Source: Solobacterium sp. (GTDB taxonomy: Bacteria; Bacillota_I; Bacilli_A; Erysipelotrichales; Erysipelotrichaceae). Taken from it: a stretch of 43,302 nucleotides of DNA. Positions 1 to 43,302 of this stretch are shown here, piece after piece. How positions within the stretch are numbered: position 1 is the stretch's first letter; each line of letters starts with the position of its first letter. The stretch spans positions 1 through 43,302 of the forward strand of contig JAFWEW010000027.1 in assembly GCA_017512725.1 (NCBI GenBank). Direction: 5' to 3'. The notes beneath the pieces were generated by a model. It was not told the origin of the DNA. It searched no databases and was given only the letters and a program-made list of their open reading frames with translations. Both the position numbers and the translations under genes were made by a program.

Positions 1-879
1 GTGATGATGCTCATCTTCCCCGACATGGATGCGGTTTCCTTCCGAGAGACCGGCATTTACATCCTCGTGTTCATGGTGATGGTGCTCATGTTCTTCCTCA
101 TCATGATCATGTTCATGATGGTGTTCATGATGATGCTCGTGTTCGTCTTCATCGTGATCGTGATGGTGTTCATGGTCATGTTCTTCATGCTCATGGTGAT
201 GGTGCTCATGTTCTTCTTCCTCATGATCATGGTGGTGTTCATGATCGTGCTCATCCTCGTCGTCTTCCCCGAGATCTTCCGGGAATCCATTGGAACTGCC
301 GGTCATGGCATCGAAGATCGCCTGACCGGAAAGCTCATCCCATGGTGTGGTAATGATGCGTGCCTGCGGGTTCAGCTCACGAATAATCGCAACATCCTCA
401 GACAGTTTTTCTTCCGAAACGGTCTGGGTCCGCGAAAGGATTACGCAGGCCGCCGTCGCAATCTGATCATCAAAGAATTCCCGGAAGTTCTTATGGTAAA
501 TTTTGCAGCGGTTGGCATCGACCACAGTGGAATAGCTGGAGAGCTCCAGTCCCTCTACGGAGCGGATCGCACGGAGGATATCCGAAAGCTTGCCGACACC
601 GGACGGTTCGATCACGATCCGGTCAGGGGAATAGGTTTCCACGACCTGTTTCAGGCTTTCCTCAAAGTCACCCTTCAGGGTGCAGCAGATACATCCGCTG
701 TTGATTTCACGGATTTCGATTCCGGCTTCCTTGAGGAATCCGCCGTCAATTCCGATCTCACCAAATTCATTTTCTACAAGTACGACTTTCTGACCTGCAA
801 AGACTTCCTTGACAAGCTTCGCAATCAGCGTCGTTTTACCCGCTCCCAAAAAGCCAGATACAACATCAACCTTAATCAT
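1..879 (-). CDS. CobW/G3E-family GTPase (metallochaperone-like) with His/Asp/Glu-rich tract, C-terminus cut off
   Basis: The reverse strand is open from an ATG at 879 to the window edge: 293 codons with no stop, so the protein is truncated at its C-terminus. The N-terminus reads MIKVDVVSGFLGAGKTTLI, a CobW Walker A loop. It is followed by ENEFGEIGID, the GCICC motif that binds metal in this family, and EPSGVGK. The usual NKxD base-specificity motif is replaced by a sequence reading LSRTQ. Residues about 204-273 (plus-strand 61-270) consist almost only of His, Asp and Glu, with about 33 His. Family members are GTP-driven zinc or cobalt chaperones in the cytoplasm; which metal is handled here cannot be told. 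AGAAGG lies about 8 nt before the start. The long plus-strand ORF over this region is the antisense reading of the tract. Confidence 0.9.
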   Translation of the reverse strand, partial: MIKVDVVSGFLGAGKTTLIAKLVKEVFAGQKVVLVENEFGEIGIDGGFLKEAGIEIREINSGCICCTLKGDFEESLKQVVETYSPDRIVIEPSGVGKLSDILRAIRSVEGLELSSYSTVVDANRCKIYHKNFREFFDDQIATAACVILSRTQTVSEEKLSEDVAIIRELNPQARIITTPWDELSGQAIFDAMTGSSNGFPEDLGEDDEDEHDHEHHHDHEEEEHEHHHHEHEEHDHEHHHDHDEDEHEHHHEHHHEHDHDEEEHEHHHHEHEDVNAGLSEGNRIHVGEDEHHH

Positions 880-933
880 AGTAGTTACCTTCTTTCTGCG
901 TATTTATTATATGCATTCTGTCAATAAGTACGT

Positions 934-958
934 AAAAAATGACCGGGGTTTCCGGTCA
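934..958 (-). terminator. Intrinsic terminator after the CHAP hydrolase gene
   Basis: On the reverse strand TGACCGG and CCGGTCA form a perfect 7-bp stem with a 5-nt loop, followed by six T. It lies just past the stop of the 961-2271 gene and before the CobW gene, so the two are probably separate transcripts. Confidence 0.85.
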
Positions 959-960
959 TA

Positions 961-2271
961 TCAGAGATAAATATAGCCCAGACAGGTCTGCCCGGTATAT
1001 GGAAGACCGCTGGCCGGGACCCACCGTTCATAGTAATGCCCCATATAATTGCCTTCCTTGATATAAACGCGGTCACCGTCTACCGCAGTCACAAACGCCA
1101 CGTGCCAGGAGTATACCGCGATGGAGTTGACTCTTGGCGTACTGCCGGTCGCATATCCGCTTCTGGCCGCATCATTCAGCCAGTTGCCGGCCATGCCCCA
1201 GCCGGGGAGGGAGATTCCCAGGGTATCATGAACCAGCTGCCATGCGCCCCAGGTACAGTTCGACCATCCTCCATAGTAGGGATTTCCGCCGGAATCACTG
1301 ACGGATGGAGCAGAGGATGAACCGGATGAACTGCTGGAACCGGAGGATGTACTGCTGCTTTCGGAAGGGTTGGAACCGCCGGAAGAAGGGGCAGGCGTGG
1401 CATTCAGGTTATCCTTGATCTCACCAATCTTATTCTGATTGGAGGCAAGAGTATCCTGTGCATTCTTCTGTTCGGCTTCCGCCTCAGCCAGCTGATCACT
1501 GTAGTTTTTCTTCAGAATATCAAGCTCATACCGGGAAGAAAGGAGGGCTGCCTGCTGTGAGGCAAGCGCCTGTTTTCCGAGTTCCAGTTCTTCTTCCATC
1601 GTTTTGACTTCTTCCTGATCGGCAAGCAGTTCCTCCTGCATGGAGTTCAGTTCCTCGATCCGGTCATTCAGTGTGGAAAGGGAATAGTCATCCCGTTCAT
1701 AGATGGCATTGATTCCGTTTGCCAGACGGATGAAATCCTCAAAGGATTTGGCGCCGGCAAGCACATCGAGAAACTGGAAGAAATGCATGGTTTTCTGCTG
1801 CTCTACCATCCGGTTCCGGACGTGTTCCTTCAGATCATCGATTTCTTTCTGCTTCGCCGTGATCGCCTTTTCATTGGTTTCGATTTTCTGACTGATGTCA
1901 TCAACCTGTTCTTCCACCGCCGATATCTGGGCATTCAGGTCATTGATCATACTGTTGATTCCGCTGATCTGCGCATTAAACCCTTCGATCTGCTGGCTGT
2001 AGCTCGTGATGTTTGCGGAGATTTCCTGTTTTCTGGTATCGATCTCGGCGATTTTCTGCTGCAGTTCCTGATTCTGGCTCTGCATATAGCTCATATAGGC
2101 ACTGCAGTTCTTCTCATCTTCTTCACTGAGATCGCTGCTTCCGGTACAAAGATTATTCCAGTAAGCGGTATCCGAAAAATCCGGTTCTTCCGCCTGTACG
2201 GCGGGAGTTCCGGCAGATAGGAGAACAAAGACTGCCGCACAAGCGGTACTGATACGCTTTAAGGCATTCAT
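961..2271 (-). CDS. Secreted peptidoglycan hydrolase: coiled coil plus C-terminal CHAP domain (PcsB-like)
   Basis: The product (436 aa from the chosen start) has a signal peptide ending near ...AGTPAVQA, a long Gln/Glu/Lys-rich coiled coil (about residues 45-300), a Ser/Gly-rich linker, and a C-terminal CHAP domain with candidate catalytic Cys339 (in SNCTWGAW) and His390 (in SWHVAFV). This order is that of PcsB/CwlO-type hydrolases, which cleave peptide cross-bridges or stems during division, usually under control of FtsEX through the coiled coil. No FtsEX gene is in the window. The frame is open further upstream to a GTG at 2361, but that start gives no signal peptide at its N-terminus and has no ribosome site. 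The ATG at 2271 sits 7 nt after a perfect TATAAT and begins the signal peptide directly, so I chose it and predict a leaderless mRNA. Confidence 0.9.
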   Translation of the reverse strand: MNALKRISTACAAVFVLLSAGTPAVQAEEPDFSDTAYWNNLCTGSSDLSEEDEKNCSAYMSYMQSQNQELQQKIAEIDTRKQEISANITSYSQQIEGFNAQISGINSMINDLNAQISAVEEQVDDISQKIETNEKAITAKQKEIDDLKEHVRNRMVEQQKTMHFFQFLDVLAGAKSFEDFIRLANGINAIYERDDYSLSTLNDRIEELNSMQEELLADQEEVKTMEEELELGKQALASQQAALLSSRYELDILKKNYSDQLAEAEAEQKNAQDTLASNQNKIGEIKDNLNATPAPSSGGSNPSESSSTSSGSSSSSGSSSAPSVSDSGGNPYYGGWSNCTWGAWQLVHDTLGISLPGWGMAGNWLNDAARSGYATGSTPRVNSIAVYSWHVAFVTAVDGDRVYIKEGNYMGHYYERWVPASGLPYTGQTCLGYIYL

Positions 2272-2278
2272 ATGAAGC

Positions 2279-2284
2279 ATTATA
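2279..2284 (-). promoter_or_regulatory. -10 box placing the start of the CHAP hydrolase mRNA at its ATG
   Basis: Reverse-strand TATAAT, then 7 nt (GCTTCAT), then the ATG at 2271. With a normal distance from -10 to transcription start, the mRNA would begin at or next to the start codon. I see no convincing -35 box and no Shine-Dalgarno. Confidence 0.55.
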
Positions 2285-2442
2285 AGCATATTCCGGCATT
2301 TTTCGATATTTGAATAAAAACAAAGGGTCAGACAACAGTGTGTGAATTTATGTGAAATCACAGTATATATGGATAAAAAACAGGGAATCCGTATAATAAT
2401 GTGATTGATGGTACAGATGTACTGTCAAAGGAGGAAAGAAAA

Positions 2443-3195
2443 ATGAAGAAACTGTTTTTGGCGCTGCTTGCCGGACTGATGATCGCTGGCTGTGCCCCGA
2501 AGAATGATCCGGAACCGACTCCGGAACCTACACCCGAAGAAACTGCTGAAACACAGCTGGGAGAAAACGAAGAAAAACCGGCTCTTGGCGGCTGGACGGT
2601 TAATACCGACCACAATGCGATGATGGCCGATGATGATGTCGAGCGCTTCAATAAGGCGATGGAAGGTCTTGTAGGCGTCGGCTATACACCGGTTCAGGTT
2701 ATTGCAACACAGCTTGTGTCCGGTACGAACTATGCATATCTTGCGACCGGAACAACCGTTACTGCAGAGCCGCAGACCAATTACTATGTCGTTGTTGTCT
2801 ATGAGAACCTGCAGGGCGAAGTAAGCATCACAACAATCAATCAGATTGACATTGCAGATGTTCACACCAAAGAAGTCAGCGATGAGCAGATGGTTGGTAC
2901 CTGGGAAATCACCGATACCGGCAAGCCGGGAATGCTGCCGGGTGAAGAAGCGCAGAGTTCCTTTGATGAAGCAACAAAAGAGCTCCTTGGCGTGACCCTG
3001 AATCCGATCGTACTGTTTGGTACACAGGTGGTTGCCGGTACAAACTACAAGGCACTGTGCCGCGGCCGTACCGCAACAGCAGATCCGCAGCTGAATCTGT
3101 ATGTTGTTACCTGGAACACCGATCCGGAAGGAAAGTCTTCCGTGGTTTCCAATGAAGTATTCGACATCGAATACTATGTAACTCCGCAGGATTAA
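2443..3195 (+). CDS. Lipoprotein with two tandem cystatin-like domains
   Basis: AAAGGAGG lies 8 nt before the ATG at 2443; the frame is open upstream to 2401, but this start gives a lipoprotein signal peptide with lipobox ending LMIAGC (Cys17). A Pro/Glu/Thr-rich tether follows, then two homologous units of about 103-105 residues. Unit 1 has GGW (Trp51) and QLVSGTNY (Gln90). Unit 2 has VGTW (Trp154) and QVVAGTNY (Gln195). Gly-Trp at the start, an amphipathic helix with FNKAMEGL or FDEATKELLG, and the QxVxG hairpin are the layout of cystatins, in which QxVxG enters the active site of papain-type cysteine proteases. By analogy this may be a surface-anchored cysteine-protease inhibitor, but inhibition is inferred from motifs only. 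A -10-like TATAAT lies at 2392-2397. The gene stands alone, diverging from the CHAP hydrolase. Confidence 0.8.
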   Translation: MKKLFLALLAGLMIAGCAPKNDPEPTPEPTPEETAETQLGENEEKPALGGWTVNTDHNAMMADDDVERFNKAMEGLVGVGYTPVQVIATQLVSGTNYAYLATGTTVTAEPQTNYYVVVVYENLQGEVSITTINQIDIADVHTKEVSDEQMVGTWEITDTGKPGMLPGEEAQSSFDEATKELLGVTLNPIVLFGTQVVAGTNYKALCRGRTATADPQLNLYVVTWNTDPEGKSSVVSNEVFDIEYYVTPQD

Positions 3196-3200
3196 CAACG

Positions 3201-3237
3201 AAAAAAGCTCCGGCCCGGGATTGATCCGGGACCGGAG
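3201..3237 (-). terminator. Intrinsic terminator for the small basic-protein gene (possibly bidirectional)
   Basis: The hairpin pairs CTCCGG with CCGGAG and CCCGG with CCGGG inside it. The T tract is good only on the reverse strand (six T, plus-strand A at 3201-3206). It therefore best serves the reverse-strand gene at 3266-3466, though it may also stop the cystatin-like gene. Confidence 0.7.
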
Positions 3238-3265
3238 TTGTAAAATGCCTTTTCATCAGGCGCGC

Positions 3266-3466
3266 TCAGGAATAGTCCTTTATTTCCCGTACGGCGCGCT
3301 TTTTCTCTGCCGCCCGTCTTGCGTCACGTACAATGCGGGCAGAAGGAATCTTTGGGCCCCGTCTGGCGTTGTTTGCTTCCCTGCGTCTTCTTCGGTTCTC
3401 TCTGCCGGGATTCTGAAGGTATTTCTGCCGGAGAGATTCATCATACTTTTTGCGGTGAAATGTCAT
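3266..3466 (-). CDS. Small, very basic protein of unknown function (66 aa)
   Basis: I do not recognise this gene. The 66-residue product begins MTFHRKKYDESLRQKYLQ, is rich in Arg and Lys, and has no Cys or hydrophobic segment, so a soluble nucleic-acid- or ribosome-binding protein is plausible but unproven. Reasons to think it is real: GAGG lies 7 nt before the ATG, an extended -10 (TGGTACAAT) lies about 18 nt upstream, and a terminator with a reverse-strand T tract follows. The overlapping plus-strand frames lack these signals. Confidence 0.55.
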   Translation of the reverse strand: MTFHRKKYDESLRQKYLQNPGRENRRRRREANNARRGPKIPSARIVRDARRAAEKKRAVREIKDYS

Positions 3467-3484
3467 TGGCTTGCCTCTGCAGTA

Positions 3485-3493
3485 ATTGTACCA
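3485..3493 (-). promoter_or_regulatory. Extended -10 for the small basic-protein gene
   Basis: The reverse strand reads TGGTACAAT, an extended -10 (TGn followed by TACAAT), 18 nt upstream of the ATG at 3466. No good -35 is visible, which is acceptable for an extended -10 promoter. Confidence 0.4.
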
Positions 3494-3688
3494 TTCCTTC
3501 TGAAACGGCGGATCGCGGTATGCCGCATCAGAGGTCTTTTTATTTCCGACAGACCCTCTGTTCGTATATACTAAGGGTGTTACGGAAGTCTCCGGAGCCG
3601 GATGATAACGATACGTTCTATCCTCGTAAGGGAATGAACGCTGTGATAAAGAATCAATCGATTCTTTTATCCGAACGGCACCGCAGTT

Positions 3689-3694
3689 TATAAT
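3689..3694 (+). promoter_or_regulatory. -10 box directly upstream of the anti-sigma factor start
   Basis: A perfect TATAAT is followed by 6 nt (GTGATT) and then the ATG at 3701. No Shine-Dalgarno lies between. This predicts a leaderless transcript. Confidence 0.55.
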
Positions 3695-3700
3695 GTGATT

Positions 3701-4141
3701 ATGCTTTGTAAAGACAGCTTTGGTTCAGAGAACGAACTCTCACTCGAAATGGATGCCACACTGCAGAATGTAAAAGTACTGCTGGCTTTTATTACGGATG
3801 AGCTTGAGAAACATGACTGCCCTCCGAAGGCAGAAATGCAAATCGAGCTTTCTGCGGAAGAGCTTCTGGTCAACATTGCGAATTATGCCTATACATCCGG
3901 TGTTGGAAAAGTAAAGGTGACACTGAACCATCTGACGGATCCGACGGGAATCGAGATTACTCTGAAAGATCAGGGGATCCCCTACAACCCGCTGGAAAAA
4001 CCGGATCCGGATATTACACTGTCGGCAGAAGAGAGAAAGATCGGCGGGCTCGGGATCTACCTTGCAAAAAAGAACATGGATGAAATTTCATATGAGCACC
4101 GGGAGGGTTCCAACCTTCTTACCATGAGGAAATACTGGTGA
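3701..4141 (+). CDS. Anti-sigma factor / serine-protein kinase of the RsbW-SpoIIAB type (HATPase_c_2)
   Basis: The 146-aa protein has the GHKL ATPase boxes of RsbW-like proteins: an N box in AEELLVNIANYAY, the DQG Mg/ATP box in LKDQGIPYNP, and the Gly-rich lid GGLGIYLAKKNMD. Such kinases bind a sigma factor or phosphorylate an STAS-domain antagonist. No partner sigma factor or STAS gene is adjacent, so its target is unknown. An in-frame GTG at 3695 could extend it by two residues, but the ATG at 3701 is placed as expected for a leaderless start behind TATAAT. Its length matches the family. Confidence 0.85.
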   Translation: MLCKDSFGSENELSLEMDATLQNVKVLLAFITDELEKHDCPPKAEMQIELSAEELLVNIANYAYTSGVGKVKVTLNHLTDPTGIEITLKDQGIPYNPLEKPDPDITLSAEERKIGGLGIYLAKKNMDEISYEHREGSNLLTMRKYW

Positions 4142-4148
4142 CATCGGG

Positions 4149-4177
4149 CGGGAGCGAACTGTTCCCGTTTTGTTTTT
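4149..4177 (+). terminator. Intrinsic terminator after the anti-sigma factor gene
   Basis: CGGGAGC and GTTCCCG pair (one G-T wobble) around a 5-nt loop, followed by TTTTGTTTTT. Confidence 0.8.
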
Positions 4178-4193
4178 GGACGGAAACCAAAAG

Positions 4194-4213
4194 GGCCCGG
4201 AAGACTCCGGGCC
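4194..4213. repeat. Perfect 8-bp hairpin between convergent transcripts
   Basis: GGCCCGGA and TCCGGGCC form a perfect stem with a 4-nt loop (AGAC). T tracts on both sides are weak. It lies between the plus-strand anti-sigma terminator and the reverse-strand tRNA terminator and may be a backup terminator for either. Confidence 0.5.
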
Positions 4214-4225
4214 GGTATTTTGCAA

Positions 4226-4248
4226 GAAAAAAACCGCATTCCGCGGTT
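4226..4248 (-). terminator. Intrinsic terminator of tRNA-Leu
   Basis: On the reverse strand AACCGC and GCGGTT pair around a 5-nt loop and run into a T tract, 9 nt past the tRNA 3' end. Confidence 0.8.
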
Positions 4249-4256
4249 TTCACTTA

Positions 4257-4340
4257 TGGTGCACCAGACAGGACTTGAACCTGCACGAATCTCTTCATAC
4301 GCCCCTCAAGCGTACGTGTCTGCCATTCCACCACTGGTGC
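4257..4340 (-). tRNA. tRNA-Leu (anticodon GAG)
   Basis: The reverse strand folds as a class II tRNA of 84 nt. The acceptor stem is GCACCAG with CTGGTGC, discriminator A, and the CCA end is encoded. The anticodon stem TACGC/GCGTA encloses the loop TTGAGGG, giving anticodon GAG (codons CUC/CUU). There is a long variable arm and a T arm with GGTTCAAGTCC. It has its own extended -10 promoter and terminator. Confidence 0.95.
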
Positions 4341-4350
4341 GTGCTTTGTT

Positions 4351-4378
4351 ATTATACCAGTTCCTCTCATTTCGTCAA
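4351..4378 (-). promoter_or_regulatory. Promoter of tRNA-Leu
   Basis: On the reverse strand TTGACG, a 16-nt spacer and an extended -10 (TGGTATAAT) precede the tRNA by 10 nt. It diverges from the carboxypeptidase promoter at 4389-4394. Confidence 0.8.
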
Positions 4379-4388
4379 AGGAATATAT

Positions 4389-4394
4389 TATAAT
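4389..4394 (+). promoter_or_regulatory. -10 box directly upstream of the carboxypeptidase start
   Basis: Perfect TATAAT, then 6 nt (TTTTTC), then the ATG at 4401. The nearest purine-rich AAAGGA is about 19 nt before the ATG, too far for a Shine-Dalgarno. This predicts a leaderless mRNA. Confidence 0.55.
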
Positions 4395-4400
4395 TTTTTC

Positions 4401-5738
4401 ATGAAATTTTTTGTGAGATCAACGCTCATCCTGATCAGTGTCTTACTGCTGGGCGGATGCGCCAGAGAAATACCGAAAGCACCGCAGGCAGATCCATCGA
4501 CCTATAAGCCTATGGAAAGCCTCCCGCTGCTTTGTGATTATGTGTATCTGATTGATCCGGATACCGGACAGACCCTGATTGACCACGGCTCCGAAGAAAT
4601 GATGTATCCGGCGAGTCTGACCAAAGTCATGACTTCGATTATTGCGATCGAAGAGATACCGGATCCGGCGAATATAACGATTGAGTTTACACAGGAGATG
4701 CTGGACGGTCTGATTGCGGCTTCTGCCAACCGGGCGGGTTTTCTCCCCGGAGACAAACCGACGGCACTGGATCATATCTATGGGGACCTGCTTCCTTCCG
4801 GAGCGGACTGTTCCCGGGCACTGGCATTTTACATTGCCGGAAGTGAAGAAGCGTTTGTGGAACGGATGAACCGGAAGGCAGAAGAACTTGGAATGAACAA
4901 TACCAGGTTTATGAATACCTCCGGTCTTCATGATGATGAACACTATACGACCTGCAGAGACATGATGACGCTCTATCTTTACTGCATGCAGAACAAGACC
5001 TTTATGGATATCCTGAAGACGCAGGTACATGTTTCCGTTCCGGTAGATCATTTTCCAAACGGACTCGGCATGACGAATTTTGTGCTGATGTATATCAATC
5101 AGGAAAACCCGCAGTATGAAAACTACATCATTCCCGGGTTTGTGGCGGGGAAAAGCGGCTATACAACAGAAGGGCAGTATACTCTGGTATCCAATGCCGA
5201 TATCAACGGCATGAATCTTGTGATGGTCAATGCCCACGGATATGTGGAACCCCATTATCCCGCAAGCATTGAAGATGCGGCGACCGTATATAACTGGTAC
5301 AACGATCACTTTGCCCGTATTGCGGCAGTAGGAGAAGGGGAAGTGTTTGGGACCGTGCGGGTACGGAACAGTTTTGGGAAAGACGCTTCGGTCTGTGCGG
5401 CAAAAGGAGTAACGGCAGATCTTCCGAAGGATGAAAACCTTCATATCTATATTAATTATCCGGAGGTGATGGAAGCACCGCTGAAAAAAGGGGATAAGAT
5501 CGGAACGGTATCGGTCTATTCCTATGATCAGCTGTACGAAACCGTTGACCTGGTAATCTCACAGGATAAGCCGGTCAGTCTGATCGGCAAATTCCAGACT
5601 GCTTTGTATGATTATTCCGGAGGAAGGCTCTGGATGGGAGTGCTGCTGGTTGTACTGATCGCAGCTTCTCTGGTATGTTTCGGAATTCTGATCGTATTGA
5701 TTCAGAGAGAGAATAAGGCGAAATCCAGGAAAGCATGA
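4401..5738 (+). CDS. D-Ala-D-Ala carboxypeptidase (peptidase S11, PBP5-type), predicted lipoprotein with C-terminal membrane segment
   Basis: The 445-aa protein trims the terminal D-Ala of peptidoglycan stem peptides outside the membrane. It has a short hydrophobic N-terminus with lipobox LLLGGC, the SxxK motif SLTK (Ser72, Lys75), and the KTG-equivalent KSG (Lys251). The second motif, normally SxN, reads SGAD (Ser133), so the Asn is not in its usual place. After a beta-rich S11 C-terminal domain comes a membrane segment (LWMGVLLVVLIAASLVCF) and a basic tail, which would anchor it twice. The open frame extends upstream to 4170 through the tRNA gene, but the ATG at 4401 begins the signal sequence and sits just after TATAAT. 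It is a single-gene unit with its own terminator. Confidence 0.9.
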   Translation: MKFFVRSTLILISVLLLGGCAREIPKAPQADPSTYKPMESLPLLCDYVYLIDPDTGQTLIDHGSEEMMYPASLTKVMTSIIAIEEIPDPANITIEFTQEMLDGLIAASANRAGFLPGDKPTALDHIYGDLLPSGADCSRALAFYIAGSEEAFVERMNRKAEELGMNNTRFMNTSGLHDDEHYTTCRDMMTLYLYCMQNKTFMDILKTQVHVSVPVDHFPNGLGMTNFVLMYINQENPQYENYIIPGFVAGKSGYTTEGQYTLVSNADINGMNLVMVNAHGYVEPHYPASIEDAATVYNWYNDHFARIAAVGEGEVFGTVRVRNSFGKDASVCAAKGVTADLPKDENLHIYINYPEVMEAPLKKGDKIGTVSVYSYDQLYETVDLVISQDKPVSLIGKFQTALYDYSGGRLWMGVLLVVLIAASLVCFGILIVLIQRENKAKSRKA

Positions 5739-5740
5739 TG

Positions 5741-5766
5741 GAGAGACGGATTAAGTCTCTCTTTTT
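5741..5766 (+). terminator. Intrinsic terminator after the carboxypeptidase gene
   Basis: GAGAGAC and GTCTCTC pair around a 7-nt loop and are followed by five T, 2 nt past the stop codon. Confidence 0.9.
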
Positions 5767-5809
5767 ACATACTGTAACCGCTGACAGCCCTCCGGCGAGG
5801 ATTTGCTTG

Positions 5810-5838
5810 TTGTAAAAACGCACTGTCAACAATATAAT
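5810..5838 (+). promoter_or_regulatory. Promoter of typA
   Basis: TTGTAA (5810-5815), a 17-nt spacer and TATAAT (5833-5838). The transcript would have a leader of about 20 nt carrying GAGGG, 10 nt before the ATG. It is a useful local contrast to the leaderless-type promoters. Confidence 0.8.
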
Positions 5839-5864
5839 TATGACGTTTTGAGGGTGACTGGAAT

Positions 5865-7706
5865 ATGGATTATCAGAAGATTATTAACATCGCGGTGATT
5901 GCCCATGTAGACGCAGGTAAATCAACACTGGTTGATGCGTTTTTAAAGCAGAGCCATGTATTTAAAGATAATGAGAAAGTCGTAGACTGCGTTATGGACT
6001 CCAACGCATTGGAGAGAGAACGCGGTATTACGATCTATTCCAAGAACTGCTCGGTTACTTATAAAGACTATAAGATAAATATCGTCGATACACCGGGTCA
6101 TGCGGATTTTTCTTCTGAAGTAGAGCGGATCATCAAAACGGTTGATACCGTCATCCTGCTGGTAGACTCCTCCGAAGGACCGATGCCTCAGACCCGTTTT
6201 GTACTGCAGAAGAGTCTTGAGATCGGTCTGCGTCCGATTCTGCTGATTAATAAAATGGATAAGCCGGATCAGAGAGCAGATGAAGTCATTGATGAAGTAT
6301 ATGATCTCTTTCTGGACCTCAATGCGGCAGATGATCAGCTGGATTTCCCGATTCTTTATGGAGTTGCCCGTCAGGGAATCGTCCGTTATGACTGGAACAC
6401 GGATACCAACGAAGACATCACCCCGCTGTTTGAAACAATCATCCATCATGCCCAGTGCTATCCGAATCTGATGGACGAGCCGGTTCAGATGCAGGTCTGT
6501 GCACTTGCCTATGATGATTATATTGGCCGTCTTGGCATCGGCCGCATCTATTCCGGTACGCTTAAAGAAGCGACAACCTATGAAGTATGTAACCGGGCCG
6601 GGAAAAGCGGCAAGGGAAAGACCAACCAGGTATTTGTTTATAAAGGATTAAGCCGGGTGCCTGTTAACGAGGCGCAGTGCGGTGAAATCGTCATGATCTC
6701 CGGTATTCCGGATATTTCCATCGGGGATACGCTGTGCCCGGACGGAGCACCGGATCCGATGCCGATCATTAAGATTGAAGAACCGACGCTTTCCATGAAC
6801 TTCATGGTCAACGACAGTCCGTTTGCAGGACAGGTCGGCAAATACGTCACTTCCCGTAATATCCGGGAGCGACTGGAAAAGGAACTGGAAGTTAATGTCG
6901 GCCTGAAGGTAGAAGAGACCGATTCGACCGATACGTTCAAAGTAAGCGGCAGAGGAGAGCTCCATCTTACCATCCTGCTGGAACAGATGCGCCGGGAAGG
7001 CTATGAAGTGGCCGTATCAAGACCGGAAGTGATTCTGAAGAAGGTTGACGGAGTAACCTGTGAACCGATCGAAGAAGTGGTATGCGATGTTCCGAACGAA
7101 TACAGCGGAACGGTCATTTCAGCGCTGAACATTCGTAAAGGCATGCTGCAGAACATGGAGGATAACGGCTCCTATACCCGCATTACCTATACAGTTCCGA
7201 CCAGAGGCCTGATCGGTTACCGCAGTGACTTCATCAATACGACGCACGGGGAAGGCACAATGGTACAGAGACTGTTTGGATATGAGCCCTGGAAGGGAGA
7301 TATCCCGCAGCGTGAGAACGGTGCGCTCATCTCAACGGAAACCGGCGGTGCCATGACCTATGCCCTCTGGAATATTCAGGAGCGAGGCCAGCTGTTTATC
7401 GGTGCACAGACCCCGGTATATGAAGGAATGATCATCGGCGTATCTTCCAAAAACAGAGACATGACCGTCAATCCGATCAAAAACAAGAAGATGACGGCGG
7501 TCCGTTCAACCGGAAATGATGAAGCGATGAAGCTCGTTCCTCCGAAGATTCTGACATTGGAACAGGCAATCGAATTCATCAATGATGATGAACTGGTTGA
7601 AATCACACCGGAAGATATCCGGGTGCGCAAAAAGTATCTGACAAACATTGACCGCCGCCGTCATGCCAGAGAACTTGGCAAGCTGGAAGACGAGGAAAGC
7701 GATTAA
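5865..7706 (+). CDS. typA: Ribosome-associated translational GTPase TypA/BipA
   Basis: The 613-aa protein is the usual length for TypA. It begins with the G1 loop AHVDAGKST, then RERGITI (switch I), DTPGHADF (G3) and NKMD (G4), followed by the EF-G-like domains and the TypA C-terminal region with TRGLIGYRSDF. TypA binds the ribosome and supports 50S assembly and growth under stress. The start follows a GAGGG ribosome site and a well-formed promoter. It is transcribed alone and closed by a terminator. Confidence 0.97.
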   Translation: MDYQKIINIAVIAHVDAGKSTLVDAFLKQSHVFKDNEKVVDCVMDSNALERERGITIYSKNCSVTYKDYKINIVDTPGHADFSSEVERIIKTVDTVILLVDSSEGPMPQTRFVLQKSLEIGLRPILLINKMDKPDQRADEVIDEVYDLFLDLNAADDQLDFPILYGVARQGIVRYDWNTDTNEDITPLFETIIHHAQCYPNLMDEPVQMQVCALAYDDYIGRLGIGRIYSGTLKEATTYEVCNRAGKSGKGKTNQVFVYKGLSRVPVNEAQCGEIVMISGIPDISIGDTLCPDGAPDPMPIIKIEEPTLSMNFMVNDSPFAGQVGKYVTSRNIRERLEKELEVNVGLKVEETDSTDTFKVSGRGELHLTILLEQMRREGYEVAVSRPEVILKKVDGVTCEPIEEVVCDVPNEYSGTVISALNIRKGMLQNMEDNGSYTRITYTVPTRGLIGYRSDFINTTHGEGTMVQRLFGYEPWKGDIPQRENGALISTETGGAMTYALWNIQERGQLFIGAQTPVYEGMIIGVSSKNRDMTVNPIKNKKMTAVRSTGNDEAMKLVPPKILTLEQAIEFINDDELVEITPEDIRVRKKYLTNIDRRRHARELGKLEDEESD

Positions 7707-7731
7707 AAGAGGGTTCGCAGCCCTCTTTTTT
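7707..7731 (+). terminator. Intrinsic terminator after typA
   Basis: AAGAGGG and CCCTCTT pair around a 7-nt loop and run into a T tract, starting immediately after the stop codon. Confidence 0.9.
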
Positions 7732-7947
7732 GGACAACTGTGTGATGAACTGTGAATCGGAACGGAACCTGGTACCGGTAAAGAGAAACAAAAAAGAGAA
7801 CCCGGATCCCCGAATTCTCACAATTTCATATTATAGCAGTTATTGCGGTCTCATAATAGGTCTATTCGAAATTCAAAAAATCGGTTATTACAAGAATGTA
7901 GAAGGATCCGAAAAAAGACAATTTCATTCGATCCGGGAGGTTGCAAT

Positions 7948-7983
7948 ATGGGACCGGGAATTTTTGGAGGCAGCGCCATCTGA
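7948..7983 (+). CDS. Tiny ORF (11 codons) with a strong ribosome site; doubtful gene
   Basis: GGGAGG lies 7 nt before an ATG that opens MGPGIFGGSAI and stops. Only the ribosome site supports it. A signal or leader peptide is conceivable, but there is no downstream gene on this strand before the terminator at 8266-8311. Confidence 0.2.
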   Translation: MGPGIFGGSAI

Positions 7984-8007
7984 AAAAGGTGAGCCTGCGA
8001 TATCAAC

Positions 8008-8136
8008 TTAAGAAGGTCTGAACAGCAGAGAGTGGTCCAGCAATGAGGCGGACAACGTGCCGCACATGACAGGCCGCAGAGAAGGATGCTTGAGAATGGC
8101 GCCGATCCATTCGGGCAGTAATTTTCCGGTGGTCAT
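8008..8136 (-). CDS. Small ORF (42 aa) with good ribosome site; doubtful gene
   Basis: On the reverse strand GAGGA lies 7 nt before an ATG opening MTTGKLLPEWIGAILKHP. It is preceded by an 11-codon ORF (8151-8186) whose AAGGAGG almost touches its own ATG. No family is recognised, no promoter is clear, and a plus-strand frame overlaps it, so confidence is low. Confidence 0.22.
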   Translation of the reverse strand: MTTGKLLPEWIGAILKHPSLRPVMCGTLSASLLDHSLLFRPS

Positions 8137-8265
8137 GATATTTCCTCAAATTATGCGGCAGCACATTTGCTATTCTGGACGAACATACCTCCTTATCACC
8201 GAGAACGGAATAGCAGAACCATTGACGTAAGGACACGAGCTTCTGCAGATGTTCAAGAGACCCAA

Positions 8266-8311
8266 AATAAAAAGGGAACCCGCACGTAATGCAGGTTCCT
8301 TTCGTTATTTT
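8266..8311. terminator. Strong hairpin with T tracts on both sides (bidirectional terminator)
   Basis: GGAACCCGCA and TGCAGGTTCC form a 10-bp stem (one G-T wobble) with a 5-nt loop. The plus strand continues TTTCGTTATTTT and the reverse strand CTTTTTATTTT. No annotated gene directly precedes it on either strand, which suggests an unrecognised transcript. Confidence 0.75.
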
Positions 8312-8377
8312 GACCCATAAGACATGAATAGAGGGAATGGATTGAAAATTGTTTCAAAAAATATTTCTGAAAAACTG

Positions 8378-8405
8378 TTGCCTTTGTGTATATTTTTTCT
8401 ATAAT
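8378..8405 (+). promoter_or_regulatory. Promoter of the arginine operon
   Basis: TTGCCT (8378-8383), a 16-nt spacer and TATAAT (8400-8405). Transcription would start near 8412, at the 5' end of the T-box leader. Confidence 0.8.
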
Positions 8406-8411
8406 TACGAT

Positions 8412-8649
8412 AAAGCAGAGAAGTGGAGTAATACTTTGGTGATTGGTCTGCGAGCGAGCCCGGTCTGGTGAAAGCGGGTCAGATACAGCTGAAGGAACGT
8501 GCCATGGAGCAGAATCCGCGAAGGGACCTGAGCGGATTACGTAGAAGACCGCGTTAAGGGAAAGAGTGTCCGGAGAACGATTTTTTCCGGGAAGTAAGGT
8601 GGCAACGCGCTTGGATCGTCCTTTGAGTTTAGGCTGAAGGACGTTTTTT
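8412..8649 (+). promoter_or_regulatory. T-box leader controlling the arginine operon
   Basis: The leader carries the T-box element AAGGTGGCAACGCG (8596-8609), close to the consensus AAnnTGGnACCGCG, just before an intrinsic terminator. The upstream 180 nt are rich in helices as expected for stem I, with an AGTAA motif near its base. T-boxes read uncharged tRNA: pairing of the tRNA CCA end with TGGC favours the antiterminator. An arginine specifier is expected from the genes controlled. A CGC at 8517-8519 lies in the right general area, but I could not fold stem I well enough to assign it. The first C of ACCGCG is A here. Confidence 0.88.
8617..8649 (+). terminator. Regulated terminator of the T-box leader
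   Basis: CGTCCTT and AAGGACG form the stem, followed by six T. Its 5' side follows the T-box sequence, the usual geometry for mutually exclusive antiterminator and terminator. Confidence 0.88.
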
Positions 8650-8668
8650 GATTTAGGGAGGAAGAGTC

Positions 8669-8707
8669 ATGCGGAAGCGATGGGAACAACAGGAATTGTA
8701 TTTATAA
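8669..8707 (+). CDS. Possible leader peptide (12 aa) between the T-box terminator and argG
   Basis: GGGAGGA lies about 7 nt before an ATG that opens MRKRWEQQELYL and stops 44 nt before argG. The ribosome site is stronger than that of argG itself. Codons 2 and 4 are the Arg codons CGG and CGA. It could be a translated leader adding a second layer of control, or chance. No terminator lies between it and argG. Confidence 0.35.
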   Translation: MRKRWEQQELYL

Positions 8708-8751
8708 AGAATATAAGAATAAAATAGACAGGTTGAAAGGAAAGCAGAAAT

Positions 8752-9975
8752 ATGAATAAGGAAAATATTAAAAAGGTAGTGCTTGCCTACAGCGGCGGCC
8801 TCGACACATCGATCATCATTCCCTGGCTGAAGGAAAACTACAATAACTGCGAAGTCATTGCAGTCTCTGCGGATGTCGGACAGGCAGACGAGCTGGAAGG
8901 ACTTGAAGAGAAGGCAAAGAAGACCGGCGCTTCGAAACTGTATGTGCTGGATCTTACCGAAGAATATGTCAATGATTTCATCATTCCGTGCGTCAAGGCC
9001 GGAGCGAAATATGAAGAATACCTGCTCGGTACGAGTCATGCCCGTCCGGTGATCGCAAAAGGACTGGTAGACATTGCCCTGAAGGAAAACGCAGATGCAA
9101 TCTGCCACGGCTGTACCGGCAAAGGCAATGACCAGGTGCGGTTTGAACTGGCAATCAAGCATTTTGCCCCGAATATGGCGATCATTGCCCCCTGGAGAGA
9201 GTGGGACATCCGTTCCAGAGACGAAGAAATCGACTATGCGGAAGCACATAATGTACCGCTTCGTATTTCCAGAGAAACAAATTATTCCAAAGATAAAAAC
9301 ATGTGGCACCTGAGCCATGAAGGTCTTGACCTTGAGAACCCGGCCAATGAGCCGCAGTATGACAAACCGGGATTCCTGGAGATGAGTGTCTCCCCGTTTG
9401 CGGCTCCGGATAAGGCCGAATATGTTGAACTGGAGTTTGAACAGGGTGTTCCGGTGAGCCTCAACGGTGAAAAAATGAGCGCAAAGGACATCATCCTGAA
9501 GCTCAATGAAATCGGCGGTGCCAATGGCATTGGTCTGCTCGATATCGTTGAAAACCGTCTGGTCGGCATGAAGTCCAGAGGTGTCTATGAGACGCCGGGC
9601 GGAACCATTCTCTACGAGGCACATAAATATCTCGAGACGGTTACCCTTGACAAGATGACCGCTCACAAGAAGGAAGAACTTGCCCTTACATTTGCGGATC
9701 TTGTATACAACGGCCAGTGGTTCACACCGCTGCGGGAAGCACTGTCTGCTTTTGTAGATAAAACGCAGGAGCGTGTGACCGGAAAAGTGAAACTGAAGCT
9801 TTACAAGGGAAATATCATCAAAGCCGGTGTATGGAGTGATTACTCCCTTTACTCCGAAGATCTCGCATCCTTCGGAGAATCCGACTATGACCAGAGTGAG
9901 GCACAGGGATTCATCAACCTGTTTGGCCTGCCGATCAAGGTTCAGGCTCTGGCGGACGCAAAACGGAACAAGTAA
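8752..9975 (+). CDS. argG: Argininosuccinate synthase
   Basis: Joins citrulline and aspartate using ATP. The 407-aa protein opens with the PP-loop ATP site AYSGGLDTS and continues with family blocks such as [14 protein letters not shown] and [13 protein letters not shown]. The length is typical. GAAAGGA lies about 11 nt before the ATG. It is the first enzyme gene after the T-box leader and leads an operon in which the next gene makes the following enzyme of the pathway. Confidence 0.97.
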
Positions 9976-10004
9976 TAAAACAAAACGCAGAACGGAGGAA
10001 TAAC

Positions 10005-11399
10005 ATGGCGAAACTTTGGGCGGGAAGAACCGATGGAACGACGGATCAGATTGCGGATGATTTCAATTCGTCGATCCGTGTGGATCAGAGAATGTACCGG
10101 GAAGATATCACCGGTTCGATTGCGCACGCAAAGATGCTGAAAAAGCAGGCCATTATTCCTGCAGAGGCGGCAGATCACATCGTAAGCGCACTGGAAAAGA
10201 TCCTCGAGGATCTTGACTCCGGTACGCTTGCGGTGGATGAAGGCGCTGAAGATATTCATATGTTTGTTGAACAGGTTCTTACTTCCCGCATCGGTGATGA
10301 AGGAAAGATGCTGCATACGGCACGGAGCCGCAATGACCAGGTCGCTCTGGATTCCAGAATGTATCTGATGAACCGCTCAAAAGAGATTCGCATTCTTCTG
10401 ACGGATCTGATTGATGTACTTAACGAAAGTGCGAAAAAGTATCGGGATACGATTCTCCCGGGCTATACGCATATGCAGAGAGCTCAGCCGGTAATGTTCG
10501 GTCACCATCTGCTTGCGTATGCAATGATGGCTTTGAGGGATTACGGCCGGCTGGAAGATGCCGAACGGCGGACGAATGTTTCACCGATCGGTGCCTGTGC
10601 ACTGGCGGGGACGACCTATGATACGGACCGTGTTTTTGAGGCGGAACTGCTCGGCTTTGATGCGGTCAGCCTCAACAGTCTTGATGCGGTGAGCGACCGG
10701 GACTTCTGTCTGGAACTGCTCAGTGCCCTGTCGATCCTGATGATGCATCTGTCACGGTTCAGCGAAGAGCTGATTCTCTGGTCAAGCTGGGAGTTTGGCT
10801 TTGTGGAACTCTCCGATGCCTATACGACCGGCTCATCGATTATGCCGCAGAAAAAGAACCCGGACATGGCAGAACTGATCCGCGGAAAGACCGGCCGGGT
10901 ATACGGTGATCTGATGGGGCTGCTTACAACGATGAAAGGACTTCCGCTTGCCTACAACAAAGATATGCAGGAAGACAAGGAACCGGTATTCGATGCGTTT
11001 GATACGGCTGAGATGTGTCTGAAGGTGCTGATCCCAATGCTGGATACGATGAAGGTCCGGAAGGACCGCATGTATGCGGCGGCACAGCGCGGCTTTATCA
11101 ATGCGACGGATCTTGCGGACTATCTTGTGACGAAAGGCATGCCGTTCCGGCAGGCCTACAAGATTTCCGGAAGTCTTGTCGCAAAATGCATTGATGAAAA
11201 TACCGTTCTCGAAGATCTTCCGCTGGAAGTTTATAAAGAATACTCGGATCTGTTTGAAGAAGATCTTTATGAAGCGATTGATCTGAATAATGCGGTGAAC
11301 CGCCGCAGTTCGAAAGGCGGTACGAGCTCGCTTTCAGTCGATGAACAAACGGCATGGCTTGACAGGAAACTAAAGGAAATGAAAGGAACCGATCAATGA
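10005..11399 (+). CDS. argH: Argininosuccinate lyase
   Basis: Splits argininosuccinate into arginine and fumarate. The 464-aa protein shows the fumarase/lyase superfamily signature GSSIMPQKKNPD and the N-terminal KLWAGRTDGTTDQ typical of ArgH. A GGAGG ribosome site precedes the ATG, 29 nt after argG. Its last codons overlap the argC start by 4 nt (ATGA), indicating translational coupling. Confidence 0.97.
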   Translation: MAKLWAGRTDGTTDQIADDFNSSIRVDQRMYREDITGSIAHAKMLKKQAIIPAEAADHIVSALEKILEDLDSGTLAVDEGAEDIHMFVEQVLTSRIGDEGKMLHTARSRNDQVALDSRMYLMNRSKEIRILLTDLIDVLNESAKKYRDTILPGYTHMQRAQPVMFGHHLLAYAMMALRDYGRLEDAERRTNVSPIGACALAGTTYDTDRVFEAELLGFDAVSLNSLDAVSDRDFCLELLSALSILMMHLSRFSEELILWSSWEFGFVELSDAYTTGSSIMPQKKNPDMAELIRGKTGRVYGDLMGLLTTMKGLPLAYNKDMQEDKEPVFDAFDTAEMCLKVLIPMLDTMKVRKDRMYAAAQRGFINATDLADYLVTKGMPFRQAYKISGSLVAKCIDENTVLEDLPLEVYKEYSDLFEEDLYEAIDLNNAVNRRSSKGGTSSLSVDEQTAWLDRKLKEMKGTDQ

Positions 11400-12319
11400 C
11401 GAAGGTATTTATAGACGGAAGCTCCGGTACAACCGGTCTTCATATACGGGAACGGCTTGCCGGGCGTATGGATCTCACCATGCTGGAGATTCCCTATGAA
11501 CAGCGTCACGAAGAAGATGTTCGGAAACAGTACCTGAATGATGCGGATATCGCGTTTCTGTGTCTTCCGGATGATGCGGCAGAAGTTTCCGCCACGCTCG
11601 TAGATAATGACCATACGGTTGTGATCGATACCTCAACACGGCACCGTACGGAAGCGGGCTGGGTATACGGACTTCCGGAACTGGAAGGACAGCGGAAAAA
11701 GATCCGTGACGCAAAGCGGATTGCCAACCCCGGCTGTCATGCGACCGGTTTTATTTCCCTGATCGCTCCTCTTGTGAAAGCAAAGCTGATCCGAACCGAT
11801 ATCCGGCTATCCTGTTTTTCCCTGACCGGTTATTCCGGCGGCGGGAAAAAGATGATTGCCCAGTATGAAGCGGAAAACCGGGATCCGCTGCTGAGTGCAC
11901 CGCGGATGTATGGTCTGACTCAGAATCACAAGCATCTCAGGGAGATGCGCATTCTTTCAGGACTTGAACAGGATCCGGTTTTCTGCCCGATCGTTGCACC
12001 GTACTATGCCGGCATGGAAGTTACGGTTCCTCTGACCCCGGAAGATACTTCCGCTTCCATGGAACAGATCCAGAATGTTTACCGGGAAGTCTATGGAAAC
12101 GGTCTGATCCGCTATGCGGCAAATCCGGATGAAAACGGCTTCCTTTCTGCCGCTGCCTTTGCGGGAAAGGATGTAATGGAAATATCAGTTTACGGAAATG
12201 CAGAGCGCATTCTTCTGGTTTCCCGTTTCGACAATCTTGGAAAAGGAGCCTCCGGTGCTGCCATCCAGAACATGAACCTGGTTCTCGGACTGGATGAAAC
12301 AACGGGGCTGGTGGTCTGA
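11396..12319 (+). CDS. argC: N-acetyl-gamma-glutamyl-phosphate reductase (short, type 2 form)
   Basis: Reduces N-acetylglutamyl phosphate to the semialdehyde with NADPH. The N-terminus KVFIDGSSGTTGLHIRERL is a Rossmann loop, and NPGCHATGF carries the active-site Cys. At 307 aa and with this N-terminus it belongs to the shorter ArgC type rather than the roughly 340-aa B. subtilis type. It overlaps argH by 4 nt and ends 3 nt before the GNAT gene. Confidence 0.95.
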   Translation: MTKVFIDGSSGTTGLHIRERLAGRMDLTMLEIPYEQRHEEDVRKQYLNDADIAFLCLPDDAAEVSATLVDNDHTVVIDTSTRHRTEAGWVYGLPELEGQRKKIRDAKRIANPGCHATGFISLIAPLVKAKLIRTDIRLSCFSLTGYSGGGKKMIAQYEAENRDPLLSAPRMYGLTQNHKHLREMRILSGLEQDPVFCPIVAPYYAGMEVTVPLTPEDTSASMEQIQNVYREVYGNGLIRYAANPDENGFLSAAAFAGKDVMEISVYGNAERILLVSRFDNLGKGASGAAIQNMNLVLGLDETTGLVV

Positions 12320-12322
12320 TCC

Positions 12323-12811
12323 ATGGAACAGCAGAGCGGACAGCAGGAGATTCAGCTTGCGCCCATGACCATTGCGGATTACGACGAGGTTCATGCGCTA
12401 TGGCTTTCGATCCGCGGCTTTGGCATCCGTGCGCTCGATGACTCGAGGGAAGATATCGCCCGCTTTATCGAGCGGAACCCTGCGACCAGCGTAGTGGCAA
12501 GGGCAGACGGAAAAGTGATCGGCTCGATTCTCTGCGGATCGGATGGCCGGCAGGGTGCCTTCTATCACGTGTGTGTGGCGAAGGAATACCGCCGCCGCGG
12601 GATCGGAACCAATATGGTCGGCTACTGCATGCAGCGGCTGAAAGAAATGGGCATCAATAAGGTCGCTCTGATCGCCTTTGCGGACAACAGTGCCGGAAAT
12701 GCCTTCTGGAAACAGATCGGCTGGATAAAGAGCAACGTAAACTACTATGAATTTCTGCTTAACGAAAAGAATATTACGCGCTTTATAGGAGAAGAAAATG
12801 ACAATCAGTAA
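12323..12811 (+). CDS. GNAT-family N-acetyltransferase within the arginine operon
   Basis: The 162-aa protein has the acetyl-CoA loop EYRRRGIGTNMV (motif A, R/Q-x-x-G-x-G/A) and the C-terminal NSAGNAFWKQIGW typical of GNAT enzymes. Its position between argC and argJ, with a 14-nt overlap into argJ, suggests an arginine-pathway role such as a short N-acetylglutamate synthase that primes the ArgJ cycle. That is inference from context: the substrate cannot be read from sequence, and protein or small-molecule acetylation is equally possible. No strong ribosome site is seen, so translation is probably coupled to argC. Confidence 0.85.
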   Translation: MEQQSGQQEIQLAPMTIADYDEVHALWLSIRGFGIRALDDSREDIARFIERNPATSVVARADGKVIGSILCGSDGRQGAFYHVCVAKEYRRRGIGTNMVGYCMQRLKEMGINKVALIAFADNSAGNAFWKQIGWIKSNVNYYEFLLNEKNITRFIGEENDNQ

Positions 12812-14045
12812 GATTCAGGGCGGCGTTACTGCAGCCCGCGGGTTCCAGGCAGCCTGCTGCGCTGCCGGCATCAAATATCAGGACCGCAGAGACATGGCTA
12901 TGATTTTCAGTACGGTTCCCTGTAAGGCGGCTGGTACTTTTACCACCAATCTTGTCAAGGCGGCTCCGGTCGTCTGGGACCAGACGATTGTAAACAGCGG
13001 AAACGATGTCCGCTGTGTGGTGGTCAATGCAGGCATTGCCAATGCGGCAACCGGTGCCCGCGGCATGGAACTGTGTGAAGCTTCTGCCGAAGCTGCAGGG
13101 AAAGCACTGATGATTTCGAAGGATTCGGTACTTCTGGGTTCGACCGGCGTCATCGGACCGAATATTCCGCTTGATAAGATCTCTGCCGGCATTTCCGCTA
13201 TGGCGGCTTCGCTTTCTGAGAGTCTCGAAGCCGGAACGGCTGCCAGCGAAGCAATTATGACGACTGATACGATTCATAAGGAATGTGCAGTCTGTTTTGA
13301 ACTTCCCGCAGCTGAAGGAGAAGGAACGGTCACGGTTCACCTTGGGGGAATGAGCAAGGGCTCCGGCATGATCCATCCGAATATGAGCACCATGCTTGCC
13401 TACCTCACAACCGACTGTGCGATTGATGCCGGACTGATGCAGAAGGCACTGAGTGCAGTGGTGCAGGATACCTTTAACATGATTTCAGTAGACGGTGATA
13501 CCAGTACCAACGACACACTGCTCGTTCTTGCCAACGGTCTTGCGGAAAACCGTCCGATTACGGAAGAATCCGAAAGTTTCCGCATCTTCTCGGAAGCGCT
13601 GTTTACGGTCTGCCGGGAACTGGCCGTTATGATGGCAGGGGATGGAGAAGGTGCGACCCATCTGACGGAGATGCATGTGATCAATGCCGATACCAAAGAG
13701 AATGCCCGGAAGCTGGCGCGTTCGGTTGTTTCCTCAAGTCTTGTTAAAGCTATGGTGTATGGCAAGGATGCCAACTGCGGCCGTATTCTCTGCGCACTGG
13801 GCTATGCGGGTGTGCTGTTTGATCCGGACCGGATGGAGCTCTATCTGGAAGGAGACGGGGAACGTCTGTGCTTCTATCGCGAGGGCTGTGTGCAGGCGTT
13901 TGATGAGGACAAAGCACTGCAGCTGATGTCTCAGAAAGCGGTCCGCTTTACCGGCGACATGAAGATGGGAACTGCCGAGGCAACCGCCTGGGGCTGTGAC
14001 CTGACTTACGATTATGTAAAAATCAACGGAGATTACCGGTCATGA
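12798..14045 (+). CDS. argJ: Glutamate N-acetyltransferase / ornithine acetyltransferase
   Basis: Transfers acetyl from N-acetylornithine to glutamate, recycling the acetyl group; bifunctional forms also use acetyl-CoA. The 415-aa precursor should cut itself before Thr198 in GMIHPNMSTMLAYLTTD, giving alpha and beta chains. The residue before the nucleophile is Ser rather than the usual Ala. GGAGAAGAA precedes the start, inside the end of the GNAT gene. No argA- or argE-type gene is in the operon, which fits the cyclic pathway. Confidence 0.96.
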   Translation: MTISKIQGGVTAARGFQAACCAAGIKYQDRRDMAMIFSTVPCKAAGTFTTNLVKAAPVVWDQTIVNSGNDVRCVVVNAGIANAATGARGMELCEASAEAAGKALMISKDSVLLGSTGVIGPNIPLDKISAGISAMAASLSESLEAGTAASEAIMTTDTIHKECAVCFELPAAEGEGTVTVHLGGMSKGSGMIHPNMSTMLAYLTTDCAIDAGLMQKALSAVVQDTFNMISVDGDTSTNDTLLVLANGLAENRPITEESESFRIFSEALFTVCRELAVMMAGDGEGATHLTEMHVINADTKENARKLARSVVSSSLVKAMVYGKDANCGRILCALGYAGVLFDPDRMELYLEGDGERLCFYREGCVQAFDEDKALQLMSQKAVRFTGDMKMGTAEATAWGCDLTYDYVKINGDYRS

Positions 14046-14911
14046 TGAATTTGAAAAATCTGGATAACAGCACCCGGGCAGAAATCCTGGTGCAGGCACT
14101 TCCTTATCTGAAGCGCTATTACGGAAAGACAATTGTTGTGAAATACGGCGGGAATGCGATGATCAGCGATGCCCTGAAGGAACAGGTCATGGAAGACATC
14201 GTGCTGCTTTCAATGGTCGGCATCAAGGTCGTACTCGTACACGGAGGCGGACCGGAAATGTCAGATGTCATGAAGCGGCTTGGCAAAGTGCCGGAATTTG
14301 TGGATGGGCTGCGGGTAACCGATTCCGAGACAATCGAGATCGCCGAAATGGTGCTTGCCGGAAAAATCAACAAGAGCCTTGTGAATCTCATTCAGATGAA
14401 AGGCGGAAAGGCAGTCGGTCTCTCCGGTATTGACGGAAGAATGATCCGGGCAGATTTCCGGGATGAGCGGCTCGGCTATGTCGGTGACGTGATCAAGGTT
14501 GACGCAAAGCCAATCACGACTCTGCTCGACAACGGCTATATTCCGGTCGTTTCGACGATCGGCTGTGATAAGAAGGGCAATATCTTCAACATCAACGGAG
14601 ACACGGCAGCCGGCAAGATCGCACCTGCCGTCAATGCGGTCCGCCTGATCATGATGACCGATATTGAAGGCATCATGTCTGACCCGAAGGATCCGAATTC
14701 CGTGATCCGGGAGATTAAGATCTCGCGGGCAGAACAGATGATCCAGGAAGGTGTCATCAGTGGAGGAATGATTCCAAAGGTCCGCTGCTGTATCGATGCG
14801 CTGGAAGGCGGTGTCAGTGCGGCGGTCATTATTGACGGAAGAGTTCCGCATGCGACATTAATGGAAATTCTGACCGACGAAGGTGCCGGAACGATGTTCA
14901 GAAAGGGATAA
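14042..14911 (+). CDS. argB: Acetylglutamate kinase
   Basis: Phosphorylates N-acetylglutamate, the usual arginine-feedback point. The 289-aa protein has KYGGNAM and VLVHGGGPEMSDVMKRLG near the N-terminus, the family's phosphate-binding loops. Its N-terminal extension (LKNLDNSTRAEILVQALPYLKRY) resembles the helix that links arginine-sensitive hexamers, so feedback inhibition is plausible. Overlaps argJ by 4 nt. Confidence 0.96.
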   Translation: MMNLKNLDNSTRAEILVQALPYLKRYYGKTIVVKYGGNAMISDALKEQVMEDIVLLSMVGIKVVLVHGGGPEMSDVMKRLGKVPEFVDGLRVTDSETIEIAEMVLAGKINKSLVNLIQMKGGKAVGLSGIDGRMIRADFRDERLGYVGDVIKVDAKPITTLLDNGYIPVVSTIGCDKKGNIFNINGDTAAGKIAPAVNAVRLIMMTDIEGIMSDPKDPNSVIREIKISRAEQMIQEGVISGGMIPKVRCCIDALEGGVSAAVIIDGRVPHATLMEILTDEGAGTMFRKG

Positions 14912-14915
14912 CGAA

Positions 14916-16100
14916 ATGGAAAACATAAAAACACTGGATCAGACATATGTTGCGCCGACCTACGGCCGTTTCGACGTCGTTCTGACAGAAGGAAAGGGCA
15001 GTATCGCTTACGGCGAAGACGGCAGAGAATACATCGACATGGGCTCCGGCATTGGCGTCAATCTGTTCGGATACTGTGATGAGGTATGGAAGGAAGCTGT
15101 AACGGCACAGCTTGACAGCCTCCAGCATACCTCCAATCTCTATTACACCGGCCCCTGTGCCAGACTGGCCAGAGAGCTCTGTGAGCGGACTGGTCTGAAG
15201 AAGGTGTTTTTCTGTAATTCCGGCGCAGAAGCCAACGAAACCGCAATCAAGGCGGCAAGGCGTTATGGAGAACTGCATAAGGGACCGGAATGCTATACGA
15301 TCATCACACTGAAAAACAGCTTTCACGGCCGTACGCTGACCACCCTTGCGGCAACCGGCCAGGATAAATTCCATCAGCTGTATCAGCCGCTGACTCCAGG
15401 TTTCGTTTCCGTTGAAGCGAACAATGTCGAGGCTCTTAAAGCAGCTGTACAGGAACACAGTGTATGTGCAGTCATGCTGGAATGTATTCAGGGGGAAGGC
15501 GGGGTCAATGTACTGACACAGGAATTTATCGATGCAGTCAAGGAAATCGCAGAACAGGAGGATCTTCTGATTCTGGATGATGAGGTACAGACCGGAAACG
15601 GCCGTACTGGGGCGCTTTATGCCTATATGCACTATGGATTTACACCGGATGTTGTGACGACTGCCAAGGGTCTTGGCGGCGGACTTCCGATTGGTGCAGC
15701 GATGCTCGGCGAAAAGACGGCGGATCTGTTTCACCCGGGTGACAATGGATCGACGTTTGGCGGCAATCCTGCGGTATGCGCAGGTGCGCTGGCAAATCTG
15801 AAACGGCTGGATGAAACACTGATGAAGGAAGTGAACCGGAAATCCCAGCTGGTCTTTGATGCGCTGAATGGAAAACCGAATGTACGTTCCATCAGCGGGA
15901 AGGGACTCATGATCGGGATCGAACCGGAAAAGGGCAATGCCATTGATATTGCGAACAGATGTCTTGCCAATGGCGTACTGGTACTGACTGCGGGAGGCAA
16001 CCGCGTACGGCTCCTGCCGCCTCTGAATATTTCGGAAGCGGTTCTGAAAAAAGCTCTGGACGTCATTCTTTCGGCGTTCGAAGACGAGGGAAAGGAATAA
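14916..16100 (+). CDS. argD: Acetylornithine aminotransferase
   Basis: A PLP enzyme converting N-acetylglutamate semialdehyde to N-acetylornithine; some homologues also work in lysine synthesis. The 394-aa protein shows DDEVQTGNGRTG and the PLP-lysine motif TAKGLGGGLPIGA. The frame is open back to 14883 inside argB, but the ATG at 14916 has AGAAAGGG at a good distance and matches family N-termini (MENIKTLDQTYVAPTYGR). Confidence 0.96.
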   Translation: MENIKTLDQTYVAPTYGRFDVVLTEGKGSIAYGEDGREYIDMGSGIGVNLFGYCDEVWKEAVTAQLDSLQHTSNLYYTGPCARLARELCERTGLKKVFFCNSGAEANETAIKAARRYGELHKGPECYTIITLKNSFHGRTLTTLAATGQDKFHQLYQPLTPGFVSVEANNVEALKAAVQEHSVCAVMLECIQGEGGVNVLTQEFIDAVKEIAEQEDLLILDDEVQTGNGRTGALYAYMHYGFTPDVVTTAKGLGGGLPIGAAMLGEKTADLFHPGDNGSTFGGNPAVCAGALANLKRLDETLMKEVNRKSQLVFDALNGKPNVRSISGKGLMIGIEPEKGNAIDIANRCLANGVLVLTAGGNRVRLLPPLNISEAVLKKALDVILSAFEDEGKE

Positions 16101-16105
16101 AACAG

Positions 16106-17089
16106 ATGGATCTGAAGGGAAGAGATTTTCTGACATTGCTTGATTATTCGACCGAAGAGATCGAGTATCTGCTGGATCTTGCGGCAGAGCTCAAGCAGAA
16201 GAAACAGAATCATGTGCCGCACCGCATGCATGAGGGGAAGAATGTCGCTTTGATCTTTGAAAAGACCAGCACACGCACCCGCTGCGCGTTTGAGGTTGCG
16301 GCGAATGACCTTGGAATGGGCAGTACCTATCTCGGGCCGACCGGCTCTCAGATGGGCGTCAAGGAATCCATTCCCGATACTGCCCGGGTGCTTTCACGGA
16401 TGTATGACGGGATTGAGTACCGCGGCTTTGGACAGAAGATCGTTGAAGAACTCGCCGAGTACTCTGATGTGCCGGTGTTCAATGGCCTGACGAATGAGTT
16501 CCATCCGACCCAGATCCTTGCGGACATGTTAACGATCCGGGAACACTTTGGAAAACTGAAGGGAATTCATCTTGTCTATATGGGGGATGCCCGCTATAAC
16601 ATGGGCCGGTCGCTGATGGTCGGCTGCGCAAAGCTTGGTCTGCATTTCACCGCATGTGCTCCGGACGGATATTTCCCGGATGAAGATCTGACGGAAGAGT
16701 GCCAGAGGATTGCAGAAGAAACCGGTGCTGTGATTGACTTCAACGGCGATCCGCAGAGCGCAGTAGCAGGAGCCGATGTCATTTATACCGATATCTGGGT
16801 CTCAATGGGAGAACCGGAGGAAGTCTGGGCGGAGCGCATCAATCTCATGAAGCCGTATCAGGTCAATGCACAGCTGATGAAAACGGCAGGTGAACAGGCT
16901 GTTTTTCTGCACTGTCTTCCGTCCTATCATGATCTGCGCACCGAAATCGGAAAACAGGTCGGGGAGAAGTATAGGATGAATGCCCTGGAAGTCACTGATG
17001 ACGTATTTGAAGGACCGCAGTCGCTTGTCTTTGATGAAGCGGAAAATCGTATGCATACGATCAAGGCGGTTATGGCAGCGATCTTATGA
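16106..17089 (+). CDS. argF: Ornithine carbamoyltransferase
   Basis: Makes citrulline from ornithine and carbamoyl phosphate. The 327-aa protein contains the carbamoyl-phosphate loop STRTRCAFE and the ornithine-binding HCLPSYHD. The open frame reaches back to 15959 inside argD; the ATG at 16106 has GGAAAGGA upstream and gives the standard N-terminus (MDLKGRDFLTLLDYS). It overlaps carA by 4 nt, linking the enzyme to its carbamoyl-phosphate supplier. Confidence 0.97.
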   Translation: MDLKGRDFLTLLDYSTEEIEYLLDLAAELKQKKQNHVPHRMHEGKNVALIFEKTSTRTRCAFEVAANDLGMGSTYLGPTGSQMGVKESIPDTARVLSRMYDGIEYRGFGQKIVEELAEYSDVPVFNGLTNEFHPTQILADMLTIREHFGKLKGIHLVYMGDARYNMGRSLMVGCAKLGLHFTACAPDGYFPDEDLTEECQRIAEETGAVIDFNGDPQSAVAGADVIYTDIWVSMGEPEEVWAERINLMKPYQVNAQLMKTAGEQAVFLHCLPSYHDLRTEIGKQVGEKYRMNALEVTDDVFEGPQSLVFDEAENRMHTIKAVMAAIL

Positions 17090-18162
17090 GTCGGAAGAAG
17101 GCATATCTGGTTCTGGCGGACGGAAGTGTACTGGAAGGCTTTTCGTTTGGAGCTGATTCTTCCTGTGTCGGGGAACTGGTATTTACAACCAATATGTGCG
17201 GTTATATCGAGACGCTGACAGACCCGAGTTATTACGGCCAGATCGTGATCCAGACCTTTCCGCTGATCGGAAATTATGGTGTGATTCCCTCAGATTTTGA
17301 GGGAGATTGTGCGCTGAAAGGATATGTAGTGCGGGAGTACTGTGAAACACCATCCAATTTCCGCTCGGAAACGACGCTCGACGCATTTTTGAAGGAGCGC
17401 GGAATTCCGGGCATTTACGGGATCGATACGCGGGCTCTGACCCGCCGGATCCGCGAGCACGGCGTCATCAACGCATGCATCACGCACAGTCTGCCAATTG
17501 ACGAAGAAACCATCCGCAGTTTTGCAGTGCAGAATGCCCTGGCGGCAGTCAGCTGCAGCTCGGTGCAGTTTTTTCCGTGTGCGCAGGAACGGTTCCATGT
17601 CGTACTGATGGATTTCGGCGCAAAACGGAATATCATCCGAGAACTGAATGAACGGGGCTGTTCGGTGACGGCAGTGCCGTATGATACGACAGCGGAAACG
17701 ATTCTCTCCATGAACCCGGACGGTGTCATGCTGTCAAACGGTCCGGGAGACCCTTCTGAAAATACCGGAGTCATACAGGAAATCCGGAAACTGTTTGGAA
17801 CCGTACCGATGTTTGGGATCTGTTTGGGTCATCAGCTGGCTGCTCTGGCGGCTGGCGCAGAGACCTACAAGATGAAGTTTGGGCACCGGGGCGCCAATCA
17901 GCCGGTTCATGACCGGAAAGACGGAAGAACCTATATTACAACGCAGAACCATGGTTATGCGGTAGAGCCGGATTCTTTGAAAGGCAAAGGGGAAGTCCGC
18001 CTGGTCAACGCGAATGACGGAAGCTGTGAAGGAATCGATTATCCGGATCAGAAGTGCTTTACCGTTCAGTTCCATCCGGAAGCCTGTGCAGGGCCGAAAG
18101 ATACGGAATTCCTGTTTCAGCGCTTTATCAAGCTGATGGAGGATTCATATGCCAAGAGATAA
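17086..18162 (+). CDS. carA: Carbamoyl-phosphate synthase, glutamine amidotransferase subunit
   Basis: Hydrolyses glutamine and channels ammonia to the large subunit. The 358-aa protein has the class I amidotransferase site FGICLGHQLAA (Cys246) and the His-Glu pair in VQFHPEACAGP. Its place in the arginine operon suggests an arginine-dedicated synthase. The end overlaps the carB start by 14 nt, with GGAGG inside carA serving the next gene. Confidence 0.97.
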   Translation: MSRKKAYLVLADGSVLEGFSFGADSSCVGELVFTTNMCGYIETLTDPSYYGQIVIQTFPLIGNYGVIPSDFEGDCALKGYVVREYCETPSNFRSETTLDAFLKERGIPGIYGIDTRALTRRIREHGVINACITHSLPIDEETIRSFAVQNALAAVSCSSVQFFPCAQERFHVVLMDFGAKRNIIRELNERGCSVTAVPYDTTAETILSMNPDGVMLSNGPGDPSENTGVIQEIRKLFGTVPMFGICLGHQLAALAAGAETYKMKFGHRGANQPVHDRKDGRTYITTQNHGYAVEPDSLKGKGEVRLVNANDGSCEGIDYPDQKCFTVQFHPEACAGPKDTEFLFQRFIKLMEDSYAKR

Positions 18163-21100
18163 TTCCATAAAAAAGATACTGGTTATCGGTTCCGGGCCGA
18201 TCGTAATCGGACAGGCAGCGGAATTTGACTATGCCGGTGCACAGGCATGCAGCGTACTGAAGGCAGAGGGAATCAATGTTGTTCTGGCAAATTCCAATCC
18301 GGCAACGATCATGACCGACAAGCACCTGGCAGATGAGATCTATCTGGAACCGCTGAATGTGGAAACACTAAAACGGATCATTGAAAAAGAAAAGCCGGAC
18401 AGTCTGCTTGCAGGACTGGGCGGACAGACCGGGCTTACCCTGGCGATGCAGCTGAATGAAGACAACTGGCTTGCGGAACACGGTGTCCGGATGCTGGGAT
18501 CCGATATTGAAGCGATCCGTAGGGCAGAAGACCGTGATCTGTTCCGTAAGGCGATGGAGAAGATCCATCAGCCGGTTGTGGCTTCCGGAATTGCACATAC
18601 CGAAGCAGAAGCGCTGGAAGCAGCGGAAGCGATTGGCTATCCGGTGATTGTAAGACCTGCATATACGCTGGGCGGAAGCGGCGGCGGAATCGCAGAAACA
18701 CCGGAAGCGCTGAAGCAGATCGCAAGAACCGGCCTGGATCTTTCACCGATTACCCAGATCCTGATCGAGCGTTCGATTGCCGGATGGAAGGAAATCGAGT
18801 TTGAGACGATGCGCGACCACGCAGGCAATGTGATTGCAGTCTGCTCAATGGAAAATGTTGATCCGGTCGGAATCCATACCGGGGACAGTATCGTTGTTTC
18901 TCCCTGCCTGACCCTTGCGGACCGGGAGTTTCAGATGCTGCGGAAAGCATCACTGGATATCATTACCGAGCTGAATATTGTCGGCGGCTGTAACGTACAG
19001 CTGGCTCTGGATCCGGAAAGTTTTGATTATGCAGTGATCGAGGTCAATCCCCGTGTCTCGCGTTCCAGTGCTCTGGCTTCCAAGGCGACCGGATATCCGA
19101 TTGCCAAGGTTACCACGAAGATTGCGCTTGGATACAATCTCGATGAGATCGGCAATGAAGTGACCGGCAAGACCTGTTCCTGTTTTGAACCTGCTCTGGA
19201 CTATGTGGTCGTCAAGTATCCGAAGTGGCCGTTTGACAAGTTTGCAGGTTCCAGCCGGGAACTTGGTACGCAGATGAAGGCAACCGGCGAAGTGATGGCG
19301 ATTGCTTCCTCCTTTGAGGCAGCACTTTTGAAAGCGGTCCGCGGTGCAGAAATCGGCCTGGACACGCTGAATTATGTAACAGATGATGATGCTCCACTGA
19401 ACGAGCGTCTGAAACGGAAAGATGATCACCGCCTGTTTACCGTATTTGAAGCGCTGAAAAGCGGGGTCTCCGTAGCGGAAATCCATGCCCTGACCATGAT
19501 TGATGAGTGGTTCCTGGAGAAGATCGCAGGTCTCGTCCGTTATGAAGCGCGGATTGCAAACGGAATGAGTGATGAGGACTATCTGGAAGGAAAACGGCTT
19601 GGCTATCCGGATGCAGCTCTTATGAGAATCAGCGGCCGGACGGAGCTTCCGGAGTTTTCCTTCTCCTATAAGATGGTTGATACATGTGCGGCAGAGTTTT
19701 CTGCAGAAACACCATACTTTTATTCCAGTGCGGATGCGGAATGTGAATCCCGCAGTATTCCGCGCAACGAAGGAAAGGTCATTCTGGTTCTTGGATCTGG
19801 ACCGATCCGGATCGGACAGGGAATCGAGTTTGACTACTCCTCTGTTCACTGTGTCTGGACGCTCCGGAGCCTTGGCTATGATGTTGTTATCGTGAATAAC
19901 AACCCGGAAACCGTTTCAACAGATTTTGATACGGCTGACCGGCTGTATTTTGAGCCGCTCTGTCCGGAAGATGTCATGGACATCATCAAAATCGAACGGC
20001 CGGTGGGTGTCGTAGTTGCTTTCGGCGGTCAGACCGCGATCCGTCTCACGTCTTTTCTGGACAAACAGGGGGTAAGGATCCTTGGAACCTCTGCGGAAAG
20101 CATTGATCTGGCGGAAGACCGGGAACGGTTTGATGAACTTCTGGAGCAGCTGAATGTCAGAAGGCCGAAAGGAACTGCTGTAACAACGATGGAAGAAGCG
20201 CTGGAAGCGGCTCAGAACATCGGCTATCCGGTTCTGTTAAGACCGTCATATGTCATCGGCGGACAGAATATGACGATTTCTCATGGCAAAGAGGATACCG
20301 AAGAATACATGGGGCGCATTCTTGCGCAGGGCATTGAGAACCCGGTGCTGATCGATCAGTATCTTCCCGGCATTGAACTGGAAGTCGATGTCATCTCAGA
20401 CGGAATCAGCGTTCTGATTCCCGGCATTATGGAACATATCGAGCGGGCAGGCGTTCATTCCGGAGATTCCATTGCGGTATATCCTCCCTATAATCTGAAC
20501 GACCGAGATCTGGCGCGGGTCATCGCAGTATCCGAGCAGCTTGCACTGGCAATGAAGACAAGAGGTCTTGTCAATATTCAGTATCTGCTGTTTGGGGGAG
20601 AGCTTTATGTGATTGAAGTGAACCCGAGAGCCAGCCGTACCGTGCCCTATATCTCGAAAGTGACCGGGGTTCCAATGGTAGACCTCGCGTCAAAAGTAAT
20701 GCTTGGAAGTGATCTGAAGTCACTGGGGTTTGGCACCGGTCTGTATCCGGTTCCTCCCTATAGCTGTGTAAAAGTTCCGGTATTCTCATTTGAAAAGCTG
20801 AGTGACGTCAATTCGATCCTTGGACCGGAAATGAAGTCGACCGGTGAAGTACTCGGAATCGGAAGAACACTGCCGGAAGCTCTTTACAAAGGACTTACTG
20901 CGGCAGGGTTCCGGACCTTTGATCACCGGGACCCGGATGTCGGCATTCTGATCAGTGTGGAAACACACGATTATCAGGAAATCCTGGACGTTTCCAAGAA
21001 ACTGCATGATCTTGGCATCAAACTGTATGCGACAACCGGAACTGCAGAGGCGATCGCCTCCATGGGGATTGAAGTGACAGCGGTTTCCAATGCCACGGAA

Positions 21101-22177
21101 AGCGATGAGATCGTAACCCTGATGGAAGAAGGAAAGATCAGCTGTATTATCTATACCGGTGCGATCAAGGATGAAACGATGGGAGATTATACCGCGCTTC
21201 ATCAGAAAGCGATGATGCTGAGCATTCCGTGCCTGACCAGTGCAGATACCGCAAATGCGCTGACCGATATGCTGGCAAGTCATTTCAATGCCGGCAATAC
21301 AGAACTTGTGGATATCAGTCATATGCGGAAGAAAACGGAAACCATTCCGTTTGCCAAAATGCATGACTGCGGGAATGACTATATCTTCATTGAGAATTTC
21401 GACGGCCGGATCACCAGCCCGGAATCGCTCTGTGTTACGCTCTGCACACCGCATTACGGAATCGGCGCAGACGGAATCGTTCTGATCGAGCATTCGGACT
21501 GTGCGGATGCGAAGATGCGCAGTTTCAACCGGGACGGAACCGAAGGCCGGATGGCGGGCAACAACCTGCGGTGCACTGCGAAATATCTGTACGACAGAGG
21601 AATTACGGTAAAAGAAACGATTGATATTGAAACAGCGGAAGGAATCCGGCAGGTCCATGTTTATACCACGCATGGCAAGGTAGGCACTGTTTCGGTGGAT
21701 ATGGGAAACATCCTCTGGGATCCGGCTCTGGTTCCGGTGCGGTTTGACAGAACCGAAGTCGTAAACGAACCTTATGAGATCGGAGGTTCTTCCTGGAAGA
21801 TAACCTGTCTTTCGGTGGGGAATCCGCACTGTGTGATCTTCGCAGATGCGATCGACCAGATCGACCTTGAAAAAGACGGCAGACTGCTGGAACATGCGCC
21901 GATCTTCCCGGACCGGACCAATGTGGAATTCGTAAGAGTCGTGGATCCATGTACGCTGCGGGTACGCGTGTGGGAGCGCTCCAACGGAGCGACGCTTGCC
22001 TGCGGTACCGGAGCCTGTGCAGCCGCGGCTGCGGCAGTACGGAACGGGTACTGCCGGGAAGGAACGGACATCAAGGTGAAACTGCCGGGCGGAGACATGA
22101 CCGTACGGATCGAAGAGGGCAGAGTCACACTTACAGGAGGGGCACAGCTTGCCTTCGAAGGCGAATTTGCATATTGA
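18149..22177 (+). CDS. carB-dapF: Fusion protein: carbamoyl-phosphate synthase large subunit (CarB) joined to diaminopimelate epimerase (DapF)
   Basis: One open frame of 1342 codons. Residues 1 to about 1058 are a complete CarB: two ATP-grasp halves (IGSGPIVIGQAAEFDYAG, and GSGPIRIGQGIEFDYSS in the second) and a C-terminal MGS-like regulatory domain ending near NTELVDISH. From about residue 1059 the sequence is a complete DapF: KMHDCGNDYIFIENF, GRMAGNNLRC with Cys1142, and TLACGTGACA with Cys1285, the two cysteines that act as acid and base. DapF turns LL-DAP into meso-DAP for lysine and some cell walls. There is almost no linker. An internal ATG (codon 1059) could start free DapF but has no Shine-Dalgarno. 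It ends the arginine operon and should fall under its T-box. Confidence 0.95.
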   Translation: MPRDNSIKKILVIGSGPIVIGQAAEFDYAGAQACSVLKAEGINVVLANSNPATIMTDKHLADEIYLEPLNVETLKRIIEKEKPDSLLAGLGGQTGLTLAMQLNEDNWLAEHGVRMLGSDIEAIRRAEDRDLFRKAMEKIHQPVVASGIAHTEAEALEAAEAIGYPVIVRPAYTLGGSGGGIAETPEALKQIARTGLDLSPITQILIERSIAGWKEIEFETMRDHAGNVIAVCSMENVDPVGIHTGDSIVVSPCLTLADREFQMLRKASLDIITELNIVGGCNVQLALDPESFDYAVIEVNPRVSRSSALASKATGYPIAKVTTKIALGYNLDEIGNEVTGKTCSCFEPALDYVVVKYPKWPFDKFAGSSRELGTQMKATGEVMAIASSFEAALLKAVRGAEIGLDTLNYVTDDDAPLNERLKRKDDHRLFTVFEALKSGVSVAEIHALTMIDEWFLEKIAGLVRYEARIANGMSDEDYLEGKRLGYPDAALMRISGRTELPEFSFSYKMVDTCAAEFSAETPYFYSSADAECESRSIPRNEGKVILVLGSGPIRIGQGIEFDYSSVHCVWTLRSLGYDVVIVNNNPETVSTDFDTADRLYFEPLCPEDVMDIIKIERPVGVVVAFGGQTAIRLTSFLDKQGVRILGTSAESIDLAEDRERFDELLEQLNVRRPKGTAVTTMEEALEAAQNIGYPVLLRPSYVIGGQNMTISHGKEDTEEYMGRILAQGIENPVLIDQYLPGIELEVDVISDGISVLIPGIMEHIERAGVHSGDSIAVYPPYNLNDRDLARVIAVSEQLALAMKTRGLVNIQYLLFGGELYVIEVNPRASRTVPYISKVTGVPMVDLASKVMLGSDLKSLGFGTGLYPVPPYSCVKVPVFSFEKLSDVNSILGPEMKSTGEVLGIGRTLPEALYKGLTAAGFRTFDHRDPDVGILISVETHDYQEILDVSKKLHDLGIKLYATTGTAEAIASMGIEVTAVSNATESDEIVTLMEEGKISCIIYTGAIKDETMGDYTALHQKAMMLSIPCLTSADTANALTDMLASHFNAGNTELVDISHMRKKTETIPFAKMHDCGNDYIFIENFDGRITSPESLCVTLCTPHYGIGADGIVLIEHSDCADAKMRSFNRDGTEGRMAGNNLRCTAKYLYDRGITVKETIDIETAEGIRQVHVYTTHGKVGTVSVDMGNILWDPALVPVRFDRTEVVNEPYEIGGSSWKITCLSVGNPHCVIFADAIDQIDLEKDGRLLEHAPIFPDRTNVEFVRVVDPCTLRVRVWERSNGATLACGTGACAAAAAAVRNGYCREGTDIKVKLPGGDMTVRIEEGRVTLTGGAQLAFEGEFAY

Positions 22178-22230
22178 TCAGAAGGAATGAGAAGGACTGC
22201 GGACCAAAAGGAATGCGGCCCTTCTTTTCG

Positions 22231-22260
22231 AAATCGGGCAGTGGAATCAGCCCGATTTTG
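22231..22260 (+). terminator. Intrinsic terminator after carB-dapF
   Basis: AAATCGGGC and GCCCGATTT form a perfect 9-bp stem with a 10-nt loop; T residues end the stem and continue as TTGTTATAATTTTG. A second imperfect hairpin (AGAAGG with CCTTCT, then TTTT) lies just upstream at about 22189-22228. Confidence 0.75.
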
Positions 22261-22294
22261 TTATAATTTTGTTTAATAATAAAGGAGACGCATT

Positions 22295-22867
22295 ATGAAG
22301 TGCGCTGTTTTTCTTGCAAAGGGGTTTGAAGACTGCGAAGCCCTGATCACAATTGATATGCTGCGAAGAGCAGGGATCCCGATTGAATCGATCTCCATTA
22401 CCGATGATCGGAAGGTGGAAGCCTCTCATGGGGTCACTATGTTTGCAGACCGGTTATGGGAAGAGATCGATGCTTCCGAGTATGATGCTCTGATCCTGCC
22501 CGGCGGAAAGGCCGGTACCGAGAATCTCGGGAACTTTAAGCCGCTGCTGGGTGCCCTGATGAGCCACTGGGAAAAAAGGAAGCTGACCTGTGCGATCTGT
22601 GCAGCACCTTCGATTCTTGGAACGCTGGGGATTTTGAAGGGAAGGAATTATACCTGTTTCCCATCCTTCTTCCGGGAAGACTATGGCGGGAATTATCAGA
22701 TGGAGCTTGCGGTGCAGGATGGAAATCTGATTACCGGCAGAGGAATGGGAGCGACAATTGAATTTGCCCGCCTGATCATCCGTGAACTGACGGATGAGGC
22801 AACCCTGAAAAAAGTTGAATATGGAATGCAGTATGAGCATTCCTTCCGGACCAATCAGCCGGATTAG
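22295..22867 (+). CDS. DJ-1/PfpI/ThiJ-family protein
   Basis: The 190-aa protein has the DJ-1 fold signature with the nucleophile-elbow Cys102 in CAICAAPSILG and an acidic partner near FEDCEA. Family members act as deglycase or glyoxalase-like enzymes, chaperones or stress proteins; the role here is undetermined. AAAGGAGA lies 7 nt before the ATG, and a TATAAT at 22262-22267 may be its -10. It begins a run of same-strand genes without visible terminators, starting with the hydrogenase 25 nt downstream. Confidence 0.9.
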   Translation: MKCAVFLAKGFEDCEALITIDMLRRAGIPIESISITDDRKVEASHGVTMFADRLWEEIDASEYDALILPGGKAGTENLGNFKPLLGALMSHWEKRKLTCAICAAPSILGTLGILKGRNYTCFPSFFREDYGGNYQMELAVQDGNLITGRGMGATIEFARLIIRELTDEATLKKVEYGMQYEHSFRTNQPD

Positions 22868-22892
22868 GAGATAGAAAAAGGAGAATAATGAT

Positions 22893-24365
22893 ATGTCAAA
22901 CATGTTCAGCCATGAATCGCGGCAGTTTAAATTCGATATTCTGGTCAATATCTGCCGTCAGGCATTCGAAGGAAACCTCAGCGAAGACAAAGTACAGGCA
23001 TACGCAAAGAACCTGGTATCCCTTGACGGGCCCCGTTATCGCTGCTGTGTTTACAAGGAACGGGAAGTACTGAGACAGCGGGTCCGTCTTGCGATGGGCA
23101 AGATGGCCAGAGAAGAGATCGAACCAAACGATCGTCAGATCATTCATGTAATTGATGCGGCCTGTGACGGATGTTCCATCAAAAAGATCCGTGTCACGGA
23201 CAACTGCCGTAAGTGCATGGCCAAGTCCTGTCTTGCGGCGTGCCGATTCGGGGCAATCCATATTGGAAATACCCGCAGTGAGATTGACTATACCAAGTGC
23301 AAGGAATGCGGTGCCTGTGCAAGAGCATGCCCGTACAGTGCAATTGTTGTAACCGAACGTCCCTGCTATGCACACTGCCCGGTTCAGGCAATCAGCTGGG
23401 ATGAGAATGACATCGCAGTGATTGATGATAAGAAATGTATCAACTGCGGCCAGTGCGAAGGAGCCTGCCCGTTTGGTGCAATCGAAGATGTTTCCTGGGT
23501 CGTGCCTGTCATCCAGGCAATCCGGATGGGAACACCGGTCTATGCCGTCGTAGCGCCTTCCATCCAGGGTCAGTTTGAAAATACAACCCTGCCTCAGGTG
23601 CTCAAGAGTGTTGAGATGCTCGGCTTCACCAAATGCATGGAAGTTGCGATCGGTGCAGATGCCGTTGCCGAGTTTGAATACCAGGAACTGGCAGAGCACA
23701 AGAAGAGCGGGAAACCGATGACCACCTCATGCTGTCCGGGATTCGTAAACATGCTCCGGATTCATTTCCCGAAGCTTTACAGCGAAAACAAATCTACAAC
23801 GGTAACACCGATGGAAGCTACCGCACGCTGGATCAAGAGAGAACATCCGGATGTCGGTGTTGTCTTTATTGGACCGTGCCTTGCCAAGAAGCAGGAGGCG
23901 ATGGAAGACTACAGTGTCGTTGACTATGTACTGACCTATGAGGAACTTGCGGCCATGCTCATTTCCCAGGGAATCAATCCGGAAGAAGTTGAGGCAACCG
24001 AAGAAGAGTATCCTTCCGTTTACGGAAGAAACTTCGCCTTCAGCAGCGGTGTTGCCCAGGCAGTGGCAGAAGCGGCGAAGGAACACGAAGACGGACCGTA
24101 TACTGCGTTCATGGCCAATGGTGCGATGGAATGCAAGAAACAGCTTCAGATCATGCAGGCCGGGAAGTTCACCTTTGATATTCTCGAAGGCATGTGCTGC
24201 CCGGGCGGCTGTATCGCCGGACCGGCATGCATTTCAGATGCGGTATCCGTAAAGGGCCGCATGGCAAAAGAAAACATGACAAGTGACAATAAGACTATTC
24301 AGAAGTCGCTTGAAATCTTCCAGTTTGACGGCGTCAACATGGAAGTAGGAACACATAAAGAGTAA
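22893..24365 (+). CDS. [FeFe]-hydrogenase, group B-like, with N-terminal ferredoxin-type clusters
   Basis: The 490-aa protein has many N-terminal Cys in ferredoxin-like patterns (for example CKECGACARACP and CINCGQCEGACP), then the H-cluster domain. Motif L1 reads TSCCPGF (Cys280-Cys281), L2 GPCLAKKQE (Cys329), and L3 GMCCPGGCIAGP (Cys435-Cys440). All cluster-ligand cysteines are present, and the L1 Cys used for proton transfer in well-known hydrogenases is kept. The L2 and L3 forms differ from the classical group A motifs and resemble group B. It probably makes or uses H2 with ferredoxin in the cytoplasm. AAGGAGA precedes the start. No maturases (HydE, HydF, HydG) are in the window. Confidence 0.88.
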   Translation: MSNMFSHESRQFKFDILVNICRQAFEGNLSEDKVQAYAKNLVSLDGPRYRCCVYKEREVLRQRVRLAMGKMAREEIEPNDRQIIHVIDAACDGCSIKKIRVTDNCRKCMAKSCLAACRFGAIHIGNTRSEIDYTKCKECGACARACPYSAIVVTERPCYAHCPVQAISWDENDIAVIDDKKCINCGQCEGACPFGAIEDVSWVVPVIQAIRMGTPVYAVVAPSIQGQFENTTLPQVLKSVEMLGFTKCMEVAIGADAVAEFEYQELAEHKKSGKPMTTSCCPGFVNMLRIHFPKLYSENKSTTVTPMEATARWIKREHPDVGVVFIGPCLAKKQEAMEDYSVVDYVLTYEELAAMLISQGINPEEVEATEEEYPSVYGRNFAFSSGVAQAVAEAAKEHEDGPYTAFMANGAMECKKQLQIMQAGKFTFDILEGMCCPGGCIAGPACISDAVSVKGRMAKENMTSDNKTIQKSLEIFQFDGVNMEVGTHKE

Positions 24366-24393
24366 GTCAGGAGAACCTTTAAGGAGAATAATT

Positions 24394-24648
24394 ATGGTTA
24401 ATGTGGAAATCTGCATCGGAAGCGCATGCTACGTAAAAGGAAGCAGCCAGATCGTCAACGATCTCAACGAACTGATCAAGGAAAAGCACTGGGAAGATAA
24501 GATTGCAGTCAAGGGTTCCTTCTGCATGAAGGCCTGCCAGAACCATCTGGGTCTTGGTATCCGGATCAACGGCAATCAGCTGGAACAGGTAACTGCTCAG
24601 AATGCGAAGGAAGTGCTCAACCGTGAGCTCTCCAAGATCCTTTCATGA
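24394..24648 (+). CDS. Small [2Fe-2S] thioredoxin-fold protein (NuoE/HydC-like)
   Basis: The 84-aa protein has four cysteines in the pattern of thioredoxin-like [2Fe-2S] ferredoxins: Cys in ICIGSACYVKGS and in KGSFCMKACQNHLG. Such domains sit in NADH-linked hydrogenases and beside sensory hydrogenases as electron carriers. It lies between the two hydrogenase genes with AAGGAGA before its ATG and overlaps the next start by 4 nt (ATGA), so it is probably a partner of the HydS-like protein. Confidence 0.88.
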   Translation: MVNVEICIGSACYVKGSSQIVNDLNELIKEKHWEDKIAVKGSFCMKACQNHLGLGIRINGNQLEQVTAQNAKEVLNRELSKILS

Positions 24649-26339
24649 AGCCGAATGAGTATATCCGGCTGGAGCCGTCTCACTGTCATAACTGTCTGAG
24701 ATGCGTTCGGGCATGCCCGACCAACGCAATGACCTATCTCAAAAACCAGCCGACGATCGTAGAGGAAGAATGCATTCTCTGCGGAAGATGCTACAGTGTG
24801 TGTCCGCATGACGCAAAAGCGGTTATTACCGATCTCGACCGGGTGAAGGAATGGCTGAACCAGCACCAGCAGGTGATCATCAGTACTGCCCCGAGTTTTG
24901 TTGCAGTGTGGCCCCAGTTTGAATCTCTGGCAAAGATTCTTGAAGGACGCGGATTTTCCGAAGTCCGGGAAACAGCGGAAGGCGCAAAGCTTGTCACAAA
25001 GGCATTTAAGAATCTGATCGATGAGGGAAAGATGGAAAACATCATTACGACCTGCTGTCCTGCGGTTAATTCCCTGATCGAAAAACAATATGGCGAACTG
25101 ACGCCGTTCATGGCCCCGGTCGTTTCACCGATGATCGCCCATGGCCGTCTGATCAAGAAAGAACACCCGGAAGCCAAGGTGGTCTTCCTTTCACCGTGCA
25201 TTGCCAAGTTCCGGGAGATCCGCGATGAACGGTTCGCGGGTGCGATTGATGCCTGCATCGGCATGGATGAACTGCTGCAGTGGATTTCCGGAAGTCTGAA
25301 AGAAACGGAAAAAGCCGACTGGAAGGATTTTGAAGGTTCCATTGCCCGGCTCTATCCGACTCCGGGCGGTATTTTGAACTGCATTGAGCATGACAACCGA
25401 AATTACAAATATGTCGATGTTGAAGGAATTGACCGGATCGAAAAAGTACTGGATGCCATGAAGGAAGGCACACTGAAAGGCTATTTCTTTGAGATGTCTG
25501 CCTGTATCGGTTCCTGTATCGGCGGTCCACTGCTCTCGCACTTCAAACACAATGAATGGCTTGGACAGAGCGTGATTCGTGAGAATGTCGATATGAATGC
25601 CAAGATTTCCGGTGGAGAGCTTCCGCTGGATCTATCGGCAGAATGGAAGCCGGAAGATATCTGGAGACCGCGTCATACGGAAGAAGAAATTCAGGCGCAG
25701 ATGGTTGCCATGGGCAAGACCGCGCCGGAGAAGATTCATGACTGCGGTGCCTGCGGATATGAGACCTGCCGTCTTAAGGCAATTGCGGTGCTTGACGGAA
25801 AGGCGGATCCGCGGATCTGTCTGCCGGAGGCACTGGAACGGGCTGAATCGCTCTCCAATGTCGTCATTGAAAATACGCCGAACGGCATCATTGTCTTTGA
25901 CAAGAATCTGAATGTGCGCGAAATGAATCCGTCTGCACGCAAGATGCTGGATCTGGATATGGTCAATCCGACCGGAATGCCGATTCTGTCTGTGCTTCCG
26001 GACGATGCTCTGGAACGTCTTGTGCGCATGTGCGGCCGGAAGACCGAGTACATCCGTGTTTACTACGAAAACTACAAGAAGCTGCTTGACCATGCGATCG
26101 TAAATGTCGAGAATCAGGAGCTGTATGTTGTGATTCTGATGGACCGTACCGATGAAAGCAATCGTGAAGAGAAACTGCGGATCATGCGTGAGCGTACGAT
26201 CGATGTCACCTCAGCAGTCATTGATGAACAGATGCGCACCGTTCAGGAGATTGCCAGCCTGCTTGGCGAGACAACCGCAAAGTCCAAGGTGGCTCTGACG
26301 AATCTGAAACGTGCCATGGATGAGGACGACAATGGATGA
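24645..26339 (+). CDS. Sensory-type [FeFe]-hydrogenase with PAS domain (HydS-like, group C)
   Basis: The 564-aa protein has, in order: two [4Fe-4S] ferredoxin motifs (CHNCLRCVRACP, CILCGRCYSVCP); an H-cluster domain with L1 TTCCPA (Cys137-Cys138), L2 SPCIAKF (Cys185) and L3 SACIGSCIGGP (Cys287-Cys291); a Cys cluster DCGACGYETCRLKA of the Fe-S (Fes) type near residues 365-390; and a PAS domain (VVIENTPNGIIVFD). L3 departs from catalytic hydrogenases. Group C enzymes of this layout are thought to sense H2 and signal through the PAS region to a kinase or phosphatase. Here the next gene, overlapping by 8 nt, is a PP2C phosphatase. Confidence 0.88.
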   Translation: MKPNEYIRLEPSHCHNCLRCVRACPTNAMTYLKNQPTIVEEECILCGRCYSVCPHDAKAVITDLDRVKEWLNQHQQVIISTAPSFVAVWPQFESLAKILEGRGFSEVRETAEGAKLVTKAFKNLIDEGKMENIITTCCPAVNSLIEKQYGELTPFMAPVVSPMIAHGRLIKKEHPEAKVVFLSPCIAKFREIRDERFAGAIDACIGMDELLQWISGSLKETEKADWKDFEGSIARLYPTPGGILNCIEHDNRNYKYVDVEGIDRIEKVLDAMKEGTLKGYFFEMSACIGSCIGGPLLSHFKHNEWLGQSVIRENVDMNAKISGGELPLDLSAEWKPEDIWRPRHTEEEIQAQMVAMGKTAPEKIHDCGACGYETCRLKAIAVLDGKADPRICLPEALERAESLSNVVIENTPNGIIVFDKNLNVREMNPSARKMLDLDMVNPTGMPILSVLPDDALERLVRMCGRKTEYIRVYYENYKKLLDHAIVNVENQELYVVILMDRTDESNREEKLRIMRERTIDVTSAVIDEQMRTVQEIASLLGETTAKSKVALTNLKRAMDEDDNG

Positions 26340-27513
26340 GAAGATTTATATCGATGCATACTGGCGTTCTCTGAACCATTACGGGGAAGAACTCTGCGGT
26401 GACCGTGTGCAGATCCGCAGAAGTGACGACTGTATGGTAATGGTGCTTGCGGACGGACTGGGAAGCGGTGTAAAGGCAAATATTCTTTCCACACTGACCA
26501 GTACGATTCTCAGCGAGATGATCTTTTCGGGAATGCTGCTGTCCGATGCGGTAGAGACAATCGCAGATACGCTTCCGGTATGTTCGGAGCGGGGCGTAGC
26601 CTATTCAACCTTTACGATTGTACAGATCTATTACGACGGCGCTGCATATATTGCAGAGTTTGATAATCCTGCCTGTATTATTCTCAGAGACGGCAAGGCG
26701 CTTGAACATGAGCGGCAGTGCGAGGAAATCAACGGAAGGAATATCTATATTACGAATCTTCTGGTTCAGCCGGGAGACCGTTTTGTGACGTTCTCGGATG
26801 GCGTTCTCCATGCGGGTGTCGGCATGACACTGAATTTTGGATGGGGTCACAGTGAAGTCACGAAATTCCTGGAAGATTCCATCAAGCAGGAAGACAATGC
26901 CCGTGAAATCACCCGGATCCTTCTGACCAATGTCGACTATCTTTACGGCGGCAAGCCGGGAGATGACTCTACGGTAGCCTGCCTGAATATCATTCCATAT
27001 TCCGAAACCCGGATCATGGTCGGACCGCCTTCTCAGAAAGAAGATGATGAGAAGGTTGTAAAACGACTGCTGGCGGCGAGCGGGAAAAAAGTATGCTGCG
27101 GAGGAACAACCAGTAATATCGTTTCCCGTGTCACCGGCAAGGAGATCACGACCGACAGTATTCTGAATATGACATCCGATGTTCCGCCGAAAGGTTTTAT
27201 TGACGGCATCGATCTTGTTACGGAAGGTGTTCTGACGCTTCAGAAGGTTTCGAGGTACCTTAGACGTGCTGCCGAAGATACAAATTATGAAGAAGAGCTG
27301 GAACTGTCGAAAGAAGAAGACGGCGCATCCTGTCTGGTACGGGTGCTGCTGCTTTCCAGCGGTATTACCTTCATGGTAGGCCTCAGTGACAATCCGGCGC
27401 ATTCAGCGATTGACTATTCGCCGATCAGCCTGAACGCCAAGATTGCGCTGATCAATGAAATGGCAGATGATCTGAGGAAGATCGGCCGTATTGTTCACGT
27501 GGAGATGTATTGA
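26332..27513 (+). CDS. SpoIIE-type PP2C serine/threonine phosphatase linked to the sensory hydrogenase
   Basis: The 393-aa protein has SpoIIE/PPM motifs with metal-binding Asp in VLADGLGSGVKAN and GDDSTVA. The first 220 residues or so are the phosphatase domain. The last 170 (from about MVGPPSQKEDDEK) form a second region I do not recognise, with Cys in GKKVCCGGTTSN. The start at 26332 lies inside the hydrogenase gene with GAGG upstream; an in-frame ATG at 26311 would only lengthen the overlap. Co-translation suggests the H2 or redox state seen by HydS sets phosphatase activity. The substrate is unknown. The RsbW-like kinase at 3701 is a conceivable opposite number but is not linked. Confidence 0.88.
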   Translation: MDEKIYIDAYWRSLNHYGEELCGDRVQIRRSDDCMVMVLADGLGSGVKANILSTLTSTILSEMIFSGMLLSDAVETIADTLPVCSERGVAYSTFTIVQIYYDGAAYIAEFDNPACIILRDGKALEHERQCEEINGRNIYITNLLVQPGDRFVTFSDGVLHAGVGMTLNFGWGHSEVTKFLEDSIKQEDNAREITRILLTNVDYLYGGKPGDDSTVACLNIIPYSETRIMVGPPSQKEDDEKVVKRLLAASGKKVCCGGTTSNIVSRVTGKEITTDSILNMTSDVPPKGFIDGIDLVTEGVLTLQKVSRYLRRAAEDTNYEEELELSKEEDGASCLVRVLLLSSGITFMVGLSDNPAHSAIDYSPISLNAKIALINEMADDLRKIGRIVHVEMY

Positions 27514-28073
27514 TGAGTGAGTGGCTGGATCCATCGTCACTGCACTGGATGCGTATGCCGTCCATGTATATGTTCAAGGAAAACCGTCTGGTTCTGGAAA
27601 CAGAACCGCATACGAGTTTTCATTCGCTTTCCTTTGACTCGACCAATGCATATGGGATGCTGCTGGATCCACAGATGAATTTCGGCTTTACCGTACGCGT
27701 GGATTACGGGTTCCGGGGAATCGAAGATGAATGCGGGATCCTGCTCAAACGGAACAATCTTCACTGGGCAAAGGCAGGCATCGAATCCAAACAGGATTCT
27801 CTGGATCTTGCCTGTACGGTCTATTCTCATGGATACGGGGACCGCAGCTGCAGGGAACTCGGCAGCGGGATCCGGTGGATGTATTTCAGAGTTTTATTCT
27901 GGAACGGGAATGCCCGCTTCCAGTACAGTTTTAACGGAGAAAAATACTCCGACATGCGATGGCTTCATTTCGCCTCCAGCGCGGAACCGGTGATTGCAGG
28001 TGTATATGCCTGCAGTCCGGGGAATTCCTATTTTGACTGCGAGTTTTCGGAGATGAAGCTGAGAGTGATTTAA
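27513..28073 (+). CDS. DUF1349-like beta-sandwich protein
   Basis: The 186-aa protein resembles the DUF1349 (concanavalin-like) family by its pattern of aromatic beta-strands, for example DECGILLKRNNLHWAKAGIE and GIRWMYFRVLFWNGNARFQYS. Members are uncharacterised and may bind carbohydrate. The ATG overlaps the phosphatase stop by 1 nt, with GTGGAGA upstream. A TTG one codon earlier is a less likely start. No signal peptide is present, so it is cytoplasmic. Its place at the end of the hydrogenase-phosphatase unit is unexplained. Confidence 0.75.
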   Translation: MSEWLDPSSLHWMRMPSMYMFKENRLVLETEPHTSFHSLSFDSTNAYGMLLDPQMNFGFTVRVDYGFRGIEDECGILLKRNNLHWAKAGIESKQDSLDLACTVYSHGYGDRSCRELGSGIRWMYFRVLFWNGNARFQYSFNGEKYSDMRWLHFASSAEPVIAGVYACSPGNSYFDCEFSEMKLRVI

Positions 28074-28088
28074 AAGGGGGACTTAACC

Positions 28089-29312
28089 ATGAGTACTGCT
28101 GAACGGCTGATGCGGTATTGCCGCTTTGATACACAGTCCGATCCTTCTTCCGGTACCCATCCGTCTTCCAAAAAGCAGTTTCAGCTTGCAGAACTGCTTG
28201 TGGAAGAACTGAAGGAACTCGGACTTAAGGATGCATCTGTAGATGAAAACTGTTATGTGTATGCGCACCTGGAATCCAATCTGGACAAGCCGTGCAGAAC
28301 GGCCGGTTTTATTGCGCATATGGATACTGCACCTGACTTCAACGGCAGCGGAGTCAATCCCCAGATCATTGAGAACTATGATGGAACGGATATCGTTCAT
28401 GCAAACGGACTGATCACAAAAGTAAGTGATTTTCCGGATCTGAAGCGATATGCTGGAAAATCATTGATTGTCACAGACGGAACCAGTCTTCTGGGTGCGG
28501 ATGACAAGGCGGGAATTGCGGCAGTCATGGAGACCCTGAGTTATTATCGGGACCATCCGGAAATGAAGCATGGAACGATCGCCGTTGCCTTTACACCGGA
28601 CGAAGAGATCGGCGAAGGTGCGATGTTTTTTGACCCTGCCAGGATGAAGGCGGATTTTGCCTTTACGGTAGATGGTGACCGGCTGGATGTCTATTCGGAT
28701 GAAACATTTAACGGAGATGCAGCACATGTTGAAGTGACTGGTGTTGCAGTTCATCCCGGGTCTGCCAAGGGAAAGCTGGTCAATGCGGCGCTTGTTGCGG
28801 CAGAATTTGCAGGACTGCTGCCGGATTATCTGACGCCGGCACATACGGAAGGAAGAGAAGGCTTCATCAGCCTGCAGAAGATTCAGGGAGAAATTTCGCA
28901 GGCTTCACTGGATTATATTCTGCGGGACCATGATATTTCCCTGCTTGAGAAATATCACCGGATCATGGAAGAGACCGCCGCACTGCTTAACGGCCGTTAT
29001 GGCGAGGGGACGGTAAAAATCACATTCCAGGAAACCTACCGGAATATGAAAGAAGCGCTGAAGGATCATCCGGAAGTTTCGCTTCTGGCAGAAAAAGCAC
29101 TGAAAGCCATCGGCTATGAGCCAATGAATGTTCCGATCCGCGGAGGTACCGACGGCTCTCATATTTCATTCATGGGACTGCCGTGTCCGAACATCGGAAA
29201 TGGAGGCGGTAATTTTCATGGACCGCATGAGTACTGCGTTATCGAAGAGCTGGAAGATACTTCCCGGCTGATAAGAAAGATTGCTGAACTGACAGCGGAG
29301 GAAGCAGAATGA
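28089..29312 (+). CDS. pepT: Peptidase T (tripeptide aminopeptidase)
   Basis: Removes the N-terminal residue from tripeptides in the cytoplasm. The 407-aa protein shows M20-family zinc-site sequences: AHMDTAPD, GADDKAG and TPDEEIGEGA, and IRGGTDGSHISFMGLP near the C-terminus. AAAGGGGG precedes the ATG, 15 nt after the DUF1349-like gene. It overlaps the kinase gene by 4 nt. Confidence 0.95.
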   Translation: MSTAERLMRYCRFDTQSDPSSGTHPSSKKQFQLAELLVEELKELGLKDASVDENCYVYAHLESNLDKPCRTAGFIAHMDTAPDFNGSGVNPQIIENYDGTDIVHANGLITKVSDFPDLKRYAGKSLIVTDGTSLLGADDKAGIAAVMETLSYYRDHPEMKHGTIAVAFTPDEEIGEGAMFFDPARMKADFAFTVDGDRLDVYSDETFNGDAAHVEVTGVAVHPGSAKGKLVNAALVAAEFAGLLPDYLTPAHTEGREGFISLQKIQGEISQASLDYILRDHDISLLEKYHRIMEETAALLNGRYGEGTVKITFQETYRNMKEALKDHPEVSLLAEKALKAIGYEPMNVPIRGGTDGSHISFMGLPCPNIGNGGGNFHGPHEYCVIEELEDTSRLIRKIAELTAEEAE

Positions 29313-30232
29313 TTATCACATGCACATTAAATCCGTCTCTTGATTACTACATGGAGACAACGCATCCGCTGCAGGCGGGTGAAACGATCCGGAGTGATCT
29401 CGAATACTATGAGGCCGGCGGAAAAGGAATCAATGTATCCATCGTACTGAACAATCTTCAGGTACCAAGCCGGGCAACAGGATTTGTCGGAGGCTTTACA
29501 AAGGATTTCTACATTCAGCTTCTGGAAAAGTATTCATATATTCAGCCCAACTTCACTTATATCGACGGGCATACCCGCATTAATGTGAAATTTGAAGATG
29601 GAAAGAATGAAACAGAACTGAATGCGGCCGGACCGTATGTCACAAACAGCGATATGGAAAACCTGATGCTCAAGACCAATCGTCTGGATGAGGGTGATTA
29701 TTTTGTTCTGGGCGGCGGCTGTCAGGATTATCTGATGGAATATGTTACAGCGATGCTGGAACGGCTGATGAATGATGGTGTACGGGTCTGTCTTGATACG
29801 AACCGCAGAGTTCTGGAAGCGGTACAGCAGTATCATCCGTTTCTCGTAAAGACAAGGGATGTCTATGAAAACCGGCATGCCGGGAAAGTGCTGAGCAAAG
29901 ACGAACTGATCGATGCGATGCTTGCGATCCATCAGGCAGGCACTTCCAATGTCCTCTGTACAACAAACGGAGGCCGGGAAGCGTATTACGCCAGTGAAAA
30001 GGGTGTTTATTATTCAAAAATGACAAATCACGACCGTGCGGTCAGTATGATCGGTACAGGAGACGCATTAGTCGGCGGCTTCCTGATGAGTTCTCTCAGT
30101 TCTCTGGATACCGTTGACGCGTTCCGGTTCGGATGCTGCTGCAGTGAAGCGACTGCCTATTCAAAAGGATTTGCGACAAGAGAAAAGGTCATGAAGCTGT
30201 ATGAAACCAGTGAGGTTGAAAAACTGCGTTAG
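29309..30232 (+). CDS. PfkB-family sugar kinase (1-phosphofructokinase / tagatose-6-phosphate kinase type)
   Basis: The 307-aa protein begins ITCTLNPSLDYYMET, the start typical of FruK/LacC enzymes, and has the N-terminal substrate motif GGKGINVS and the catalytic GTGDALVGGF. The usual second-motif spelling is GAGD or GSGD, so Thr here is a small departure. The sugar phosphate cannot be told, and no PTS genes are adjacent. Coupled to pepT by a 4-nt overlap. Confidence 0.9.
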   Translation: MIITCTLNPSLDYYMETTHPLQAGETIRSDLEYYEAGGKGINVSIVLNNLQVPSRATGFVGGFTKDFYIQLLEKYSYIQPNFTYIDGHTRINVKFEDGKNETELNAAGPYVTNSDMENLMLKTNRLDEGDYFVLGGGCQDYLMEYVTAMLERLMNDGVRVCLDTNRRVLEAVQQYHPFLVKTRDVYENRHAGKVLSKDELIDAMLAIHQAGTSNVLCTTNGGREAYYASEKGVYYSKMTNHDRAVSMIGTGDALVGGFLMSSLSSLDTVDAFRFGCCCSEATAYSKGFATREKVMKLYETSEVEKLR

Positions 30233-30263
30233 CAGAAGGCTTGCGGCATAAAACAGATGGGAG

Positions 30264-30269
30264 TATTAT
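30264..30269 (+). promoter_or_regulatory. Possible -10 box just upstream of the thioredoxin-like lipoprotein start
   Basis: TATTAT, then 7 nt (ACAACTC), then the ATG at 30277. No Shine-Dalgarno. A weaker member of the leaderless pattern. Confidence 0.35.
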
Positions 30270-30276
30270 ACAACTC

Positions 30277-30924
30277 ATGATGAAAAACAGATGGATAACA
30301 GCAGCAGTTGCGGCAGTGATGCTGGTCGGGTGCACACCGACTTCGGAAGGCTCCGCAGTCAATACGGAAACTGCACCTGCAGAGACCGAAACACCCAAAA
30401 CGGTAATCACCAACCAGGTGGATATCCGGGCATTGAATGACCCGGCAGATCTCAGCGGTTATCAGTGGCTTGAGGACGATGAACCGGCATTTGTGGAGAT
30501 CTCGCTTCAGGAGAGCATTCGGATGTTTTCCGAAGGCGGCTCGGGCATCGTTGTTTACAGCAGTGATACCTGTCCCTGGTGCAACCGTGCAATACCGATT
30601 CTGAATGAAGTACTCAAGGAAAAAGGGGTCCGGGCTTATTACATTGACACCAACCAGCCGATCGCATCGGATGCGGTAACTTCCATGGAACTGTATAACG
30701 AACTGTGCGGTTACATCAGTTCCATTTTTGAAACTAACGATGAAGGAGAGCCGACCTTCCAGATTCCGGAAGTGATCGCGGTGAAAGACGGAGAGATCGT
30801 CGGACACCATCTTTCCCTGGTCGATGGATTTGTACTATCCGATTCGGACATTCAGATGGATGATTCTCAAAAAGAGGAACTCCGCACGATTTACAGAGGA
30901 TTGATTGAGGCATGTGCAGACTGA
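30277..30924 (+). CDS. Thioredoxin-fold lipoprotein with CPWC motif
   Basis: The 215-aa product has a short basic start, a hydrophobic segment and lipobox MLVGC, then a Glu/Thr-rich tether and a thioredoxin-like domain with the redox motif SSDTCPWCNRAIPIL. The domain acts outside the membrane, probably as a thiol-disulfide oxidoreductase or glutaredoxin-like protein. Two adjacent ATGs (30277, 30280) are possible starts; the open frame to 30241 would spoil the signal sequence. It ends in its own terminator. Confidence 0.85.
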   Translation: MMKNRWITAAVAAVMLVGCTPTSEGSAVNTETAPAETETPKTVITNQVDIRALNDPADLSGYQWLEDDEPAFVEISLQESIRMFSEGGSGIVVYSSDTCPWCNRAIPILNEVLKEKGVRAYYIDTNQPIASDAVTSMELYNELCGYISSIFETNDEGEPTFQIPEVIAVKDGEIVGHHLSLVDGFVLSDSDIQMDDSQKEELRTIYRGLIEACAD

Positions 30925-30938
30925 CACATGCTTTTTTT
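30910..30938 (+). terminator. Intrinsic terminator overlapping the lipoprotein stop codon
   Basis: GCATGTG and CACATGC pair around 8 nt that include the TGA, followed by seven T. The following gene starts only 33 nt later, so it must have its own promoter in that gap. Confidence 0.9.
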
Positions 30939-30958
30939 CCGGCCTTTGAAAAGAGATG

Positions 30959-30964
30959 TAATAT
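30959..30964 (+). promoter_or_regulatory. Possible -10 box directly upstream of the GNAT gene
   Basis: TAATAT, then 7 nt (TTAATTG), then the ATG at 30972. It lies in the 33-nt gap after a strong terminator, with no Shine-Dalgarno, so a leaderless start is the simplest reading. Confidence 0.45.
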
Positions 30965-30971
30965 TTAATTG

Positions 30972-31448
30972 ATGAATCTGTTCGATTATTTCTTTCCGAA
31001 AGAAAAACGAATCATCGGCGAAGCAGTGGATCTGGCGGAAGAACAGGTATGGGAAGCAGACAGTTCCAACGACTACGTGCCGTCCTTTTTCTATGGTATT
31101 TACGTACATAATGGAAGACAGCGTATCGGCTATTGTGATCTGAGAGTCGGATATAATCTGGAACTGTATTTTGCCGGTAATATCGGCTATCACATTTATT
31201 CCCCATTCCGCGGGAATCATTATGCCTATGAAGCCTGCAGGATGCTGGCGGAAATTGCGAAGGAGAAGGGAATGGACCGGCTGATTATTACCTGTTCCCC
31301 GGACAATGAGGCCAGCCGAAAGACGATCGAACGTCTTGGAGCAGAGTATCTTGAAACGGTACCCGTTCCCAGTGATCACTGGCTGTACCGGAGAGGCGAG
31401 ACGATCAAGCGTGTCTATCGTTACGACCTGAAGGGACATGCGGTATAA
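30972..31448 (+). CDS. GNAT-family N-acetyltransferase
   Basis: The 158-aa protein has a GNAT core with a divergent acetyl-CoA loop (SPFRGNHYAYEACRML) and the later strand and helix ITCSPDNEASRKTIERLGAEYL. The substrate is unknown. A TTG one codon upstream is possible, but the ATG is preferred. Its last codon overlaps the -10 box assigned to the cardiolipin synthase gene. Confidence 0.88.
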   Translation: MNLFDYFFPKEKRIIGEAVDLAEEQVWEADSSNDYVPSFFYGIYVHNGRQRIGYCDLRVGYNLELYFAGNIGYHIYSPFRGNHYAYEACRMLAEIAKEKGMDRLIITCSPDNEASRKTIERLGAEYLETVPVPSDHWLYRRGETIKRVYRYDLKGHAV

Positions 31449-31449
31449 T
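31444..31449 (+). promoter_or_regulatory. -10 box directly upstream of the cardiolipin synthase start
   Basis: Perfect TATAAT straddling the GNAT stop codon, then 6 nt (ATCAAT), then the ATG at 31456. A half-matching TTACGA lies 17 nt upstream. Confidence 0.5.
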
Positions 31450-31455
31450 ATCAAT

Positions 31456-32991
31456 ATGCGTCGGCTGATTCAGATCCTGACCAGCAGAATTGTCATTCTG
31501 GCGATACTTGTACTTTTGCAGATATCGCTTCTTTTTATATGGGTTTACCAGACAGCACTCTATTACAGTATTATTCCGCTGTTTGAAATACTTGCCCGTC
31601 TCCTTGCGGTATATGTTGTAAACAAAGAAGAGGACAGTCAGTACAAGATCGCATGGATTTTTCTGATTCTGGCGCTTCCGGTACTGGGGAGTATTCTGTT
31701 CCTTCTGTGTTTCGGGCGGAAAATGCCAAAACGTCTTGCCAAAGGAACGATCGAAGCGGATACCCGGCTGAAAGATCTTCTGAAACAGGATGATCATGTG
31801 GTGGAAATTTTGAAGAAGGAAAATCCGGAAGACTATCATTACTTTAATGCCGGTATTTCCGTCTCGGGTTATCCGGTTTATCGAAATACCGATGTTGTCT
31901 ATTATGAAAGCGGGGAAGAACTGCTGCCGGCACTTCTGGACGCATTGAAACAGGCGAAACAGTTTATTTTTCTGGAGTACTACATCATTCAGACCGGCGG
32001 CACGATGTGGAACCAGATCCTGGAAATCCTGAAGCAGAAAGTCAGTGAAGGCGTTGAGGTAAAGCTTATCTATGATGATTTCGGATGCTATACCCGCATG
32101 CCGCGCCATTATGACAAAACTCTGAATCAGCTTGGAATTGAGACCTATCGGTTTAATCGGATGCGCCCGGCACTGCTGATTAAGATGAACAACCGGGATC
32201 ATCGCAAGCTGTGCATTATTGACAATCAGATTGGGTTCACCGGCGGAATCAATATTGCAGACGAATACATCAATGCGATTCACCCATACGGCTACTGGCG
32301 GGATTCGGCAGTGCGTATTGAAGGAGATGCGGTTACCAGCATGACGATTATGTTTCTGGGCATGTTTTCTTATCTTCGCCGGGATGAAAAGGAAATTGAC
32401 TATACGCGGTATATCCTGCGCCATGAGGTAAAGCATCAGCCTGGCTGCTGGTTCCAGCCGTTCAGTGATACTCCGACCGATGAGATTGACGCGGGTCTCA
32501 ATATGCATTTAAACCTCGTAAGCAGCGCCAGAAAGTATGTTTATCTTGATACGCCGTATCTTGTAGTGAACAGCAACATGATCAGTGCCTTATGTCTGGC
32601 GGCACGTAATGGAACGGATGTACGGATTATGACGCCGCATGTGCCGGACAAGCAGATTGTATTCCAGATTACCCGTTCAAATTACCGTAAACTGATAGCG
32701 TCGGGTGTCCGGATTTATGAATATATTCCCGGATTCAATCATCGCAAAAATGTGGTTGCAGATGATACGATGTGTTTGGTCGGTACGATCAATACGGATT
32801 ATCGAAGTTATTATCTGCAGTTTGAAGATGCAGTACTGATGCGCAATCCCAAACTGGCAGAAACGATGCGGCTCAGTTTTGAAAACGGGCTGAAAGACGC
32901 AAAGGAGATTACACTGGAGGAGTGCATGGAAACCCATCCGGCCGTTCGGCTGTATCGGGCTATTATGGCACTGGTTGCTCCGCTGTTTTAA
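31456..32991 (+). CDS. cls: Cardiolipin synthase
   Basis: Condenses two phosphatidylglycerols at the membrane. The 511-aa protein has two N-terminal membrane segments (through about residue 75) and two phospholipase D motifs: DHRKLCIIDNQIGFTGG with His249 and NHRKNVVADDTMCLVGTIN with His429. The second reads H-x-K-x4-D as required. An in-frame ATG at 31438 would add six residues, but it overlaps the GNAT gene with GGG too close to serve; the ATG at 31456 follows TATAAT at a leaderless distance. Confidence 0.93.
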   Translation: MRRLIQILTSRIVILAILVLLQISLLFIWVYQTALYYSIIPLFEILARLLAVYVVNKEEDSQYKIAWIFLILALPVLGSILFLLCFGRKMPKRLAKGTIEADTRLKDLLKQDDHVVEILKKENPEDYHYFNAGISVSGYPVYRNTDVVYYESGEELLPALLDALKQAKQFIFLEYYIIQTGGTMWNQILEILKQKVSEGVEVKLIYDDFGCYTRMPRHYDKTLNQLGIETYRFNRMRPALLIKMNNRDHRKLCIIDNQIGFTGGINIADEYINAIHPYGYWRDSAVRIEGDAVTSMTIMFLGMFSYLRRDEKEIDYTRYILRHEVKHQPGCWFQPFSDTPTDEIDAGLNMHLNLVSSARKYVYLDTPYLVVNSNMISALCLAARNGTDVRIMTPHVPDKQIVFQITRSNYRKLIASGVRIYEYIPGFNHRKNVVADDTMCLVGTINTDYRSYYLQFEDAVLMRNPKLAETMRLSFENGLKDAKEITLEECMETHPAVRLYRAIMALVAPLF

Positions 32992-32994
32992 CTT

Positions 32995-33786
32995 ATGGAA
33001 CTGAAGAAAGAAAAACGAATCGTTATTATAGTACTGGCGGTCCTTCTGACGATGATCGCTGGTTTGACTGTGGCCGCAATGATCCTGCGGAACCAGGATG
33101 CAGAAGCAGGGGAAGCGGTGGCAGATCCGGTGGAAACCATCGATTCGGAGGAAGAACTGTCTGTTCCTCCGTACTGGGTAAATAACGTTGAACTGCCTTC
33201 CGCCGGCGGAATTGAAATCATTCATTCGCATATCCCGTGGGATGGCTCCCGCAGACCGGGTGAGGTGCGTGAAATCTGGTATCTGACCATTCACGAAACG
33301 GATAACCGCAGTTCCAGTGCGGACTCGGGCGCACATAATTCCCTGCTGGTGAATGACACGAGCGATATTACAGGCTGGCATTATACGGTTGATGACCACA
33401 GCATTTACCATAATATTCCGGATAATGAAATCAGCTGGAATGCGGGGGACAACCGTACATCACCCGGCGGAAATCTGAACGGCATTGGCATTGAGATGTG
33501 TGTTAATCTGACCAACGATTTTGACCGGACGCTTCGGAATACTGCCGCTCTTGCGGCAGAACTGCTTGTGACATATGATTTGAGCGTTGAAGATGTGCAT
33601 CTTCACGCAGACTTTATGGATAAGGTATGCCCGCACCGGCTGCTGAGCGAAGGCAGAGTGCCGGAGTTCTATGAAATGATCCGTCAGGCATATATCCAGA
33701 AAGCAAAGGAAAAGCTGAGCAGTCAGATTCTCTCTCTGCCTGCGGAAGCTGCAGAAAAGACGGCAGAAGAAAATAAAGAGGAGTAG
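32995..33786 (+). CDS. Membrane-anchored N-acetylmuramoyl-L-alanine amidase (Amidase_2)
   Basis: The 263-aa protein has an N-terminal membrane anchor (RIVIIVLAVLLTMIAGLTV) and an external Amidase_2 domain. The zinc-site residues are likely His in LTIHETDN, His in DVHLHADF and Cys in KVCPHRLL, with GIGIEMCVN between them. Such enzymes cut the bond between MurNAc and the stem peptide. It starts 3 nt after cls with no clear ribosome site, so it is probably coupled to it. The C-terminus is a short charged helix. Confidence 0.9.
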   Translation: MELKKEKRIVIIVLAVLLTMIAGLTVAAMILRNQDAEAGEAVADPVETIDSEEELSVPPYWVNNVELPSAGGIEIIHSHIPWDGSRRPGEVREIWYLTIHETDNRSSSADSGAHNSLLVNDTSDITGWHYTVDDHSIYHNIPDNEISWNAGDNRTSPGGNLNGIGIEMCVNLTNDFDRTLRNTAALAAELLVTYDLSVEDVHLHADFMDKVCPHRLLSEGRVPEFYEMIRQAYIQKAKEKLSSQILSLPAEAAEKTAEENKEE

Positions 33787-33792
33787 TTTCAG

Positions 33793-34692
33793 ATGGAAAA
33801 GATTGGACTGGTACTGGACGGCGGAGGGGTCCGCGGTGCTTATACAGCCGGGGCAATGGCCTGGCTGATCGATCAGGGAATCACATTTGACTATAATGTC
33901 GGGATTTCCAGCGGTGCAGTATACATGGCAGTTTATCTGATGAAGGATAAGGAAATGCTTCATAAGATCGCCTGCAAATATGCATGTGCGGATAATGTCG
34001 TAGGCATTAAGGCACTCTTTTCGGAAGGCTATTATGTTGCGTACAAGCATTTATTTTATAACGTGCTGATCGACCAGGAACATTATTCATTTGAACGGCT
34101 GAAGGAAGAAAAGCCGGAATTTGAAATCGGCTGCTATGATCTGGAACTGGGAAAGACAATCTACTTCAATACCGAGGATCTCGATGAGGATATGGAACTG
34201 CTGCGTGCAACCTGTTCGCTTCCGGTCGCTGCACCGATCGTTGACTTCAAGGGACACCGGCTGCTTGACGGCGGTATTACCAAGATGATTCCGATTGAGC
34301 AGGCAATTGAGCGGGGGTGTACAAAGACCCTGATTGTAACGACCAAACCGAAGGATTATGTACGAGGTCCGGCGTCACCGTTTGTGAAATTCCTGATGCG
34401 CATCATTTACCGGGATTACCCGAGTGTTCTGGAAGACTACAAGGTCCGACATCTGAATTACTATGATCAGATCAGCATCATCAATGATCTGATTGAAAAG
34501 AACCGGGCGGTAATGATTTATCCGTCCAGAACCATCAAGGTAAGCCGCTGGAAGGGAGATCCGCAGAAGTGTGAGGAACTCTATGAACTTGGCTACCAGG
34601 ATATGGAGGCCAGAAAAGGCGAAATCTTTGAACTGCTGGGAAGAACACTGACCAATATTCCGGTTGCTGAAAAAGAGAAGGTTCCCGCATGA
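33793..34692 (+). CDS. Patatin-like phospholipase
   Basis: The 299-aa protein has the oxyanion loop LDGGGVRGAYTAG, the nucleophile elbow GISSG (Ser39) and the dyad Asp in LLDGGITKM (Asp159). It resembles the YjjU/RssA-type bacterial patatins, soluble or membrane-associated lipid acyl hydrolases of mostly unknown substrate. GAGGAG overlapping the end of the amidase gene is its ribosome site. With cls and the amidase it makes an envelope-related group. Confidence 0.92.
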   Translation: MEKIGLVLDGGGVRGAYTAGAMAWLIDQGITFDYNVGISSGAVYMAVYLMKDKEMLHKIACKYACADNVVGIKALFSEGYYVAYKHLFYNVLIDQEHYSFERLKEEKPEFEIGCYDLELGKTIYFNTEDLDEDMELLRATCSLPVAAPIVDFKGHRLLDGGITKMIPIEQAIERGCTKTLIVTTKPKDYVRGPASPFVKFLMRIIYRDYPSVLEDYKVRHLNYYDQISIINDLIEKNRAVMIYPSRTIKVSRWKGDPQKCEELYELGYQDMEARKGEIFELLGRTLTNIPVAEKEKVPA

Positions 34693-35504
34693 TCCGTCTG
34701 ATTGCGAGTGATCTCGACGGAACGATCATTGACCGTCATAACCAGTGTGACAGGAGAATACCGGAAGTTATATCGCATTACCGCAGTCAGGGTGTGAAAT
34801 TTGTGGTCTGCAGCGGAAGGCCAATCGATTCCGTGCTGCCGCTTCTGAACGGCTGGGGACTCGATACCGTCAGTGACTACATCATCGGTTCCAACGGCGG
34901 TGAAGTGCTGGAAATTTCCAGCGGAAAGCGAAGGGAAGCATATGCGCTTTCTGCAGATGTGCTGAAAGAGATTATTGATCTGTATGCACCGCTGAATCTC
35001 ATACCCACTCTTTATGACGGCATGACGCTGTATGTCTCCCGCATTACCAAAGAGACAAAGGAAGTCGCCAGGCGGATCGGCGTTCAGTGTGTCGAAGGCG
35101 ATATCCGGGCAATGACGGTTAAGCCGGAGCTTAAGGAAATGTTTATCGTCCCGCCGGAAGATATGGAAACGGTTGAGCAGTTTGCAAAAGACCATCCGGA
35201 TCCACGATTTACGGGATATAAGACAGCAGCAGATCTGTTTGAACTGACAGATCCGCTGCTTGCGAAGGATGTCGGCATCCGCATCATTGGATCCGTGATG
35301 CAGATCACTCCAAATGAGATGATGGCATTTGGCGATACTTCCAATGATATTGCCATGCTGGAATATGTACGGTATGGCGTAGCAATGGAGAACGGCACGG
35401 ATGACGCAAAGGCAGCTGCTTATGCGACCGCACCTTCGGTAGACGAATGCGGGTTTGTACAGTTTCTGACGGCGCATCTCAATGACAGGCTTGAAGTAAT
35501 CTGA
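34689..35504 (+). CDS. HAD-superfamily phosphatase, Cof type
   Basis: The 271-aa protein has HAD motif I SDLDGTIIDR, motif II VVCSGRP and motif IV FGDTSNDIAMLE, the layout of Cof/YidA sugar-phosphate or nucleotide phosphatases with a type II cap. The substrate is unknown. It overlaps the patatin gene by 4 nt and ends the unit, followed by a terminator. Confidence 0.92.
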   Translation: MIRLIASDLDGTIIDRHNQCDRRIPEVISHYRSQGVKFVVCSGRPIDSVLPLLNGWGLDTVSDYIIGSNGGEVLEISSGKRREAYALSADVLKEIIDLYAPLNLIPTLYDGMTLYVSRITKETKEVARRIGVQCVEGDIRAMTVKPELKEMFIVPPEDMETVEQFAKDHPDPRFTGYKTAADLFELTDPLLAKDVGIRIIGSVMQITPNEMMAFGDTSNDIAMLEYVRYGVAMENGTDDAKAAAYATAPSVDECGFVQFLTAHLNDRLEVI

Positions 35505-35510
35505 TTTCTG

Positions 35511-35540
35511 CAGCATCGTCCTTATACGGTGCTGTTTTTT
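35511..35540 (+). terminator. Intrinsic terminator after the HAD phosphatase gene
   Basis: CAGCATCGT and ACGGTGCTG pair (one G-T wobble) around 6 nt, followed by six T. Confidence 0.9.
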
Positions 35541-35542
35541 GT

Positions 35543-35548
35543 TATAAT
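35543..35548 (+). promoter_or_regulatory. -10 box of the ADA-like fusion gene
   Basis: Perfect TATAAT 18 nt before the ATG at 35567. The predicted leader is only about 11 nt (near GAAACAGAAATCCT) and holds no Shine-Dalgarno. Confidence 0.5.
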
Positions 35549-35566
35549 GCTTGAAACAGAAATCCT

Positions 35567-38029
35567 ATGAAACAGTTTGGCGGCTTCTATCTTGATAACG
35601 AAAAAGACATTATTGTTGATCTCTTCCTGCAGGATGAGAAGCTTTTTTATACACTTCGCACTCCGAATCACGGAACTGGAAACCTGATCCGGAATCTCGC
35701 AAAACTCTGCGACCTTCCGCTGAAGAAAGATGAGAATGAGATGCTGTATATCAGCGGACAGGTGCCGAGCTATTACGATACCTACAATCGTCTTGTGTAT
35801 GTGTTCCGGATGGGCAATACCAAGGTGGCCAATATCTATCCGGACGGAACGGTTGAAATGAAGGCGGCAATTCCGTCGATTTCCAAAACACTGATGTCAC
35901 AGACGAAACATTACGCTCTGGACATTAAACAGACGATCGTCAAGACCTTTATCAAAACAGAACTGAAGTTCCGTTCTGATCTGCATACCCATATGAATGC
36001 GAATCTGGCACCGGATATTCTGATCGCACTTGGAATATTCCATCAGATCCGCTATCCGCTTTATTATGTCCGCAAGCTGAATCTCAGGCTTACGGAATCA
36101 CAGATGAAGAAACTGGTAACGCAGCGTAAGAAGACAGAAGAACGGTTTGCGGACAGTAAGCTGAGCGGAAAGTATCTCAACCGCAAGATCGATGACAATA
36201 CGTTTATCAACTTTGCGGATCTGATCTTGGGAAATCCAAAAGACTGCGAATACAACATCGCAAAGATCCGGGTTTCACTTGCCGTGATGAAAGACGGGCA
36301 GGCGGTCTTTTCCAATCTGGAAAAAGTCTATCTTTACCGGTATGTTTTCACAAAGGGAACCGCATCCGAGGATGTTTATCCGCTGGAGCATATTGAACGC
36401 ATTCAGGACTCCGATATTATTTCTGTTCTGAAGCAGATGATAAAGGATTCCAGACATCCGGTATATAAGCATAATTCGCTTTTCCAAAACAAGCTTCTTT
36501 GGATCGCGCGTTCTTATCAGTCCTGCGGCATAACCTATGCGGAGATTTCCGATACAACACTTGTAAAAAGCGAAGGCGCTGCCCATATGCTCAAGGAAGT
36601 TCATGAAGTCATGCCGGCAATTACGAAGGAAACCGGAGTGATGATCCGTTTCCTTGCGGCAGTGCGCCGGATTCCGCTGACCATTGTCCGCGATAAGGTG
36701 ACAGCTGCAGACTACCTGAAGGAAAACCTGCAGGTGATCCGGGCAATTGCTTCCGATCCATATGTGGCCGGCAGTGATATTGTCGGCGAAGAGATCAATG
36801 ATATTCGAGAGATGAAGCCGTTTATTCATGAACTGACTGCGGTAGCTGTCGAAGTTCCGTCGTTTGTGATCCGTATCCATGCGGGCGAAAATGACAGTCT
36901 CAGGGATAACGTTGCCAATGCGATCGAATGCATCAAAAGCGGTCTGAAGGAAGGACAGGGAATGCCGCAGGTCCGGATCGGGCATGGTCTTTATACAGCC
37001 AATCTCTCCAGCAAAAAGGGAAAAAAGCTGATCCGGGATATCATTGACAATAAAGTTGTTCTGGAATTTCAGATTACTTCCAATGTCCGGCTGAATAATC
37101 TGAACTCGCTGAAGAAACACCCGCTGAAACAATACCTTTCGGAAGGGATTTACTGTGTGCAGGGAACCGACGGAGGAGCCTTGTATGGAACGAATTCCGT
37201 TGATGAACAGCTCTCCCTTGAGAAAATGCTGAATCTCAGTGAGGAAGAGATGCAGATGATGCGGAAGGAAGAGGAAGAAGTCATCCGGTCCGGAATGGAG
37301 GCGTTCGCAGCGAAAAAACGAATCTTTGCGAAAGAAGCCGGGAAGAAGGATGTTGAGGAATTCTATAACAGCAGAATTGAATCCATGCGGATGGATTATG
37401 GCGTGCTGCTGAGTTCTTCCCTCAAACATGAGTCCACTGCGGAACTGAAAAAACAGATCGTAGAATTCCCGCAGGATAAATATCCGATTATTATTGCCGG
37501 CGGCAGTTTTAACAATGACAGCCGTTCCACGAAGGTGAGAGCGTCCTGTCTGGAACTGATCGACCGTCTCTGTGAGGAGATGGATCCGTCCGAAGTCTGT
37601 TTTGTGATAGGGGACAAGCTGAACGGCTATGAGAAATACCTTGCGGAAAAATGCAAGGACCGATTTACGGTGATTGCCATCGTTCCGACGGTAATCAGTG
37701 CGTATGAGCGGAACAAACTGATTGAAAGCAGAGTCAGCGTTGTGGTGTCGATCGATCCGACCGGCATGGGATTATATAAAAGCTTTGCATATGAGATCTT
37801 CAAGCGCAGACCTTCTACACTGATCGCATTTGACGGAAACTCTGCCGGTGCGAATCTGATCCAGGAGGCGAAAAACGGAAGATACCGGGCACAGATCTTT
37901 GTCAGCAGACACAGCCGAGCGCTCGTAACGAAAGCGGATTCTCTTCATGGCTACGTTAAGGTATTCGGTGAGGAGGATGACATTCTTCCTGAGATCAAAG
38001 AAAAGATCACTCAGGATTATTCCGAGTGA
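35567..38029 (+). CDS. Adenosine-deaminase-superfamily protein with extra N-terminal and C-terminal Rossmann/SLOG-like domains
   Basis: The 820-aa protein is about twice the length of an ordinary adenosine deaminase. Residues 1-135 form an unrecognised domain. The barrel follows: DLHTHMN (His140, His142), RIHAGEND (His438, Glu441), RIGHGLY (His473), and CVQGTDGGALYG with Asp535. These match the zinc ligands and catalytic Glu/His of deaminases, but the second Asp of the usual DD pair is Gly536 and a large insert (about 150-400) is present. From about residue 640, IIIAGGSFNNDSR and SVVVSIDPTGMGLY suggest an alternating beta/alpha nucleotide-binding domain like LOG/DprA (SLOG); this is a judgement by eye. 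The substrate is unknown. It is transcribed alone after a terminator, and its 3' end overlaps the convergent ttcA-like gene by 13 nt. Confidence 0.82.
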   Translation: MKQFGGFYLDNEKDIIVDLFLQDEKLFYTLRTPNHGTGNLIRNLAKLCDLPLKKDENEMLYISGQVPSYYDTYNRLVYVFRMGNTKVANIYPDGTVEMKAAIPSISKTLMSQTKHYALDIKQTIVKTFIKTELKFRSDLHTHMNANLAPDILIALGIFHQIRYPLYYVRKLNLRLTESQMKKLVTQRKKTEERFADSKLSGKYLNRKIDDNTFINFADLILGNPKDCEYNIAKIRVSLAVMKDGQAVFSNLEKVYLYRYVFTKGTASEDVYPLEHIERIQDSDIISVLKQMIKDSRHPVYKHNSLFQNKLLWIARSYQSCGITYAEISDTTLVKSEGAAHMLKEVHEVMPAITKETGVMIRFLAAVRRIPLTIVRDKVTAADYLKENLQVIRAIASDPYVAGSDIVGEEINDIREMKPFIHELTAVAVEVPSFVIRIHAGENDSLRDNVANAIECIKSGLKEGQGMPQVRIGHGLYTANLSSKKGKKLIRDIIDNKVVLEFQITSNVRLNNLNSLKKHPLKQYLSEGIYCVQGTDGGALYGTNSVDEQLSLEKMLNLSEEEMQMMRKEEEEVIRSGMEAFAAKKRIFAKEAGKKDVEEFYNSRIESMRMDYGVLLSSSLKHESTAELKKQIVEFPQDKYPIIIAGGSFNNDSRSTKVRASCLELIDRLCEEMDPSEVCFVIGDKLNGYEKYLAEKCKDRFTVIAIVPTVISAYERNKLIESRVSVVVSIDPTGMGLYKSFAYEIFKRRPSTLIAFDGNSAGANLIQEAKNGRYRAQIFVSRHSRALVTKADSLHGYVKVFGEEDDILPEIKEKITQDYSE

Positions 38030-38859
38030 TCGTCATAGGTTTCCAGAAAGCTGTGCAGGATCCCATCGTGTTTATAGCCTGGGAACGTATTCAGCTGTAC
38101 GGCATGCAGGGCACGAAAGATATTCCCTTCCACATTGGGATTATCTTTTTTTAATGCGGCAATCAGTTCCTTGACTTCCTGACGCTTGGAGCTGACATGG
38201 CCGTCTGAGATTCCTTCCGTAAATCTGCAGGCACATTGAATGAACTGAAGATCATTGTACCGGCACCAGTTCCGGATCGCTTCCTCTTTAATACAGTACA
38301 TGGGACGGATCAGTTCCATGCCTTCAAAGTTTGTGCTGTGCACCTTTGGAATCAGGGTCTCCAGCTTGCTGGCATACATCATGGATACCAGAGCGGTTTC
38401 GATTACATCGTTCAAATGATGGCCAAGGGCGATTTTATTGCAGCCAAGCGCTTTTGCCTGATTGTAAAGATGTCCTCTGCGCATCCTCGCACAAAGGTAG
38501 CACGGATGGTGGCCAGCATGATTGGCGACCTGAAAAATATTGGTTTCAAATACCTGAATCGGGATTTCAAGCAGCTTCGCGTTTTCCTCAATACGGATCC
38601 GGTTTTCCTCGTTATATCCGGGATTCATGACCAGATACACCACTTCAAAAGGGAATTCCGTGCGGCGTTCAAGCTCCTGAAACAGCTTTGCCATGCACAT
38701 AGAATCCTTGCCGCCGGAGATGCAAACCGCAATGCGGTCATTTGGCTGAATCAGTTCGTAGGTTGTTATGGCATTCAGAAACGGAGCCCAGAGTTCTTTT
38801 CGGTATTTTCGGATCAGGCTTTGTTCAATTTTCTGAACGCGGGTAAGTTCTCTCTTCAT
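38017..38859 (-). CDS. TtcA/TilS-family ATP-dependent tRNA thiolase (PP-loop protein)
   Basis: The 280-aa protein has the PP-loop CISGGKDSMCMAKLF, a CxxC in CYLCARMRRGHLY and the helix HHLNDVIETALVSMMY, as in TtcA-type enzymes that thiolate tRNA C32 or related positions using Fe-S or Cys-bound sulfur. The position modified cannot be told. The frame opens at 38943, inside the malic enzyme gene on the other strand; the ATG at 38859 gives the usual basic start MKRELTRVQKIEQSL and has AAGG 5 nt upstream. A -10-like TATATT with TTTTCA 17 nt upstream lies close before it, so the leader is very short. Confidence 0.88.
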   Translation of the reverse strand: MKRELTRVQKIEQSLIRKYRKELWAPFLNAITTYELIQPNDRIAVCISGGKDSMCMAKLFQELERRTEFPFEVVYLVMNPGYNEENRIRIEENAKLLEIPIQVFETNIFQVANHAGHHPCYLCARMRRGHLYNQAKALGCNKIALGHHLNDVIETALVSMMYASKLETLIPKVHSTNFEGMELIRPMYCIKEEAIRNWCRYNDLQFIQCACRFTEGISDGHVSSKRQEVKELIAALKKDNPNVEGNIFRALHAVQLNTFPGYKHDGILHSFLETYDDHSE

Positions 38860-38893
38860 AAATACCTTGAAAATATACACTGATAAACGGATT

Positions 38894-38921
38894 TTGAAAA
38901 CCGGAATTCTTATACTACAAT
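38894..38921 (+). promoter_or_regulatory. Promoter of the malic enzyme gene
   Basis: TTGAAA (38894-38899), a 16-nt spacer and TACAAT (38916-38921), followed by GTGAGG about 11 nt before the ATG. It diverges from the ttcA-like gene. Confidence 0.6.
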
Positions 38922-38944
38922 CTAACGGTGAGGTTGAAAACACT

Positions 38945-40114
38945 ATGAACTATGATGAACTGGCACTGAAGTTTCATGAAGAACATCAGGGAAAGATTGA
39001 AGTAACACCCAAGGCAAAACTGGAGAACAAAGATGATCTGAGTATTGCCTACACTCCAGGTGTTGCAGAACCCTGCCGAAAGATCGCTTCGAACAAGGAA
39101 GAAGTGTATCGGTATACCAATAAGGGCAATATGGTTGCGGTTGTAACAGACGGTACGGCAGTACTTGGTCTTGGTGACATCGGACCTGAGGCAGGACTTC
39201 CGGTTATGGAAGGCAAAGCAGTGCTCTTTAAACAGTTTGGAAATGTGGATGCGTTTCCAATCTGCCTTGATACAAAGGATACCAATGAAATCATCGAAAC
39301 AGTCGTTCGGATTGCTCCGTCATTTGGCGGCATTAATCTCGAAGATATTGCAGCACCCCGCTGCTTTGAAATTGAACGGGAGCTGAAAAAGCGTCTGAGC
39401 ATTCCGGTTTTTCACGATGATCAGCACGGAACAGCGATCGTACTCCTGGCGGCGCTGATCAATTCCCTGAAGATCGTAAATAAAAGGATTGAAGATTTGA
39501 AGATCGTGATCAACGGTGCAGGCTCTGCCGGTACAGCAATTGCGAATCTGCTGATGGAATATGGTGCAACGAATGTCATCATCTGCGACAGTAAAGGAAT
39601 TCTGAACGAGAAGACCGCCCGCAATGAGGCAAAGCGTGAAATCGCATCCCGCACCAATCCGGAACATCTGGAAGGAACACTGAAGGATGCGATGACCGGT
39701 GCCGATCTCTTTATCGGCGTTTCTGCTGCCAACTGCGTAAGTGAAGAAATGGTAAGCTCCATGGCAAACGATGCGATTGTCTTCCCAATGGCGAATCCGA
39801 TTCCGGAAATCATGCCGGATCTCGCAAAAAAAGCAGGTGCCAGAATCGTTGGCACCGGCCGAAGTGATTATCCGAACCAGATTAATAATGTACTGGTGTT
39901 CCCGGGTATCTTCCGGGGGGCACTGGATGTCAGAGCGCGGGAGATCACGGAGAATATGATGATCGCAGCAGCGGAAGCACTCGCTTCTCTGGTTAAAGAA
40001 GAAGAGCTTGATGAGGATCACATCATCGTTAATTCGTTCCATCCGGATGCGGCGAAAACCGTCGCAAAGGCTGCGGCTGATACCGCAGTAAAGGATGGGG
40101 TTGCTCAAATATAA
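38945..40114 (+). CDS. NAD(P)-dependent malic enzyme
   Basis: Oxidatively decarboxylates malate to pyruvate. The 389-aa protein is the short bacterial form: SIAYTPGVAEPCR, NMVAVVTDGTAVLGLGDIGP, the metal-site block FHDDQHGTAIV, and the Rossmann loop INGAGSAGTAIAN. Whether NAD or NADP is used cannot be read with certainty. The frame is open upstream to 38867, but the ATG at 38945 matches family N-termini (MNYDELALKFHEEHQGKI). Confidence 0.95.
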   Translation: MNYDELALKFHEEHQGKIEVTPKAKLENKDDLSIAYTPGVAEPCRKIASNKEEVYRYTNKGNMVAVVTDGTAVLGLGDIGPEAGLPVMEGKAVLFKQFGNVDAFPICLDTKDTNEIIETVVRIAPSFGGINLEDIAAPRCFEIERELKKRLSIPVFHDDQHGTAIVLLAALINSLKIVNKRIEDLKIVINGAGSAGTAIANLLMEYGATNVIICDSKGILNEKTARNEAKREIASRTNPEHLEGTLKDAMTGADLFIGVSAANCVSEEMVSSMANDAIVFPMANPIPEIMPDLAKKAGARIVGTGRSDYPNQINNVLVFPGIFRGALDVRAREITENMMIAAAEALASLVKEEELDEDHIIVNSFHPDAAKTVAKAAADTAVKDGVAQI

Positions 40115-40132
40115 GAGCTTCGAGAGATTAAA

Positions 40133-40354
40133 TCAGTCTTCGTTTTTGAGCATACGGAAGAGCCGGGTCATCAGCGGTACATAGGAAACAGAAAAGATTC
40201 CGAGCGCGCTGAGAAATACCGGCTTTTTGTATTTTGGCTTTACAAGTATTCCAGCCATTACTCCAGCGGCAAGAATGCAGATTTTTATAACTGAAAAGAG
40301 TCTCCAGTCGCTTGTCTGTATGTAACGGTCGGCGGTGCGGAACAGTTTTTTCAT
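40133..40354 (-). CDS. Small membrane protein of unknown function (73 aa)
   Basis: The product has two hydrophobic segments (about residues 20-38, VIKICILAAGVMAGILV, and 46-63) flanked by basic residues, so it should sit in the membrane with few exposed residues. No family is recognised. AAAGGAGA lies 7 nt before the ATG. It is the last gene of a reverse-strand unit after the 40376-40765 gene (21-nt gap). It converges on malic enzyme with an 18-nt gap and no obvious terminator. Confidence 0.7.
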   Translation of the reverse strand: MKKLFRTADRYIQTSDWRLFSVIKICILAAGVMAGILVKPKYKKPVFLSALGIFSVSYVPLMTRLFRMLKNED

Positions 40355-40375
40355 TGTCGTTCTCCTTTTCTGCTC

Positions 40376-40765
40376 TCAGATATCAAATCCGCTGACGCGG
40401 ACGATTTCTCCGTCTTTGACATAAACCTGCATGGCTGCTGCTTCCAGCATGTCGGCAGTATATTCGCTGCAGCTTTCAAAATCGAATTCAAACTGACCGA
40501 AGAAATCATCCGCTCCGGTTGGAGAATACTTTGCGATAATTCTTCCGTACGAATATAGAATGCCGGTCATCTTCAGTCCTTCAAAGATCCGCTCATCCTC
40601 TTTGTCCGAAAACTGTTCATTCTTAAGCCAGGGGATGTATCGTTCCCGGATCAGTCGGTCTATCCCGTAATCCACAACGGTTTTCAGATCCGCTTCGAGA
40701 TGAGCTTCACTTTCAGACCGGTTAAAGTCAATTTCGATTTCGATATTGTTATAGGAAAAACTCAT
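40376..40765 (-). CDS. Uncharacterised acidic protein (129 aa)
   Basis: I do not recognise it. It begins MSFSYNNIEIEIDFNRSE, is acidic, has no signal peptide or membrane segment, and ends in a beta-rich part (DDFFGQFEFDFESCSEYT, then VYVKDGEIVRVSGFDI). The mix of short strands and helices resembles the many small DUF proteins found with toxin immunity or stress genes, but nothing nearby supports that. AGAGG lies about 10 nt before the ATG, 20 nt after the phosphatase gene. Confidence 0.7.
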   Translation of the reverse strand: MSFSYNNIEIEIDFNRSESEAHLEADLKTVVDYGIDRLIRERYIPWLKNEQFSDKEDERIFEGLKMTGILYSYGRIIAKYSPTGADDFFGQFEFDFESCSEYTADMLEAAAMQVYVKDGEIVRVSGFDI

Positions 40766-40785
40766 GAATAACTGCCTCTTTCTGA

Positions 40786-42099
40786 TTACTCTACACCGGT
40801 ATTCGGGACAGAAGAAGATATACCGTATTCTTTTTTCAGTTTATCGTAAGAAGCGATTTTTTCATCAAGAAATGCATCAAAATCTTTCATAGAATAAAGG
40901 CCGTCCTGATTCGGGGTCAGTTCATCAAACTGGAATACATACGACATCGGCGGATTCTCCAGTGTCAGCAGCGGCGTGGAACGCAGCTGTTCAACACTCT
41001 GATAAACCAGACGCACACGAATATATTCCGTTCCGGCGGAATCTGCCCATTTCTCAAAAACTACCTTGGAACCGATTGGTGTTTTGCTTTCGATTGCATT
41101 ATCTAATGAATAGTCTGTGATTCCAAGTGCGGCAAGAACGCTGGCAATATTGGAGTCGTGACCGCAGAGGAACGTGAATTTTCGGTCATTGCGTTCCAGT
41201 TCGGAATCGATTTCTTTCAGAAGCGGATTGGCAATATTAGTAGAGATTAACGGAGCGGTAAAGAGAATATCGCCATAGATATCCTTTATGCTGGAGATTG
41301 CCTGCCAGTCTTCAATTGAAAGATCATGATCGAATGCGGCTTTTTTTGCGTCAGGTTCTTCATAATACTGAAGTACAAGTGCATCAGCGATGGAAGTGGC
41401 AGTCTTAAGAGAACCTTTCATGCCCGGTTCTGCATTTTCTTCCAGAATGAATTCGGTGTCTCCGTTTACCAGGTCACTTAACTCTCCGTTTTTATATCCT
41501 TCCGAATTCTTGTAGTCGGTTACTTCGGTAAGAAGGGCATACTGTTTGCTGAAATCCGGAATCAGTTTCCGCATCTCTTCTTCAGCATCTTTCCGATAAG
41601 CATCATTCACAAATGTAAGCTGCGGAGTAAAAACTGGATCCATTTTGTCATATTCCTGGTTCGTTTCGATTCTGACGTTCGCCACCGGAAGGAACCCGCT
41701 GGAAAAATACTGTGCAGTTGCGATCGTACGCTGTTTTGCGTTGGCATAAAAACGTACCTCGTTTTCTTCCGGATGATAGTTTTCAGTCATCAGGTCTTCG
41801 CTGACGACCCATTTGCGGAAATACTGCCCCATCTCGGTTTCCAGCACACCGCCGCGTAAAGACAGTTCACTGGCAGCACTGGACCATTCAAACCAGGTGT
41901 AAGGTGTTGATTTTGCAAGAACGGAGCCTTCATTGGACAGCGGAGCCCGGATATTGTGCCTGCTGAGAATGACTACCTCTTTCAGGGTATACCCGTCTCC
42001 TGGGTTTTCGTCTTCTGCCAGCAATGGAAGGACGGTATAGCCTGGTGCCAGTAAAAGACATAGTAAAGCAGTTAAGAATTTCATAATAAATCTGTGCAT
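40786..42099 (-). CDS. Secreted histidine acid phosphatase, similar to glucose-1-phosphatase (Agp)
   Basis: The 437-aa product has a signal peptide (about residues 1-28) and the phosphohistidine motif SRHNIRAPLSNEGSVL (His48). The Asn after His, where phytases have Gly, and the following residues closely recall E. coli Agp. The proton donor is in CGHDSNIASVLAALG (His314-Asp315). It should act outside the cell on sugar phosphates or phytate. AGAGAGGG precedes the ATG. This is the first gene of the reverse-strand unit and has a TATAAT about 30 nt upstream of the ATG. Confidence 0.9.
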   Translation of the reverse strand: MHRFIMKFLTALLCLLLAPGYTVLPLLAEDENPGDGYTLKEVVILSRHNIRAPLSNEGSVLAKSTPYTWFEWSSAASELSLRGGVLETEMGQYFRKWVVSEDLMTENYHPEENEVRFYANAKQRTIATAQYFSSGFLPVANVRIETNQEYDKMDPVFTPQLTFVNDAYRKDAEEEMRKLIPDFSKQYALLTEVTDYKNSEGYKNGELSDLVNGDTEFILEENAEPGMKGSLKTATSIADALVLQYYEEPDAKKAAFDHDLSIEDWQAISSIKDIYGDILFTAPLISTNIANPLLKEIDSELERNDRKFTFLCGHDSNIASVLAALGITDYSLDNAIESKTPIGSKVVFEKWADSAGTEYIRVRLVYQSVEQLRSTPLLTLENPPMSYVFQFDELTPNQDGLYSMKDFDAFLDEKIASYDKLKKEYGISSSVPNTGVE

Positions 42100-42128
42100 A
42101 AAAGAACCCTCTCTTTAGTTCTGCATCT

Positions 42129-42134
42129 ATTATA
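42129..42134 (-). promoter_or_regulatory. -10 box of the Agp-like gene
   Basis: Reverse-strand TATAAT about 30 nt before the ATG at 42099, with a weak T-rich -35 region (TCTTTT) 17 nt further up. The resulting leader holds the Shine-Dalgarno, unlike the leaderless-type genes. Confidence 0.55.
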
Positions 42135-42216
42135 AACAAATCAATTTTGTGAAAAGAACAAATCGAACAGGTGCGTCTGGAGGCAGGGATTCACTGCGTT
42201 TCCTTTGGTTCAGCAG

Positions 42217-42222
42217 TATAAT
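42217..42222 (+). promoter_or_regulatory. -10 box directly upstream of the MBL-fold hydrolase start
   Basis: Perfect TATAAT, then 6 nt (GCAGAC), then the ATG at 42229. No Shine-Dalgarno. Predicts a leaderless mRNA. Confidence 0.5.
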
Positions 42223-42228
42223 GCAGAC

Positions 42229-42951
42229 ATGAAACAGATTACGGAACATATCTACTGCATGGATGCGGATCCGGAGACGGATCAGCCGTTTGTATACTAT
42301 ATCCGCGGAAGCCGTTATTCCTTACAGATTGATGCAGGGAATTCCAAGGAAAACTATGAGCGGTTCCTGACGAAGCTGAGTGAGGAATCGTTGCCGCTTC
42401 CAGTACTTATGATTCTGACGCACTGGCACTGGGACCATACGTTTGGAGTACATGCGTCACGCTGTCCGGTACTGTCTTCTGTGGAGACCGATCAGATACT
42501 GGAACGGGTTTCCGGCTGGGAATGGACGGAAGAGGCAATGAGAAGACGGCTGGAAACCGGAGAGGATATCCAGTTTACATATGAATGTATGAAGAAACAG
42601 TATCCGGATATCAGCAGAATCTGTGTGAAACGGCCTGATATTACGTTTATCGGAAAAATGACGTTTGATCTTGGAGATATTACCTGTATTGCAGAACACC
42701 GGGATTCTCCTCATACCAGAGATGCAGTATTTATCTATGTTCCGGAAGAAAAAATACTGATTGGCGGTGATGCCCATTATGAGGATTATTACGACAACAA
42801 CAGTCAGTATGACAGGGAAAAGCTTTCTGCTTTCATTGATTATCTGGATGCCACGGACTTTGAGACATATCTGAAAGGACATGATGAACCGGGAATAACA
42901 AAGAAAGAGCTGCTCGCTTTTCTGAGAGAAAAACGCACGGAATTACCATGA
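42229..42951 (+). CDS. Metallo-beta-lactamase-fold hydrolase
   Basis: The 240-aa protein has the metal motif LTHWHWDHTFGVH (HxHxDH), a further His in EHRDSPHTRDA, Asp in IGGDAHYED, and a late His in KGHDEPG, so all usual ligands are present. It lacks a signal peptide. The substrate is unknown; glyoxalase II-like and lactonase-like enzymes share these motifs. The frame opens at 42205, but the ATG at 42229 lies 6 nt after TATAAT and gives a normal N-terminus (MKQITEHIYCMDAD). Confidence 0.9.
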   Translation: MKQITEHIYCMDADPETDQPFVYYIRGSRYSLQIDAGNSKENYERFLTKLSEESLPLPVLMILTHWHWDHTFGVHASRCPVLSSVETDQILERVSGWEWTEEAMRRRLETGEDIQFTYECMKKQYPDISRICVKRPDITFIGKMTFDLGDITCIAEHRDSPHTRDAVFIYVPEEKILIGGDAHYEDYYDNNSQYDREKLSAFIDYLDATDFETYLKGHDEPGITKKELLAFLREKRTELP

Positions 42952-42998
42952 CCGCAAACATTCACGTAAAAATTCTGCTTTTCAATCGATACCACTTG

Positions 42999-43007
42999 TG
43001 CTAATAT
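42999..43007 (+). promoter_or_regulatory. Promoter of tRNA-Val
   Basis: Extended -10 TGCTAATAT, with TTTTCA (42979-42984) 17 nt upstream of TAATAT, ends 12 nt before the tRNA. Confidence 0.55.
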
Positions 43008-43019
43008 AACTAAGCACAT

Positions 43020-43092
43020 GAGTGCTTAGCTCAGTTGGGAGAGCACTTCCTTGACGTGGAAGGGGTCATGGGTTCGAGTCCCTTAGCGCTCA
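43020..43092 (+). tRNA. tRNA-Val (anticodon GAC)
   Basis: A 73-nt cloverleaf. The acceptor stem is GAGTGCT with AGCGCTC (one G-T wobble), discriminator A. The D arm has AGCTCAGTTGGGAGAGC. The anticodon stem CTTCC/GGAAG encloses TTGACGT, anticodon GAC (codons GUC/GUU). The T arm has GGTTCGAGTCC. No CCA is encoded: the next bases are CGA. Confidence 0.95.
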
Positions 43093-43101
43093 CGATAGAA
43101 G

Positions 43102-43117
43102 CCGCATATCTATGCGG
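43102..43117. repeat. Hairpin downstream of tRNA-Val
   Basis: CCGCATA and TATGCGG form a perfect 7-bp stem with a 2-nt loop, 9 nt after the tRNA. It may aid 3' processing or stabilise the trailer. Confidence 0.5.
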
Positions 43118-43122
43118 TCAAT

Positions 43123-43160
43123 GGCGTAAACCCAAATAGAATGGGAATACGCCTTTTTTT
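43123..43160 (+). terminator. Intrinsic terminator of tRNA-Val
   Basis: GGCGTA pairs with TACGCC, and CCCA with TGGG inside it, followed by seven T. Confidence 0.85.
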
Positions 43161-43189
43161 ATTTGAAATCCCATCCAATCCAGAAGAGC

Positions 43190-43257
43190 GTAGTATAGGA
43201 ATTTGATGATATACGGCTTCAAAAAGCGAATATATAGGTAATAATGTAGTATAGGAA
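43190..43257 (+). repeat. Pair of 12-bp direct repeats upstream of a possible transposase
   Basis: GTAGTATAGGAA occurs at 43190-43201 and again at 43246-43257. The second copy is 11 nt before the ATG of the edge ORF. They could be operator half-sites or part of a mobile-element end. Confidence 0.5.
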
Positions 43258-43268
43258 AGGAGACCTAT

Positions 43269-43302
43269 ATGTTTGTTAAAGTAGTTCCCAACAACAAAGG
43301 AA
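43269..43302 (+). CDS. Start of a protein cut by the window end; possibly an IS1634-type transposase
   Basis: Only MFVKVVPNNKG can be read. AAAGGAG lies about 7 nt before the ATG. The N-terminus recalls IS1634/IS1549-family transposases, which often begin with a similar MF-hydrophobic strand followed by Asn/Gly, but eleven residues are too few to be sure. Confidence 0.35.
   Translation, partial: MFVKVVPNNKG

Follow-up and report, generated by a model that had tools for sequence, protein, structure and literature searches.

A single-gene protein family joining an adenosine-deaminase-type barrel to a SLOG/LSDAT-like fold in gut anaerobes

The locus

The stretch of DNA analysed (the window) comprises 43,302 nucleotides of contig JAFWEW010000027.1, from the Solobacterium sp. 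assembly GCA_017512725.1. At 35567..38029 on the forward strand lies a gene with an ATG start for a protein of 820 aa, in which an adenosine deaminase (ADA)-type barrel is fused to a C-terminal SLOG/LSDAT-like domain (the fusion protein). The gene was defined by its open reading frame, full-length conservation and dN/dS. The 820-residue frame was intact end to end in an alignment of 26 sequences, including about 25 relatives 50-71% identical to the window protein, and dN/dS between the window gene and a 94%-identical orthologue was 0.043; the gene is under strong purifying selection.

In the window, a HAD hydrolase gene lies upstream and a PP-loop ATPase gene lies downstream in convergent orientation. 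The HAD gene is followed by an intrinsic terminator (35510..35535, forward strand; a 10-pair stem with a T tail, one found against 0.3 expected), which parts the fusion gene from the upstream operon. Because of this terminator and the convergent PP-loop gene, the fusion gene is probably monocistronic. A candidate extended -10 promoter element, TGTTATAAT (35540..35548, forward strand), was read from the sequence 18 nt ahead of the ATG; the implied leader is of about 12 nt and has no clear ribosome-binding site. Since a strict sigma-70 scan gave no -35/-10 pair, the status of TGTTATAAT as a promoter element of the fusion gene is only suggestive. A patatin-DUF6363 gene (window 33793-34692) is located upstream of the HAD gene, and a similar gene was found upstream of the fusion gene at two other loci (L034 and L035). 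In one sub-clade (L054:5646-6731 and L080:12460-13548) the fusion gene overlaps the following radical-SAM-like gene by 4 bases, and the two may be translated together there.

Domains and active site of the fusion protein

The full-length structure model had a pLDDT of 86. A beta-rich N-terminal domain, residues 1-118 (35567..35920, forward strand), was delimited by conservation and by the strands of which it mostly consists in the model. Its mean conservation was 75% per column, on a par with the barrel, and neither Pfam nor PDB sequence searches gave it a reliable family, in keeping with the earlier note made from the window sequence, which had described this domain as of no known family.

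The ADA-type TIM barrel, residues ~119-582 (35921..37312, forward strand), was recognized by Pfam A_deaminase, by a VIA fold match and from a table of aligned residues. A_deaminase was the sole Pfam match of the fusion protein (residues 339-568, E 2e-12), and the gathering cut-off of PF00962 was passed (47.2 bits against 27). In the full-length model the barrel was aligned with 2qvn over 322 residues (VIA Z 27.9, rmsd 3.5); further VIA matches were to Cad1 structures (Z ~23), secreted ADA2/ADGF (~22) and cytosine deaminase (Z 21.6), the best matches being adenosine/AMP deaminases. RdrB and ThsA were not among the fold matches listed, which has no bearing either way. The large insertion already seen in the earlier note was located at residues ~163-300 (36053..36466, forward strand), a region gapped in ordinary bacterial adenosine deaminases (Add) apart from ~234-256; Add sequences offer little or nothing to align with ~163-233 and ~257-300. 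A KDGQAVF motif (242-248) inside this region is invariant.

All 26 sequences retain the catalytic Glu and a full set of zinc ligands (HxH, H, H, D). H140/H142 (HTH), H438 and E441 (HAGE, 438-441), H473 (GHG, 472-474) and D535 are invariant, so the deaminase residues had been read correctly from the window. The same reading had the second Asp of the "usual DD pair" replaced by Gly536. The replacement was borne out (Gly in 26/26 sequences, with an [ST]DG motif kept in 80/80 named loci, the best 80 of at least 571), and Gly536 occupies the site of Asp296 in mouse ADA. The pair itself is not universal: among 15 rows of ordinary Bacillota Add, taken from related genomes, the second site is Asn in 14 (three of these rows are one ORF) and Asn or Asp in all 15. 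A second change had been missed: in 25 of the 26 fusion sequences Asn144 stands at the site of mouse Asp19, which is Asp in 15/15 of the ordinary rows. In mouse ADA, Asp19 binds the ribose hydroxyls and Asp296 is a catalytic and substrate-binding residue. Five basic residues, K334, R361, R367, R368 and R508, are invariant in the fusion family and absent from ordinary Add.

TaqCad1 carries Gly264 and Asn549 at the two ADA Asp sites; it prefers ATP, its adenosine activity is weak, and that activity was not rescued when both Asp were put back (PMC12669630). Together, Asn144, Gly536 and the added basic residues suggest a pocket that perhaps no longer fits free adenosine and might accept a substrate carrying phosphate, a lead rather than a demonstration. 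Since ordinary bacterial Add, too, often has Asn at the second site, and since the replacements are unlike those of Cad1 (Asn144/Gly536 against Gly264/Asn549), the link to a nucleotide substrate lies mostly with Asn144 and the basic residues.

The C-terminal SLOG/LSDAT domain, residues 622-820 (37430..38026, forward strand), was assigned from a structure model, Foldseek and VIA. Modelled alone, it had a pLDDT of 94. The top Foldseek matches were TRPM4 MHR1/2 (E 1e-4), DprA (5e-4), LOG-type proteins and a ShosA structure, and in VIA, ~155-190 residues were superposed, at rmsd 3.0-3.9 and Z 12-14, on TRPM2, Moco carrier protein, DprA and TRPM8. The SLOG, LOG, DprA and LSDAT Pfam profiles did not match any of the 26 members at E<=10, and Pfam and PDB sequence-profile searches returned no reliable match for the domain. 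Toprim_2, a weak match in 6/26 members (best E 0.0016), was unsupported by the fold search and was rejected. Without a sequence-profile match the assignment is by fold only, and at the level of the modelled fold it is firm; profile misses are usual for so divergent a fold as SLOG/LSDAT and are not a defining feature. The fold search thus placed the domain inside, not outside, the Rossmann/SLOG folds, confirming the SLOG/DprA/LOG resemblance pointed out in the earlier note.

Invariant residues of this domain are GGSF (645-648), E689, Y737-K738, E743, N763, Q766, N770 and K789; conservation showed no significant concentration at the expected SLOG pocket loops (21 of 169 circular shifts did as well). 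The family does not keep the LOG motif PGGxGTxxE, the loop before the invariant YK (YKS/YKG) being variable (PxGMG, ANPMG, IGAAL, RPMEL). This loss of the LOG catalytic motif makes a sensor role more likely for the domain than LOG-type catalysis, as judged from the alignment. Among SLOG/LSDAT relatives, TRPM2 binds ADP-ribose and LOG binds AMP. The SLOG domain of ThsA answers to cADPR isomers (PMC11204291, PMC10022894).

Distribution and genomic context

A scan of bacterial genome contigs gave at least 571 loci of the fusion family, the best 80 of which were kept. The hosts belong to Erysipelotrichales (Erysipelotrichaceae), Clostridia (Lachnospiraceae, Oscillospiraceae) and Coriobacteriia, mostly as rumen or gut assemblies. 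The gene was present in 7/392 genomes of a phylum sample, all from the two families of the window's order, and in 48/70 genomes of the genus. In the tree, Erysipelotrichaceae rows were scattered among Clostridia and an Actinomycetota clade lay within a Clostridia group, a placement that suggests transfer of the gene among gut anaerobes. The phage, plasmid and viral-contig collections searched yielded no copies.

The family is thus widespread. The earlier note had held that a widespread, already characterized housekeeping deaminase would undo its reading; no characterization was found in the libraries and papers searched, and the patchy occurrence, together with the tandem pair of ordinary adenosine deaminase genes that the window's genome also carries (G000:C13:92948-94964; L001, L002), argues that the fusion protein is not the housekeeping deaminase.

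The neighbour survey showed no gene recurring beyond a few loci among the best 80 of at least 571, which with the terminator and the convergent gene in the window supports the earlier view that the fusion gene is expressed alone. The Pfam families of 126 neighbours at 27 loci were mostly of metabolic and transport genes, with no defence-gene island among the families listed; of the 35 PADLOC families matched by the same neighbours, the 25 listed include no cas model. PADLOC matches to pVip and E1-E2 were discarded, as they seem to reflect nothing more specific than radical-SAM and P-type ATPase similarity.

Eight TIR_2 domains were over the cut-off in G000 (contigs C3, C11, C14, C21, C25 and C28), three of which passed the ThsB_TIR cut-off as well, and there was no SMODS match in this genome. 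Relatives had up to 45 TIR_2 domains (G015). Over the 70 genus genomes, TIR and the fusion gene co-occurred (32/39 against 16/31; raw Fisher p 0.009, odds ratio 4.3). In the same test the PP-loop gene, taken as a control, gave an odds ratio of 3.4 (p 0.058), and TIR_2 was undetected in 16 of the 48 fusion-bearing genomes. A TIR-made signal for the fusion protein was rejected, the association being hardly stronger than for the control gene; with so similar an odds ratio, the co-occurrence is not evidence.

Possible function and relation to known systems

With somewhat less than even confidence, we favour a self-contained, ligand-gated deaminase of a phosphorylated adenine nucleotide, working like Cad1 or ThsA. 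For deamination itself, as for the phosphorylated substrate, SLOG as the sensor and the physiological role, we infer the following course. The C-terminal SLOG/LSDAT domain would bind a nucleotide-type small molecule, and binding would alter the conformation or the oligomeric state of the chain. That change would switch the zinc-dependent barrel on or off, and the barrel's substrate for hydrolytic deamination would be an adenine nucleotide bearing phosphate (of the ATP, ADP or AMP class, or derived from one), not free adenosine. The fusion protein would in this way alter the purine nucleotide pool on a cellular signal. That a deaminase and a nucleotide sensor are coupled, as advanced in the earlier note, is plausible, and more so because the two ADA substrate-binding Asp are lost, as in Cad1; the substrate and the ligand are conjectural. 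More doubtful is that this single-gene, LSDAT/SLOG-controlled adenine-nucleotide deaminase gives a Cad1-like output under a non-CRISPR second messenger or stress metabolite.

It is unlikely, in our judgement, that the fusion protein is an anti-phage effector, in which a nucleotide signal of infection acts on SLOG and the barrel turns (d)ATP into (d)ITP, poisoning the pool as in RADAR or Cad1. Defence by nucleotide deamination is well established (PMC9994260, PMC11645235), SLOG domains act as receptors in Thoeris, the occurrence is patchy (48 of the 70 genus genomes) with a scattered tree suggesting transfer, and G000 has its eight TIR_2 domains. Against this, the neighbours surveyed are mostly metabolic, and the families listed for them reveal no defence island; the phage, plasmid and viral-contig collections searched held no copies; TIR_2 went undetected in a third of the gene-bearing genus genomes, and its association is about that of the PP-loop control; SMODS had no match in G000; and the sequence is very strongly conserved, unlike most defence genes. 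The possible defence role raised in the earlier note finds no support in this context (metabolic neighbours, no recurring partner, no phage or plasmid copy), and the protein is no less likely to serve in stress or metabolism.

We give no more credence to a stress or metabolic enzyme acting on something other than an adenine nucleotide (a modified nucleoside, an aminopterin-like compound or another heterocycle), with SLOG sensing a metabolite. The replacements at 144 and 536 would suit it, as would C530, Q532, G533 and Y540, which are unique to the fusion family, invariant and sequence neighbours of the active-site Asp, and so would the metabolic gene neighbourhoods. The ADA-type framework (G407, E409, E441, S505-N506 and D535) is kept, however, and the best fold matches are adenosine/AMP deaminases, though cytosine deaminase scores too.

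A bifunctional enzyme, its SLOG domain itself catalytic (a LOG-type phosphoribohydrolase or other N-glycosidase) and acting in sequence with the barrel, seems quite improbable: the fold matches of residues 622-820 include the AMP phosphoribohydrolase LOG, and E689, K738 and E743 are invariant, but the LOG motif is not conserved in the family. Dead homologues usually lose the zinc ligands and the catalytic Glu. A deaminase whose catalysis is weakened or lost, and which survives as a regulator through ligand binding or structure, is very hard to credit, as the His/Asp zinc ligands and the Glu are invariant across members down to ~50% identity, even though two substrate residues are lost and mouse ADA with Asn in place of D296 is severely impaired (cited in PMC12669630).

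The favoured reading, a ligand-gated nucleotide deaminase, was set beside known systems. No description of an ADA/deaminase-SLOG/LSDAT fusion was found in the literature, and no named family covers one. Cad1 (CAAD), the CARF-adenosine deaminase of type III CRISPR, is a deaminase that turns ATP into ITP when activated by a cyclic oligoadenylate (cA4/cA6). The fusion protein resembles it in joining a zinc ADA barrel and a Rossmann-like nucleotide-binding domain in one chain, with the same two ADA Asp positions substituted (PMC12669630). It differs in having a C-terminal SLOG fold rather than an N-terminal CARF, an extra N-terminal domain and a barrel insertion, and a CRISPR neighbourhood was not seen; an association with type III CRISPR did not appear, either as a recurring neighbour at the best 80 of at least 571 loci or as a cas model in the PADLOC families listed for neighbours of 27 loci. 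The PADLOC CARF5 (CARF_ADA) model matched with 35 bits, only in its ADA part (positions 335-560 of 605), and found no N-terminal CARF domain. Ordinary Adds score far higher on the same model (109-174 bits), so the match is non-specific and a CARF_ADA identity was rejected.

A PADLOC scan of the fusion protein at E<=1 gave CARF_ADA only and no match to RdrB, for which PADLOC 2.0.0 presumably includes a model. With RdrB of RADAR the fusion protein shares, as described in an excerpt of PMC9994260, a large ADA-type barrel with insertions, a His4-Glu centre and an HxH that comes well into the sequence (H140/H142 here, H152/H154 in RdrB). It differs in its C-terminal SLOG domain, none being mentioned for RdrB in that excerpt, and no gene for the RdrA AAA+ ATPase lies beside it in the window, nor is any neighbour shared at other loci (best 80 of at least 571). 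Ordinary bacterial Add (PF00962, TIGR01430) has the same barrel fold and zinc/Glu centre; the fusion protein departs from it by Asn144 and Gly536 in place of Asp19 and the second Asp/Asn, by insertions and by two extra domains, and falls short of the TIGR01430 equivalog cut-off (46.2 bits against 216.55). The fusion protein thus lies outside Cad1, for want of CARF and CRISPR, outside RdrB, for want of a model match and of RdrA, and outside canonical Add, by score and residues.

Like ThsA of type I Thoeris (SIR2-SLOG), it places an N-terminal enzyme before a C-terminal SLOG receptor in one chain (PMC11204291, PMC10022894), with an ADA barrel instead of SIR2 and no adjoining ThsB gene. Residues 622-820 share the fold of TRPM MHR1/2, DprA, LOG and Moco carrier protein at only ~10-16% identity, without the LOG catalytic motif and without channel or DNA-processing domains. 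If the favoured reading is true, the LSDAT/SLOG fold would gain a new ligand, purine-pool control in anaerobes would be tied to a signal, and the fusion protein would offer, beside Cad1 and RADAR, a third route to controlled adenine-nucleotide deamination, one contained in a single chain and retained across hundreds of species from gut and rumen.
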